Origin: Siphonodentalium dalli
Lineage: Eukaryota > Mollusca > Scaphopoda > Gadilida > Siphonodentaliidae
DNA length: 64,000 nt
Direction of reading: 5' to 3'
Assembly: GCA_032622095.1 (NCBI GenBank)
Contig: CP136062.1
Location: forward strand, 159,646,875 to 159,710,874
Notes under the pieces: generated by a model
The model's database searches: none
What the model saw: only the letters and a program-made list of their open reading frames with translations
What the model was told of the DNA's origin: nothing
Position numbers and translations under genes: made by a program
Part shown: piece after piece, positions 1 through 64,000 of the stretch
How the letters are laid out: each line of letters starts with the position of its first letter
Numbering within the stretch: the stretch's first letter is position 1

Positions 1-542
1 CATGACAACGTCGTTGACGCTTCACCACCAACACTGATTACCCACGCAGTTAACACATTAACAGTCGATGCTGTTCTGCGTCAAAGTTGAAAGTGTCATT
101 TTGAAAATGGTAATATTTCAATCACGTGACACCCAGAAGGTTCGAAAACAATCGGAATAATTAACTCATGGAATGTGCAATGTTTACAATGTTATCCTTT
201 CGTTACAAAATTAAATACGGTCAGAGGAATAGTATTGGACATACAGGGGGAATTTACTTTGTTTTTAGGTTCTTATAAACACATGGCAGGTAGGGATCTT
301 ATACAACATGAAGACTTACCGTGGTTGTAGAAACTGTCGTCTCGAAACGACAGAAAGGGTCAATTTGCATTGTGCAACGCTATTAAGAAGTATGTGTGTG
401 CCATCACATAACAAGACAGTCAATGACTGTGGGGTCGCTCACCAGACTGTAAAGATGGAGAAGACTGGGACTACGAAGACTACAATAATATAGTCAGTAC
501 GTTTAATTAAAAAAAATTCATAAAAACAAAAAACAAAAAAAG
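1..542. other. No recognisable feature
   Basis: AT-rich sequence with A/T runs around 510-600. A 61-codon frame at 308-493 has no recognisable motif, splice context or membrane segment, and I do not call it. Confidence 0.5.
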
Positions 543-1030
543 ATTGAGCAAGGTGTAAAATCTAAATGTTTTTTCTTTCATTTAAAAATGTTTTTGGTTT
601 TTTGTTAAATTGAGCAAGGAGTTAAATCTAAAAAAAATCTTCTTTTTTTAATATTAACACTGGCTATGTCCATGTTTGCTCCAGTGACCCAATTTTAACA
701 AATCTGAACCCCAGTAAACCAAGGACCCTCCATACCAAATATAAGCTTAATAGGCCCAATTGTTCTTGAGAAGAAGTTGTTTTAAGAATTACCATGGAGG
801 TAAAGAGTTATGGCCCTGGCTTCGCAACTATTTGTGACTTGGTGATCTCATTTTAACAAATCTGAATATGAGTCACCTAGGAAACATCCACACCAAATAT
901 GAACACATTCGGTCTTATGGGTCTGGATAAGATGTTTAAACGATGTTTTATGGATGGATGGACGAGGAGTGATGACTATACCCGGTAGCTCCACCGGATA
1001 CTTTGCCTCAAGTGAGCTTAAAACTATAAT
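543..1030 (+). repeat. Dispersed SINE-like repeat, copy A
   Basis: The copy starts with a 'attgagcaagg' motif (seen at 543 and again near 610), continues through 'ccagtgaccc...caaatctgaacccc' and 'accaaatat', and ends with 'gatggatggacgaggagtgatga' style sequence and a 'gtgagct' tail. The same order of motifs recurs at 1607-1988. The module 'accaaatatgaac...' occurs twice inside each copy, so the element is itself partly duplicated. I associate this wording with molluscan dispersed repeats; that is recognition, not a search result. Confidence 0.6.
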
Positions 1031-1606
1031 CAGTACCAAACTTGAACTCAAAACTCAAATAGTTTGTCTTATGGAGGGGGTTAAAGTTTTTGGAGTGAGT
1101 GGCTTATTCTTAAACTTATAAAGCTCTCTCTATTAGAAATAGTCTCAATCAACAAAAGGTGGTACACACAGACTACAGAACCATTCATAGGGTAGAAATT
1201 AATTCACTATAAGGAAGTGTTAAAACTGTATAAATGACCTATTTCGACAGACCCACCATTTGAACAAATTCCTATACCAGTAATATGAGTAGAGACTGAA
1301 GGCTCGTGGAAATACATTTGACATTCAATTTCAAAATGAATTACCAAACTAAAACATCTCTGGTCTGGCTAGAGAGAGCTGTGTGCTTGTTGGTACTACA
1401 CTGTCAGATTTGACATTTGGATAATTATCAACAGAGCAGACTGTCTTACTGACCTGTATCATTTTCATTGTAAGCGATAGCATTCTAGCATATGCACATG
1501 GTGTATTGTATTGTGACTGTGAAATAAATTTTAAACAAGTGTTTGATAACAGGGATGCTAGACGCACCATTGGGCAAGGGTGATGGGCTTCTTAACAAAA
1601 AAAATT
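1031..1606. other. Spacer between two SINE-like copies
   Basis: No gene or repeat recognised. A 73-codon minus frame at 1349-1570 has no supporting feature. Confidence 0.4.
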
Positions 1607-1988
1607 AATTGAGCAAGGAGTTCAATCTTAATTTTTTTTTTAGTTATGTCCCTGGCTCCGCCCACATTTGATCCAGTGACCTCATTTGAGAAAATCTGAA
1701 CCCCAGTCACCCAAGGCCACTTCATACCAAATATGAACCCATTCGGCCCGATGCTACTTGAGAAGAAGTCGTTTTAAGAATTACTATGGAGGGAAAGAGT
1801 TATGGCCCTGACTTCGCAACCCATTGACCTCATTTGAACAAATCTGAATACCAGTCACCTAGGGAACATCCACACCAAATATGAACCCATTTGGTTCTGT
1901 GGATCCAGAGAAGATGTTCAAAGAATTTTTGACGGACGGATGGACGGACGAGGAGTGATGACTTCGTCTCGGGTGAGCTAAAAACTAA
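1607..1988 (+). repeat. Dispersed SINE-like repeat, copy B
   Basis: Second copy of the repeat at 543-1030, in the same orientation and better preserved at its 3' end (GACGGACGGATGGACGGACG followed by 'gacttcgtctcgggtgagct'). Both copies are diverged by point changes and small indels, so neither looks recently inserted. Confidence 0.65.
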
Positions 1989-2084
1989 ACGGCCACTCAA
2001 TATTGTGCGGAAGTTCGTACAGTATATAAGATTATTTTTTTTAAATATTCGTGTATAATTTATTTATAAGTTTTGCATAATTCC

Positions 2085-2840
2085 ATTTGCACCCACCCCT
2101 TTGCACGTCAGTGCTCAGGCCTAATATCCTATATATTAATAAACCATGGTTCTACATTCCCGGTATGAGAACATTTAGATATTTTTAACCTGAAACTTGC
2201 ATAAATCATAACATCAAGTGGTCTAACTCCAGACAAATAAATGCACACGGCTACGGGCAAGAGACCAGGACACACCGGGCAGAACAACCATGGTGAGAAA
2301 ATTTTGAAAAATATACAAGAAAATCGCAAATCCTAGCATCTATAGACTGGCCTCAACTGAAGCTTTCTTATGGTTGGAAATTTCAAACCTCATATACTCC
2401 CCCTCAGGTTGGCAAATTCTTCAACTGATGACAATTTCAGTCCACAAATTTGACCAAATGTAGTAAAATATTGTTTTGTTAAATTAATTAGCAGTGTTGT
2501 ATTGGCCACGGGAGGGACAATGACACACCGGGCCGACCATGGTTCGGCCCTGTGCAAAGAAACAAGAAAATCGCAAAATCCTAGCATATAGACTAGCTTT
2601 AAGCCTTCATAGAGTTGGAAATTTCAAACCTGACACCCCCACTTAGGTTGGAAAATTTCCAACTGATTACAATTCCAATGACAATGTTGACCAATTGTAT
2701 GACAATATTGTTTTCTTAAATTAATTAGCAGTTTTGGGGAGGGACCAGGACACAAGATTTCCAAGTGTTGGGAATTTCCAACCTGTCACCCCCCTAAGGT
2801 TGGAAAATTTCCAACTGATGACCATTTCAGTCCATTTCAT
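2085..2840 (+). mobile_element. hAT-like non-autonomous element fragments (TTGGAAATTTCCAAC family)
   Basis: Contains 'ttccatttgcaccc', 'cctaatatcct', 'cacaccgggc' and repeated 'ttggaaatttccaac' dyads, in the same order as the complete element at 52249-53366. Sub-blocks are repeated twice (2270-2340 and 2520-2590), so this is a duplicated, truncated copy without intact termini. Its right edge, 'tgatgaccatttcagtcca', coincides with the broken end of the glycosyltransferase-like fragment at 2836. Confidence 0.65.
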
Positions 2841-3430
2841 CTCTATCATGGGTTGAGAAGAGCATTTTATTCGACATCATCCTCAGTGTCGCAACACGCT
2901 CCGGCTCATTCTTATAAATATTCATCAGCTGACTTCCGTCATATAACCAGTTCAGTTCGTTCGGCTCCAGCACATGGTCAAGTCTGCACCAATTTGGTCT
3001 TCGCATAAATATCCCACATTTCCTTCCAAGACACTGTCTTGGCTATCGGGTTGAGTTGTAGGATAATTCTAAACCGGTCACCCAATCCGCAACAACCGCT
3101 TTTCCTGGCACAGACGTAAAATATGTATGTTTCGTTATCATTTATAATTTCGCGTGTTCTGTTATCTTGGTTATATTGATTATCTGGACTAAAGAGACAA
3201 GACATGAAATCTAGTAAGAACCTTATTTGACCTTGACCTATATGTATCCTTTGACCTTGACCAACTTGATCCATACGGGTCCCTTGACTTTGACCCGCTT
3301 GACCCATATGAATCATCTTAGCTTGACCCACTTTCCACATAAGTACGTTCATCGTAGATTCATAGTAAATAACAAGGTATAACACGGCAGTAGCTGCTGT
3401 CAGGAACAAAACGTACAAAAAGTACTTTAT
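2836..3430 (-). pseudogene. Glycosyltransferase-like fragment with CGLGDR motif, frameshifted
   Basis: On the minus strand a splice acceptor (tttttttcag) ends at 3431 and opens a frame reading IKYFLYVLFLTAATAVLYLV, a hydrophobic signal anchor. A Gly/Gln-rich stem follows, built from repeated 'tgacc(tt/aa)' units (3222-3330), then YVCARKSGCCGLGDRFR. At about 3010-3043 the sensible reading moves to another frame, giving CGIFMRRPNWCRLDHVLEPN and LNWLYDGSQLMNIYKNEPER, and it stops at 2827 just where an unrelated transposon repeat begins. A Cys-Gly-x-Gly-Asp-Arg motif followed by a short helix and 'LxPNxxNW' resembles uncharacterised invertebrate fucosyltransferase-like proteins known to me. Stem and anchor point to a Golgi type II enzyme. 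One frameshift plus loss of the 3' part suggest a pseudogene; an assembly error or missed small intron is possible. Family assignment is tentative. Confidence 0.5.
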
Positions 3431-3432
3431 CT

Positions 3433-4189
3433 GAAAAAAATTAGAAAATATATATAGTGTTCGTAATAACTGTTGCTGGGATAGGGAAGTTGCATGGTAC
3501 TTGCATCACCTCCGATTCATCTGGATAATGACAAAATTTCAACCGCGTGGATAGTCCTACCAGTTGTTGTACACCCACTCCAACGTAGTTATAATAGAAC
3601 ATAGTACACAGATGTGACGAAACAAAAAGTGCTTCGTAACCATTTCGATATATGGGGTAATTGGTACTGTTTCCCGGTATGGTAAAACAAAGAACGTGCG
3701 GATGACTGTCTAGTTAACATAAGTACATCCCGCCAATGTCTATCAATTGAGAGTGTATAAATTATGCAAATGAGTATGTAGTATACTTTTATCAGCATGC
3801 ATGTACTTCGATGTCAATCATGTCATCGAAACAATTTAGGCCTAAATTTAATCTCTAAGATAATATTGATTATTGTCCCTTTCTGGATGGGGGCTACGGC
3901 CGCGCATAAGTATTAATCCCTAACTTTCCACAATTTCAATATTGTCACAATCGTACACGAAGAACTCACATATGTCGGTATAGCTGAACTAACGTCGACT
4001 ATAGATTCGCGCAGTAATAAGGAATATTTATATGTTCGCCGCCAATGAAGCGAACAACCCGAACCGCCCGCGTAGCTAATTAGGATGATTTTAGTGGCCA
4101 TGCAGCATAGTGCTTGTGCCTCATGAAAACCCAGCACGCCATTCCTTGTGCGTAAGTTAATTTTAATGTACACTCAGCATTGTGGGGGC
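3433..4189. other. No recognisable feature
   Basis: Upstream of the glycosyltransferase-like fragment on its strand. A first exon supplying the cytosolic tail would be expected here, but no start plus phase-0 donor stands out; a minimal candidate is ATGCAA before GTACC near 3490-3500. Nothing else is recognised. Confidence 0.3.
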
Positions 4190-4560
4190 ATGACGATACT
4201 TATAGTGCACGGGGACACTGTCGTGTCTGTTTGAACACGTAACGTGCATGTTTTCACGACTGGTTACATGTAGGGACGCGGTGAACACTATATGTGCATG
4301 TTCACAAGACGTATCACGTGTAGGGACGCGACGACAGAGGGTTTGGATGTACGTACATATTGCATGGCACAATGTCGGTCTATATGGACATTTCATGTGT
4401 ACGTTATTACGTGCGCTCGCGCAACAGTATATATGGCCAGATTCGTAGGTACGTACATTGGTGTCACCCTACCGATTTCACTCCATGACGTCACCCTTAC
4501 GCAGTACATGCCGGCGACGTTACGGAGTAGATTATAGAGTTGACGCCATTGGTACTGACT
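4190..4560 (+). repeat. Degenerate long-unit tandem repeat
   Basis: Repeats of roughly 70-125 bp share 'gtagggacgcg', 'ggttggatgtacgtac', 'tattgcatg(g)(g)aca' and 'tgtgtatgttc'. The same words recur at 5420-5780. The long open frames here come from the repeat, not from a gene. Confidence 0.5.
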
Positions 4561-5114
4561 TCCGTTACTAGCTCGTTGCTATATAAACAAACCAGCGATG
4601 TGGCTTTTGTCGAAAATTGACAGTCAGTACATTCGCCCTGTATACATGTACTTTCAGAAAATACAAAACACCACAACGTTATACCCCACCAATGTCAGTA
4701 TCTCGATATCATTTGACCAAATTTCTTGATATGAAACCGCGACAGACACGGCGTGAAATACATCGCATTGAGTAAACAATTTCCCATTGTTTCAATTCAA
4801 CTTCAAGATCGCGGTAAAATCAAAACCGCAATTTGTAAGTGGTAAACATTTGAAAAAGACATCAGGTACATGCAGAAACTAATTGTTGTGCATATTTATT
4901 TCTATTTGAGGTGGCAATTTTTCATGTTTATCAGTATTTTTAACGATAAGAGCGATGGTAAATAAAATTGGGGGACTATATTTTATCTAGCGCATTAAAT
5001 TTAAAATAAAAAGTCGTGAATTGGCTGAGTGTTTTCTATGGCCGCACATTTCGTTGATAGTTACGAGCCATTTGTTTGTCTAAATAACATTTTTAAGTTC
5101 GAAGAGCATTAGAA

Positions 5115-5287
5115 TGGGGATACCAGTGTGGTGTTTTGTGATTTCGGAAAGGTACATGGCGAATATACTGTGGCAAATACCCGTTAATGGGTTCCGGCTC
5201 CGCCGTCGCCCATTAACTAAATTTGCCACAGTATATTCGCCATGTACCTTTCCGAAATCACAAAACACGACACTGTTATCCCCTAAC
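5115..5287. mobile_element. Hairpin MITE
   Basis: Near-perfect inverted repeat. The left arm (about 5115-5192) carries 'tttcggaaaggtacatggcg' and the right arm (about 5207-5287) carries its reverse complement. The loop 'gttccggctccgccgtcg' is GC-rich, unlike the arms. The single-stranded product would fold into a stem of about 65 bp. There is no coding capacity, and a target-site duplication is not clear. Confidence 0.7.
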
Positions 5288-5419
5288 TAAAATTATTGAA
5301 GATTGTAATTGTCTTTTTTTTGCTAACATTAAATTAAATTAAATTAAATAAATTAAGTAATATACAGTGAAATTATTACATTTTTGCGCACGTTGGCATC
5401 TCTCTGAGTGCATTCTAGT

Positions 5420-5780
5420 TAAGACTGGTAACAGAGACGCGGCGACACAGGGTTGAGGTGCACGCATACTCATATTATTTGCGACACTGTCGGGTCTATT
5501 TTAAAATTGCATGCGCATGCTCTCAAACTGGTCACACGTAGGGAAGAGGCGACATGGGTTGGATGTAGGTACTTATATTGCATGAGACACATTCGGGTCT
5601 ATTTTATAAAGTCATGTGTATGTTCCAAGGATTGGATTGGTGTGGCCCGGGTACTTATATTGCATGGGACACTGTTGGTTGTATTTGAACAGTTCGTGTG
5701 TATGTTCTCATGGCTGGTCTCTTTACTGCATGCCACTTGGACCAGATCGAAATGTTTCATTATCACCCACTCCCATCGGG
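5420..5780 (+). repeat. Degenerate long-unit tandem repeat, second block
   Basis: About three units of roughly 125 bp with 'cacgtaggga', 'ggttggatgtagg', 'tacttatattgcatg(a/g)gaca' and 'gtgtatgttc', related to 4190-4560. The 130-codon frame at 5453-5845 follows the repeat and has no recognisable domain. Confidence 0.5.
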
Positions 5781-6949
5781 TTAATAACTTCCAACATATG
5801 CAGCAAGTTTTAAATGTTATGAGAAGAAAAAAGTGCCAAACCTGAAACTAATTGCAACACACTGTTTCTGAGCAGGAATAAGTCTATTAACCCATTATAA
5901 ACAACATACTAAAAATACAAAAGTATCAAGAAAGGCGAAATTGATAAAAAAAATTAAATAAATTTGCCAAAATTTGGTAAAATAATAAATTTATGTGAAA
6001 TAAATTTGCCAAAATTTGGTAAAATACTCAATTTATGCCTTTCAAGGATGTTTATAAAAAATTCAAATTCACAAGTCCTTCCATTTGTATATCCATTTTG
6101 TAGAGTACACAATTATGATTACAGAGCAGCAAACATTTTCCAATACGTTGAGTATTTTTCGAGTTATGTGCCTCCAAAATTGGCAGTTTGTCTAATTGCG
6201 GAGACTCAATTTCTAAGAATTGTCTAAAATCCATATTTTATGGTCCAGTATTTAAAAAAGGATATCTTGCTGTTGTATTAATTTCCTAACTAGATTGTGC
6301 ACAAAATGATTACTTTATGCATCTATGATTGAGAAGACAAAAATGTTCTTAAACAAAATGAGTGTTCCATTGTATAGCCAATTGTGCCTTGTGACACAGA
6401 ACTGTTATGGTGAAATGCCATATTTGAAGTCATACAACTCGATACATTGATATCCATATTTCTAAAAACATCTTAAGTATACTAGGTTAAATACACCTCG
6501 TTGGAATTGCTAAACACAGTTGTGCCAACAACAAAACATTTTCATAAAAAATCATTCAAATTTGACAGCTCCCATCTAGAGGTGCTCCTGGACCCATATA
6601 CCAAATATCGTTAAATCGGTCAATGGTTGTTTTTACACCTTGTTTTATTTTTTATGGTTTTTTGAATAGTCTATTTTTATTTGAAGAGTTCAGTGAAGAG
6701 TTTACGTTTATTTGAAGAAACTATAATTGTGTTATGTTTTCATTTATATCAGGTTTAATAAATGATTTTTAATAGAGCTATTTAAATCTGAGCCTTTCCA
6801 TGTCAATGTGCATTAATATATCCTTGATGAAAACATTTAGAAAGCTGACCTTTTAATTACCCCTTGGTGTCATCCCTCATTATTAACTGATGGTGAACTC
6901 AACCCCCATACCAATAGTTAAGTGCATACCTATTACATAATAGAAGCAT
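5781..6949. other. AT-rich intergenic sequence with one short direct repeat
   Basis: A ~40-bp unit, 'aaatttgccaaaatttggta', occurs twice in tandem at about 5958-6030. The rest shows no gene, RNA or mobile-element signature. Confidence 0.4.
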
Positions 6950-7112
6950 TCTAAAAACCCTTTGTCCCATTATTTTGAAGAAAAATTACTCTAGGAAAAA
7001 ATTTACAGGGCCAGGAAAAAATGATGTGTAAGCCGGGCTGCTGAACCACCCACCCACCCCGCCTAGTGTTCGGAAAAAAAAATTGCAGACCCCCCCCCCC
7101 CCCTGACTGCAC
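6950..7112. mobile_element. Truncated right end of the CAGGGGGG-terminus family
   Basis: The order 'ggaaaaaatttac', 'ccacccacccaccccg', 'cggaaaaaaaaattgcagac', then a long C tract and CTG matches the right ends of the elements at 40499-41056 and 42852-45698. No matching left terminus or flanking duplication is visible, so this looks like a remnant. Confidence 0.55.
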
Positions 7113-7547
7113 ATGGGAATTAAATAGGATTCGTGGCATCCCATATGTTCTTTTATTACATGATCCTACCCTTATTCCATTCAATAAACCCATTCCATAA
7201 ATTGTGATATTTAACGTTCGTTTAATAACAGGAAATAGTGTCAGGTGGCCTTTGACTTCCGGTTTGTCGGTCTGTTTACATTCCGTACGCTACGTCTCAA
7301 AATGCCATGGCCTCCAATATTTTTCCAACAAACTATAATGAATGAAGAGTTATAAAAGTTATGTCATTAAATATACGCCATTAAACACGCCAAAGAGTCT
7401 TTATTTATCTGGGACTATTTCTTTACGCGGGCAAACAACACATAGTTACGTGAAACATCATCGCATGGCTTATAGAAGCCGATGTTAGTTTCGCATCCCA
7501 TTTGTTGATTTAAGTATGTTTTGTCGAGGTGTTGTATCATGTAATAA

Positions 7548-7698
7548 ATAGAATCTACAACACGTTCCCAGTTTATAGCGGAATTTACAAAACTCGTCCA
7601 GTAAATTAGGTCTGGACCTCGCCAAAGGCTCGATCCAGACCTAATTTACTGGACGAGTTTTGTAAATTCCGCTATAAACTGGGGATTTGTTGTAGATC
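7548..7698. mobile_element. Hairpin MITE
   Basis: Inverted repeat with arms of about 70 bp. The left arm (about 7550-7612) reads 'ccagtttatagcggaattta' then 'ctcgtccagtaaattaggtc'; the right arm (about 7632-7698) is its reverse complement. The loop 'ctcgccaaaggctcg' has a short dyad of its own. Same design as 5115-5287 (long perfect stem, GC-rich loop) but unrelated in sequence. Confidence 0.7.
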
Positions 7699-8144
7699 CT
7701 CTATATAATATTGTAAAGGGAATTCATATTGTTCTTCGTGCATGTTGAATAAATGTTAGATGAGGAACATGTGGATCGCATGGTCGTCGGTACCATGTAT
7801 GTATACCGATATATAAGCTCATGCGAGGTACTGCGTGCATTGAGGGTCTATTTGATAACGGTGCATTCATATTATTTCCCTGACTTACTAGTGCATGGCA
7901 GTAGCTTAGAACGCTGGAAATATCCATTTCTGAGACCTACTCATATCATTATCCGCAAAACCAATATGACAATATTTCAGTGTAAATACAGTCTTTAAGC
8001 GTAACCGTGTCAAGGTAGTATCTTGAATAAATGAACAATGATGCGGAAGTCTCTGATTTTCTACAATATAATTGTGATTCATATCACATACGCACTGTAA
8101 TTTCCCTACACATAACGTCTTCTATTGTTCCCCAAAGTGTTACG

Positions 8145-8573
8145 TTTAAAGGTACTCAATCGGATTCGTTGGATTCAACAACATTTTTTGAAATGTCGCT
8201 TCAGTTATCAGAATCGAGTAATTGCCCAAAAATAATGCTAACCACAGTCAACTATAGTATAAAATTGCCCAAAACGTGTTATTTGTCAACATTTTGTTCA
8301 ACGAAATTTTGCCGGTTTGTCAAAAAAAACCACTTGATTTTAAAGTTATCCATCTTCATCCACAATTTGGTCTCAGACCGTCTTCTCGTTGACTGTTTAC
8401 TGGGCTACTTAAAATTATCGATTCAGTGGTGAAAAATAATATATTTCAAACATCGATATCTGATCACTCTGAGCTTTGGTGATTGGTTTCCTCGACTCGA
8501 ATCAAATAATTTTTACCCCCGAGGCCAATGAAATAGTAATTTGCGAGCGTTAATTCGGATTATGCATCTTTAA
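8145..8573 (+). mobile_element. ~400-bp MITE, copy 1
   Basis: Begins TTAAAGGTACTCAATCGGAT and ends with the partial inverse AATTCGGATTATGCATCTTTAA. Internal landmarks are 'attgcccaaaaataatgcta', 'cacagtcaactatagtataa' and 'ggtttcctcgactcgaatca'. Four more copies are at 20484-20876, 35226-35606, 37988-38390 and 42371-42776. It is non-coding; the 133-codon frame overlapping it is an artefact. Confidence 0.7.
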
Positions 8574-10044
8574 TATCTCATATGCAGATTAGCCAACTCC
8601 ACGCATCAGTCACGACATGTTAGCGAATAAGGCCGAACTATATAATTTTCTATAAATTTGCCATCATTTTGACTTTCATCTTAGACCATAATAACAACTT
8701 CAGGCCCTAATGAGAATGCATTTTATAGACAATAATTTATCTCGCTTAACTCCTTCAGTTCTGTTCATTTCACATTCAAATATGGTAAGAAATCTAAATT
8801 GAGTTTTCGGTGATATTTCATATCACGTTCTTTAAGATCAATTTTGTTATGGATTGACATGGAAGTGGCTGAGATCATAGGGGGCAACACATATCACTGT
8901 ACAAATGACCTGAGTGAGAATAGGAAAATTCGAAAATAATGCATAATTTGCCACCAGTTCCAAAGAATAGAAACGTGACATGAGACATGAGTGAAAAATA
9001 GTATTTATACTCATATTTCAGATATAATTTCTTATAGTTCAGAAATTAAGAAAATATGCACATGAATATCGTTCATCACAGAAATATGTTCTTAATCGTT
9101 AGAAATTATTTCTGGTTATAAGAATATTCCATCCCATTTCTCAGTGTGTTAGTTTCCGAAGAATAGAATAGAATATTGATCTTAAAAAATAAGAAAATGT
9201 TCTTGTGGTAAGATTTTTTTTTTTCTTGTATCAAGACAATTTTTCTACCCTAGACTTATTTTTGGCAGTGAAGGAGTTCCATAGAAATTGAGTTTGTGTT
9301 GCTATAAGTGCTACCGGAAGGGATAGAATATCTTTAACCTGGTCGTGTCTGGTCCATGTAATGGCCGGATGAGATGAAAATGTCTCATTCGGCAAACCTC
9401 GTCATTCTCCGTACCGCATACCGACTCGGCCATAATACATGGATATATTGTTTCGAACTATATCGCGTTATTTTTAGTTGGGACAAGGGCGCCTTTTGAA
9501 TTTAGTTGTTATCCGTCGATTCGAACCATTCACATTTAAAATCGAATTAAGCGTTACGGAAGTTTTGTTTTTGCAACAATTGTTTCTAACATATCTATAT
9601 GAAATTACCGCATGGCCTAAATTGACTTTTGCAGACACTTCGAATAGCACAACTGTGTTTCGAGGTGACAACAATGGTACGATATGCCGTATTCGATGCA
9701 GACCATATAATAACAGACGACGTGGATCGGTGCTACCAATGAAAGTTAAATAGGTTGGTTCGCTCGTGCATGATGTTTCCGGATTTGGTGATCAAAGAAC
9801 ATGAACCAACTATAATTATTATATTGAATAAGTCGTCAAATAATAATAGGCCTACAAATAATCGGACTATTTTTCGCGAAACGTCGGCTAGTCCGGGAGC
9901 TGATAGGGGTATCCTTGGACCCCCTCGGGATTTAACTTTAACCCACTCATTTTGTTCCTTATTATGTCCTTCAACCTTTAAGCAATGTTAACACGAAAAA
10001 AGTGGCCGTGTAGACTCCAGACAAGATGGCGTCCATCATGGCCC
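8574..10044. other. No recognisable feature
   Basis: AT-rich sequence. At 9474-9753 both strands are open for 66-91 codons, but neither protein has a recognisable domain. A minus-strand 'ggttcgaatcg' near 9520 resembles a tRNA B box, but no A box or cloverleaf surrounds it. Confidence 0.4.
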
Positions 10045-13000
10045 CCGTTATTCAGAGTAGGCAGTTAGATGCAAATTATAGCGGGAAAATCTAGTCAAAT
10101 ATATACAAATGTATATATTGTTGTGAAGCTAAGACATAATGCCACCTTTATAGGTTAAAATTGGAACTCCGCAAGATGGCCGCCAAAATGGCCGCCAGAA
10201 GTTGAAAATACGACGTTTTTCACTAATATCTTCTAGATCAGTTTCTGCTGTTTGGAACTGGTTTAGAAATGTGACTTTATTTTGTATTTTGTTATATTAA
10301 CTGTTCATTGGAGCAATGCAATATGCCATTCTTGGTGTCCTATCCCCTTTTGATCCCTCAAAAAATTGATTTTACAGAACACGGTATAAAATTCACACAC
10401 ACACACCCCCACACACACCCCTGTTTGTATTACATACGTTGTGGGTACATTTCTTTAGAAATTCAAACAATACCGTAGTTGTGAGGACTCCCGTTATTTC
10501 GTAAATATATCCAAACTCGGAGGGTACCTTTAACGAAATAACGGCAATCTTTGTAACGCATGCGTAGTATCATTTCCGCCTAGTGCGGACGAAAAAATAT
10601 CCAAAATTTCAAAAAATAAAAAAGTTCGTCGGCTTAAGAGAAAAAATTGTTAACATTGTGAGGACATTGTTTTACTATATGAATGTCTTCACAGAGTTGG
10701 GTTTACACACTCACCCCCACACACACACAAATCACAATTCGGATTCTAGTCATATATCAATAAGAAATTAGCAGAACTGTGTAATGTAAATGAGGCATAT
10801 CATTACCCATAATTATTCCAACTCATTGGAACAAACATTGTTACTTTGGCTCAAAATGGCTGCCAAAATATGGAAAATGGTAGATATTGCCCCAGCGTAC
10901 CCTGAATCGCTTACAAGTTGTGGTTGATGAATACAATTGGCTTTTCTGCCTACTATACATTGAATACTAACATGTCTGATTCACCATGACTAATTTTTAC
11001 TATTGTTGCCACTGATATTACCAGAAATATTGGATCTTTCTCTCACAAACTTGACATAAATATCGCCAAAAATTTACTTTTTAGGTTTAGACAATTTTTT
11101 TTTCAAGTAAAATGTAACTATCTTTGGTACACAAAGTGTTTATTGTTTTGAATGTGTCACACTAGGGTGTTTATAGACCAAATTACCCAAGATGGCGGCC
11201 AAAATGGCAACGAAATTTGGTAAAAAGTAGATTTGTTTTACATATATCCCGAACATTATTCTCTGTGTTTTCAAAAAAGGTAGCAAATTGTTACTCACTT
11301 GCATTGGTTATTATACATGTTAGTTAATCAACTGACAACTAAATGTTCTATTCTGGTTGTCGCGGTTCCTTGTGGAGCATGACAAATTCATTTCAAAGTT
11401 GCAATATGGAATTTTGCCGAAAACCTCTTTTGGGATTCTGGCCATATTTTTGAAAGGAAATGAGCGGAACTTTGAAACGGAACTGAGATGAACCATAATC
11501 TGGCTATTCTGACCCATTCGGATAAAATTTAATCAACATGGAATAGGTTGGAGGTCAAGATGGCAGCCAGGGGGTTACTTATGGTCATATGGATATGTAT
11601 ACCAGGAGTTAGTGTGCGGTCATGAAAGGTATAGAAGGAGTAACTATATGGTCATGAGTGGGATGTCTATTGTGTGATGTATTGGTATACAAGGAGTGGC
11701 TGTATGGTCATGTATGAGGTGAAAATATATACATGGAGTGACTGTATGGTTGTATGGTTATGTGTACCCAGTACGGGTGTACCCGGTGTGGCTATTTGGA
11801 CATTGATGTGGTATATATGTATAACGAGAGTAGCTACATGGTCATCTGTGTGTTGTTTATGTATATCTGCAGTGACTATGGTCAAAGTGGGATGTACACG
11901 TGTACCTTGTGTGGCTGTATTGCCACATGTGGGTGTACATGGAATGACTGTAGTCATGATTGAAGTGTATATGCATATCTGGAGTATGCTTGATTGTCAT
12001 TGGCGAGCGTTCACGTGGGTATATAGGGATTTCACATATATCCCAAGCATTTTCTGTTGTTCCGAAAAAGTAGCAATGTGCGACTCACTTGGTTTTTAAA
12101 CATGTAAGTTGATCAACTGATAACTAAATATTATATTTTGGTTGTCCGAGTACCTTATGATGTATGCAAATACAGCCATACTTAATGTATACCCGTACAC
12201 ACCACAATTCACCATACAGCCATGAGTTAGAAAACACGCATACCCGGTATACTCCTACACATGACCAATGACCATACAGTCACTCACTGTATACATATTC
12301 ACCACATTTACCATACAGCCATGAGGGTGAATTTGGACACTAATTAAGGTCAAATATAAATAGTGTTAGGCCAATGTAATCTGTTATATATGAGTATATT
12401 ATAAGAGAATGCATTGGCACAAGGTTTTCGCAATATTTCAGGAAGCGCCAGTCATGGAAGGACACTTTTAACTTGGGTATACTCCTACACATGACCCATG
12501 ACCATACAGTCACTCACTGTATACATATTCACCGAATTCATGATCATAAGTCAATCCTTGTATGCCCATGCACTTCACCACTTACCATACGGTCACTCCC
12601 TGTATACCTATTCAAAGCACACATGGCCAAATAGCCATTTAAGATATACATAAACTCCCCAACAATGACAGCAGAGTCACTCCAGGTATACATATGCACC
12701 TCACCAATTACTATATTGCCACTCGCTGTATGTACAAGCCCCTCACACATGACACCGGGTACACCCGACCTATGACCAGATAGTCACACCCTATTCAAAA
12801 CATTCATCCATGACCATACAGTCAATCCTTGTATACACATTCGCCACACCATGGCAAAATAGCCACTCAAGATATACGTATACACCCCAGCCATGACCGT
12901 AGAGTCACTCCATGTATACATATGTACCTCAACAATGGCCATATAGCCCCACGCTTTAAACGCATGCCTCTCATCCATGACCATACATCCACAATTGTGT

Positions 13001-13770
13001 ATACCCGTACACCCTGCACATGATCATACAGCCATGAGTCACCATACAGCCACACCAGATATACTCATCCATCCGACCATGACCATATAGTCACTCCCTG
13101 CATACATATTCACCACTTTCATCATCATACAGTCACACCATGTATACCTATTCACCTCACAATTGGCCATACAGTCACTACCTGTATACCTACACATTCA
13201 CCACACCATAGTCACGTAGCCACTCGATATATACATATACACCCCACCCATGACCATAGTCACTCAATGTATACATATACGCCCCAACAAGGGCATAAGC
13301 CATTCCAGATATATCAATACCCACACACACGGCCACTTATACCTTCCAATACTTGCATATTACACATCACACATGGCAATTCAGCAACTCGCTGTATACT
13401 CATACACGAAATACATGATCATACAGCTACTCTCTGTTTATATATACACCCACCAATGATAAAACATCCACGACATATATACATATACATCCCACCCGCT
13501 ACCACAAGGGCACTCCATTTACACCCAAACGCTCGCCAATAACCATACACACTTCAATCATGACACACAACACACAACAGTCATTCCGTGTACACCTATA
13601 CACATTAGACACTGCCATACAACCACTCCCTGTTTTGATACACCCCATCCATGATCCTACAGAGAACACATGTGTACATATACACGTACCTGTGACAATA
13701 CAGCCACCAAGGTACACGAGTGTATACAAGAGTGGTGACACATTCCTTCCAGATCTCGATATAAGCATCC
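10045..13770. mobile_element. Partial copy of the large foldback element
   Basis: 10045-11580 matches, with divergence, the left arm of the 22155-28095 element: 'aattatagcgggaaaatct', 'caagatggccgccaaaatgg', 'caagatggcggccaaaatgg', and the 'gaactgagatgaaccata' block. It continues into the same core of short tandem repeats with 'gtatacatggagtgactgta'. The outermost ~700 bp of the left arm and the whole right arm are missing, so this is a truncated relative. It ends about 140 bp downstream of the fucosyltransferase stop codon. Confidence 0.7.
11570..13760. repeat. Degenerate minisatellite that reverses orientation
   Basis: Units of about 40-50 bp built on 'gtatacatggagtgactgtatggtcat'-type words. 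From about 11570 to 12010 they run in one orientation; from about 12160 to 13750 they are the reverse complement ('catgaccatacagtcactcc', 'tgtatacatattcacc'). The change lies in a ~150-bp non-repetitive bridge near 12010-12160. The many open frames here have Cys/Trp/Tyr-rich repetitive products and are not genes. Confidence 0.75.
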
Positions 13771-13859
13771 GCGAAATTAGTTCTAATTATACCAGAGAGC
13801 TTTGCCTAATAGGTCAAAGGTCGAGGAGTCCAGATTGGATAACGTCTAAAAAATAATAT

Positions 13860-13865
13860 TTTAAT
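13860..13865 (-). promoter_or_regulatory. Candidate poly(A) signal ATTAAA
   Basis: On the minus strand ATTAAA lies about 45 nt past the TGA stop of the fucosyltransferase gene, in AT-rich sequence. It is the common variant of AATAAA; no canonical AATAAA is nearer. Position and strand fit, but this is inferred only from the motif. Confidence 0.4.
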
Positions 13866-13908
13866 GATATTAACAATATATAATTTTCTTTTAAAATAAA
13901 ATGATAAG

Positions 13909-14952
13909 TCACATCTCAATCCATTGTGGTGGGTAATAGTCAATTTTGTTAAACAGGGTCGCTAGTTTCGTCCGCGGCGTGGGGTAATTACCGTAATATA
14001 CCACATCTCCGCCAGTTAAATAACCAATCCACCAACCGAATGATCCAACAGTCATGACCGTGTGGTTGCACATTGTTAGAATTGCCATATCCACTTGTGG
14101 TGAATTTCCTTTTTGTACATGAACAACCCCTGTCCCATTCACGTGCTCTTTCGCCCACTTTAGGTCGTCCGAGGCAACGACGAAAATTACGTCACCATAC
14201 TTCTTTCTCATGAGCGCCGTTGCCTTGGTGACATAGTCCTCACCGGGTGACGTGTATCCATATTTCACGTATACTTTATTATCTACCATATCACCTCGTC
14301 GAACGTGAACGCCAACGAACGTTAAATTCCTCTGAGCATGCGCAGACTCTCCTGATACGTTACTGCGCACGCCAGACTTTGTGAGTTCTGAAAACTGTGA
14401 AGCGGCATTCTTTTTAATTTCGCCATTGAAGCGGAATTCTGACTTTATTTGTTCCTTCACAACTTCCAAATATTTCCACGATTGAAAGAAACCATTGAGG
14501 AAAACGTTTTGCGTCGATCCAAGAGCAGTAACTCTATTGTCGTAAAACATAGGCAGTCGTTCTCCAAATCGTTTACAATTCTTCTTGGAACAGAAGTTTC
14601 CCGTAAAAACGTTCGCAGATATGTTGAAATACTTTTTCAGTACCAGTCCGTTAGTCACGACTGGGTTGAGGTTATTGAGTTTAGCTATAGCCACGAGCGA
14701 AGCATATTTGAACATAATGTTGGCAAAGCGTCCCTCGATGTTGATGGATATATCATGGTTGGGCCTCGGGCGGCTCGTCACGACCACAGACTTGTTCGTC
14801 ATATCATGGTCGGGCCTTGTGTCGTTCGTCACGACCACAGACTTGTTCGTCATATCATGGTCGGTTCTCGTGCGGCCCGTCACGGCCACAGACTTTTTCG
14901 TCACTTTAACGGGAGGATCTGTGTTGTGGTTTTCTCCCACTGTTGAATAGCC
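13909..14952 (-). CDS. GT11 alpha-1,2-fucosyltransferase-like gene, exon 3 (stem end and catalytic domain)
   Basis: Family GT11 enzymes transfer L-fucose from GDP-fucose to terminal galactose in alpha-1,2 linkage in the Golgi lumen. The predicted protein is 430 residues; this exon codes for 84-430. The stem holds three 17-residue repeats (103-153). The catalytic domain starts at EGRFANIMFKYASLVAIAKL (about 156-175), equivalent to the GGRFGNQM region of FUT1/2. It then shows GVHVRRGDMV (297-306, the HxRRGD nucleotide-sugar motif) and MCNHTVMTVGSFGWW followed by IGYLTGGD (377-399), the most diagnostic GT11 block. Several N-glycosylation sequons (NVS, NLT, NGT, NHT) are present, and it ends YYPPQWIEM-stop. 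Acceptor choice: 'attaaag' before GGC at 14952 keeps phase 0 with the exon 2 donor. An alternative acceptor, caacag at 14940, would need phase 1 and the weaker donor GTAGGC. No frameshift or stop interrupts it, so the gene looks functional. Acceptor specificity (H antigen-type or other) cannot be read from sequence. Confidence 0.88.
   Translation of the reverse strand, partial: GYSTVGENHNTDPPVKVTKKSVAVTGRTRTDHDMTNKSVVVTNDTRPDHDMTNKSVVVTSRPRPNHDISINIEGRFANIMFKYASLVAIAKLNNLNPVVTNGLVLKKYFNISANVFTGNFCSKKNCKRFGERLPMFYDNRVTALGSTQNVFLNGFFQSWKYLEVVKEQIKSEFRFNGEIKKNAASQFSELTKSGVRSNVSGESAHAQRNLTFVGVHVRRGDMVDNKVYVKYGYTSPGEDYVTKATALMRKKYGDVIFVVASDDLKWAKEHVNGTGVVHVQKGNSPQVDMAILTMCNHTVMTVGSFGWWIGYLTGGDVVYYGNYPTPRTKLATLFNKIDYYPPQWIEM
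14743..14895 (-). repeat. In-frame 51-bp tandem repeat in the fucosyltransferase stem
   Basis: Three units of 17 codons encode KSVAVTGRTRTDHDMTN, KSVVVTNDTRPDHDMTN and a third ending NHDIS. The repeat length is a multiple of three, so copy number can change without breaking the frame. The repeat sits between the signal anchor and the first catalytic motif, where length is usually free to vary. Typical vertebrate FUT1/FUT2 stems lack it. Confidence 0.85.
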
Positions 14953-14999
14953 CTTTAATAAAATAGATGTAGATTATGTCAACAACACATTGGCATTAA

Positions 15000-15185
15000 C
15001 CTTTTTTATGCTAAATGGATTATCCCACTCAGTTATAATAGAATATATTGAAATGGTCTATTATTCATTTCGAGGGGTGTTCAGGTAACAAAAGCAGACG
15101 ACAGACAAACAAAGATAAGGTAAATGCAGAAGGATTCATATTCATTGAACGACCTTGAATATTATGTTGTATCTGAACATGTCCT
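15000..15185. repeat. Diverged segment repeated at about 15820-15990
   Basis: The order 'gctaaatggattatcccac', 'tcagttataatag', 'aaatggtctattattcattt', 'ggtaacaaaagcagacgaca' recurs as 'actaaatggattctcccagt', 'tcagttaaaaag', 'ggcctattattgatttgc', 'ggtaatataagcagacgtca'. This is an old ~820-bp-spaced duplication inside the fucosyltransferase second intron, each copy followed by minisatellite-like units. Confidence 0.6.
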
Positions 15186-15403
15186 AAGGGAACTACTCGT
15201 CACTGAGTATTTATAATATAGAAGCCCGAAAGGGTTAACTGTCTGACATATTGAAATGATCACAAGTGCCCCAAATATATACATTGGCAAGCCTAAGGGA
15301 ACTACTCGTCACTGAGTATTTATAATATAGAAGCCCGAAAGGGTTAACTGTCTGACATATTGAAATGATCACAAGTGCCCCAAATATATACATTGGCAAG
15401 CCT
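15186..15403 (+). repeat. 109-bp direct tandem duplication
   Basis: Two identical 109-bp units (15186-15294 and 15295-15403) start AAGGGAACTACTCGTCACTG. The unit is itself related to the intron minisatellite (it contains 'tatagaagcccgaaagggtt', compare 'tatagaaagggttaaac'). Each unit ends with CAAGCCT, which is the first seven bases of the MITE at 15397, so the duplication happened after that MITE inserted. Confidence 0.85.
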
Positions 15404-15642
15404 TGAAATAGGGTGTCTGTCATTTGCAGAATGAGGTCCCCAGAGGGTGAATTTAGTGATGCTACCCCGCATAGCGGGCTAGCATCACCAAATTTACCCT
15501 CTGTGGACCTCATTCTGCTTACACCTCATCAGAATGAGGTTCCCAGAGGGTGAATTTGGTGATGCTATGCGGGGTAGCATCACTAAATTCACCCTCTGGG
15601 AACCTCATTCTGCAAATGACAGGCACAATATTTCAAGGCTTG
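15397..15642. mobile_element. hAT-like MITE made of two nested hairpins
   Basis: 246 bp with 14-bp terminal inverted repeats (CAAGCCTTGAAATA / TATTTCAAGGCTTG) and a perfect 8-bp target duplication TACATTGG at 15389-15396 and 15643-15650. Eight-base duplications are typical of hAT transposition. Each half is also a hairpin: 'agaatgaggtccccagaggg' pairs within the left half around a GCATAGC loop, and again within the right half. No coding capacity. It lies in the fucosyltransferase second intron. Confidence 0.85.
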
Positions 15643-15984
15643 TACATTGGCCCATAACTCCCAAGAAAGGTGTCCGAATATTATGAAAGATCATTTTTAC
15701 GAAACTTATTATACTTTTTTTATTTAGTTTCTAGTATATAAAATAAGCAGGTGAATGATGACGTCATATAATTTTTTTTTTAGGACGACGGATAATTCCT
15801 TGGAGGTTAACCATTCGATACTAAATGGATTCTCCCAGTCAGTTAAAAAGTCGGAATGGCCTATTATTGATTTGCAATGATGTACAGGTAATATAAGCAG
15901 ACGTCAGATAACTAAAAGTACAGAATGCGTCCTGTTTATTGAGGGAAATGTTTCAATAATAAGTTCAACAAACGACCTATTTGT

Positions 15985-18870
15985 TGAACGTATTATCTGA
16001 ACATTTCATGGGATAACTACTCATTAATGATGCTTTCGTTTAGAACGAGATAAACTTATTATCTGAACATTTCCTATGGGGTAACTACTATCAATGATGC
16101 TTTAGTGTAGAAAGGATTAAACTTATTATCTGAACATTTCCTATGGGATAACTACTCATCAATGATGCTTTAGTATAGAAAGTGTTAAACTTATTATCTG
16201 AACATTTTCTATTGGATAACTACTATCAATGATGCTTTAGTGTAGAAAGGATTAAACGTATTATCTGAACATTTCCTATGGGATAACTACTCATCAATGA
16301 TGCTTTAGTATAGAAAGGGTTAAACTTATAATCTGAACATTTCATGGGATAACTACTATCAATGATGCTTTAGTATAGAAAGGGTTAAACTTATTATCTG
16401 AACATTTCATGGGATAACTACTATCAATGATGCGTTAGTATAGAAAGTGTTAAACTTATTATCTGAACATTTCCTATGGGATAACTACTCATCAATGATG
16501 CTTTAGAATAGAGAGGGTTAAACTTTTTATCTGAACATTTCCTATGGGATAACTACTCATCAATGATGCTTTAGTATAGAGAGGGTAAACTTATTATCTG
16601 AACATTTCCTATGGGATAACTACTCATCAATGATGCTTTTGTATAGAAAGGGGTAAACTTATTATCTGAACATTTCCTAAGGGATAACTACTCATCAATG
16701 ATGCTTTAGTATAGAAAGGATTAAACTTATTATCTGAACATTTCCTATGGGATAACTACTCAGCAATGATGCTTTAGTATAGAAAGGGTTAAACTTATTA
16801 TCTGAACATTTCCTAAGGGATAACTACTCATCAATGATGATTTAGTATAGAAAGGATTAAACTTATTATCTGAACATTTCCTATGGGATAACTACTCAGT
16901 AATGGTGCTTTAGTATAGAAAGGGCTAAACTTATTATCTAAACATTCCGTATGGGATAACTACTCATCAATGATGCTTTAATATAGAAAGGTTAAACTTA
17001 TCTGAACATTTCCTATGGGATAACTACTCATCAATGATGATTTAGTATAGAAAGGGTTAAACTTATTATCTGAACATTTCCTATGGGATAACTACTCATC
17101 AATGATGTTTTAGTATAGAAAGGGTTAAACTTATTATCTGAACAGTTTATATGGGATAAATACTCATCAATGATGCTTTAGTATAGAAAGGGTTAAACTT
17201 ATTATCTGAACATTTCATATGGGATAACTACTCATCAATGATGCTTTAGTATAAAAAGGGTTAAACTTGTCATCTGAACATTTCCTATGGGAAAACTACT
17301 CATCAATGAGTGTTTAGTATGGAAAGGGTTAAACTTATCTGAACAGTTCCTATTGGATAACTACCCATCAATGATGCTTTAGTATAGAAAGGGTTAAACT
17401 TATCTGAACAGTTCATATTGGATAACTACTCATCAATGATGCTTCAGTATAGAAAGGGTTAAACTTATTATCTGACCAGTTCCTATTGGATAATAACTCA
17501 TCAACGATGCTTTAGTGTGGAAAGGGTTAAACTTATTATCTGAACAGTTCCTATTGGATAACTACTAATCAATGATGCTTTAGTATAGAAAGGGTTAAAC
17601 TTATCTGAACAGTTTATATTGGATAACTACTCATCAATGATGCTTTAATGTAGAAAGGGTTAAACTTATTATCTGAACATTTCATAAGGGGTAACTACTC
17701 AGCAATGGTGCTTTAGTATAGAAAGGGTTAAACTTATTATCTAGACATTCCATATGGGATAACTACTCATCAATGATGCTTTATTATAGAAAGGGTTAAA
17801 CATATCTGAACATTTCCTGTGGGATAACTACTCATCAATGATGATTTAGTATAGACAGGTTTAAACTTATTATCTGAACAGTTCCGATGGGATAAATATT
17901 CATCAATGATGTTTTAGTATAGAAAGGGTTAAACTTATTATCTGAACAGTTCCTATGGGATAACTACTCATCAATAAAGCTTTAGTGTAGAAAGGGTTAA
18001 ACTTATTATCTGAACAGTTCCTATTGGATAACTACCCATCAATGATGCTTTAGTATAGAAAGGGTTAAACTTATCTGAACAGTTCCTATTGGATAACTAC
18101 TCATCAATGATGCTTTAGTATAGAAAGGGTTAAACTTATTATCTGAACATTTCCTATGGGATAACTACTCATCAATAAAGCTTTAGTGTAGAAAGGGTTA
18201 AACTTATTATCTGAACAGTTCCTATTGGATAATAAATCATCAACGATGCTTTAGTGTGGAAAGGGTTAAACTTATTATCTGAACAGTTCATATTGGATAA
18301 CTACTAATCAATTATGCTTTAGTATAGAAAGGGTTAAACTTATCTGAACAGTTTCTATTGGATAACTACTCATCAATGATGCTTTAGTATAGAAAGGATT
18401 AAACTTATTATCTAGACATTCCATATGGGATAACTACTCATCAATGATGCTTTAATATAGAAAGGGTTAAACATATCTGAACATTTCCTGTGGGATAACT
18501 ACTCATCAATGATGATTTAGTATAGACAGGTTTAAACTTATTATCTGAACAGTTCCGATGGGATAAATATTCATCAATGATGTTTTAGTATAGAAAGGGT
18601 TAAACTTATTATCTGAACAGTTCATATGGGATAACTACTCATCAATAAAGCTTTAGTGTAGAAAGGGTTAAACTTATTATCTAAACAGTTCCTATGGGAT
18701 AACTACTCATCAATGATGCTTTAGTATAGAAAGTGTTAAACTTATTATCTGAACAGTTCCTATTGGATAACTACTCATCAATGATGCTTTGGTGTAGAAA
18801 GGGTTAAACTTATCTGAACAGTTCCTATTGGATAACTACTCATCAATGATGCTTTATTGTAGAAAGGGGT
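15985..18870 (+). repeat. ~67-bp minisatellite filling the fucosyltransferase second intron
   Basis: About 43 copies of a unit of about 61-68 bp: 'cttattatctgaacatttcc', 'tatgggataactactcatca', 'atgatgctttagtatagaaa', 'gggttaaa'. Length variants lack 'ttat' or part of the last block. A higher-order repeat is visible: the marker 'ctagacattccatatgg' at 17741 recurs at 18412, a shift of 671 bp (about ten units), followed by the same run of variant units. The array stops about 12 bp from the exon 2 splice donor. Confidence 0.95.
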
Positions 18871-18882
18871 AAGCCTACAAAC

Positions 18883-19106
18883 CTTAATTTTCACAGTATG
18901 ATCTTCCTTCACTTTCGGAGAACTTTGGTAAGTGGGTGACGTAGCGTTGGTCTTTAAGTTCTTCTTAACTGTATTTCCGACGTAGTCGAACTTTGAAGTT
19001 TTTAATATGGCTCTTACGCCATTATTCCTAGGCATATATATCTTGGAAACATAGAGGGCGCTGCTAATGAAGGTTCCCACTAAGATGCACGAACACAATA
19101 AACGCC
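18883..19106 (-). CDS. GT11 fucosyltransferase-like gene, exon 2 (signal anchor and stem)
   Basis: Acceptor ttttcag ends at 19107, and donor AAG/GTTTGT begins at 18882. The exon reads (G)RLLCSCILVGTFISSALYV then SKIYMPRNNGVRAILK, residues 9-83 of the predicted protein. Residues 11-28 are an uncharged stretch between Arg10 and Lys30, as expected for a type II Golgi signal anchor with a short cytosolic tail. A Lys/Thr/Ser-rich stem follows, with one sequon (NAT). The exon is 224 nt long: it enters in phase 1 and leaves in phase 0, matching exon 1's donor and exon 3's acceptor. No initiator ATG precedes the anchor inside the exon, which is why exon 1 is needed. Confidence 0.75.
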
Positions 19107-19211
19107 CTGAAAATTAACAATAGGGAGGTTTTAATTGAAAGTATAGGCACTGTTCAGACGTTACGTGCGTTGTGTTGAAATTGGATTACAGACAATAACA
19201 CTAAGGTGTAC

Positions 19212-19236
19212 CTGAAGACGGTCGCGATGCGTCCAT
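19212..19236 (-). CDS. GT11 fucosyltransferase-like gene, exon 1 (start codon and cytosolic tail)
   Basis: Minus-strand ATG at 19236-19234 opens MDASRPSS plus one base of a Gly codon, then donor TCAG/GTACAC at 19211. The leftover G joins the GG that starts exon 2 to give GGG, so the phase is right. The intron between them is only 105 bp (19107-19211) and ends in a good polypyrimidine acceptor. A nine-residue tail before the anchor is normal for FUT1/FUT2-type proteins. The exon is short, so chance is not excluded; the exact phase match supports it. The promoter and 5' UTR were not identified. Confidence 0.6.
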
Positions 19237-19539
19237 TACGTTGTATCTGTTGTCTCAATAACGGAAAATTGTAGATCAACAAAGATTTTAACCGCGAACT
19301 ACGACCCAAATAAACCACTTTATTATGCATTGATAGACAAATAATTTACCCCATTTTCAGAATGATTTGTATTGTTTTTAGAAAAGGTATTCTTGGAATC
19401 GAAATTTGTACAAATATTGTAGGAGGGACACATATCAGAGTATTTTCGGACATGTCAAAACAATACTGTAGAAATTGTGACTATGGCCCGGAAGAGATGT
19501 ACCATCTTTAGAGGAATAAGACTTTGTATTGTATTGTGA

Positions 19540-19633
19540 AAAATTATAAAAGTCAGTAAAACATCATCATAGACAGGTAGAGCTAAAAAATTATAAAAGT
19601 CAGTAAAACATCATCATAGACAGGTAGAGCTAA
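19540..19633 (+). repeat. ~47-bp direct tandem duplication
   Basis: Two copies of 'aaattataaaagtcagtaaa' 'acatcatcatagacaggtag' 'agcta' lie side by side, about 300 bp upstream of the fucosyltransferase start codon. No function can be assigned. Confidence 0.8.
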
Positions 19634-19724
19634 AACATTATGGAACATAAAGAACGTGGAGACATTACATGTCGTCCTTATATTTAACATTCATAACTCT
19701 CCAATTACGAAACTTCACGTATTT

Positions 19725-20262
19725 AAAACATTGTTACTATGTAAACATTACTGTTACATTGTCAGCCATATTATCAACAAACATTGTTACTATGTAAACA
19801 TTACTCTTATATTGTCAGCCATATTATCAACAAACATTGTTACTATTTAAACATTACTGTTACATTGTCAGCCATATTATCATCAAACATTGTTACTATG
19901 CAAACATTACTGTTACATTGTCAGCCATATTAACAACAAACAGTGTTACTATGTAAACATTACTCTTATATTGTCAGCCATATTATCAACAAACATTGTT
20001 ACTGTGTAAACATTACTGTTACATTGTCAGCCATATTAACAACAAACATTGTTACTATGTAAACATTACTGTTATATTGTCAGCCATATTAACAACAAAC
20101 ATTGTTACTATGTAAACATTACTCTTATATTGTCAGCCATATTATCAACAAACATTGTTACTATCTAAACATTACTGTTACATTGTCAGCCATATTAACA
20201 ACAAACATTGTTAATATGTAAACAGTACTGTTACATTGTCAGCCATATTAACAACAAACATT
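19725..20262 (+). repeat. ~53-bp minisatellite
   Basis: About ten copies of 'acattgttactatgtaaaca' 'ttactgttacattgtcagcc' 'atattaacaacaa'. Two variants (ttactgttacat and ttactcttatat) roughly alternate, suggesting duplication of dimers. It lies about 500-1000 bp upstream of the fucosyltransferase start. Confidence 0.9.
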
Positions 20263-20483
20263 GCCGATCCCAATTGCAGTTTATAAACTGTTTTTTTTTT
20301 CTTTTCTGAAAATATATTTTACGCTCTAAACTATTTGCATTGCTCATTATCTGTTCTAATGCATCAAGATTTGATCGAGCTTGACATGGCTTGCGCTATA
20401 ACGTAAAACAAAATGATATGAAGATGCTTTAGGGGGTGAATTTCATTTTATTCTTATCCACCCATGCTTGAATCAACAGAGAT

Positions 20484-20876
20484 TTAATGGTACACAATCC
20501 GATTCGATGGTCCCCATATCGTCAGATTCCAACAACAAGACCATTGAAATGGCGTTTCAATTACCAGAATCGATTAATTGCCCAAAAATAATGCTAACCA
20601 CCGTCAACTGTTGTATAAAATTACACAAAAAGTGTTATATATATCAACATTTTATTCAACGCAATTTGGTATCGAGAGTATGAGGTCGGCATTCGCCGAA
20701 TATTTGCCAGGCCGCCAAACAATCGAGGTGGTGAAAAAATAACAGATTTCAAAACTCGAAATCTGATAACTCTGGACTTTGATGGATGGGTTCCTCGACT
20801 CAAATCTAATTTTGTTTACCCCCGAAGCCGAAGAAATAGTAATTGAGGGGCGTTAAATCGGATTATGCATCTTTAA
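20484..20876 (+). mobile_element. ~400-bp MITE, copy 2
   Basis: Same family as 8145-8573: starts 'ttaatggtacacaatccgat', contains 'attgcccaaaaataatgcta' and ends 'aatcggattatgcatctttaa'. Confidence 0.7.
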
Positions 20877-21924
20877 CTATTTGAAACTCTATTATTACAG
20901 ATGACCGAATATGTTGAAACTAGCTGAATTATGTCAATAGAAAAACATTGGTAAATCTCGCGTTATGTATTTAAAAAAGCCCAAACTATAATTCCTGAGT
21001 CGTTATTTCGTGGGAATCTGGATACAGAATCTGGATTCAGATTATGGATTAGTCCCCGTACGACTTGGTTCGGTAAACGAACAGACAAGAATCAGTAAAC
21101 GAAGAGACCGTAATCGTAATCTCGTGGTGATCCAGATTCGGATTCCGATTACGGACTCAAATGTTCGTAATGTAAACAAATCGAGATTTCGCCACCTCGG
21201 AGTTTACAAACACAATAAAACATAGGAATCCGTCTCTTGTGTACATATTATTGCAGAATATAAACGATCTATATCAAAGAATTTTAAATGCGGAGACAAA
21301 TTTGTTTTATCGAGTATAAACTGGGAGAATATTACTGAAATTAGCCAAATAATAACGCTATTGATAGTAACGCTGGGGGAGCACTTCGGTTGATGGAGAA
21401 GCAAATCAATGTCGATTTCATTGTCACTTTCATATGTCCATTTCATAATTCCATCCATAAAATACTGCATGTCGATTTCAAATTCGGCGGATACGCCACC
21501 ATTGACCAAATTCATATGAACCTGCATGGATATGTCTTCTGCTTTGTTCGTTATTATAATGTTTCTTCTTATTCAAGAAATAGTAGGATTATATGATATC
21601 GATGGATTATCAAATACACGTATGTACTATCTAGTCTAATAGCAATTTCATGTTTAAAATCTTTTGTTTCGTTAAATTCAGTCGTTTTGCACAATAGTCT
21701 CTGTATAGACAACAAACACAGGCATTTTTTGGCCAACGTGCTGTACAATAGTTGGAAAATAAAGCTTTGCTCATGAAGCTAATGTTGTGGTCTTGTGATC
21801 GCAGGTGAATTGCATCTCCCAATCGCACAAACACAAATGTAAAGCTTATTCTAGGATCTCAGGACTATATAGTGGAAATGTCAGTCAATTTATTGATTAA
21901 GTACCCACACGTACAAGTTCTGGG
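20877..21924. other. No firm feature; weak open frame at 21204-21527
   Basis: The minus frame at 21204-21527 (107 codons) has an acidic stretch (YESDNEIDIDLLLHQPKCSP) and a possible donor 'catgcag/gttcat' near 21525 in the opposite sense, but no domain I recognise. I do not call a gene. Confidence 0.3.
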
Positions 21925-22154
21925 GACGTGGCTGGAGATTTCCTCAAATTTCCGGCCAACTGCACCCCCCCCCCCCCATTGAACCAAACATCAATCTCAC
22001 AGGTTCGCAGAATTCCATTTGCACCCCCTTGGAAATATCCAACCTGACACACACTAAGATTGGAAAATTAACAACTTTTAATGGTTGAAAATATCAAACA
22101 ATGAGAACAATTCCAACCTATATATGGTGTCAAATTAATGTCCAACTAATGTTG
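21925..22154 (+). mobile_element. Left part of a hAT-like repeat split by a later insertion
   Basis: Starts 'ctggggacgtggctggagat' and continues with the C-rich block, 'ttccatttgcaccc' and 'aatatccaacctgacac', as in 52249-53366. The remainder resumes at 28096 with 'aaatttccaactgctggaaa' and ends '...tcgtcacgtccctg' near 28530. Flanks are 'tacaagtt' and 'tacaactg', a possible decayed 8-bp duplication. Confidence 0.6.
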
Positions 22155-25100
22155 TAGTTAGGGAGCCCGCATATGTTCCATTTACACTTTTGCGTACAAA
22201 AGGTTTGACCCCCTAAAGTTGGTACCAATAATGGAACATTCTGAAAAACCGATTTCTTAAGTTGCGCATTCCTGGGGTTTAGGGGCTGCTGAACCCCAAA
22301 AAGTTCAAAAAATCACTTCTATTTACACTTCCGCGTACATCGATGAATTTTGGTTTGATGATACTCCTAAGTGTACTGATTAAGAAAACACAACTTAAGA
22401 AAGGGATTTTCCTGGGGTTTTCAGATAAGAAAGGGGGTCCCATGCTGAACCCCAAAACGTGATTTTTCCCTTTTTTTTACACTTTCGCGTACATCCAAAA
22501 TTTTTGGTCTCAAAGTACTTTGATATATACTAATTATAAAAACACAACTTAAGAAGCAACTTTTCCTGGGGTTTTAAGATAAGAAGGGGGTCATCGGGTC
22601 ACCCCTCAAAACGTAAAAAATCACTTTTATTTACATGATTGCATTCGTCCAACGTGTGTGTATGTGCGTACACCCCTGGAACGTTGCATTATTACAACCA
22701 ATACATCCCTAAATCGATACGATCAACTTAAGAAATATATATTCATGTCGTTTTCTGATAAGAACGAGACTTGTTACCCCCCCCCCCCCCCCCCCCCCAA
22801 ACCACAACACGATCCATTTTCTAGAACTGTAAGTGAGCCAGTTTTATGAAAATTATAGCGCGAAAATCTATTAAAATGTTTACAAATGTATATATTTTCA
22901 TGAAGCTAAGACATAATGACACTTTTTTTGGGCCAAAATTGAAACTCACCATCCAAGATGGCCGCCAAAATGGCCGCCGAATGTTGAAAATATGACATTT
23001 TTTCACAAATATCTTCTAGATCAATTCATGCTGTTTGGAACTGGTTGAGTAATGCAACTTTATTTTGTGTTTTTTATATTAACTGATCATTGGAGCAATT
23101 AAATATGCATTTATTGGGGTCCTAACCCCTTCCAATCCCTAAAAAATTCTATTTTACAGAACGCAGTACAAACTTTTACAAAAAATCACAATTGGGATTC
23201 TAGTCATATTTCAACAAGAAATGAAAAGAACATTGTAATGTAAGTGAGGCATATCATTACCTATGAATATTCCAAATCTCTGGAACCATAAATCTTACCT
23301 TGGCTCAAAATGGCTGCGAAAATGGCCGCTAAAATATGGAAAATGGTAAATATTGCCACAGGGTGTCCTGCAATCGCTTACAAGTTGTGGTTGATGTACA
23401 CAATTGGCTAATCTCTTTTCTATACATTGCATACTAACATGTCTGATGCACCATGGATCATTTTTACTATTGTCACCACTGACATTTACCAGAAATATTG
23501 GACACAAATATCGGCAAGAATTCACTTTTCAGGGTTCGACCATTTGTTCAAGTAAAATGTAACTATCTTTGGATTGAAAGGTGTTTATTGTTTTGGTCTA
23601 TCTTAAATGTGTCACACTACGGTGTTTATAGACTAAATTGCTCAAGATGGCTTCCAAAATGGCAACCAAATTTGTAAAAAGTTAAAAGTTAACATATCCC
23701 GAATATTATTCTCTGCGTTATCCGAAAAAAGTGGCAAATTGTGACTCACTTGGTTATTGTACGTGTTAGTTACAATGTAATTAACTGACAACTACGTTCT
23801 ATTATGTTTGTCCCAGTTCCGTATGGGGCATGACCAATTCATTTTAAAGTTGCAGTATGGAATTTTGCGGAGAACCATATCATTGAAAGGAAATGGGCAG
23901 AACTTTGAGACTGAACTGAGATGAACCATGATATGTGGGTATTCTGGCCCATTATGATAACAATTTATCAACTGGATACAGGGTGGAAGCCAAGATGGTA
24001 GCCAGGGAGTTATGATCATAGATGAGGATAATAGGTATACAGGGAGTTAGTCTATGGTCATGAATGATGTGTTGGTATATAGGGAGTTCCCTGTTGGTAA
24101 CGGTGGGACGTATATTTATATATGTTGTGGATGTGTTATCATTGGTGGTGTATGGAGAGTAGGTTTAGTATCATGGATGGTGTGTATGAGTATGGCAAGT
24201 ATGGAACTTATGAGTGGTCGTATGTGCGGATATTGGTATATCTGGAAGGGCTCACCATTGGTGATGTGCATATGTATACCTGGATTGACTCCATGGTCAT
24301 GGGTTTGGCGAATAGGTATACATGTAGTGGCTGTATGGTCCACGTTGATGTGAATATGTATACAATGAGTGACTGTATGATCGTGAATGTAGTGAATATG
24401 TATACATAGAGTGACTATATGGTCGGGTGTATGTGTATACCTGGTGTTCATGACTCGTGGCTGTATCGTCATTTGTGGTATGTACGGGTATAACCAAGTA
24501 TGGCTGTATGATCAGGTGTACTAGTACATGTACGTGTATAAAGTGGGTGACTATGTTGTCATTTGTGTGGTGTTTATGTACATATGGAGTGACTGTGGTA
24601 ATGGGTGGGTTGTACATGTGTACCTTGGGTGGCTATCGCTTTCCACAATAACTCAAGGATATGTTAATCAACAGAGAGGTCATGTCATATCGTGGAAAGC
24701 GATAGCCAACCATTATCACACAGTCATTACATATATACATAAATACCACAGACATAACAATATAGTTACTCACTGTATACATGTACACCTGGCCCATGAC
24801 CACTGATGACCATACAGCCACGCGTCACAATGCAGGCACACTGGGTATACTCCTAAACATGACCCATAACCATATAGTCACTCCATGTATACCCATTCAT
24901 CTCACCATTGGCCATAAGGTCATCCCCTGTATACCTATTCTCCAAACGCATGGTCAAATGGACAATCAATATATACATCAACACCACAACAATGACCATA
25001 AAGTCATTCCGGTATACATATGCACATCACCAATGGCCATATAGCCACTCGCTTCATACGCATACCCGCACACATGTTACCTGGTATATTCCTTCACCTG

Positions 25101-28095
25101 ACCTATGGCCATATAGTCATGTCAGTATAGTCACTCCATGTATGCATATGCACCTCATCCATGACCATATAGCCACTCGCTATATACACATATCCCTCGC
25201 CCATGACAATAAAGCAACACGTGTGTGTACTGGTATACACATGGCGATACCGACACGAGTCACCAAACAGGAACACCAGGTACATGTATACTCATACGCC
25301 TGTCACCCCCTGTATAGATTTTCATTACATTTATGATCATACAGTCACTACTTGTATACCTACATGTACTCATCTCACCATTAACCATACATTCACTACC
25401 TGTATACCTATTCGACACACATAGTCATATAACCACTCGATATACATATGCAGCCCACCCTAGACCATAGATTCACTCCAGGTATACATGTAACCCTCAC
25501 TAATGGCCATTCAGCCCTTCCAGATATACAAAAAAACCCGCACATACGACCACTCAAACAACCCATCCTTGCATATACACCTCACACATGACAATTCAGC
25601 AATTCACTGTATAATCATACACGCCATCCATGATAATACAGCTAAGTCCTATACACCCACCAATGGTAATACATCCACGATATATATAAATATACATCCC
25701 ACCCGTTACCACAAGGACACTTCCTATGTACCCACACGATCGATAATGTCCACCCAGCTTACTCCAGGTAGTCATATTCAATCATGACCGTACAGTCATT
25801 CCATGTATACCTATACACATTACCCGTAACCATAAAATCACTACCTATTTATCCACACAACCCATCCATGATCATACAGACAACACATGTACATCCCACC
25901 CATGACCTTACATTCACTCCATATATACATAATCAACACATATATGACCATGTAGCTATATCCATACACCACACCAATGACCATACAGGCACACCGGATG
26001 CACCCGTACTGGATATACACAATCATACACCATACAGTCACCCCATGCATACCGATTCACCTCACACCTGACCATGACCTCTCCCTGTATACATAGATGC
26101 ATCTTACCATGGACAACCCACTTATAACCATATAGTCACTCATTGTATACCTACTCACATCAGTCATGACATACAATAACTCCCTACATACCTATTCACC
26201 TCACATATGATCACAGAGTAACTCCCTGGCTACGATCTTGGCATCCACACTGTATCCTGTAGACATTTTTTTTATCATAATGGACCAGAATAGCCAAAGA
26301 TTATGGTCCATCTCAGTTCTGTCTCAAAGTTTGCCCATTTCCTTTCAATAAATATGGCCAAAATCACAAAAGAGGTTCTCGGCAAAATTACATACATTAA
26401 AATGAATTTGTCATGCCCCATACGGAGCTGGGACAACTGGGAATAGAACATGTAGTTGTCAGTTAATTAACTAACACATATAATAACCAAGTGAGTCACA
26501 ATTTGCTACCTTTTCGGATAATGCAGAGAATGTTCGGGATATATGTAAAAAATTAGCATTTTACAAATTTGGTTGCCATTTTGGAAGCCATCTTGAGCAA
26601 TTTGGTCTATAAACACCGTAGTGTGACACATTTAAGATAGACCAAAACAATAAACACCTTTCAATCCAAAGATAGTTATATTTTACCTGAAAAAATGGTC
26701 CAAACCTGAAAACTGAATTTTTGCCAATATTTATGTCAAGTTTTTTTTAGAGAAAAGTCCAATATTTTTGACGATGTCAGTGGTGAAAATAGTAACAATT
26801 AACCATGGTGCATCAGACATGTTAGTATTCAATGTATAGAATGCAGAATGGCCAATTTTATACATCAACACAACTTGTAAGCGATTGCAGGACACGCTGG
26901 TGTAATATTTACCATTTTCCATATTTTGGCGGCCATATTGGCAGCCATTTTGAGCCAAAGTAAGAATTTTGGTTCCAGTGATTTGGAATATGCATAGGCA
27001 ATGATATGCCTCACTCACATTACAAATTTCTGTACATTTCTTGTTGAAATATGACTAGAATCCCAATTGTGATTTTTGTGTGTGAAATTTTATACCGCAT
27101 TCTGTACAATCAAATTTTTGAGGGATCGGAAGGGGTTAGGACCCCAATAAATGCATATTTAATTGCTCCAATGATCAGTTTAATATACAAAATACAAAAT
27201 AAAGTTGCATTACTCAACCAGTTCCAAGCAGCATGAATTGGTCTAGAAGATATTTGTGAAAAAATGTCATATTTTCAACTTCCGGCGGCCATTTTGGCGG
27301 CCATCTTGAATAATGAGTTTCAATTTTGGCCCAAAAAAGTGTCATTATGTCTTAGCTTCACGCAAATATATCCATTTGTATACATTTTACTAGATTTTCC
27401 CGCTATAATTTTCATAAAACTGGCTCACTTATAGTTCTAGAAAATGGATCGTGTTGTGTGGGGGGGGGGGGGGTAACAAGTCTCGTTCTTATCAGAAAAC
27501 GACATGAATATATATTTCTTAAGTTGATCGTATCGATTTAGGGATGTATTGGTTGTGATAGTGCAACGTTCCAGGGGTGTACGCACACACACACACGTTG
27601 GACGAATGCAATCATGTAAATAAAAGTGATTTTTTACGTTTTGAGGGGTGACCCGATAACCCCCTTCTTATCTTAAAACCCCAGGGAAAGTTGCTTCTTA
27701 AGTTGTGTTTTTATAATTAGTATATATCTAAGTACTTTGAGACCAAAAATTATGGATGTACGCGAAAGTGTAAAAAAAAGGGAAAAATCACGTTTTGGGG
27801 TTCAGCATGCGACCCCCTTTCTTATCTGAAAACCCCAGGAAAATCCCTTTCTTAAGTTGTGTTTTCTTAATCAGTACACTTAGGAGTATCATCAAACCAA
27901 AATTCATCGATGTACGCGGAAGTGTAAATAGAAGTGATTTTTGGAACTTTTTGGGGTTCAGCAGCCCCTAAACCCCAGGAATGCGCAACTTAAGAAATCG
28001 GTTTTTCAGAATGTTCCATTATTGGTACCAACTTTAGGGGGTCAAACCTTTTGTACGCAAAAGTGTAAATGGAACATATGCGGGCTCCCTAACTA
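22155..28095. mobile_element. Large non-autonomous foldback transposon, 5.9 kb
   Basis: Arms 22155-24050 and 26195-28095 are reverse complements along about 1.9 kb. Ends: TAGTTAGGGAGCCCGCATAT on the left, ATATGCGGGCTCCCTAACTA on the right. Matching internal landmarks include poly-C at 22776 versus poly-G near 27462, and 'caagatggccgccaaaatgg' at 22955 versus its complement near 27290. The target duplication is either TTG or TA. The core (24050-26195) holds minisatellite arrays, also in opposed orientation. No transposase is recognisable, so mobility would have depended on another element. It inserted into the hAT-like repeat of 21925-22154 and 28096-28530. Confidence 0.85.
24020..26230. repeat. 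Inverted minisatellite core of the foldback element
   Basis: Degenerate 40-50-bp units with 'tatacctggattgactccat' words run forward to about 24630 and reversed from about 24710. The switch point is a hairpin (24631-24646 pairing with 24692-24707, GGCTATCGCTTTCCAC). The array is homologous to 11570-13760. Open frames on both strands reflect the repeat. Confidence 0.75.
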
Positions 28096-28530
28096 TTGTG
28101 TCATGCATGAAATTTCCAACTGCTGGAAATGTACCAAAGTTTAGTTTAAACATATTTATTTCAAATATTTGTCAAATTTAGATAACACATGATATATAAC
28201 ACATACATTTGTTTATACATACAATGGGATTTATGTTATTACACTGAAAACATAAATAATTAGTAATGGAAAAGCAACATGACTACCAAAACAAGTTGAA
28301 CAAATATACAGATCACCGGTCACCCCCTCTTCCGAGTTAGTCATAAGTTTGTATACGTATTTATTTAAAATCGGGTTTGTTTGTTGCGTTTGCTGGCTTG
28401 TACGTATCATTATTTGGAACAGTTAGTCAAAAGAATCCTGATTTTCCTCACATATGAATGACTACACAGCTAAGCAAATTGTACCAAAGTTCGGGGGGTC
28501 GAGACACCCCAACCAACCCTGTCGTCACGT
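28096..28530 (+). mobile_element. Right part of the split hAT-like repeat
   Basis: Continues the repeat broken at 22154: 'aaatttccaactgctggaaa' then, after the insertion at 28142-28479, 'accaaagttcggggggtcga' and a terminal 'tcgtcacgtccctg'. Compare 53300-53366. Confidence 0.6.
28142..28479. mobile_element. 338-bp insertion with 12-bp target duplication
   Basis: TGTACCAAAGTT is present at 28130-28141 and again at 28480-28491. The uninterrupted version is seen in the related repeat near 53310 ('gaccaaagttggggg'). A 12-bp duplication suggests target-primed (LINE/SINE-type) insertion, but no poly(A) tail or internal promoter box is obvious, so the class is unknown. Confidence 0.65.
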
Positions 28531-29814
28531 CCCTGTACAACTGACAAGTTTCGCGTGTTCTTCACAACATCTTCGGAATTTGATTCAGGAGACCTAGAGC
28601 TGTTAGAAATGCTTGCCCTCATCAATAAACACACTTTAACTTGAAAAAAGGATTGGCAGCTAATTATGTGCCGTGTATATACACATAGAAGAATAGCATG
28701 ACTTTCACAACAGACATGAACTTTATAAATATAAGATACAAATGATACTTGTGTCAAATACATGAGCCATGTCTGACGCTGGGAGAACATTAAAAATAGT
28801 TTCGGAGACCACGTGGATTTCAAAATCTGACCTAGAATCGGGAATTAGCTCCGCCCCCGTAATCGGCTTCGGATTCTGAATCCGGATACCCACCAAATAA
28901 CGACTCTGAGGCTCATAACGTATTACACGCACCATTACCGGTGTTTGATCTGAAGCACCCATTTCAAACCAACATAGTCCTATCCAAATTATATATACAT
29001 ACTTATATGTAAAGATACTCTATATCTATATTTCTAAATATATATACCATGTATATAAATGTGTATATCATGCAATAACCTATTAAGAATATTTGAATTG
29101 TTACTAATTTTCTCACTCTGTATGTCACTATACGACAATGGGTTATCCAATAAATTGAATTGAATTGAATGAAGTTGACATAACACATGTTTGAACGTGC
29201 GAAATCTCTTTACCCAAGAACACAAACAGATTCTATATTTACTATAGTCCTGAACGTATACGTGAATCTGTGTCAGTAAACTTTCTATGCATGTGTAGAA
29301 CAAATAAAGGATATACTAACAAATAATTATTGTGGACAAATCCTCCTTTGGAACATTGAAAATCCATGTTCAGAAACATCAATACCACATGTCAAGCGCT
29401 TTCAAATAGTCAATTACGTAGTGTGTCGTTATCGGATATAGAGAACTCTATAGTCGAGGCAACACTTATACAATTTTAAAACATAACATTAATTTTGAAA
29501 GGTACTTGGATAATTTGGACACCAAAAATATGATATCCCTCTTTAAGAAGTTCTTAGTACCTGAAAACAGTGAAATTTTAAATACTTTTCATGCATAAAA
29601 GTAAAGTAAATGAAATTATAATATCCAATTGGTCAATGCATGGTTCTTAAATATTGTGTCACAATAAATCGCTTGTACCAACTTTCACAAAGAAATTCCT
29701 GGCTGATTTTGAGAAAATCCATTTTGAAATACCAGAAATTTTGGCAAAACGTGCATCTGACCCTTAAAACTAGACCGTGTTTCATTTCAATCAACTATAC
29801 ATTTCCAAACGCAG
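28531..29814. other. No recognisable feature
   Basis: AT-rich sequence with a short (GAATT)n run near 29153-29171 and several frames under 120 codons without motifs. Confidence 0.4.
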
Positions 29815-30113
29815 CCCCCTATTATTGGATTGGAATTCCCCCATAAGGTTGGAAAATTTCCAACTGCAAGTAATTTCAAACCAAAATTGGGGTGAAATAT
29901 ACAAAAGTATGCTACGCTGTTGGTCTAACAACAACAAATTCCCCAATAATTATTGGTTGGAAAATCATTCAATGAGAACGATTTCAAAATTATAAGATGC
30001 GAAATTTCCAACAAAATGTTGCGAACTTGCGAGGCATCAAATTTCCAACTGTTGAAAAATTTGAAGTTTTGGGGGTAGGCGCCTACAAACCCCTGTCATC
30101 ACGCCCCTGCCGG
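29815..30113 (+). mobile_element. hAT-like repeat fragment
   Basis: Contains 'taaggttggaaaatttccaa' and a terminal 'tcatcacgcccctg', with the same order as the right half of 52249-53366. No clear left end. Confidence 0.55.
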
Positions 30114-30264
30114 TGGGGGATATCATGCACTGTATCCTGCAGCTTGCATCAGCCATCACAATAAAACATTAAAATTTCTAAGTGTATCTGTACTCAATCC
30201 GCATGTTGCAGCGCGGTTATAACATAGGAATTCCTGCAACGTATCCAAAGAATATATCCGGTTT

Positions 30265-30600
30265 ACACTCGACCTTCGACAAATTAACATGGTGTCTGGC
30301 AGGAATGCCGATCGCTTTCATTGATAGCCATATCTAGATAGCATGCAAACGCAAGCTACTATTAACCCACTTATTCCACACTGTATTTCCAGTTGTATAG
30401 TGTTTTTATTTATATGCAACCATTATATGTTAGTGGATGTCTGACCAGGTAACACGCGGACACTACATCTAGCACACTAGCATGACAGACACAAAGACAG
30501 AGCAATGCACTGGCATGTTGATCAAAAGGCATTTTAGAAAGTTAAACAAGGAGATTATATAATGAAAGAAAAACGGCTTAAAACAGTTTTGCCATATGAA
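30265..30600 (+). repeat. Segmental repeat, copy 1 of 3
   Basis: 'gatagccatatctagatagc' 'atgcaaacgcaag', 'gtctgaccaggtaacacg', 'caatgcactggcatgttga' and 'aaacaaggagattatataat' recur in the same order at 33866-34350 and 34360-34700. Copies 1 and 2 flank the microsatellite-rich array. Confidence 0.75.
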
Positions 30601-31119
30601 TTTCCCCACCTAATATACTGTGGGCTGTGTGGAAATTTTCACCCCTGGTAAAGTGGTCCTGGTAATGTGCTATGAATTGATGTTAGGGCAAACTGATGCT
30701 GTTAACAAAGAGTACCGTTATATATTTTTTTAATTTGTCTTTTTCGCGGTGTTCCGATAATCTGAACATATCCAGGAAAACTGATTATACTGGTTCTATT
30801 AGTTGTTTAAAATCGACTATAATTAAGATGGTTATTCAAACACCAGCGCAGGCATTATTATATTTTTCACAATAATTGTTCTTCGTTGTTTCATACACAC
30901 ACTGGTTTTTTCTCAAATCGCTTGGATTAACCAAACACCACGAAAATGTCAACTTTTGAAAAAATAACGGTACTTTTCCGTAACGGCATCAGTTTGACCT
31001 ACCCGCATCATAGCAATTCAGCGGGACCACCAACGTATAACAGAGTAGCAGGACCAGGGGTGAAACTATGATTTGTCAAATTATCCCACGTTTCCCATAT
31101 AAGTATACTGTAACGTTCG
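30601..31119. other. No recognisable feature
   Basis: AT-rich spacer between a segmental repeat and the array that follows. No coding or repeat signal seen. Confidence 0.4.
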
Positions 31120-33850
<2,731 letters not shown>

Positions 33851-33865
33851 GGGAATGATAGTCTA

Positions 33866-34350
33866 TAGTCTTCGACAATTTAACGGTTACATGGTGTCTG
33901 GCATGAATGTCAGTCGCTGTCATTGATAGCCATATCTAGATAGCATGCAAACGCAAGTTGCGATTTAATCCGCGTATACCATGCATGTACTGCATTTCCA
34001 GTTGTATTGTGTTTTTATTAATATGTAATCAATAACATGTTCAGATGTTAGTGGGTGTCTGACCAGGTAACACGACTGCCACGGTACGATACGACACGAT
34101 AGTTTATTTTGTCACTCGTGACAATTTTCCTTTCGGTCAGAACAATTGACGATAATAATAGAAACATAATATAATGTTATGATTGTATTGATTAGTATAA
34201 AGAAAGAACATGTTCGAACACTACACCAACAGACACAAAGTCAGAGCAATGCACTGGCAGGTTGACCAAAAGGCCTTTTAGAAAGTCAAACAAGGAGATT
34301 ATATAGTGAAAAGAAAGACAGCTTAAAACAGATTTGCCATATGAATAGTC
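33866..34350 (+). repeat. Segmental repeat, copy 2 of 3
   Basis: Homologous to 30265-30600 but with an extra block ('gtcactcgtgacaattttcc', 'aacaattgacgataataata') that copy 3 also has and copy 1 lacks. Confidence 0.75.
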
Positions 34351-34359
34351 TAGTGATGA

Positions 34360-34700
34360 ATAGAATGAGTGATAGTCTAGTTTTCTACAATTTAAATGTT
34401 GCATGGTATCTGGCAGGAATGTCGGTCGCTTTCATTGATAGCCATATCAAGATAGCATGCAAACTCAGGTTATTTTGTCACTCGTGACAACCTTTCGGAC
34501 AGAACAATTTACGATAATAATAGACACATAATATAATGTATGAATTATATTGATTAGTATAAAGAAAGAAAATGTTCGAACACCACATAAAGCACACTGG
34601 CATGACGGACACAAAGTCGGAGTAACGCACTGGCAGGTTGGACAAAAGGCCTTTTAGAAAGTTAAACAAGGAGATTATAGTGAAAAGAAAAACGGCTTAA
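34360..34700 (+). repeat. Segmental repeat, copy 3 of 3
   Basis: Matches copy 2 through 'ttgatagccatatcaagata', 'gtcactcgtgacaacctttc', 'aaaggccttttagaaagtta'. It lacks the 'gtctgaccaggtaac' block. Confidence 0.75.
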
Positions 34701-35225
34701 GAATATTCAAAATATCTCAATTGAAGGAAAAAATCATTGTTCCTTATAGCCAATGTACTGTAGTACTATAACAACTCTTTACACTCACAATATATGAGAG
34801 ATATGTTCGAATTGTGAAAAAAGTGTAGGTCAATAGACAGTTTGACAGGAAATATAAAAAAAAAACACTGCATTATATAGACTATGAACCCAACTAGGGC
34901 ATGCACTCAGTCTACCATTTGAAATCATGACTGTCTGTGAGAAAATAAATAACACATTTCTCATTGTATATTTTAGTTTTTTGACAGCCATTTGCATGAC
35001 TTTTTTGTTTTGTTTTTGAAAAATCACCATGAAACATAATGTCTGAAATGAGGAATCAGTATTGAGTATTTATATCTGCCACATTATTGAAAACGTTGTT
35101 GAATAATAATTATGTTGTTTTGTATTGTTTGACCCTTTACCCTATAAAAACAAATAGTCCTGCACATGAGTGTATTTTCACCCATCCATGGCTCAAATTC
35201 ATTCATTTGTTGCGTATATTCTGTG
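34701..35225. other. No recognisable feature
   Basis: AT-rich with no coding or repeat signal that I can support. Confidence 0.4.
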
Positions 35226-35606
35226 CTTCAGTTATCAAAATCGAGTAATTGCCCAAAAATAATGCTAACCACAGTCAACTATAGTATAAAATTGCCCAAA
35301 ACCTGATATTTGTGAACATTTTGTTCAACGAAATTTTGCAGGTTTCTCAAATACCTGACACAAAAAGCCACTTGATTTTAGAGTTATCCATCTTCATCCG
35401 CAATTTGGTCCGAGACCGTCTTCTCGTTGACTGTTTACTGGGCCACGTAAAATTATCGGTGGAGAAAAATAATATATTTCAAACTTCGATATGTGATCAC
35501 TCCGAGCTTTGGTGTGTGGGTTCCTCGACTCGAATCAAATATGTTTTACTCCCGAAGCCAAGGAAATAGTAATTTGCGAGCGTTAATTCGGATTGTGCAT
35601 CTGTAA
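35226..35606 (+). mobile_element. ~400-bp MITE, copy 3 (left end missing)
   Basis: Starts mid-element at 'cttcagttatcaaaatcgag', then 'attgcccaaaaataatgcta' and 'gttcctcgactcgaatcaaa', ending 'aattcggattgtgcatctgta'. Closest to copy 1. Confidence 0.65.
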
Positions 35607-35744
35607 AGGGACTCAAGGCCTCCGAAATATCACAGAAGTCTGTAAAACAACCATCAAAACAAGTACATGACAAAATAGATTGTCTTTGTTCTTATTTTCA
35701 TTATCAACCCTTCCATGACTGGAGCTTCCTGATTTTAGCGAAAA

Positions 35745-35915
35745 CCCTGTGCCAATGCATTATCCCATATGGAGCCTCGCATATATGAGAATAATTGGCC
35801 TAACAATATTTACCTTGATGTTATAAGCCAGTGCATTCTCTTATATATACGAGGCTCGGTCCCTATATGTGAGACTCGCATATATAAAAGAATGCACTGG
35901 CACATGATATGTAAT
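35745..35915. mobile_element. Double-hairpin repeat (GCATATATAAGAGAATGCA family), decayed
   Basis: 'tgtgccaatgcattatccca' pairs with 'gcatatatgagaataattgg', then 'gccagtgcattctcttatat' pairs with 'atataaaagaatgcactggc'. Two hairpins side by side, as in 41778-42237, with more mismatches. Confidence 0.65.
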
Positions 35916-37670
35916 GCTGCACCAGCGCGGAAAGGGTGTTAATAACTCTCCAATAACGAGATTTCGCATGTCAAACCCATTATTGTGTAAACATTACCGA
36001 TACAGTGGAATTACCAATGAATGTCCCAATTAGTCCAATAAGATACCAAAGTTTAATCAAAACTTGACGGCAAACATTGGAACATATCAAAGCATTAAAA
36101 ATATTCTGATATTCAGACTAAAATATTTGAACTTACCAAGCGATAAGTGATGTTTATTGACAAATCACTGTAACAATTTTGTTTACATACCAATGGTTTC
36201 AACACGCAAAATTTCGATTTAAATTGAGCAGATGGAATATGATATCTATATATACACAGAATAGAGATTCGTGGCAAATAACTGATGTCACCCATATGGT
36301 TCCCTTCACTTACACGAGCAGACGACGCTCTGGAATAGACCCTTATATCTGTGTGAGGCTCGCTACAGGATTCAATGCATGATCTAGACAACTTACATAT
36401 GCTTGTCCTCATGGTTGGTCCATAAATTTGAGCTGCAGACGTCTTATCGTTGAATGTAATCCTCATTTGGAATCCATGACATCGGATAAGGATGAATGTT
36501 CACCAATGATTCAGTGACCCCGTGTTGGTGTACTGTCACCCATGGTTACCATGGCTACGCATATCCTCGCACTGAGAGCTCGCTCACCGGGTCGTTTCGT
36601 CACCAACGGTCAAGATGTCCTGGGCCTGTTGGGTTGAGCATATGTTAGGTGTCGTTTACATGCGGGCGATGAAGTGAGATTAACTGGTATCTGGTTTAAA
36701 AACCAGATAAGCCATCCATGTAAACGGCATTATTTTCTCAAAAACGGAATCGTATTCGTCAATTCTGCGAAAATGTATTTGGACCCGATATGAAAGATAA
36801 GCTATAAGCCATAATTTATTCGTAATTCTTATATGTATGTAGTAGTTCATTGTGCGTAATATATATGGTTGTATATTTAGGACTGAGAAACATATAGTTA
36901 GGTGTGATATAAGTGCATGAGATTTATTTAATTGAGGTTTAATTGTCTAAGGTTGGGAGTAAACATAATGCGGAGGGGTGTATGAAATAAAGCTTAACAA
37001 TGACTGGACAACACACAAAAGAAATCAATTACCTGGTACCCGAGCGGAAGACACTTATACAATATCTGTACAATTTCAGTACACCGATCATTTTTACTTT
37101 CCAATCATATTCCCCCGAGAACGTCAATAGATATGCCGGTTTGCTTAACAATACCACAATTTTTGTTCAGCTACAGTCCGAAACATCAAGAGAGCGTTGT
37201 GTATTTTCCCCGAGTGCTGTCGAACCAATAATTACAACAACTACAATATTTGCAATACAGTTGCAATATGTTAGATTGTCTATTTATATTGTTTTTTTTT
37301 GGTAAATTCAGAATGTAAAAATATTTAAAACTGCACATAGTGTTTGGAACTTTGATTATACAAACTTTAAATACTACATGTAACCTAATATTTTGAAGAA
37401 AAACAAAACAAAAAACAAAACATTATGTTATCAGCATGGTTGTAGCCAATTTTCTGGAGAAAAAATAAATTATACCAGCGTAGCCTAAAATTCACTTTTA
37501 ACCTGAACACTCTTTGTTAAAATTATCCAAACACACTGTGTGCCTTTAAATATTTTAGAATTATATGTAAGAAAGTAGGCCAGGGCATGGTAGAGTCTCA
37601 CTCTTCCAAGCCTTGGATTGAGAGAATGAATGTCTGTGAATTTGTGTCTTTCTTCCTTTGTAATTCTTTC
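35916..37670. other. No firm feature
   Basis: Frames up to about 117 codons at 36113-36466 and 37000-37305 have no recognisable domain. The sequence is not obviously repetitive. Confidence 0.35.
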
Positions 37671-37671
37671 T

Positions 37672-37730
37672 GCTAAATAAAAAAAAATAAAAATAAAAAA
37701 AAAAAAATAATAAAAAAAAGCGTGTTGAGC
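37672..37730 (+). repeat. A-rich tract, possible retrotransposon tail
   Basis: 'gctaaataaaaaaaaataaa' and further A-rich sequence follows a non-repetitive block ending 'cctttgtaattctttctg'. It resembles a retroposon 3' tail, but no body or target duplication was identified. Confidence 0.3.
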
Positions 37731-37859
37731 CAACGCTGTTGCCAAAATACTGTAACCACCAAGCGACGAAAATAAATATGCGTGGCCGTATGCATGCCAG
37801 TGTCGTGAATCCGGCAGAAATCGAGGTACAATTACGACCGAAGGCCAAAGCAATAGTTT

Positions 37860-37950
37860 TATGCCGAATATTCGTATGTTCTGAGAAATATTCGAATATT
37901 CGAAATCCAACATCATTCGAGCGAATATTCGAATATTCGGACCGAACACA
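37860..37950. repeat. Cluster of GAATATTCGAATATTC dyads
   Basis: The self-complementary string 'gaatattcgaatattcg' occurs at about 37884-37902 and 37921-37938, with additional single 'gaatattcg' sites. This gives a strong local cruciform potential. Confidence 0.6.
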
Positions 37951-37987
37951 AACATTTTCCATCACCATCACGGTGTACTATGACTGT

Positions 37988-38390
37988 TTACAGATGCATA
38001 ATCCGATTAAACGCCCCAAAATTATTATTTCTTTGGCTTCGGGGATAATAAATATTTTATTCGAGTCAAGAACCCACCCATCAAAGCTCTGCGTTGTTAG
38101 ATATCGATGTTCTAAATCTATTCATTTTCACCACCTTTTTGGCGGCATGGCAACAAGTCGAAGCTTTCCGAAAAAGTCGACCGACATATTCTCAATACCA
38201 AATTTCGTTGAACAATATGTTGATAGACAACACGTTTTTGAGCAATGTTATACTATAGTTGACAGTGTTTAGCCTTATTTTTTTTATAATTAATCGAGTC
38301 TGATTGGCCTTTGGTGAATTTTTTGTTTTTGTTTTTGGTGTTGGAATCTGATGATATGGGGAACATCGAATCGGATTGAGTACCTTTAAT
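37988..38390 (-). mobile_element. ~400-bp MITE, copy 4
   Basis: Opposite orientation to copies 1-3: begins 'agatgcataatccgattaaa' and ends 'cggattgagtacctttaat'. It keeps the 'caccacctttttggcggcat' block. Confidence 0.7.
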
Positions 38391-38837
38391 GTGCCTCTAT
38401 GCGTTCGCGGTTGATAATGTGAACAAATTCGTACAAAGTTTGTTAAACCATTATTATCAAGCAGAACATAAACAAAATAGAACGAATTCTCATTTTAATA
38501 TAACAATAACATGATTTTGGAGAGCGTTGTGGTGCATTAACGGCCCAACATAAATGATTAACAGCCATATATCTTCTTATTAAATAAGGTGAATGAAGGT
38601 ATGTTAATCATTTCTGGAGTGCTGTTAATACACCATAATGTCCGACGTCATGTTATTACTATTATTACCACTTCAACTGGTAAAACATGCGGGATATAGT
38701 GGGTTTCCCTGAATTTACTTATATGTTCCAGCATTTCAATAAATCCATTGTCGGGAAGATGCATCTCGATCCTTTTTTTAAAACTCATTTAAAATGCCAA
38801 GATTATAGTAATGCTGAAATAAGGTAAATATACACAC

Positions 38838-39245
38838 CTTAATAGTCACCAATAGGTCATCGGTAATCCCTTAATAGTCACCAATAGGTCATCGGTCCTC
38901 CCTTAATAGTCACCAATATATCCTCGGTCCTCCCGTAATAGTCACCAATATATCCTCGGTCCTCCCCTAATAGTCACCAATATATCCTCGGTCCTCCCGT
39001 AATAGTCACAATATATTCTTGGTCGTGCCTAATAGTCACCAATAGGTCCTCGGTCCTCCCTTAATAGTCACCAATATGTCCTCGCTGTTCCCTTAATAGT
39101 CACCAATATGTCCCCACTCCTCCCTTAATAGTTACCACTATGTCTCGGTCCTCCCTTAAAAGTCATCCACAGATCCCCGGTCCTCCCTTAATAGTCACCA
39201 AATGGTCCTCAGTCCTCCCTTAATAGTCGCCAATATATCCACGTC
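38838..39245 (+). repeat. ~33-bp minisatellite
   Basis: About 12-13 copies of 'cttaatagtcaccaatatat' 'cctcggtcctccc', with point variants (ataggtcatcgg, atatgtcctcgc). Confidence 0.9.
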
Positions 39246-40491
39246 CTACTATTAACTTGCTGTTATATCACATGCTCAGGTCCAGGATGATTGAGCACTC
39301 GTTAAACGTCCACTTGTTAAAACTTTCCTTGTTGACGGTCTTTTGTTAGCTCAAGTTTGATCTTCGTCGACTTTTGAGCGCCTGGGGTGACAACTGAGAA
39401 TAAGACAAATGTACATACATAACAATCAGCATGCATAAATTCATAACCGCAAATAAACTTCTACGCATGTCCATGAATATCCGGACTAAAACTCTCTAGC
39501 CTTGTTCTCTGCATATCAGCCGAACATTTACTTCCTTCTCATGATAGTGTTAATGATTGAGTACTCGATCGCGGCCTTGAAACAATGTCGTACTTATGTT
39601 TACTGTGATTATATCGGTGTGTTTGCAGACGACATGCTTGTGTGGAGGTATGGACAACAAACAACCCATGTATACAGCAAACTCCTTGTTTAACGGAAAC
39701 GAATACTCATAGCCCATGGTGGTGTTGTTCGCTATATGCGTCCTTATCAGTCATACAGCTGTTACGTGGCTGTCACAAACGCGGCTATTGTTTTGACATT
39801 TATGAGATGTGCCTCTTTTGTCACATTCCGGAAATTACGTCATTCATGTAATTCCGTCGCGCGAAATTTGTTTTGAAACTTGTTCCATCAGATTTCACGC
39901 CATAAAATACTATTTGTGCGCTTTCTGTACATGTATACCCGAAAATGACAGAGGGGTTTCTCAAACTCATAGTTAGGGCACTATGTCATCAGCTTATGTG
40001 TACTTTCTAACTGTATCCATGTTCTAATAAAATTAAACTCGCGACCAAGCTCCATAGTCTAAAGAAACTAGCTTGGAATTCCATATATGTTGCGCATGTA
40101 ACGCCATCATTGTCTGAAATCACCAGATTTAATCTGAATTCAAACTCAATTCCAGCATGAACATCAAAATCGATGTCGATAAAGCTGGCATAACAGATCA
40201 AAATGATTTATTTTACCAGAATGACCAGGAACTACTTCACTAATGTATTCTCTAACCCAAAGCGGTTTTCATTTTTAATTTGTTTGAACAATATATACGT
40301 TTATCTCGCATGATAAGCTAGTACGTGAGCAGTGGAAATTCACAATGTACATTTAAAAAATATTAATAGTTTAATACTCATATTTAGAACTGGAATTTAC
40401 GAGGAAAATAGATATTGATTGTGTCCCGATTTATAACATCAAACACACCTCAACCATTTAATTGATGTGTCTAAAATGCGCATAAATAACC
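39246..40491. other. No recognisable feature
   Basis: No coding, repeat or RNA signal that I can support. Confidence 0.4.
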
Positions 40492-40498
40492 CCTACAT

Positions 40499-41056
40499 CA
40501 GGGGGGAGTCGGAAAAAAATTGGAAGCACGTATGCTGATTTTTGACTTTCGACCCTTGTTGTGACCCACCCACCCCCGCGTACAAATTTGTTCCGTTTTC
40601 GGCAGTTTTTTCCGACCATTTTTGGACACCCACCCCCATTTTAACACTAAAACAGAGATTTGCGGGGGGATTCACTGTAAACAGCTGTATATGAATGTAT
40701 GTGCATACTATTAGTCATGGATGTTAACATTGACATGTAAATAGGGACAAATCATTTTGGGGTCATTCGGTAAAAAAAAACATGGCTGCCAGCAGCCATC
40801 TTGGATTTCAAAATTCAATCCATTAGCATGGGCTACAGGCTATACTGTTTGTCTGATCATCATGAAATTTGTCATTTATGTTAATATTGACATATAGATG
40901 TGTTTTAAGCCAAACTCATTGCAAAAAACAGTCAAAAAGACTTGCAGGAAAAATATTTTTGAGTTGCGGGAAAAAATTGTTTGTTGGTCCTATCGACCAC
41001 CCACCCACCCCGGCATACGTGCCCGGAAAACACTTTTGTCCACCCCCCCCCCCCTG
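40499..41056. mobile_element. CAGGGGGG-terminus element, 558 bp
   Basis: Starts CAGGGGGGAGTCGGAAAAAA and ends with a C tract plus CTG; both termini share 'ggaaaa', 'gcacgtatg' and 'ccacccacccacccc' blocks in inverted order. It is flanked by a perfect 7-bp duplication CCTACAT (40492-40498 and 41057-41063). No coding capacity. Confidence 0.8.
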
Positions 41057-41278
41057 CCTACATAAGTAAGTACAATAACTCCTGCAACAAATATCTAGAT
41101 AATCTACTGCACGAGTTCATGATAGCAGCTGTCCCAACGTCTGACGCGACCTTTTAGAGATTACATAAGTTACGTATATATAGGGGCCTGGTCCTTTTAT
41201 TTCGTTTCAATGGCTACTAGTTTTATACGCAGCGACGTGTATAGTAAGCCATGTTTGTTATTAATCTCTATCAGAGCG

Positions 41279-41358
41279 TACCAGTCACACTTCTTTCTGA
41301 CTCTGATACGGCTGGGTAACCAGTCACACTTCTTTCTGACTCTGATACCAGCTGGGTA
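41279..41358 (+). repeat. ~40-bp direct tandem duplication
   Basis: 'accagtcacacttctttctg' 'actctgatac' is present twice in tandem, each followed by 'gctgggta'. Confidence 0.85.
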
Positions 41359-41777
41359 CATGTTTTCTATATTTAGCCCTGGATTTTCCAGCAAAAATGG
41401 CGAACTCTATCCTCCCAAATTCAAATATCCTATGTGCTTTGAGAACATTTCCCTCACTATAATAAAAAACGTTCTGACGTTTGACGTTTTGACGGAGATT
41501 TAAAGCTGTAGGTCGACTTGTCGACGATTTTTTGCATTCCACTCAGCTTTTTTTTTAATCTGTTATTTTTCACCACCTGGAATATTTGGCGGCAAAAATT
41601 CTGCTGACTTCTTCTAGAAATAGTGGACATGCGAAATCACAAACGGTCACGGTACGATCAGTGCATGAGTGACGATCGCAACATAATTTCGGAATATAAG
41701 ACGATGTTAAGTATCGCCATCAACAAGGCTTCCTCAATACGGTATGTTGTGATAGTTAACGTGCGGATACATGCATA

Positions 41778-42237
41778 TGTGACCCGACATATCAAATCCA
41801 GTTGTAAGTCGGGAATTTTTTTACCCTGTGCCAATGCATTCTCTTATATATGCGAGTCGACCATAGGTCGCCTCGCATATATAAGAGAATGCATTGGCAT
41901 AACAATGTTTTATCATTTTTTTTAAATAAATGTTTCTTACAATTTTTAGGGCATAAAATAAAAAAAACATCCATTACCCTGCAGGGAGCCCCACACATAT
42001 ATAGAAGCATATAGAAGAGTGTCGTCTGCTCATGTTTGTCTGGGGCTCTGTATGGGTGAAATTATAAAATTGTTAAAGAATACAAGAAAAAATTATTAAA
42101 ATTATAAAAAATTGTTAGGCCAATGCATTCTCTTATATATGCGAGGCGACATATGGTCGACTCGCATATATAAGAGAATGCATTGGCACAGGGTAAAAAA
42201 TCCCGACTTACGACTGGATTTGATATGGCGGGTCACA
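41778..42237. mobile_element. Double-hairpin MITE (TGTGACCCG termini)
   Basis: Outer inverted repeats begin TGTGACCCGACATATCAAAT and extend through 'aagtcggga' and 'accctgtgccaatgcattc'. Each end then carries its own perfect hairpin: 'gccaatgcattctcttatat' pairs with 'atataagagaatgcattggc' at 41829-41900 and again at 42118-42187. Flanking ATA occurs at 41775-41777 and 42238-42240. 460 bp, non-coding. Confidence 0.8.
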
Positions 42238-42370
42238 ATATATACTTATTCACGAATCGGTAATCATGTTTTATTCATGCAAATATACATGTTATACAGC
42301 ACTATGCTGGTTAGATATGGAAATACTATGTGTTTACATTTGTGATAAAACGTGATGAGTCATTCCAATT

Positions 42371-42776
42371 TTAAAGATGCATAATCCGATTAAGCGCCGC
42401 TCAATTACTATTTATTTGGATTCGGGGGTAAACAATATTTGAATCGAGTCGAGAAACACACCCATCAAAGCTCAGAGTTATTAGCATCGATTTGTGAAAT
42501 CTATTATTTTTCACAATCGAGAATTATAAGTGGTCCAGTAAACAGTGGACGAGCCGACGGTCTCGGACCAAATTGCGGATGAAGATGGATAACTCTAAAA
42601 TCAAACAACATGTTGATAAATAAAACATTTCGGGCAATTTTATACTGTAGTTGACAGTGGTTAGCATTAATTTTGGGTACTTAATCGATTCTGATAACTG
42701 AAGCGGCATTTCTAAAAATGTTGTTGTTGGAATCTGATTATATTGGGACCATCGAATCGGATTGAGTACCTTTAAT
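42371..42776 (-). mobile_element. ~400-bp MITE, copy 5
   Basis: Starts 'ttaaagatgcataatccgat' and ends 'cggattgagtacctttaa'. Its last 21 bp are included in the tandem duplication that starts at 42756, so the MITE was in place before that duplication. Confidence 0.75.
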
Positions 42777-45541
42777 TATATAAATCACAATATATTGAAG
42801 TTACAAACCACACTCGCTCATCCTACAAACTGCCAATTAAACCCGTTATTACAGGGGGGGGGGGTCTGCAAAAAAATTCCGTATATAGGGCCGGGGTGGT
42901 GGGTGGTCCAGAGGCGGAAAAAATGGTGCTTGTAAATTTTTTCCAAAATGGGTTTATTTCAAACAATTTACAAGTACTGACCATGTAATGTTGTTTGTAA
43001 GCATGTTAGTACCATGCTTGTTGGTATAGGGCTATATAGGCAGCTAAAGTGACTCTTTAGCCTCAGATTTAGCAACATTCTGGATTTCACAGTATCCCGG
43101 ACCACTTCACAGTGGACCACCGTATTAACGTTCAGGAAACTTATGATCAACGGAAGAAATATTTAGTAACAAAATTAATATATTACCCAGTTGTATTATC
43201 TGAATAAAAGTAATAAAACAAAAAAAACTCTATCACAAATTGGATACTACATGGTGAATACTCAATGATGACTACTAGTAGATATCATTAACCTGATTGT
43301 TGCATAACATGAAATTGAAAAGGGTATCTCATAAATTTATAATGTCTGAAATACTGTCTTGTTCTGGCATGTAATCAAATTCATTCCTTCTGGTTATTTC
43401 TCATCTTGAATGATTGCAAGTAATGTTAATTTGCAACAATTATCCAAATAAAACTGAATTGGTTATGATGAATGACATTACTGTTTACTGCTCAGACAAT
43501 CCCAACTGATGGTGACACTATTCTCATTGAATTTCCGAACTTCATCTGGGAGCTTTACTGCTCAACAAGACGAAACTAAAATACTAATTGTATACTGTTA
43601 TCACTTACAAATAGATGAACTGAAATAATGTGATGCATTCAGATGCATTGAGAAATGACATTCAATTCTTCATTCTGGTCTATCACCATACCAAACCACA
43701 TCAAAATTTGACAACCGACACTTAACTTATATTGCAAAAGCTTTGTATGGACTGAATTTCATAAAGTCGAACAGGCCCATAACTCTGGTAGGCATTGGTG
43801 GTCACAACCCGCGATATTATGCATATTCGTCCCCCCATTTCTGGTCCGTCACCATGCCATAGGGCATCAAATATGACAACTGACTCTTGAGTTAAAATTC
43901 AAAATGTTTGTACGGACAGACGGCTCGAGACGTCAACTATATTACCCGCCGACTAATATCGGGCAGTCCCCTCCCCACCCCATCCCGTTGGATAAGACTA
44001 AAGAGTTCTTTGATCATGCACATATAATTGTGGAACCCCTGACCTGTTTACTACTATTTACACTGGCCAGTGTTCTCTGTCAGACACAACACACTCGATA
44101 TATTAAGGCTATAATGGGGTCTAGGGCAATTTGTGACATATAGTGTACCTACACAATGCTTAATTAATATTGTTGTTAGATACTGAAAACACCAGGAAAC
44201 ACATGGAAATACAGTATATTTTTCGTTTTTCTGATCTGTGTTTACCAATTAGTAAGGCAGTTAACACAGTTATTGAAGAACGGCTAAAAAAAACCTCTGA
44301 ATCGGATTGAGTACCTTTAATTATATAAATCACAATATATTGAAGTTACAAACCACACTCGCTCATCCTACAAACTGCCAATTAAACCCGTTATTACAGG
44401 GGGGGGGTCTGCAAAAAAATTCCGTATATAGGGCCGGGGTGGTGGGTGGTCCAGAGGCGGAAAAAATGGTGCTTGTAAATTTTTTCCAAAATGGGTTTAT
44501 TTCAAACAATTTACAAGTACTGACCATGTAATGTTGTTTGTAAGCATGTTAGTACCATGCTTGTTGGTATAGGGCTATATAGGCAGCTAAAGTGACTCTT
44601 TAGCCTCAGATTTAGCAACATTCTGGATTTCACAGTATCCCGGACCACTTCACAGTGGACCACCGTATTAACGTTCAGGAAACTTATGATCAACGGAAGA
44701 AATATTTAGTAACAAAATTAATATATTACCCAGTTGTATTATCTGAATAAAAGTAATAAAACAAAAAAAACTCTATCACAAATTGGATACTACATGGTGA
44801 ATACTCAATGATGACTACTAGTAGATATCATTAACCTGATTGTTGCATAACATGAAATTGAAAAGGGTATCTCATAAATTTATAATGTCTGAAATACTGT
44901 CTTGTTCTGGCATGTAATCAAATTCATTCCTTCTGGTTATTTCTCATCTTGAATGATTGCAAGTAATGTTAATTTGCAACAATTATCCAAATAAAACTGA
45001 ATTGGTTATGATGAATGACATTACTGTTTACTGCTCAGACAATCCCAACTGATGGTGACACTATTTTCATTGAATTTCCGAACTTCATCTGGGAGCTTTA
45101 CTGCTCAACAAGACGAAACTAAAATACTAATTGTATACTGTTATACTAATATCGGGCAGTATAATAACCATATATCTATGTGTATACCTAACCAAAAAAC
45201 AATTCCCCTCCCCTCCCCACCCCATCCCGTTGGATAAGACTAAAGAGTTCTTTGATCATGCACATATAATTGTGGAACCCCTGACCTGTTTACTACTATT
45301 TACACTGGCCAGTGTTCTCTGTCAGACACAACACACTCGATATATTAAGGCTATAATGGGGTCTAGGGCAATTTGTGACATATAGTGTACCTACACAATG
45401 CTTAATTAATATTGTTGTTAGATACTGAAAACACCAGGAAACACATGGAAATACAGTATATTTTTCGTTTTTCTGATCTGTGTTTACCAATTAGTAAGGC
45501 AGTTAACACAGTTATTGAAGAACGGCTAAAAAAACCTCTGA
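42756..45541 (+). repeat. 1.5-kb tandem duplication, second copy with internal deletion
   Basis: 42756-44300 is repeated at 44301-45541. The copies are nearly identical (shift 1545 bp at the start, 1543 after a poly-G length change). The second copy lacks about 360 bp found at about 43600-43930 of the first; the first lacks about 50 bp present at 45160-45210. Junction sequences are CTCTGA/ATCGG. High identity implies a recent event. Confidence 0.9.
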
Positions 45542-45698
45542 AATTTTGATAAAAACATGAGAAACGGGGGGTGGGTCCCCAAAATTTTGGAGGAAAACAA
45601 TATTTTTTTTTGCAAAAATGGGGTGGTGGGTCCATCGAGGTCGGAAAAAACTTTTTGGGCCCTATATGTGCAATTTTTTTCCAGACCCCCCCCCCCTG
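42852..45698. mobile_element. CAGGGGGG-terminus element, internally duplicated
   Basis: Left end CAGGGGGGGGGGGTCTGCAA, right end ...TCCAGACC, C tract, CTG. 'ggaaaaaatt' and 'tatagggcc' follow at both ends. A perfect 7-bp duplication GTTATTA lies at 42845-42851 and 45699-45705. Because the 1.5-kb tandem duplication spans the left end, a second left end lies inside at about 44399. No transposase-like frame; frames such as 43904-44143 have no known domain. Confidence 0.75.
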
Positions 45699-45705
45699 GT
45701 TATTA

Positions 45706-46081
45706 TAGGACTTTTCGGCAGATATGATATCATGATTAGTACTATTGAGAGTATTTATTGGTAATAAACTAATTTGAATGACTAAATCGGATTTTGGTTA
45801 AATTCCTTTGTTGTTGTTGTTGTTCTAACTGGATGATACGGGGACCATGGAATCGGTGTATACATCTTTAACAGTGGCGTTACGACTTCATGCGTTAATT
45901 GTCGTGACGAAATTCCCAACGTTCACTTCCTTCATATCCATTTAAATAAAGTAGCATTTGAAAAAAAAACAATAACAAAATACCAGAGTAAATTAAGTGG
46001 AAACAATTATTTGTATATAGATGCATCTGACGGAAAACTTTGCCAGATTAACGATTATTTTATGAGACATGCATGCACTAT
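45706..46081. other. Spacer with MITE remnant
   Basis: 45780-45870 resembles a decayed end of the ~400-bp MITE ('aaatcggattttggtta', 'gatgatacggggaccatgga', 'atacatctttaac'). Confidence 0.4.
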
Positions 46082-47023
46082 AGTCAGGTTCGAAAATCTA
46101 AAAAAGCCTCTAGAAACGAAGGTGCGGGCATTTTTCTTTCAGAAGCTTTTGAGAATTGTTTCTAAAGGTATTTTTTATGCTGATTTCAAAAACCAATGTT
46201 GGCAAGTTGACCAAATTATTATATCTGGTCAAAAATGGCAATTCAAAATGGCCGCCATCAAAACAAAGTCTAACTGTACGTTTGTTGTTATATGTTGCTC
46301 TAAGACGTTTTAATATTGAGTATTTCTGTACTTTCGAACTAATTGGAACAAGAAGAAGTATACACAGAACATATGTGGTAATTTAAAGTGAACATTTCTG
46401 ACATTTAACCCCATTTATGCTCATAAAATTACAAAAAACGCGAATTTTATAAATTATTACGGTCTTAAAAAGGCAGAAAGTGAAATATGCTGGGAACGTA
46501 TTCTCCAAATTGTATAGACAGTTGTGTCTAAATGTAATTTGTAGCCTGATTCCAGAAAACAATGTTGGCAACTCGACAAATAATTATTTCTGACCTAAAA
46601 TGACAATTCAAAATGGCCGCCATCAGCACAAAGTCTAGATTTTCGTGTTTACTGTTATATGTTGTTCTAAGACGTTTGAATATTATGCATTTCCGTAATT
46701 TCGAACGAATTGTGACAAGAGACACTATACACAGAACATATGTGGTAATCTAAAGTGAACATATTTGACATTTAACCCACTTTATACCAAAAAATGACAA
46801 AAAACCCCGCAAATTTGATAAATTATTGCGGTCTTAAATGGCAGAAAGTGAAATATATCCTTCAAATGGTAATTATTTCTGACATAAAATGACAATTCAA
46901 AATGGCCGATATAATAATCAGTTAAAAATTCAAAAATTATCAGTGATATTATGAAACTGGTTCATCAGTACCCAATGCGACACAATTTGCCACCATATAA
47001 CCAAAAATGGTCACAAAAAAGCC

Positions 47024-47817
47024 TTATTTATTATTGCAGTCAGTTCCATAGTTGCAGAGTGGTGTGCAGTGTGACTCTGATTTTCTGCATGTACACCTGG
47101 CTGTTACACACCCCATATTGCATCCGCATTTGATTACTTCGAGACATGATTATGAAATGGGTTCTAGTGATACCATGGTTGGATCTAATCGACCATTTTC
47201 TTCTTTCCAACCCATTATCGAAGGATCCGGTAATGTTTGTACAGGAATGGTTGCTTGTTTCCAAACTAAAACCTAGTAGTTTGTTCTCAAGTTTCAGTCA
47301 GAGGGAACACCATGAATCTCGCATTGTTGAGTTTTGCATCGGAAACTCCATACAACTTGCATACAAAATGTTCAGCACTTTCAATTGTTTCAGTGGATAT
47401 TGCCATATTACCATTACCCTTTAAGAGTTCGCAACATTCCATGTAAATCTTCCATAATGATCGTTTAGACACCCCATATATGAACGAAGTTGAATCACAC
47501 CCCGTTAAAGCATGAAACGCAAGAATATAGTTCAGAGCGTCGCTCGGTATCTGGGTGGCAACATCCCTGATGGATAAAATTTTAGGGCTTTTGGAAGTTC
47601 CAGCCATCATGAACATATCACAATCTGCAGGGAATTTGTTTAGGTAACCAAGCAATAACACTAGAACATCGACGTCCCCACTTACCACAATGACTTGTTT
47701 CAGATTGCAACCCATGCTGGCATCAAGTGAATGAAGGATAAATCTAGTGTCAGCCTCTTCGTGATTAGACTCTAACCTTTTCAACTCTGTTCTATCTACC
47801 GAACAATCTACCTGCAC
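47024..47817 (-). pseudogene. Left-arm copy of PIN/CXC transposon ORF (3' part)
   Basis: Open from 47817 to 47287 on the minus strand: ESNHEEADTRFILHSLDASM, VIVVSGDVDVLVLLLGYLNK, FMMAGTSKSPKILSIRDVAT, ILAFHALTGCDSTSFIYGVS, then the SAEHFVCKLYGVSDAKLNNA region. After 47287 the reading changes frame and continues to a stop at 47024, with the cysteine-rich end degraded. The spacing of EEADT and a hydrophobic strand ending GDVDVL resembles the second acidic pair of PIN/FEN-type nucleases (EAExxC...EDxDxL in FEN1). Related ORFs are widespread as 'uncharacterised' proteins in invertebrate genomes. Here it lacks the N-terminal part that the right-arm copy retains, a deletion of about 375 bp, but keeps the intact EEADT motif that the right copy has lost. 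Confidence 0.65.
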
Positions 47818-47962
47818 GGGGGGGATGGTGTCATTGTTGTTAGGCAGGATACTTTCTCGATCAGAGCGTCACAAAGCATTGCTTTGTTTCAGTTCGAAGT
47901 GTTTTAATTGTCTCGCATAATGCTATTGGAACAGGCATGAGTTCATGTTGTAAAACAGATAT

Positions 47963-49256
47963 ATGGTATTACATCGTCTTGTAGTTGCCCTTCATGTCGG
48001 CAGGGCAGTCAACTTGCAAACACTGACACCATCTCCCCGTGCAGGTATTGCCATTAACGGTCAGGCCCTTGTTGTGGCCATAGGTAAACCGGAAAAGATA
48101 AATACATTTGGAGATTTGGTCGATGTATTCACAGTGTGCTTGTTGAATAAGGGCGAAAGCTATGTCTGGATTGATGTAGTGTTCTACAGATACTCGGATA
48201 AATATATCAAGACTGCCACCAGATCGGGAAGAAGTCGCAATGTACCATTGATCCGAAGGACAATAACAAATCATGATGTTCCCATCCCTCAAAATTGCAA
48301 AAGTTTCATTTTGTTGTCTGACAACAAGTCCAATTTGAATGGATTCTTGTCTCGAGAACTTGTTAGTAAAGCGAAAACAGAATGTGTTACCGTTGTTGTT
48401 GCAGGGGGTTCCCAAGAGATTGCAGAGTAGATTGTCCGGTAGGTGGAACAGACTTGAAAGGGTTAGAGTCTAATCACGAAGCGGCTGGACTTACCCTTCA
48501 TTCACTTGATAACAGCATGGGGTGCAATCTGAAACAAGTTATTGTGGTAAGTAGGGAGGTCGATGTTCTAGTGGTTGCTTGGTTACCTAGACAAAGTTCC
48601 TGCAGATTGTGATGTGTTCATGATGGCTGGAACGTCCAAAAGCCCTAAAATTATACCCATCAGGGATGTTGCCACCCAAATACCGAGCGACGCTCTGAAC
48701 TATATTCTTGCGTTTTATGCTTTAACAGGGTGTGATTCAACTTCGTTCATATATGGGGTGTCTAAACGATCATTATGGAATATTTACCTGGAAGGTTGTG
48801 AACTCTTAACGAGTATAGGTAATATTGCAATATCCACTGAAACAATTGAAAGTGCTGAACATTTTGTATGCAAGTTGTATAGTTTCCGATGCAAAACTCA
48901 ACAATGTAAGATTCAGGATGTTCCCTCGGACAGAATCTCCCGAAAAGCTTCCACCAACCAGCGACTCATTTCATTACCGGTACCACCTTTTGAGAACAAA
49001 CTACCACGTTTTAGTTTGGAAACAAGCAGCCATTCATATGCAAACATTCCCGGATCTTTCGACAATGGGATGGAAAGAAGAAAATGGTCGATTAGATCCA
49101 ACCATGATGTCACTAGAACCCATTCCAAAATCAAGTCTCGAAATAATCAAATGTGGGTGCAAGAAGGGGTGTGTAACAGCAAGGTGTACATGCAGAAAAT
49201 CAGAGTTACCCTGCACACCACTCTGCAATTGTGGAACTGACTGCAATAATAAATAA
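47963..49256 (+). pseudogene. Right-arm copy of PIN/CXC transposon ORF (most complete, three frame changes)
   Basis: Frame 1 (47963-48430) gives the N-terminal part: VWIDVVFYRYSDKYIKTATR, RRTITNHDVPIPQNC, FILLSDNKSNLNGFLSRELV, TVVVAGGSQE. The reading then moves to the frame of 48430-48600 (NHEAAGLTLHSLDNSMGCNL), to 48575-48900 (YLDKVPADCDVFMMAGTSKS, ILAFYALTGCDSTSFIYGVS) and to 48880-49256 (SPEKLPPTSDSFHYRYHLLR, FPDLSTMGWKEENGRLDP). It ends in a cysteine cluster CxCx3Cx4CxCx6Cx3CxCx3C (CGCKKGCVTARCTC...), like tesmin/TSO1 CXC zinc-binding repeats. A small deletion removes the acidic EEADTR motif. Three frame changes and that loss mean it is dead. Role of the intact family is inferred: DNA binding by CXC, and possibly DNA cleavage by the PIN-like fold. 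Confidence 0.7.
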
Positions 49257-49671
49257 AGATCTTTTTGGTGACAATTTTTGGCTACATAAAGCAAGTTTGT
49301 GTCGCATTGGGTGTTGATGAACCTGTATCATAATATTACTTATGATTTTCGAATTTTAACTGATTATTATATCGGCCATTTTGAGTTGTCATTTTATGTC
49401 AGAAATAATTATTGGTCGAGTTGCCAACATTGCTTTTTGGAATCAGATTACAAATTACATTTAGACACAACTGTATCAACCATTTGAAGAATATATTTCT
49501 GGAATACTTCACTTTCTGCCATTTAAGACGGCAATAATTTATAAAATTCGCATTTTTTTTGTCATTTTTGGGCATAAAGTGAGTTAAATGTGAAACATAT
49601 TCACTTTAAATTAGCGCATATGTTCTGTGTATAGTGTCACTTGTCACAATTCGTTCGAAAGTACGGAAATG

Positions 49672-51196
49672 TATGGAATCCTATTACGGCCACTTGCTAA
49701 TGGCGCTTTCGGCGCACTTTTTGTCGCTTTTGGCGCGATGCGCCGAAAGCGACAAAATGTGCGCCATTAGCGTTGTTTCGGCGCTTTCGGCGCACCGCGC
49801 CGAAAGCGACAAAATATGCGCCATTAGTGCAATCGGCGCGGTGCGCCATTAGTGCATTCGGCGCGGTGCGCCATTAGCGCGGTGCGCCGAAAGCGACAAA
49901 ATATGCGCCATTAGCGCATATACAATTAAGTATGTGATCACCCCAGCAGGGGTGCCGGAAGAGGGGGCAGATGGGGCAGCTGACCCCCTGCCCTTGACCA
50001 AGGGGGCGAGCGGGGGCAGGACTTGCCCTTTTTCTGGAAAAGAAAATGATTTTTGTGTGTTTAATCTCATGTTTTTACAGTAAAATGGGACTTTTTTTGT
50101 CCAAATACCACCGATTTCACAAGGAATATAATTTTTTTGTCACAAAACGGCCATAAAAACCGACAAATACCTTTAAAATAGGGATTTTTGCCTCAATGAA
50201 TTTATGGTTATTTTTCCGAGTTTGCGGAGAAAATGCCCTTTTTTTGTGCAGAAAAGTGCCCTTTTTGTAGGCTCTGCCCCCCTGCCCTTGGATGCTTCCG
50301 GCGCCCCTGCACAGATCGGGCATGGCCATATGTACAATGTATAGGCCTATGTATCAATTTTAAAAGGGAGGGGCTGAATTTTGCTGTAGATAGACATCCA
50401 AATGCTATAATTTGTCATTATTCAGATTTAAAATTATTGTGGGCGTGTGGTCCTGGTCCCTCCTTTGTGGGTAGTTAAAGGTACTCAATCCGATCAGACG
50501 GTCCCAGGGATGTGGCTAGAGGGTCTCCGTTGGGGGTGTCCACCTTGGGAAATTCCAACTGCACCTCCTTGAATCAGAATCAGACAAAACACAAATTTTA
50601 CATTATTCCATTTGCACCCCCCCCCCCCCCATTGCACCTTAGTGCTCATGCCTAATATCCTAACATCTAGTGGTCTAAATCCAGACAAATGCACACGGCT
50701 ATGGACAAGAGACCAGGACACACCGGGCTGACCATTGTTGTTCAACGCAGTGTGATAATTTTTTTTGAAAACTGTACAAGAAAATCACAAATCCTAGCAT
50801 CTAGACTGGCCTCAACTGAACTCTGCCCCCTCTTCCGGCACCCCTGCTGGGGTGATCATATACTTAATTGTACATGCGCTAATGGCGCATATTTTGTCGC
50901 TTTCGGCCTACCGCGCTAATGGCGCACCGCGCCGATTGCACTAATGGCGCATATTTTGTCGCCGAAAGCGCCGAAAGCGCCGAAAGCGACAAAAAGTGCG
51001 CCGTAATGGCGCATGTTTTGTCGCTTTCGGCGCTTTCGGCGCTTTCGGCGGTTTCGGCGCGCGCCGAAACAACGCTAACGGCGCACTTTTTGTCGCTTTC
51101 GGCGCGTTACTAATGGCGCACTTTTTGTCGCTTTCGGCGCTTTCGGCGCGATGCGCCGAAAGCGCCATTAGCAAGTGGCCGTAATAGGATTCCATA
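49672..51196. mobile_element. Nested GC-rich foldback element, 1525 bp
   Basis: Perfect terminal inverted repeats start TATGGAATCCTATTACGGCC and continue for over 40 bp. A perfect 6-bp duplication GAAATG lies at 49666-49671 and 51197-51202; deleting the element restores the host arm sequence seen at about 51541-51600. The ends are arrays of GCGCCGAAAGCGACAAAA and 'gcgccattag' words, far more GC-rich than the surroundings. Inside is a second inverted pair ('gatcaccccagcaggggtgc' 'cggaagagggggcag', at about 49935-49990 and 50825-50870) enclosing fragments of the hAT-like repeat and the ~400-bp MITE. Confidence 0.9.
50476..50850 (+). mobile_element. hAT-like repeat fragment inside the nested foldback
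   Basis: A scrap of the ~400-bp MITE end ('taaaggtactcaatccgat', 50476-50495) is followed at 50505 by CAGGGATGTGGCTAGAGGGT, the left end of the hAT-like family, and continues to about 50820 ('tagactggcctcaactgaa'). The right end is missing. Confidence 0.65.
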
Positions 51197-51799
51197 GAAA
51201 TGCATAATATTCAAACGTCTTAGAACAATATATAACAGTAAACGAAAATCTAGACTTTATTCTGATAGCGGCCATTTTGAATTGTCACTTTAGGTCAGAA
51301 ATAATTATTTGTCGAGTTGCCAACATTGTTTTCTAGAATCAGAATACAAATTACATTTAGACACAACTGTCTAAACAATTTGAAGGATATATGTCCGGCA
51401 TACTCCACTTTCTGCCATTTAAGACGCAACAATTTATAAAATTCGCGTTTTTTTTTCATTTTTGGGCATAAATTGGGTTAAATGTCAAACGTTTTCTCTT
51501 TAAATTACCACATATGTTCGGTGCTTAGTGTCTCTTGTCACAATTCGTTCGAAGTTATGGAAATGCATAATATTCAAACGTCTTAGAACAACATATAATA
51601 GTAAACGAAAATCTAGACTTTGTTCTGATGGCGGCCATTTTGAATTGTCATTTTGGCTCAGAAATAATAATTTGTCGACTTGCCAACATTGGTTTTTGAA
51701 ATCAGCATAAAAATTACCTTTAGAAACAATTCTCAAAAGCTTCTGAAAGAAAAATGCCCGCACCTTTAACTTTTATTCCATTTCGAACCTGACTACTAT

Positions 51800-52240
51800 A
51801 CAACGGTCGCATAGTGACAATCAGTTAGAACGCATCGATTATGGGTGCAGTCGAGTGACAACGGTCACAATTACGCTTTACCACGGGAGATTTGTCACAA
51901 AGTGATATCAGCAGGGTAGAATTCATTTCGTCTTTGAACGCAAATTTCAGTTGCAATGTGATTCTAACCACTATGAGATTTGTGTAATGCCAACCCTATC
52001 AGCATATACTACATGATACACATAAACAACTAATTACCACCTGGAATTCCGGTATGGCTTGCTGGGGAGTATTTGCATCATGTGGATAATGAATTCAGAG
52101 TAGAATTGCGCATTGAGATACACCAAGTCACAGTGACACATGGTGGTGACGGGGTAATCGATCAAATAAAACTATAAAGATGAAACTATATCTAAACGGG
52201 CTAGATGAAATGCCTTGTCGGTAAATGAAACTTTACATGA
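51800..52240. other. No recognisable feature
   Basis: Non-repetitive spacer between two transposons. Confidence 0.4.
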
Positions 52241-52248
52241 TCCGCACA

Positions 52249-53366
52249 CAGGGATGTGGCTAGATGGTCTCCGTTGGGGTGTGTCCACCTTGGGAAATTC
52301 CAACTGCACCCCCCCCCCCTTGAGTCGGAATCACACCAACACAACTTTTTTGCATAATTCCATTTGCACCCCCCCCCCTTGAATCAGAATCACAGACCAA
52401 ACACAAGTTTTGCATAATTCCATTTGCACCCCTTGCACATCAGTCCTCAGGCATAATATCCTATGTATTCATAAACTATGTTGTGGTATATGCCCGGTAT
52501 AAGAAAATTCAGATACTTTAACCTGAGAATTGCATAAATCCTAACATCTAGTAGCCTACTCCAGTCAAATGCACACGGCTACGGGTAAGACACCAGGACA
52601 TTGTGTCCGTCCATGTTTGTTCAGCCCGGTGTGAGAAAATTTGGAAAACTATACAAGAAAATCGCAAATCCTATAGCATCTAGACTGCATGGCCTCAACT
52701 GAAGCTTCCCCAGTGTTGGAAATTTTAAACCTCATACTCCCTCATTCTCCACAAGTTTGACCGAATGTACTAAACTATTGTTTTGTTAAACTAATTAGCA
52801 GTTTTTGTATTGGTCACGGGGGGGGGCAGTGACACACCGGGCCGACCATGGTTCGGCCCGGTGTTCGAAAATTTTGAAATCTGAACAAGAAAATCGCAAA
52901 ATCCTAGCATCTAGACTAGCCTCAAGTCTTCCTAGAGTTAGAAATTTCAAACCTGACACCCCGCACTTAGGTTGGAAAATTTCCAAATGATGACAATTCC
53001 AATGACAATGTTGACCAAATGTATGACAATATTGTTTTCTTAAATTTAGTAGCAGTTTTGACTAGCCACGGGGGAGGACCAGGACACAAGCTTTCCAAGT
53101 GTTGGAAAGTTCCAACCTGTCACCCCCCTAAGGTTGGAAAATTTCCAACTGATGACCATTTCAGTCCAAAATTTTGACAAAAAAATGGAAAATATGCAAA
53201 TATTGGTCCAAAAACAATTAATTCCCCCCAATAAATTGTTTGAAAATCAAACGACAAGAACATTTTCAACCCATTGTTGGTGTGAAATGAAATTTCCAAC
53301 TGTTGAAAATTTTGACCAAAGTTGGGGGTGAGACACCCCCCCCCCCCCCCTCTAGCCACATCCCTG
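52249..53366. mobile_element. hAT-like non-autonomous element, 1118 bp (reference copy)
   Basis: Termini CAGGGATGTGGCTAGA and TCTAGCCACATCCCTG are exact inverses. The flanking 8-bp duplication TCCGCACA / TCTGCACA (52241-52248, 53367-53374) has one mismatch. CAGGG termini and 8-bp duplications fit hAT. The interior repeats 'ttggaaatttccaacctgac' dyads and 'cctagcatctagact' blocks; no transposase. The other fragments of this family in the window (2085, 21925/28096, 29815, 50505) align to it. Confidence 0.85.
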
Positions 53367-53459
53367 TCTGCACATAACTATGTCATATATATCCGTCGTC
53401 TCCGATATCAGGTATATAACATTCGTGAATGTAATCACATTCCGGGCTATTTAGGGATT

Positions 53460-54195
53460 TCTTTGTGATCGCCTCCGTCTGGAAAGAATATACAGCGTCT
53501 GGACAAACGATTGTTCGATCGGTCCAGAAACATGGCTATATGAGCGTATATGAACCTGCACGTGAAATTGAACCCATCCGTATTGTTCCCCGGATCAAAC
53601 TAGGCATACATACCAAATTTGAGTCGGATCGGTCGAGCAGTTTTCGAGTCTATAACACATACACACAAACAGACAGACAGACAGACAGACAGATGTTCCA
53701 AAATATATAGTAGACTAGCTGATCATGCTGATGTGCCTGACTTCGTCCGGTCCATTTATGGATTTCTTTGTGATCGCCTCCGTCTGGGCAGAATATACAG
53801 CGTCTGGACAAACTAGCGTTCGATCGGTCCAGAAACATGCCTATATGAGCGTATATGAACGAGATCAAGGTCAAGGACACGGTCGCACGTGAAATTGGAC
53901 CTGCCCATATTGTTCCCTAGATCAAAGTAGGCCTATATACCAAATTTGATTCGGATCGGTCGAGGTCCATGCAGAAACATGTCTATTTGAGCCTATATGA
54001 GCGAGGTCAAGGTCAATGACACGGTCGCACGTGAAACTGGACCCATATTGTTACCGGGATCAAAGTACGCATACATACCAAATTTGAGTCGGATCAGAAG
54101 CAGATTTCGAGTCTATAATACACACATACATACATACATGCATACATACATACATACATACATACATGCATACATACATGCACACATGTATAGAA
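53460..54195 (+). repeat. Two tandem SINE/LINE-like 3' ends with microsatellite tails
   Basis: 'tttctttgtgatcgcctccg' 'tctgg...gaatatacagcgtctgg' starts at about 53459 and 53760. Each runs through 'ccagaaacatg', 'cgcacgtgaaattg', 'accaaatttgagtcggatcg' and 'tttcgagtctataa', ending in (ACAG)n at 53668-53692 and (ATAC)n at 54120-54185. The 'accaaatttg...gtcggatcggtcga...cgagtctata' wording followed by a short tandem tail is typical of RTE-type 3' ends and SINEs that use them. Confidence 0.65.
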
Positions 54196-54199
54196 ACAG

Positions 54200-56428
54200 A
54201 AGCTCCAAAATATTTAGAAGACGACATATTCTATATGGTATTATTAACCAGTTTGGGGTTCACCCATTTATTCTTGTTGATAGTTATCGTCCACCAATAT
54301 TATTTTACTTCACCTATCAGTCATCAATGATGAACTGATGTCTGTGTTTGGTGACATTGACTCCTTTCTGAACTTCACTCACGATCACATCTATATTGCT
54401 CGATTATAGCAAGCGTACTTTCTTCTCAAAAGCGCGGTGTTGCTCGATCGCTCTCACATCAAACAATAATAATGTTACGGATCAGTTGTGACTATTCTGT
54501 ACATTTTTTGCTGTTCATCTAAGCGATAGGGGGTGGACGCCACACAGCGGTTCACATTAAGTGTCAGTTCTCGGGGAGACACTCGTGCGGTAACTGACAA
54601 TATACATGTTGAAACGTTAATATTTTACTATTTTCCAACAGATACATGCCAATGAGTTCAAATGGAGTAAACTTAGTGTATTATAAATGTCTTATTTTCA
54701 GGTAGCTGTGTACCACACCTTGTAATTCCATTGTATATAATGTTGATTTAAAGACATATTATGTACTTGTTCATGCGTGAAACTGATAAGTTAGAATTCA
54801 GTTGCTTTGCCAACTTGATGAATGTAACATTCTACCATCACCGAAAATCTCAAGCAAATAGACCGTACCACTCCATAGAAAACATCGTCCGGACTACGCT
54901 AAATTGTAAATATTTACTACTTGAATCGGGACGCATCTATCGCCGATAAACTAACGAAAACATTTCGCGATCGGCAGTCACTGCATTTAATTAATATATA
55001 AGATTGACGGTGTGTGATGTCAATTTAGATATAATATTTGTAAAAATAACTACTTTAAACAACAATATTCTCCATTTCTATTTGATAACCCTCCCGGAGT
55101 GTTTCACATCACTTTAATGTCACCATGCTATTATTTGTCACTTTATGCCTATCTTCATTTCTGGAAGAAACAAAGATGCATAATAATAATCATCAGCCGA
55201 TATGACCATATTACCTTTAGATATACTGTATATAACTACGACCACATGCGTGTGACATATGTCTGGGACTATAAAGAACACCAATAAGTCGTATATACGC
55301 ATGCCTCTAACATAATCACCCCCGTGTACGTGGTATCGCCAAAACCGAAGGTATCGCCAAAACCGAGAATATGGGAAAGTCATTTTCACGTATATGATAT
55401 GGGGATATGTTTGTTTCTCATCGTAATACATATATCGAGCATCGTATGTGTATGTCCACACGAAGCAGGAGTATTTATCCACTAGTTGTCATTTAGTTTT
55501 CCCAGATCAGACTATTAATTTTTTTTTGGCGAATTTTTTCAATGGTGTTTTTGCTTTTGCTCACTCAAATTTTCGAGAACATCCATTCACTAGTATAGTT
55601 CCTGGACTCCCTCGCTTCCAAAACAAATGCCGTTATATAGTTGAATCTGTCAATGAAGCATACGATTTGACAGAATTTAAAAAATCCTTGTCGTTCTCAA
55701 TATCCGCGCGATATGAAGGGACCACTGTCGGTCCATAAAGATGCGAACGGCACAGATGAAGACGCGACCAAACGCCGAGTTTCTTGGGCAGTAAATATGC
55801 GTATTACTTAGTGCTGATGAGTGTTTTTATATGTATCTGAGACTGATCAATTGGACTGCGAATGTCATCTGAAATATGAATCCATAACATATTCGAAATA
55901 TTGTGTGCATATATATTATGAATGTGTTTCAATTGAAATTAATTGAACATCCATCTCAGCATTCAGATTTGCGATCTCAAGAACGTGAATGAATGATAGC
56001 GCGATGCCTTGATCACACGCACGTGAATGCTGCCGTTTGCATGCATGCACCTAATCGGATATTCGTTTAGTATTAACATGCTTGGAGTTTGTATATAGAC
56101 CACACATGCCGGACGACACGCTACGGCGTATCAACGATTTGTTATAATCATATATATATATAACCTGTATTTGTATGTGGGTGTATATATGTGTAATTGT
56201 ATACCCCCTATACTCTCCAATAAGATCATAGCGTACATGCATAAGTATGCCAACCATATACCATACAGTATAATTTGTACACACATTATTTTACAGTCTA
56301 GTTAATAACTAGACCAAGGTTTCCTTACAGTCAACTCTCAATTTGAAAGTAATGAAAATTAGGTCTGGTTTTAATAAGACTGATTATTTTAGTTCATTAT
56401 ATAATTCGATAAATTTTAACTAACTTGC
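54200..56428. other. No firm feature
   Basis: Frames at 55138-55482 (minus) and 55448-55738 (plus) have no recognisable motifs. A 16-18-bp direct repeat 'ggtatcgccaaaaccga' lies near 55333-55365. Nothing else supported. Confidence 0.35.
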
Positions 56429-56643
56429 ATATATAAGATAATGCACTAGCACAGGATATTAAATGCTGCACCAGCGCAGCTCCCGCCATGAAAGGGTTTA
56501 ATTATATCTTTGCATAATAAAAGTATTCATGTTTTGTCTCTTCCCAGCAGGACTTCTAGTAACAACAACATTTCAATTTATTATTACCAAAACTCAAGGA
56601 GAAACACATGTTAGAGCACACATTTCACGTCTAAGTGTTTTAA

Positions 56644-56836
56644 CCCTTTACCCAACAAAACGGCCAAAACCGGCCAAATAAAGCTTCAACAGCCTAAAAT
56701 ATCTTCGGTCTGTCTCAATATATAGAACCATACAAATATGGATATCATTGGAACCGGCTCATTGACCACATTGTGATGGTCGACTCGCATATATAAGAGA
56801 ATGCATTGGCACAGGGCCGTTCTGTTGGGTAAAGGG
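56644..56836. mobile_element. piggyBac-like MITE, 193 bp
   Basis: Flanked by TTAA on both sides (56640-56643, 56837-56840), with ends CCCTTTACCCAACAAAACGG and the inverse CCGTTCTGTTGGGTAAAGGG. TTAA targets and CCY-starting ends are the piggyBac signature. Its right part also holds one arm of the 'ctcgcatatataagagaatg' hairpin family (56779-56800). Confidence 0.75.
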
Positions 56837-56858
56837 TTAAATTATAGAGAGAGTAATT

Positions 56859-56997
56859 ACTTGATTGAACTGGTGACGTGAACTAATTAATGAGAGGCAG
56901 GGACGTTGTACAGACACAAGAGCGCATGCACCGAGTGTTTTACAAAATAAGTCTCTGCCTCGAATTAATTATTTCACGTCGCCAGTTCAATCAAGTG
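56859..56997. mobile_element. Inverted-repeat element next to the piggyBac-like MITE
   Basis: Left arm 56859-56903 ('acttgattgaactggtgacg') pairs with right arm 56953-56997 ('cgtcgccagttcaatcaagt') with few mismatches; spacer about 49 bp. No clear duplication. Confidence 0.65.
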
Positions 56998-57000
56998 AAT

Positions 57001-57676
57001 ATTCTGTTTACTACATTCCACTACGAAAACATGATTACCAGAAATCCGAATAATAACCCCATTGTATCCATGTCGCATAAATGTCGATAGCGCATATGAA
57101 TACATAACCCGCTAGTTGAAGTGACATAATTCACTCGCGAAATCAAGGTAAATCACACATAGGAATGTAATTAATATTACTTTTAAGTTATGTCGTACAA
57201 AATTAGCCTGATCTCATTTTCTAACCCAGTTTAAAGAAATAATTGGAGAAAAAAATATTTAAACGATAATCCACTTCGTTGCAAATATCAACGTAAATGT
57301 TAGTCCTTTAAATTGATCCACTGAATGCATTTGACTTAACTAGAGTGCACTCACTGGAGCTGCCTATACTTGCGCCCATGACACATTAATTAAAAAAAAT
57401 TGGCATGTTTTGTGGTGTCATAGCAACAACAGTTTGAACCACGGGTGCTGGCCCCTCGTTTGAGAGATCGATAACAAAAATCTAGATATCAAATCTCAGT
57501 TCATTCATCGCTGAAATAGTTGTGTGTTCGGACAGAATATCTTATATTGTCTTAGTAATACGTACGAGTTATTTGACATATTTATAGAACAATATAGACA
57601 ACGTTCATATAAAGGGTGCATGTGAAGACGATTGGTTGCCGATGATGCTATATTATCAGGCAATTCTTCAAGGATC
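57001..57676. other. No recognisable feature
   Basis: AT-rich with no coding or repeat evidence. Confidence 0.4.
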
Positions 57677-57923
57677 GTCCACTTATAAATGGACAATCGG
57701 TACCTAAAATGGTCATTAATAAATGGACAATCCAACCACGCGTGGCACGCGAGCTTTGGATTGTCCACTAAATGAGGAAATGTTTTGCTAAATAACGGTG
57801 ATTTGTATGAGAAGAAGTGTTTTTGACGAAATAACTGAGATATTTGAAGAACAGTTGTTGACGAAATAACGGAAATATTCGAAGAAGTGTTTTTAGGTAC
57901 CGATTGTCCATTTATAAGTAGAC
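57677..57923. mobile_element. MITE with 33-bp inverted ends
   Basis: Left end 57677-57709 ('gtccacttataaatggacaa', 'tcggtacctaaaa') is the inverse of the right end at 57891-57923. A second dyad inside (57729-57771) has arms 'tggacaatccaa' around 'cacgcgtggcacgcg'. Two near-identical 'gacgaaataac(t/g)ga' blocks follow. Flanking duplication unclear. Confidence 0.7.
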
Positions 57924-58254
57924 AATCTTATGCGCATTAGGTGTATATTATATACCAATTGGGTTAAATTACTAGTTTGACTAGAATTATTTCAAGTGTG
58001 TATGCCATTGCACTTCAGTGGCAAAAAACATCAAAGTAAATTACAAATACCGACACAATTAAATAAAAGACATGCGACCATTGGCTAGTCTTTGATTAAC
58101 AGTGTGTCAATGTGAACATGCCCTTAGTGACTGATCTACAGTCTTCAGGAACATATCATCAAAATTTCTATTGCGTTGAGAATGAGAAAGCTTGTTTTCC
58201 CAGTTAATTAATAAGGCATTTTAATAATCCATGTTTCCACATCCACATTTTTCA

Positions 58255-58432
58255 GTCCAATTGTTTTTCAATTGAAGCACGCGCTCGACTGTTTGGCCGG
58301 ATATGATTTATATGCACCAGGATCTTTCGAAAATGTTTTGAACTTTCCAGAAATATGTTCGCACCTCACTGTCTCTGCGAACAAAAAACGATTCCGCACG
58401 CATCTTTTAGACTTGATCTCAACTCATTTTCC
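58255..58432 (+). CDS. Possible orphan exon, unknown function
   Basis: A good acceptor (acatttttcag) precedes a frame reading PIVFQLKHALDCLAGYDLYA then PGSFENVLNFPEIC and KKRFRTHLLDLISTHFPEF, with a possible donor CAA/GTTACC near 58440. The composition looks protein-like, not repetitive, but I recognise no domain and see no partner exon. It could be chance. Confidence 0.2.
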
Positions 58433-58479
58433 CGAGTTTCAAGTTACCTCAAATAGGCTTCTAACGGGCAGCTTTTGTT

Positions 58480-59227
58480 TTTCATGCAGTATATATATAT
58501 TATAATAATAAAACACGAAGTTGTTGGCAGATGGAATGGTCTAGCCTGTCCGTGTGATACGAGTCTCAGCTGTCTGGACATCGATGCAATCATGTCTGGT
58601 GTTTTGGGCGCCCATGTAGCTTGAGACGTCCTGATGTGCGTCGTGACGCCATGGCGTCTTGATCGGTTTCCAGAAAGAAATCATTCAATATTGTTCATTT
58701 ATGAACGATTTATTACCAAAATAAAACCAGATAACAATGCAAATTAAGTATATATGTGGATTTAAATTACAATTGATGCAACCAGTTCATATTAGCTCGT
58801 GTGCATTCTTTACAGTATATACTTCCGGTATGACGTAACATGTCCGCGGAAGGACAGATAAACAGATAAACAGAGATCCGGACCGAAAACATTACTTGCG
58901 TCCAGTATAGACTGGCGCAAGTAAATATACATTGAGTCCAATCACAAGTTAAAAAACATTTAAGATTTTTTTTTTAAACAGCGTTTATCTTTTCAACTCA
59001 TTGGGAGTCAATTTCCCAAAAATATCTAAATACTACTTTTGGCATAAACTAAAATCTTCTGGCTACGTTCCAATTTTTTCTTCTTCAAATTTCAATTAAA
59101 TCGCTCGATGATCCTGCTTGCGGTACAAAATTCATTTCATGAGAACGAGGAACAATTTTTCTGTGATAATAAGTTGACAACGGAAAGACTTTATAGTTCG
59201 TCAACCAGTCCTCCATTCTGACTTGTT
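58480..59227. other. No recognisable feature
   Basis: Contains a short 'agataaacagataaacagag' repeat near 58856. No coding evidence. Confidence 0.4.
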
Positions 59228-60450
59228 ACTGTCATTCCGGAGGACGAGGTGTGATTTTAGTGTCATTCCGGAGGACGAGGTGTGATTTTAGTGTCATTCC
59301 GGAGGACGAGGTGTGATTTTAGTGTCATTCCGGGGGGCTATGTGTGATTTTAGTGTCATTCCGGAGGACGAGGTGTGATTTTAGTGTCATTCCGGGGGCT
59401 AGGTGTGATTTTAGTGTCATTCCGGGGGGCTAGGTGTGATTTTAGTGTCATTCCGGGGGGCTATGTGTGATTTTAGTGTCATTCCGGAGGGCTAGGTGTG
59501 ATTTTCACTTGTTACTGTCATTCCGGAGGGCTAGGTGTGATTTTCACTTGTTACTGTCATTCCGGAGGGCTAGGTGTGATTTTCACGTGTTACTGTCATT
59601 CCGGAGGGCTAGGTGTGATTTTAGTGTCATTCCGGGGGGCTATGTGTGATTTTAGTGTCATTCCGGAGGGCTAGGTGTGATTTTCACGTGTTACTGTCAT
59701 TCCGGGGGGCTAGGTGTGATTTTAGTGTCATTCCGGGGGGCTATGTGTGATTTTAGTGTCATTCCGGAGGGCTAGGTGTGATTTTCACTTGTTACTGTCA
59801 TTCCGGAGGGCTAGGTGTGATTTTCACGTGTTACTGTCATTCCGGGGGGCTAGGTGTGATTTTAGTGTCATTCCGGGGGGCTATGTGTGATTTTAGTGTC
59901 ATTCCGGAGGGCTAGGTGTGATTTTCACTTGTTACTGTCATTCCGGAGGGCTAGGTGTGATTTTCACTTGTTACTGTCATTCCGCAGGGCTAGGTGTGAT
60001 TTTCACTTGTTACTGTCATTGCGGATGGCTAGGTGTGATTTTCACTTGTTACTGTCATTCCGGAGGGCTAGGTGTGATTTTCACTTGTTACTGTCATTCC
60101 GGAGGGCTAGGTGTGATTTTCACGTGTTACTGTCATTCCGGGGGACTAGGTGTGATTTTCACTTGTTACTGTCATTCCGGAGGGCTAGGTGTGATTTTAC
60201 TGTCATTCCGGAGGGCTAGGTGTGATTTTACTGTCATTCCGGAGGGCTAGGTGTGATCTTACTGTCATTCCAGAGGGCTAGGTGTGATTTTACTGTCATT
60301 CCAGAGGGCTAGGTGTGATTTTACTGTCATTCCAGAGAGCTAGGTGTGATTTTACTGTCATTCCGGAGGACGAGGTGTGATTTTAGTGTCATTCCGGAGG
60401 GCTAGGTGTGATTTTCACTTGTTACTGTCATTCCAGAGTGGGGCTAGTTG
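59228..60450 (+). repeat. Minisatellite with two unit lengths (31 and 39 bp)
   Basis: Short unit: 'tgtcattccggaggacgagg' 'tgtgattttag'. Long unit adds 'cacttgttac' after 'tgtgatttt'. About 34 copies. Short units dominate both ends, long ones the middle, and a block of alternating units around 59500-59930 is itself repeated. The 110-codon frames reading SFRRARCDFHLLL are array products, not proteins. Confidence 0.95.
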
Positions 60451-61254
60451 TGATTTTCACTGACCCTGTCATATGTGTCACCTGGTCAGACACCCACTTA
60501 CCTATAATGGTTAACCTATAAAATACCTGGTCAGCACACTTACCTATAAAACAAAATGTATATTCCAGCCCAACTCCATGCACATGTCATATCTCTCTCG
60601 TTCCCGATATCAGGTATTTATATATAAAACAACCTGGAACATATCAATAATGCACAATCATGTATTGTATGTACCCACTAAAGAGTATTGAATATCCACC
60701 AGAGAGTATAATTCCGCCCAGACTCACAGTGCTATTCGGATGTCTCGCCTTTCAAATCGGTCCGATCGACCCGGGGTACTTGTGCCCAGCAAATAGCGAG
60801 TATTGATTCGATCACTTGAGTACAACAGAGTTACCTTTTCGCTGACAAAAGGAATTATTTATAATAGGTCATGTGACGAAGAGAGATAACAGGGATAGAA
60901 AAATTGTTGTTTTGCAACTGTGAGGGGACCACCATTGCATTTTTAGATGCAGAAATATGTTCTCTTCCATATTCCCCAATGTTCCTGGACAGAAAGTTGC
61001 ACATTATTTTCTGAAAAGTGGCTTTTGTGTGACTATGCGCGGTTGTTTTCCATGAATTTTTAGCAAAGCTGCCCACCAGAAATGTGGTTTTGACCAACCA
61101 AATTCAAGTTCCATCCAAGTCAGTTTCATCTGAACTTTGTGTTTTTAGACATAATTCAATGTGTTCTTTTAGATGTGCTAATAACTTATTAGTCCCCATT
61201 CTGTTGCAACCAACTTGCACAATTTGGCTGTTTGTCCCAGGGCCTATAACATGG
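60451..61254. other. Spacer between two minisatellites
   Basis: A short imperfect duplication 'acctggtcagacaccc...cttacctataa' lies at 60480-60560. No gene recognised; the minus frame 60855-61097 has no motif. Confidence 0.4.
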
Positions 61255-64000
61255 CTTTGTGATTACACTGTGAATTCAATCCTGTGCGTGTGGGGTAATA
61301 GCCATACATGGATACACTGTGAATTCAATCCTGTGCGTGTGGGGTAATAGCCATACATGGATACACTGTGAATTCAATCCTGTACGTGTGGGGTAATAGC
61401 CACACATGGATACACTGTTAATTCAATCCTGTATGTGTGGCGTAATAGCCACACATGGATACACTGTGAATTCAATCCTGTACGTGTGGGGTAATAGCCA
61501 CACATGGATACACTGTGAATTCAATCCTGTACGTGTGGGGTAATAGCCACACATGGATACACTGTGAATTCAATCCTGTACGTGTGGGGTAATAGCCACA
61601 CATGGATACACTGTGAATTCAATCCTGAACGTGTGGGGTAATAGCCACACATGGATACACTGTGAATTCAATCCTGTATGTGTGGCGTAATAGCCATACA
61701 CTGTGAATTCAATCCTGTACGTGTGGGGTAATAGCCACACATGGATACACTGTGAATTCAATCCTGTATGTGTGGCGTAATAGCCATACACTGTGAATTC
61801 AATCCTGTACGTGTGGGGTAATAGCCACACATGGATACACTGTGAATTCAATCATGTACGTGTGGGGTAATAGCCACACATGGATACACTGTGAATTCAA
61901 TCCTGTATGTGTGGCGTAATAGATATACACTGTGAATTCAATCCTGTACGTGTGGGGTAATAGCCACACATGGATACACTGTGAATTCAATCCTGTACGT
62001 GTTGGGTAATAGCCATACATGGATACACTGTGAATTCAATCCTGTACGTGTGGGGTAATAGCCACACATGGATACACTGTGAATTCAATCCTGTACGTGT
62101 GGGGTAATAGCCACACATGGATACACTGTGAATTCAATCCTGTACGTGTGGGGTAATAGCCACACATGGATACACTGTGAATTCAATCCTGTACGTGTGG
62201 GGTAATAGCCACACATGGATACACTGTGAATTCAATCCTGTGCGTGTGGGGTAATAGCCATACATGGATACACTGTGAATTCAATCCTGTACGTGTGGGG
62301 TAATAGCCACACATGGATACACTGTGAATTAAATCCTGTACGTGTGGGATAATAGCCACACATGGATACACTGTGAATTCAATCCTGTACGTGTGGCGTA
62401 ATAGCCATACACTGTGAATTCAATCCTGTACGTGTGGGGTAATAGCCACACATGGATACACTGTGAATTCAATCCTGTATGTGTGGCGTAATAGCCATAC
62501 ACTGTGAATTCAATCCTGTACGTGTGGGGTAATAGCCATACATGGATACACTGTGAATTCAATCCTGTACGTGTGGCGTAATAGCCATACACTGTGAATT
62601 CAATCCTGTACGTGTGGAGTAATAGCCACACATGGATACACTGTGAATTCAATCCTGTATGTGTGGCGTAATAGCCATACACTGTGAATTCAATCCTGTA
62701 CGTGTGGGGTAATAGCCATACATGGATACACTGTGAATTCAATCCTGTACGTGTGGGGTAATAGCCACACATGGATACACTGTGAATTCAATCCTGTATG
62801 TGTGGCGTAATAGCCATACACTGTGAATTCAATCCTGTACGTGTGGGGTAATAGCCACACATGGATACACTGTGGATTCAATCATGTACGTGTGGGGTAA
62901 TAGCCACACATGGATACACTGTGAATTCAATCCTGTATGTGTGGCGTAATAGCCATACACTGTGAATTCAATCCTGTACGTGTGGGGTAATAGCCACACA
63001 TGGATACACTGTGAATTCAATCCTGTGCGTGTGGGGTAATAGCCACACATGGATACACTGTGAATTCAATCCTGTACGTGTGGGGTAATAGCCATACACT
63101 GTGAATTCAATCCTGTACGTGTGGGGTAATAGCCACGCATGGATACACTGTGAATTCAATCCTGTGCGTGTGGGGTAATAGCCACACATGGATACACTGT
63201 GAATTCAATCATGTACGTGTGGGGTAATAGCCACACATGGATACACTGTGAATTCAATCCTGTACGTGTGGGGGTAATAGCCATACACTGTGAATTCAAT
63301 CCTGTACGTGTGGGGTAATAGCCACACATGGATACACTGTGAATTCAATCCTGTATGTGTGGCGTAATAGCCATACACTGTGAATTCAATCCTGTACGTG
63401 TGGGGTAATAGCCATACATGGATACACTGTGAATTCAATCCTGTACGTGTGGCGTAATAGCCATACACTGTGAATTCAATCCTGTACGTGTGGAGTAATA
63501 GCCACACATGGATACACTGTGAATTCAATCCTGTATGTGTGGCGTAATAGCCATACACTGTGAATTCAATCCTGTACGTGTGGGGTAATAGCCATACATG
63601 GATACACTGTGAATTCAATCCTGTACGTGTGGGGTAATAGCCACACATGGATACACTGTGAATTCAATCCTGTATGTGTGGCGTAATAGCCATACACTGT
63701 GAATTCAATCCTGTACGTGTGGGGTAATAGCCACACATGGATACACTGTGAATTCAATCATGTACGTGTGGGGTAATAGCCACACATTGATACACTGTGA
63801 ATTCAATCCTGTATGTGTGGCGTAATAGCCATACACTGTGAATTCAATCCTGTACGTGTGGGGTAATAGCCACACATGGATACACTGTGAATTCAATCCT
63901 GTGCGTGTGGGGTAATAGCCACACATGGATACACTGTGAATTCAATCCTGTACGTGTGGGGTAATAGCCATACACTGTGAATTCAATCCTGTACGTGTGG
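61255..64000 (+). repeat. ~49/41-bp minisatellite with 876-bp higher-order repeat, runs off the window
   Basis: Long unit 'atacactgtgaattcaatcc' 'tgtacgtgtggggtaatagc' 'cacacatgg' (49 bp); short unit lacks 'acacatgg' and often has 'tatgtgtggcg'. About 58 copies. The order of unit types from about 62395 to 63124 recurs exactly 876 bp later to the window end, with only a few base differences. Minus-strand frames with NSQCIHVWLLPHTYRIEFTV are array products. Confidence 0.95.

Follow-up and report, generated by a model that had tools for sequence, protein, structure and literature searches.

The 64,000-nucleotide stretch of the Siphonodentalium dalli genome analysed here (the window) contains a foldback element at positions 46081–51795 that is very probably a non-autonomous member of a family derived from an AcademX-like DNA transposon, founded once and then copied. 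The odd foldback structure is real; it recurs in a large family of apparently defective copies, with a decaying piece of a DNA-cutting enzyme in either arm. Intact relatives of this enzyme sit in larger, ordinary-looking transposons of the same 2.23-Gb, nine-contig genome, so that the foldback most likely travels as a hitch-hiker instead of representing a novel kind of mobile element.

Ends, arms and target site of the window element

A first, sequence-only reading had described one mobile element, bounded by inverted ends and enclosing two copies of an ORF family that face outward. Both features are borne out, and the layout recurs across the family (Table 1). The inverted termini were found at the place given for them (46082..51794), but the limits had each been drawn one base too far in, because the adjoining T and A are part of the terminal inverted repeat (TIR). 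In all the foldback copies compared, a T precedes and an A follows AGTCAGG...CCTGACT; the TIR of the window element is TAGTCAGGTTCGAA, and CTA flanks it on both sides. The ends of the foldback family are also given as TAGTCAGGTTCG.

The inverted arms, previously put at about 0.95 kb and taken as subterminal sequence, in fact extend over about 1.7 kb and include the ORF. They are 80–97% identical in ungapped segments and about 85–88% identical in the main gapped alignments. The outer part of the left (L) arm contains two direct subterminal repeats of about 366 bp, and the right (R) arm is interrupted by an abundant nested element that has ends of its own and is flanked by a 6-bp duplication, GAAATG; once this insertion and one copy of its duplication are subtracted, the window element comes to 4,184 bp. 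Because the left arm lacks a complete counterpart of the N-terminal part of the ORF, the spacer at the centre is asymmetric. The right-arm ORF is broken.

Table 1. Features of the foldback element, in window coordinates
Feature	Position	Strand
Left copy of the 3-bp target site duplication (CTA)	46078..46080	
Left-type end TAGTCAGGTTCGAAAATCTAAAAAAGC	46081..46107	+
Left (L) arm, piecewise complementary to the right arm	46081..47811	+
L-side CXC-bearing C-terminal copy, in a frame different from that of 47287–47868	47027..47290	-
L-side nuclease ORF, 193 aa open, without N-terminal part; 5/5 tested acidic positions retained	47287..47868	-
Central spacer between the arms, asymmetric	47812..48426	
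R-side N-terminal part of the ORF, 158 aa	47954..48430	+
R-side nuclease region, frameshifted; EEAD motif degraded to EAAG	48427..48938	+
R-side KLPPT...CXC C-terminal part	48927..49253	+
Right (R) arm, split by the nested element	48427..51795	-
Nested unrelated element, TIR TATGGAATCC..., duplication GAAATG at 49666–49671 and 51197–51202	49672..51196	
Right-type end TAGTCAGGTTCGAAATGRAATAAAAGTGAAAGG, one mismatch in the window copy	51763..51795	-
Right copy of the 3-bp target site duplication (CTA)	51796..51798	

In order to establish the target site duplication (TSD), 30 copies were compared with their flanks (20 as 35-base stretches, six joined elements, three oversized elements and L038), with TAGTC... 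taken as the element end. The duplication is of 3 bp: a perfect 3-bp match is present in 26 of the 30 copies, against a mean of 0.97 for shuffled partners, whereas the 5-bp match that the proposed ACTAT duplication calls for occurs in 6. ACTAT is CTA with a flanking A and T. Twenty-five of the 26 matches were scored by script; the remaining copy, L077, has TTA on both sides and was read by hand, as a mismatch in its TIR caused the script to mis-cut the left end. No 3-bp duplication was found in L059, L067, E9 and E10.

With long inverted arms, short terminal repeats and a TSD, the element has the structure of a foldback transposon. Long inverted arms at both ends are also a feature of Galileo, a foldback-like element with long TIRs from the P superfamily (PMC4168063), and reportedly of Tetris, likewise foldback-like with long TIRs (PMC4079207); these elements have other ends, whereas the arms of the window element carry inverted copies of a nuclease ORF corresponding to the C-terminal third of its large relatives.

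Distribution and history of the foldback family

The left-type end has 167 matches in the genome at up to two mismatches and the right-type end 170 at up to one mismatch, with none in the reversed-pattern control in either case, so these sites are not chance matches; a plain 14-mer occurs 318 times, against 7 in its control. Among 100 listed ends of each type there are 51 pairs within 20 kb, some ends being counted in more than one pair, and 41 of the 51 consist of a left and a right end facing each other, at a distance of 3.8–4.5 kb in 21 of the 41. When the left ORF was used as a query (best 150 of 2,565 candidates scored), those of the 150 places that are adjacent within 5 kb were in -/+ orientation in 26 of 27 instances and ++ in one. 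The N-terminal part of the ORF lies beside the right-type end only in 9 of 11 copies read (W, which is the window element, and E1–E10), the exceptions being E10, where it is found on both sides, and E5, where it is beside the left-type end.

A tree was built from 46 ORF copies with at least 300 aligned bases, from which E5 and L037 were dropped to leave 44; 33 of these could be assigned to L or R from the end next to them. A single split of the unrooted tree (support 87) separates the 18 R copies, without exception, from 14 of the 15 L copies, and subgroups, including the window clade (W, L010, L011, L012 and E1), recur on both sides. Both observations indicate that the inverted duplication most likely preceded the spread of the family. 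That every foldback instead arose independently, through an inverted duplication local to each site, is scarcely credible with 32 of the 33 labelled copies grouping with their own side, subgroups present on both sides and two end types that differ consistently. The misfit copy, L032, is what such independent origins would predict, its arms differing by only 3.0%, less than they differ from other elements; E10 shows a similar tendency (5.0%). Under a single origin, the 3' part of a transposon gene, encoding a FEN/XPG-fold nuclease and CXC cluster, would have been placed in both arms of the founder with its tail outward around an asymmetric centre, possibly through foldback synthesis while a gap was being repaired, or out of two neighbouring copies in head-to-head order, and the resulting unit would then have been copied to many sites in the genome.

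Large relatives and the class of the element

A 168-aa query, an approximate sequence representing the uncharacterised invertebrate family, gave 151 matches (best 150 of 1,928 candidates scored), several of them within frames of about 1,500 aa. L105 and L106 each contain a 1,575-aa ORF and are 99.6% identical over 5.85 kb; other complete large ORFs have 1,585 (L109), 1,510 (L110), 1,532 (L111) and 1,494 aa (L112 with L101). The left ORF of the window element matches residues 1258–1450 of the L105 protein (25% identity, E=7e-12) and the right-side CXC-bearing ORF residues 1460–1564 (36%, E=2e-16), so the counterpart of the foldback ORF is the C-terminal third of a longer protein. A profile-profile comparison of the foldback ORF with the 1,575-aa ORF returned a probability of 99.4, and the order of nuclease, KLPPT segment and CXC is common to both.

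The acidic set EEADT...GDVDVL and the CXC-like cysteine cluster, on which a PIN/FEN-type nuclease with a CXC tail had been proposed, are present in the ORF. The proposal is supported by the predicted structure of the L105 nuclease region, which matches the FEN/XPG 5'-nuclease fold, together with homology; a prediction from 17 foldback-family copies was too poor for use (pLDDT 42.6), and the putative FEN/XPG fold of the window ORF is assigned by homology to the large relative. The Tesmin/TSO1 CXC profile of Pfam (TCR, PF03638) gave E=0.14 and 13 bits against the ORF, under the 23.5 cut-off. Sequence searches of Pfam, NCBIfam and PDB yielded no convincing match to the nuclease or to the 1,575-aa ORF, no library used containing an Academ reference sequence. 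Eight aspartates of the nuclease part are invariant in five relatives, and seven of them would fit the seven acidic residues of the FEN1 metal site. The relatives resemble FEN1, XPG and Exo1 in the predicted fold of the nuclease domain and have an invariant acidic set that may correspond to FEN1 residues; they differ from these enzymes in that the nuclease lies inside a large transposon ORF and is followed by a CXC-like cluster. Elsewhere in the large proteins several D/E and Cys/His residues are invariant, for example D480, D653 and E959, and are no more than candidate residues of an Academ DDE transposase and its Cys8 zinc finger.

Ends were resolved for three of the large elements: L105 (TAGTCTGGCTGTCG / TAGTCTGGCTGTTG, duplication TTA, 5.9 kb), L110 (TAGTGTGGTCGTGG / TAGTGTGGTCGTCA, TAT, 6.1 kb) and L101 (TAGTATAGTCGTTG / TAGTGTGGTCGTCG, TGG, 5.7 kb); the right end of L106 is missing and no TIR could be made out for L111. 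All three have short, ordinary TIRs that begin with TAGT, as the foldback ends do. The right end of L105 was located by sequence first, whereas the end pairs of L110 and L101 were chosen among inverted pairs by matching 3-base flanks, which favours a 3-bp TSD, and in each the chosen pair immediately encloses a run of additional inverted matches.

An AcademX lineage was reportedly recognised within the Academ superfamily by Kojima in 2020 (Mob DNA 11:15). According to PMC10045372, AcademX makes 3- or 4-bp duplications, and its difference from AcademH is linked to the encoded enzymes, nuclease and helicase. A 3-bp TSD is found in the 26 foldback copies and in the three resolved relatives, and an XPG-type nuclease, the type encoded by AcademX, is indicated by the L105 fold match and the homology of the window ORF to L105. 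Because of these two features the large elements are most likely AcademX-like, as judged from sequence and predicted structure, with the window family as their putative non-autonomous foldback derivative; what had been suspected to be a poorly described class of mobile element is accordingly most likely AcademX. The lengths of the resolved relatives are also similar to the mean of 5,565 bp given for bivalve Academ elements in PMC10294476. The window element differs from AcademX in being a foldback, in lacking the Academ DDE/Cys8 transposase region and in having an ORF with no constraint seen. No foldback Academ is named in the titles or abstract openings searched.

All that the foldback family and the large relatives share is the TAGT-type ends and 25–36% protein identity, and the ends agree over four bases with L105, L110 and L101 and over five with L105. 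Such low identity and short agreement would suit the capture of a FEN/CXC gene by an unrelated, non-AcademX foldback, the TSD length and TAGT match being coincidental. We regard this as unlikely, given that the domain order is that of the C-terminal third of the large proteins and that TSD length and first bases match in all three resolved relatives. On the AcademX-like derivation, the 'uncharacterised' invertebrate family is placed as the C-terminal FEN/XPG nuclease and CXC of a large transposon ORF, and because a single genome offers its intact ORFs together with elements whose ends are defined, it becomes possible to test what a 5'-nuclease does in DNA transposition.

Selection on the arm ORF and mobilisation of the family

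The foldback-family ORF evolves at about the neutral rate, both in nonsynonymous changes and in stops, and constraint was not detected in the 44 copies sampled, which were picked by protein similarity, a choice that favours intact ones. For variants in more than one copy, the ratio of nonsynonymous (N) to synonymous (S) changes relative to neutral expectation is 1.25 in labelled L copies (40 N, 11 S) and 1.09 in labelled R copies (46 N, 15 S); an omega of 1 is not rejected (p 0.63 and 0.88), whereas 0.5 (p 0.006 and 0.009) and 0.3 (p about 4e-6) are. Singletons give 1.13 (L) and 0.89 (R). Fixed differences of the window clade (21 N, 8 S) give 0.92, rejecting an omega of 0.3 (p 0.005) but not 0.5 (p 0.19). 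In the pooled 44 copies the ratio is 0.73 for singletons, 1.37 for low-frequency and 0.67 for mid-frequency variants (14 N, 7 S). Stops among singletons number 12 against 11.8 expected in all 44 copies, 10 against 5.3 in L and 4 against 6.0 in R. Within groups of large relatives, single variants give 0.54, 0.67, 1.9 and 1.47 and shared variants N/S counts of 0/1, 9/3, 7/5 and 0/0, sparse numbers in which constraint is not evident, so that only the comparison between groups sets the large relatives apart from the foldbacks; there dN/dS is below 0.13–0.36, with dS taken as 2 because it is saturated.

On the simplest reading the arm ORF is a passenger. The suggestion that foldbacks are the home of this ORF, or that it drives them, is not supported, given the intact relatives in ORFs of about 1,500 aa and the near-neutral evolution of the arm copies. 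It is very unlikely that the arm-encoded FEN-like nuclease itself moves the family, in cis or through the products of a few intact copies, even though nothing else between the foldback ends is recognised as coding. When five of the seven FEN1-like positions were scored in the 44 copies, 13 copies had an open frame, 28 retained all five acidic residues and 10 combined both, which would leave a potential source; however, the substitution pattern and stop frequency are near neutral even for variants common to several copies, and the window clade has spread despite E19 being changed to A in all four of its R copies that cover EEAD, with the adjacent D21 codon disrupted and reading D-to-G by single bases. 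We also know of no strand joining by 5'-nucleases of the FEN/XPG fold. A passenger ORF would make this a foldback family seemingly formed once, which then spread while its cargo decayed.

As passengers, the foldback units would be moved in trans by a transposase encoded elsewhere that recognises their ends. In the autonomous relatives, the nuclease may act together with a DDE-type domain that belongs to the same polypeptide, its probable task being to trim branched ends or flaps when DNA is excised or repaired. No transposase-bearing element with TAGTCAGGTTCGAA ends was found, and none of 150 hits to the L105 E-motif region (best 150 of 1,773 candidates scored) lies inside the 41 end-bounded intervals. 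The supplier may have been lost or missed in sampling; alternatively, a relative whose ends are similar may act on those of the foldbacks. Viral contigs gave 37 pattern matches, with no relative among them.

Mu killer silences MuDR in maize through hairpin RNA. By analogy, the head-to-head nuclease copies might act as an accidental silencer, yielding, if read through, an RNA hairpin of some 1.7 kb directed at the nuclease gene of their autonomous parent. This is a highly improbable reading; it would fit the failure to find a transposase-bearing element with the same ends, and if true, the foldbacks spread at the expense of their parent and helped to silence it.

Three oversized elements (8.2–9.9 kb) were read in the search for an autonomous version of the family, and each was rejected. 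The extra sequence of B_C8 is a piggyBac-like insertion with two DDE_Tnp_1_7 ORFs and TTAA at its junctions, that of B_C5 holds an ORF resembling, by eye, a reverse transcriptase, and the size of E1 is likewise due to an insertion.

Insertions into foldback-family copies

The element nested in the right arm of the window's foldback element contains GCGCCGAAAGCGACAAAA palindromes and is flanked there by a 6-bp target-site duplication, GAAATG. When this copy was compared with those at L002–L008, further 6-bp duplications were seen at L002 (ACTAGC), L003 (AGTAGG), L004 (ATATAC) and L007 (CAGATC), and no clear one at L005, L006 or L008. A foldback-family copy at L050 (C8:116748700-116757150) is interrupted by a piggyBac-like element, which carries two DDE_Tnp_1_7 ORFs and has TTAA at its junctions.

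Related copies and fragments in the genome

Among the 150 scored matches (of 1,773 candidates) to the E-motif region of the large transposon ORF of L105, 22 span query residues 1-136 exactly (for example at C1:74570211, C2:23476487 and C9:73555601), half of them (11/22) within frames of exactly 182 aa. These matches probably represent a second non-autonomous family, in which the E-motif fragment is all that is present of the large ORF.

The family copies L036 (C3:130.64 Mb) and L037 (C3:131.50 Mb) are seemingly the same element copy: they are separated by 0.85 Mb, point in opposite directions and have flanks complementary to each other, which suggests an inverted segmental duplication. The left flank of E2 (L041; C2:202567300-202567470) holds a tandem repeat with a 29-bp unit that includes TAGTCAGGTTCCATC; the repeat directly adjoins a right-type end, as if that end had seeded a small satellite.

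Other features of the window

The GT11 fucosyltransferase-like ORF has an in-frame 51-bp tandem repeat close to its start.

Further features of the window
Feature	Window position	Terminal inverted repeat	Domain match
GT11 fucosyltransferase-like ORF, 354 aa	13909-14973 (-)		PF01531, E=1e-40
Long satellite-like tandem arrays	15983-18872, 31119-33849, 59226-60461, 61264-64000		
Nested element, abundant	49672-51196	TATGGAATCCTATTACGGCCACTTGC
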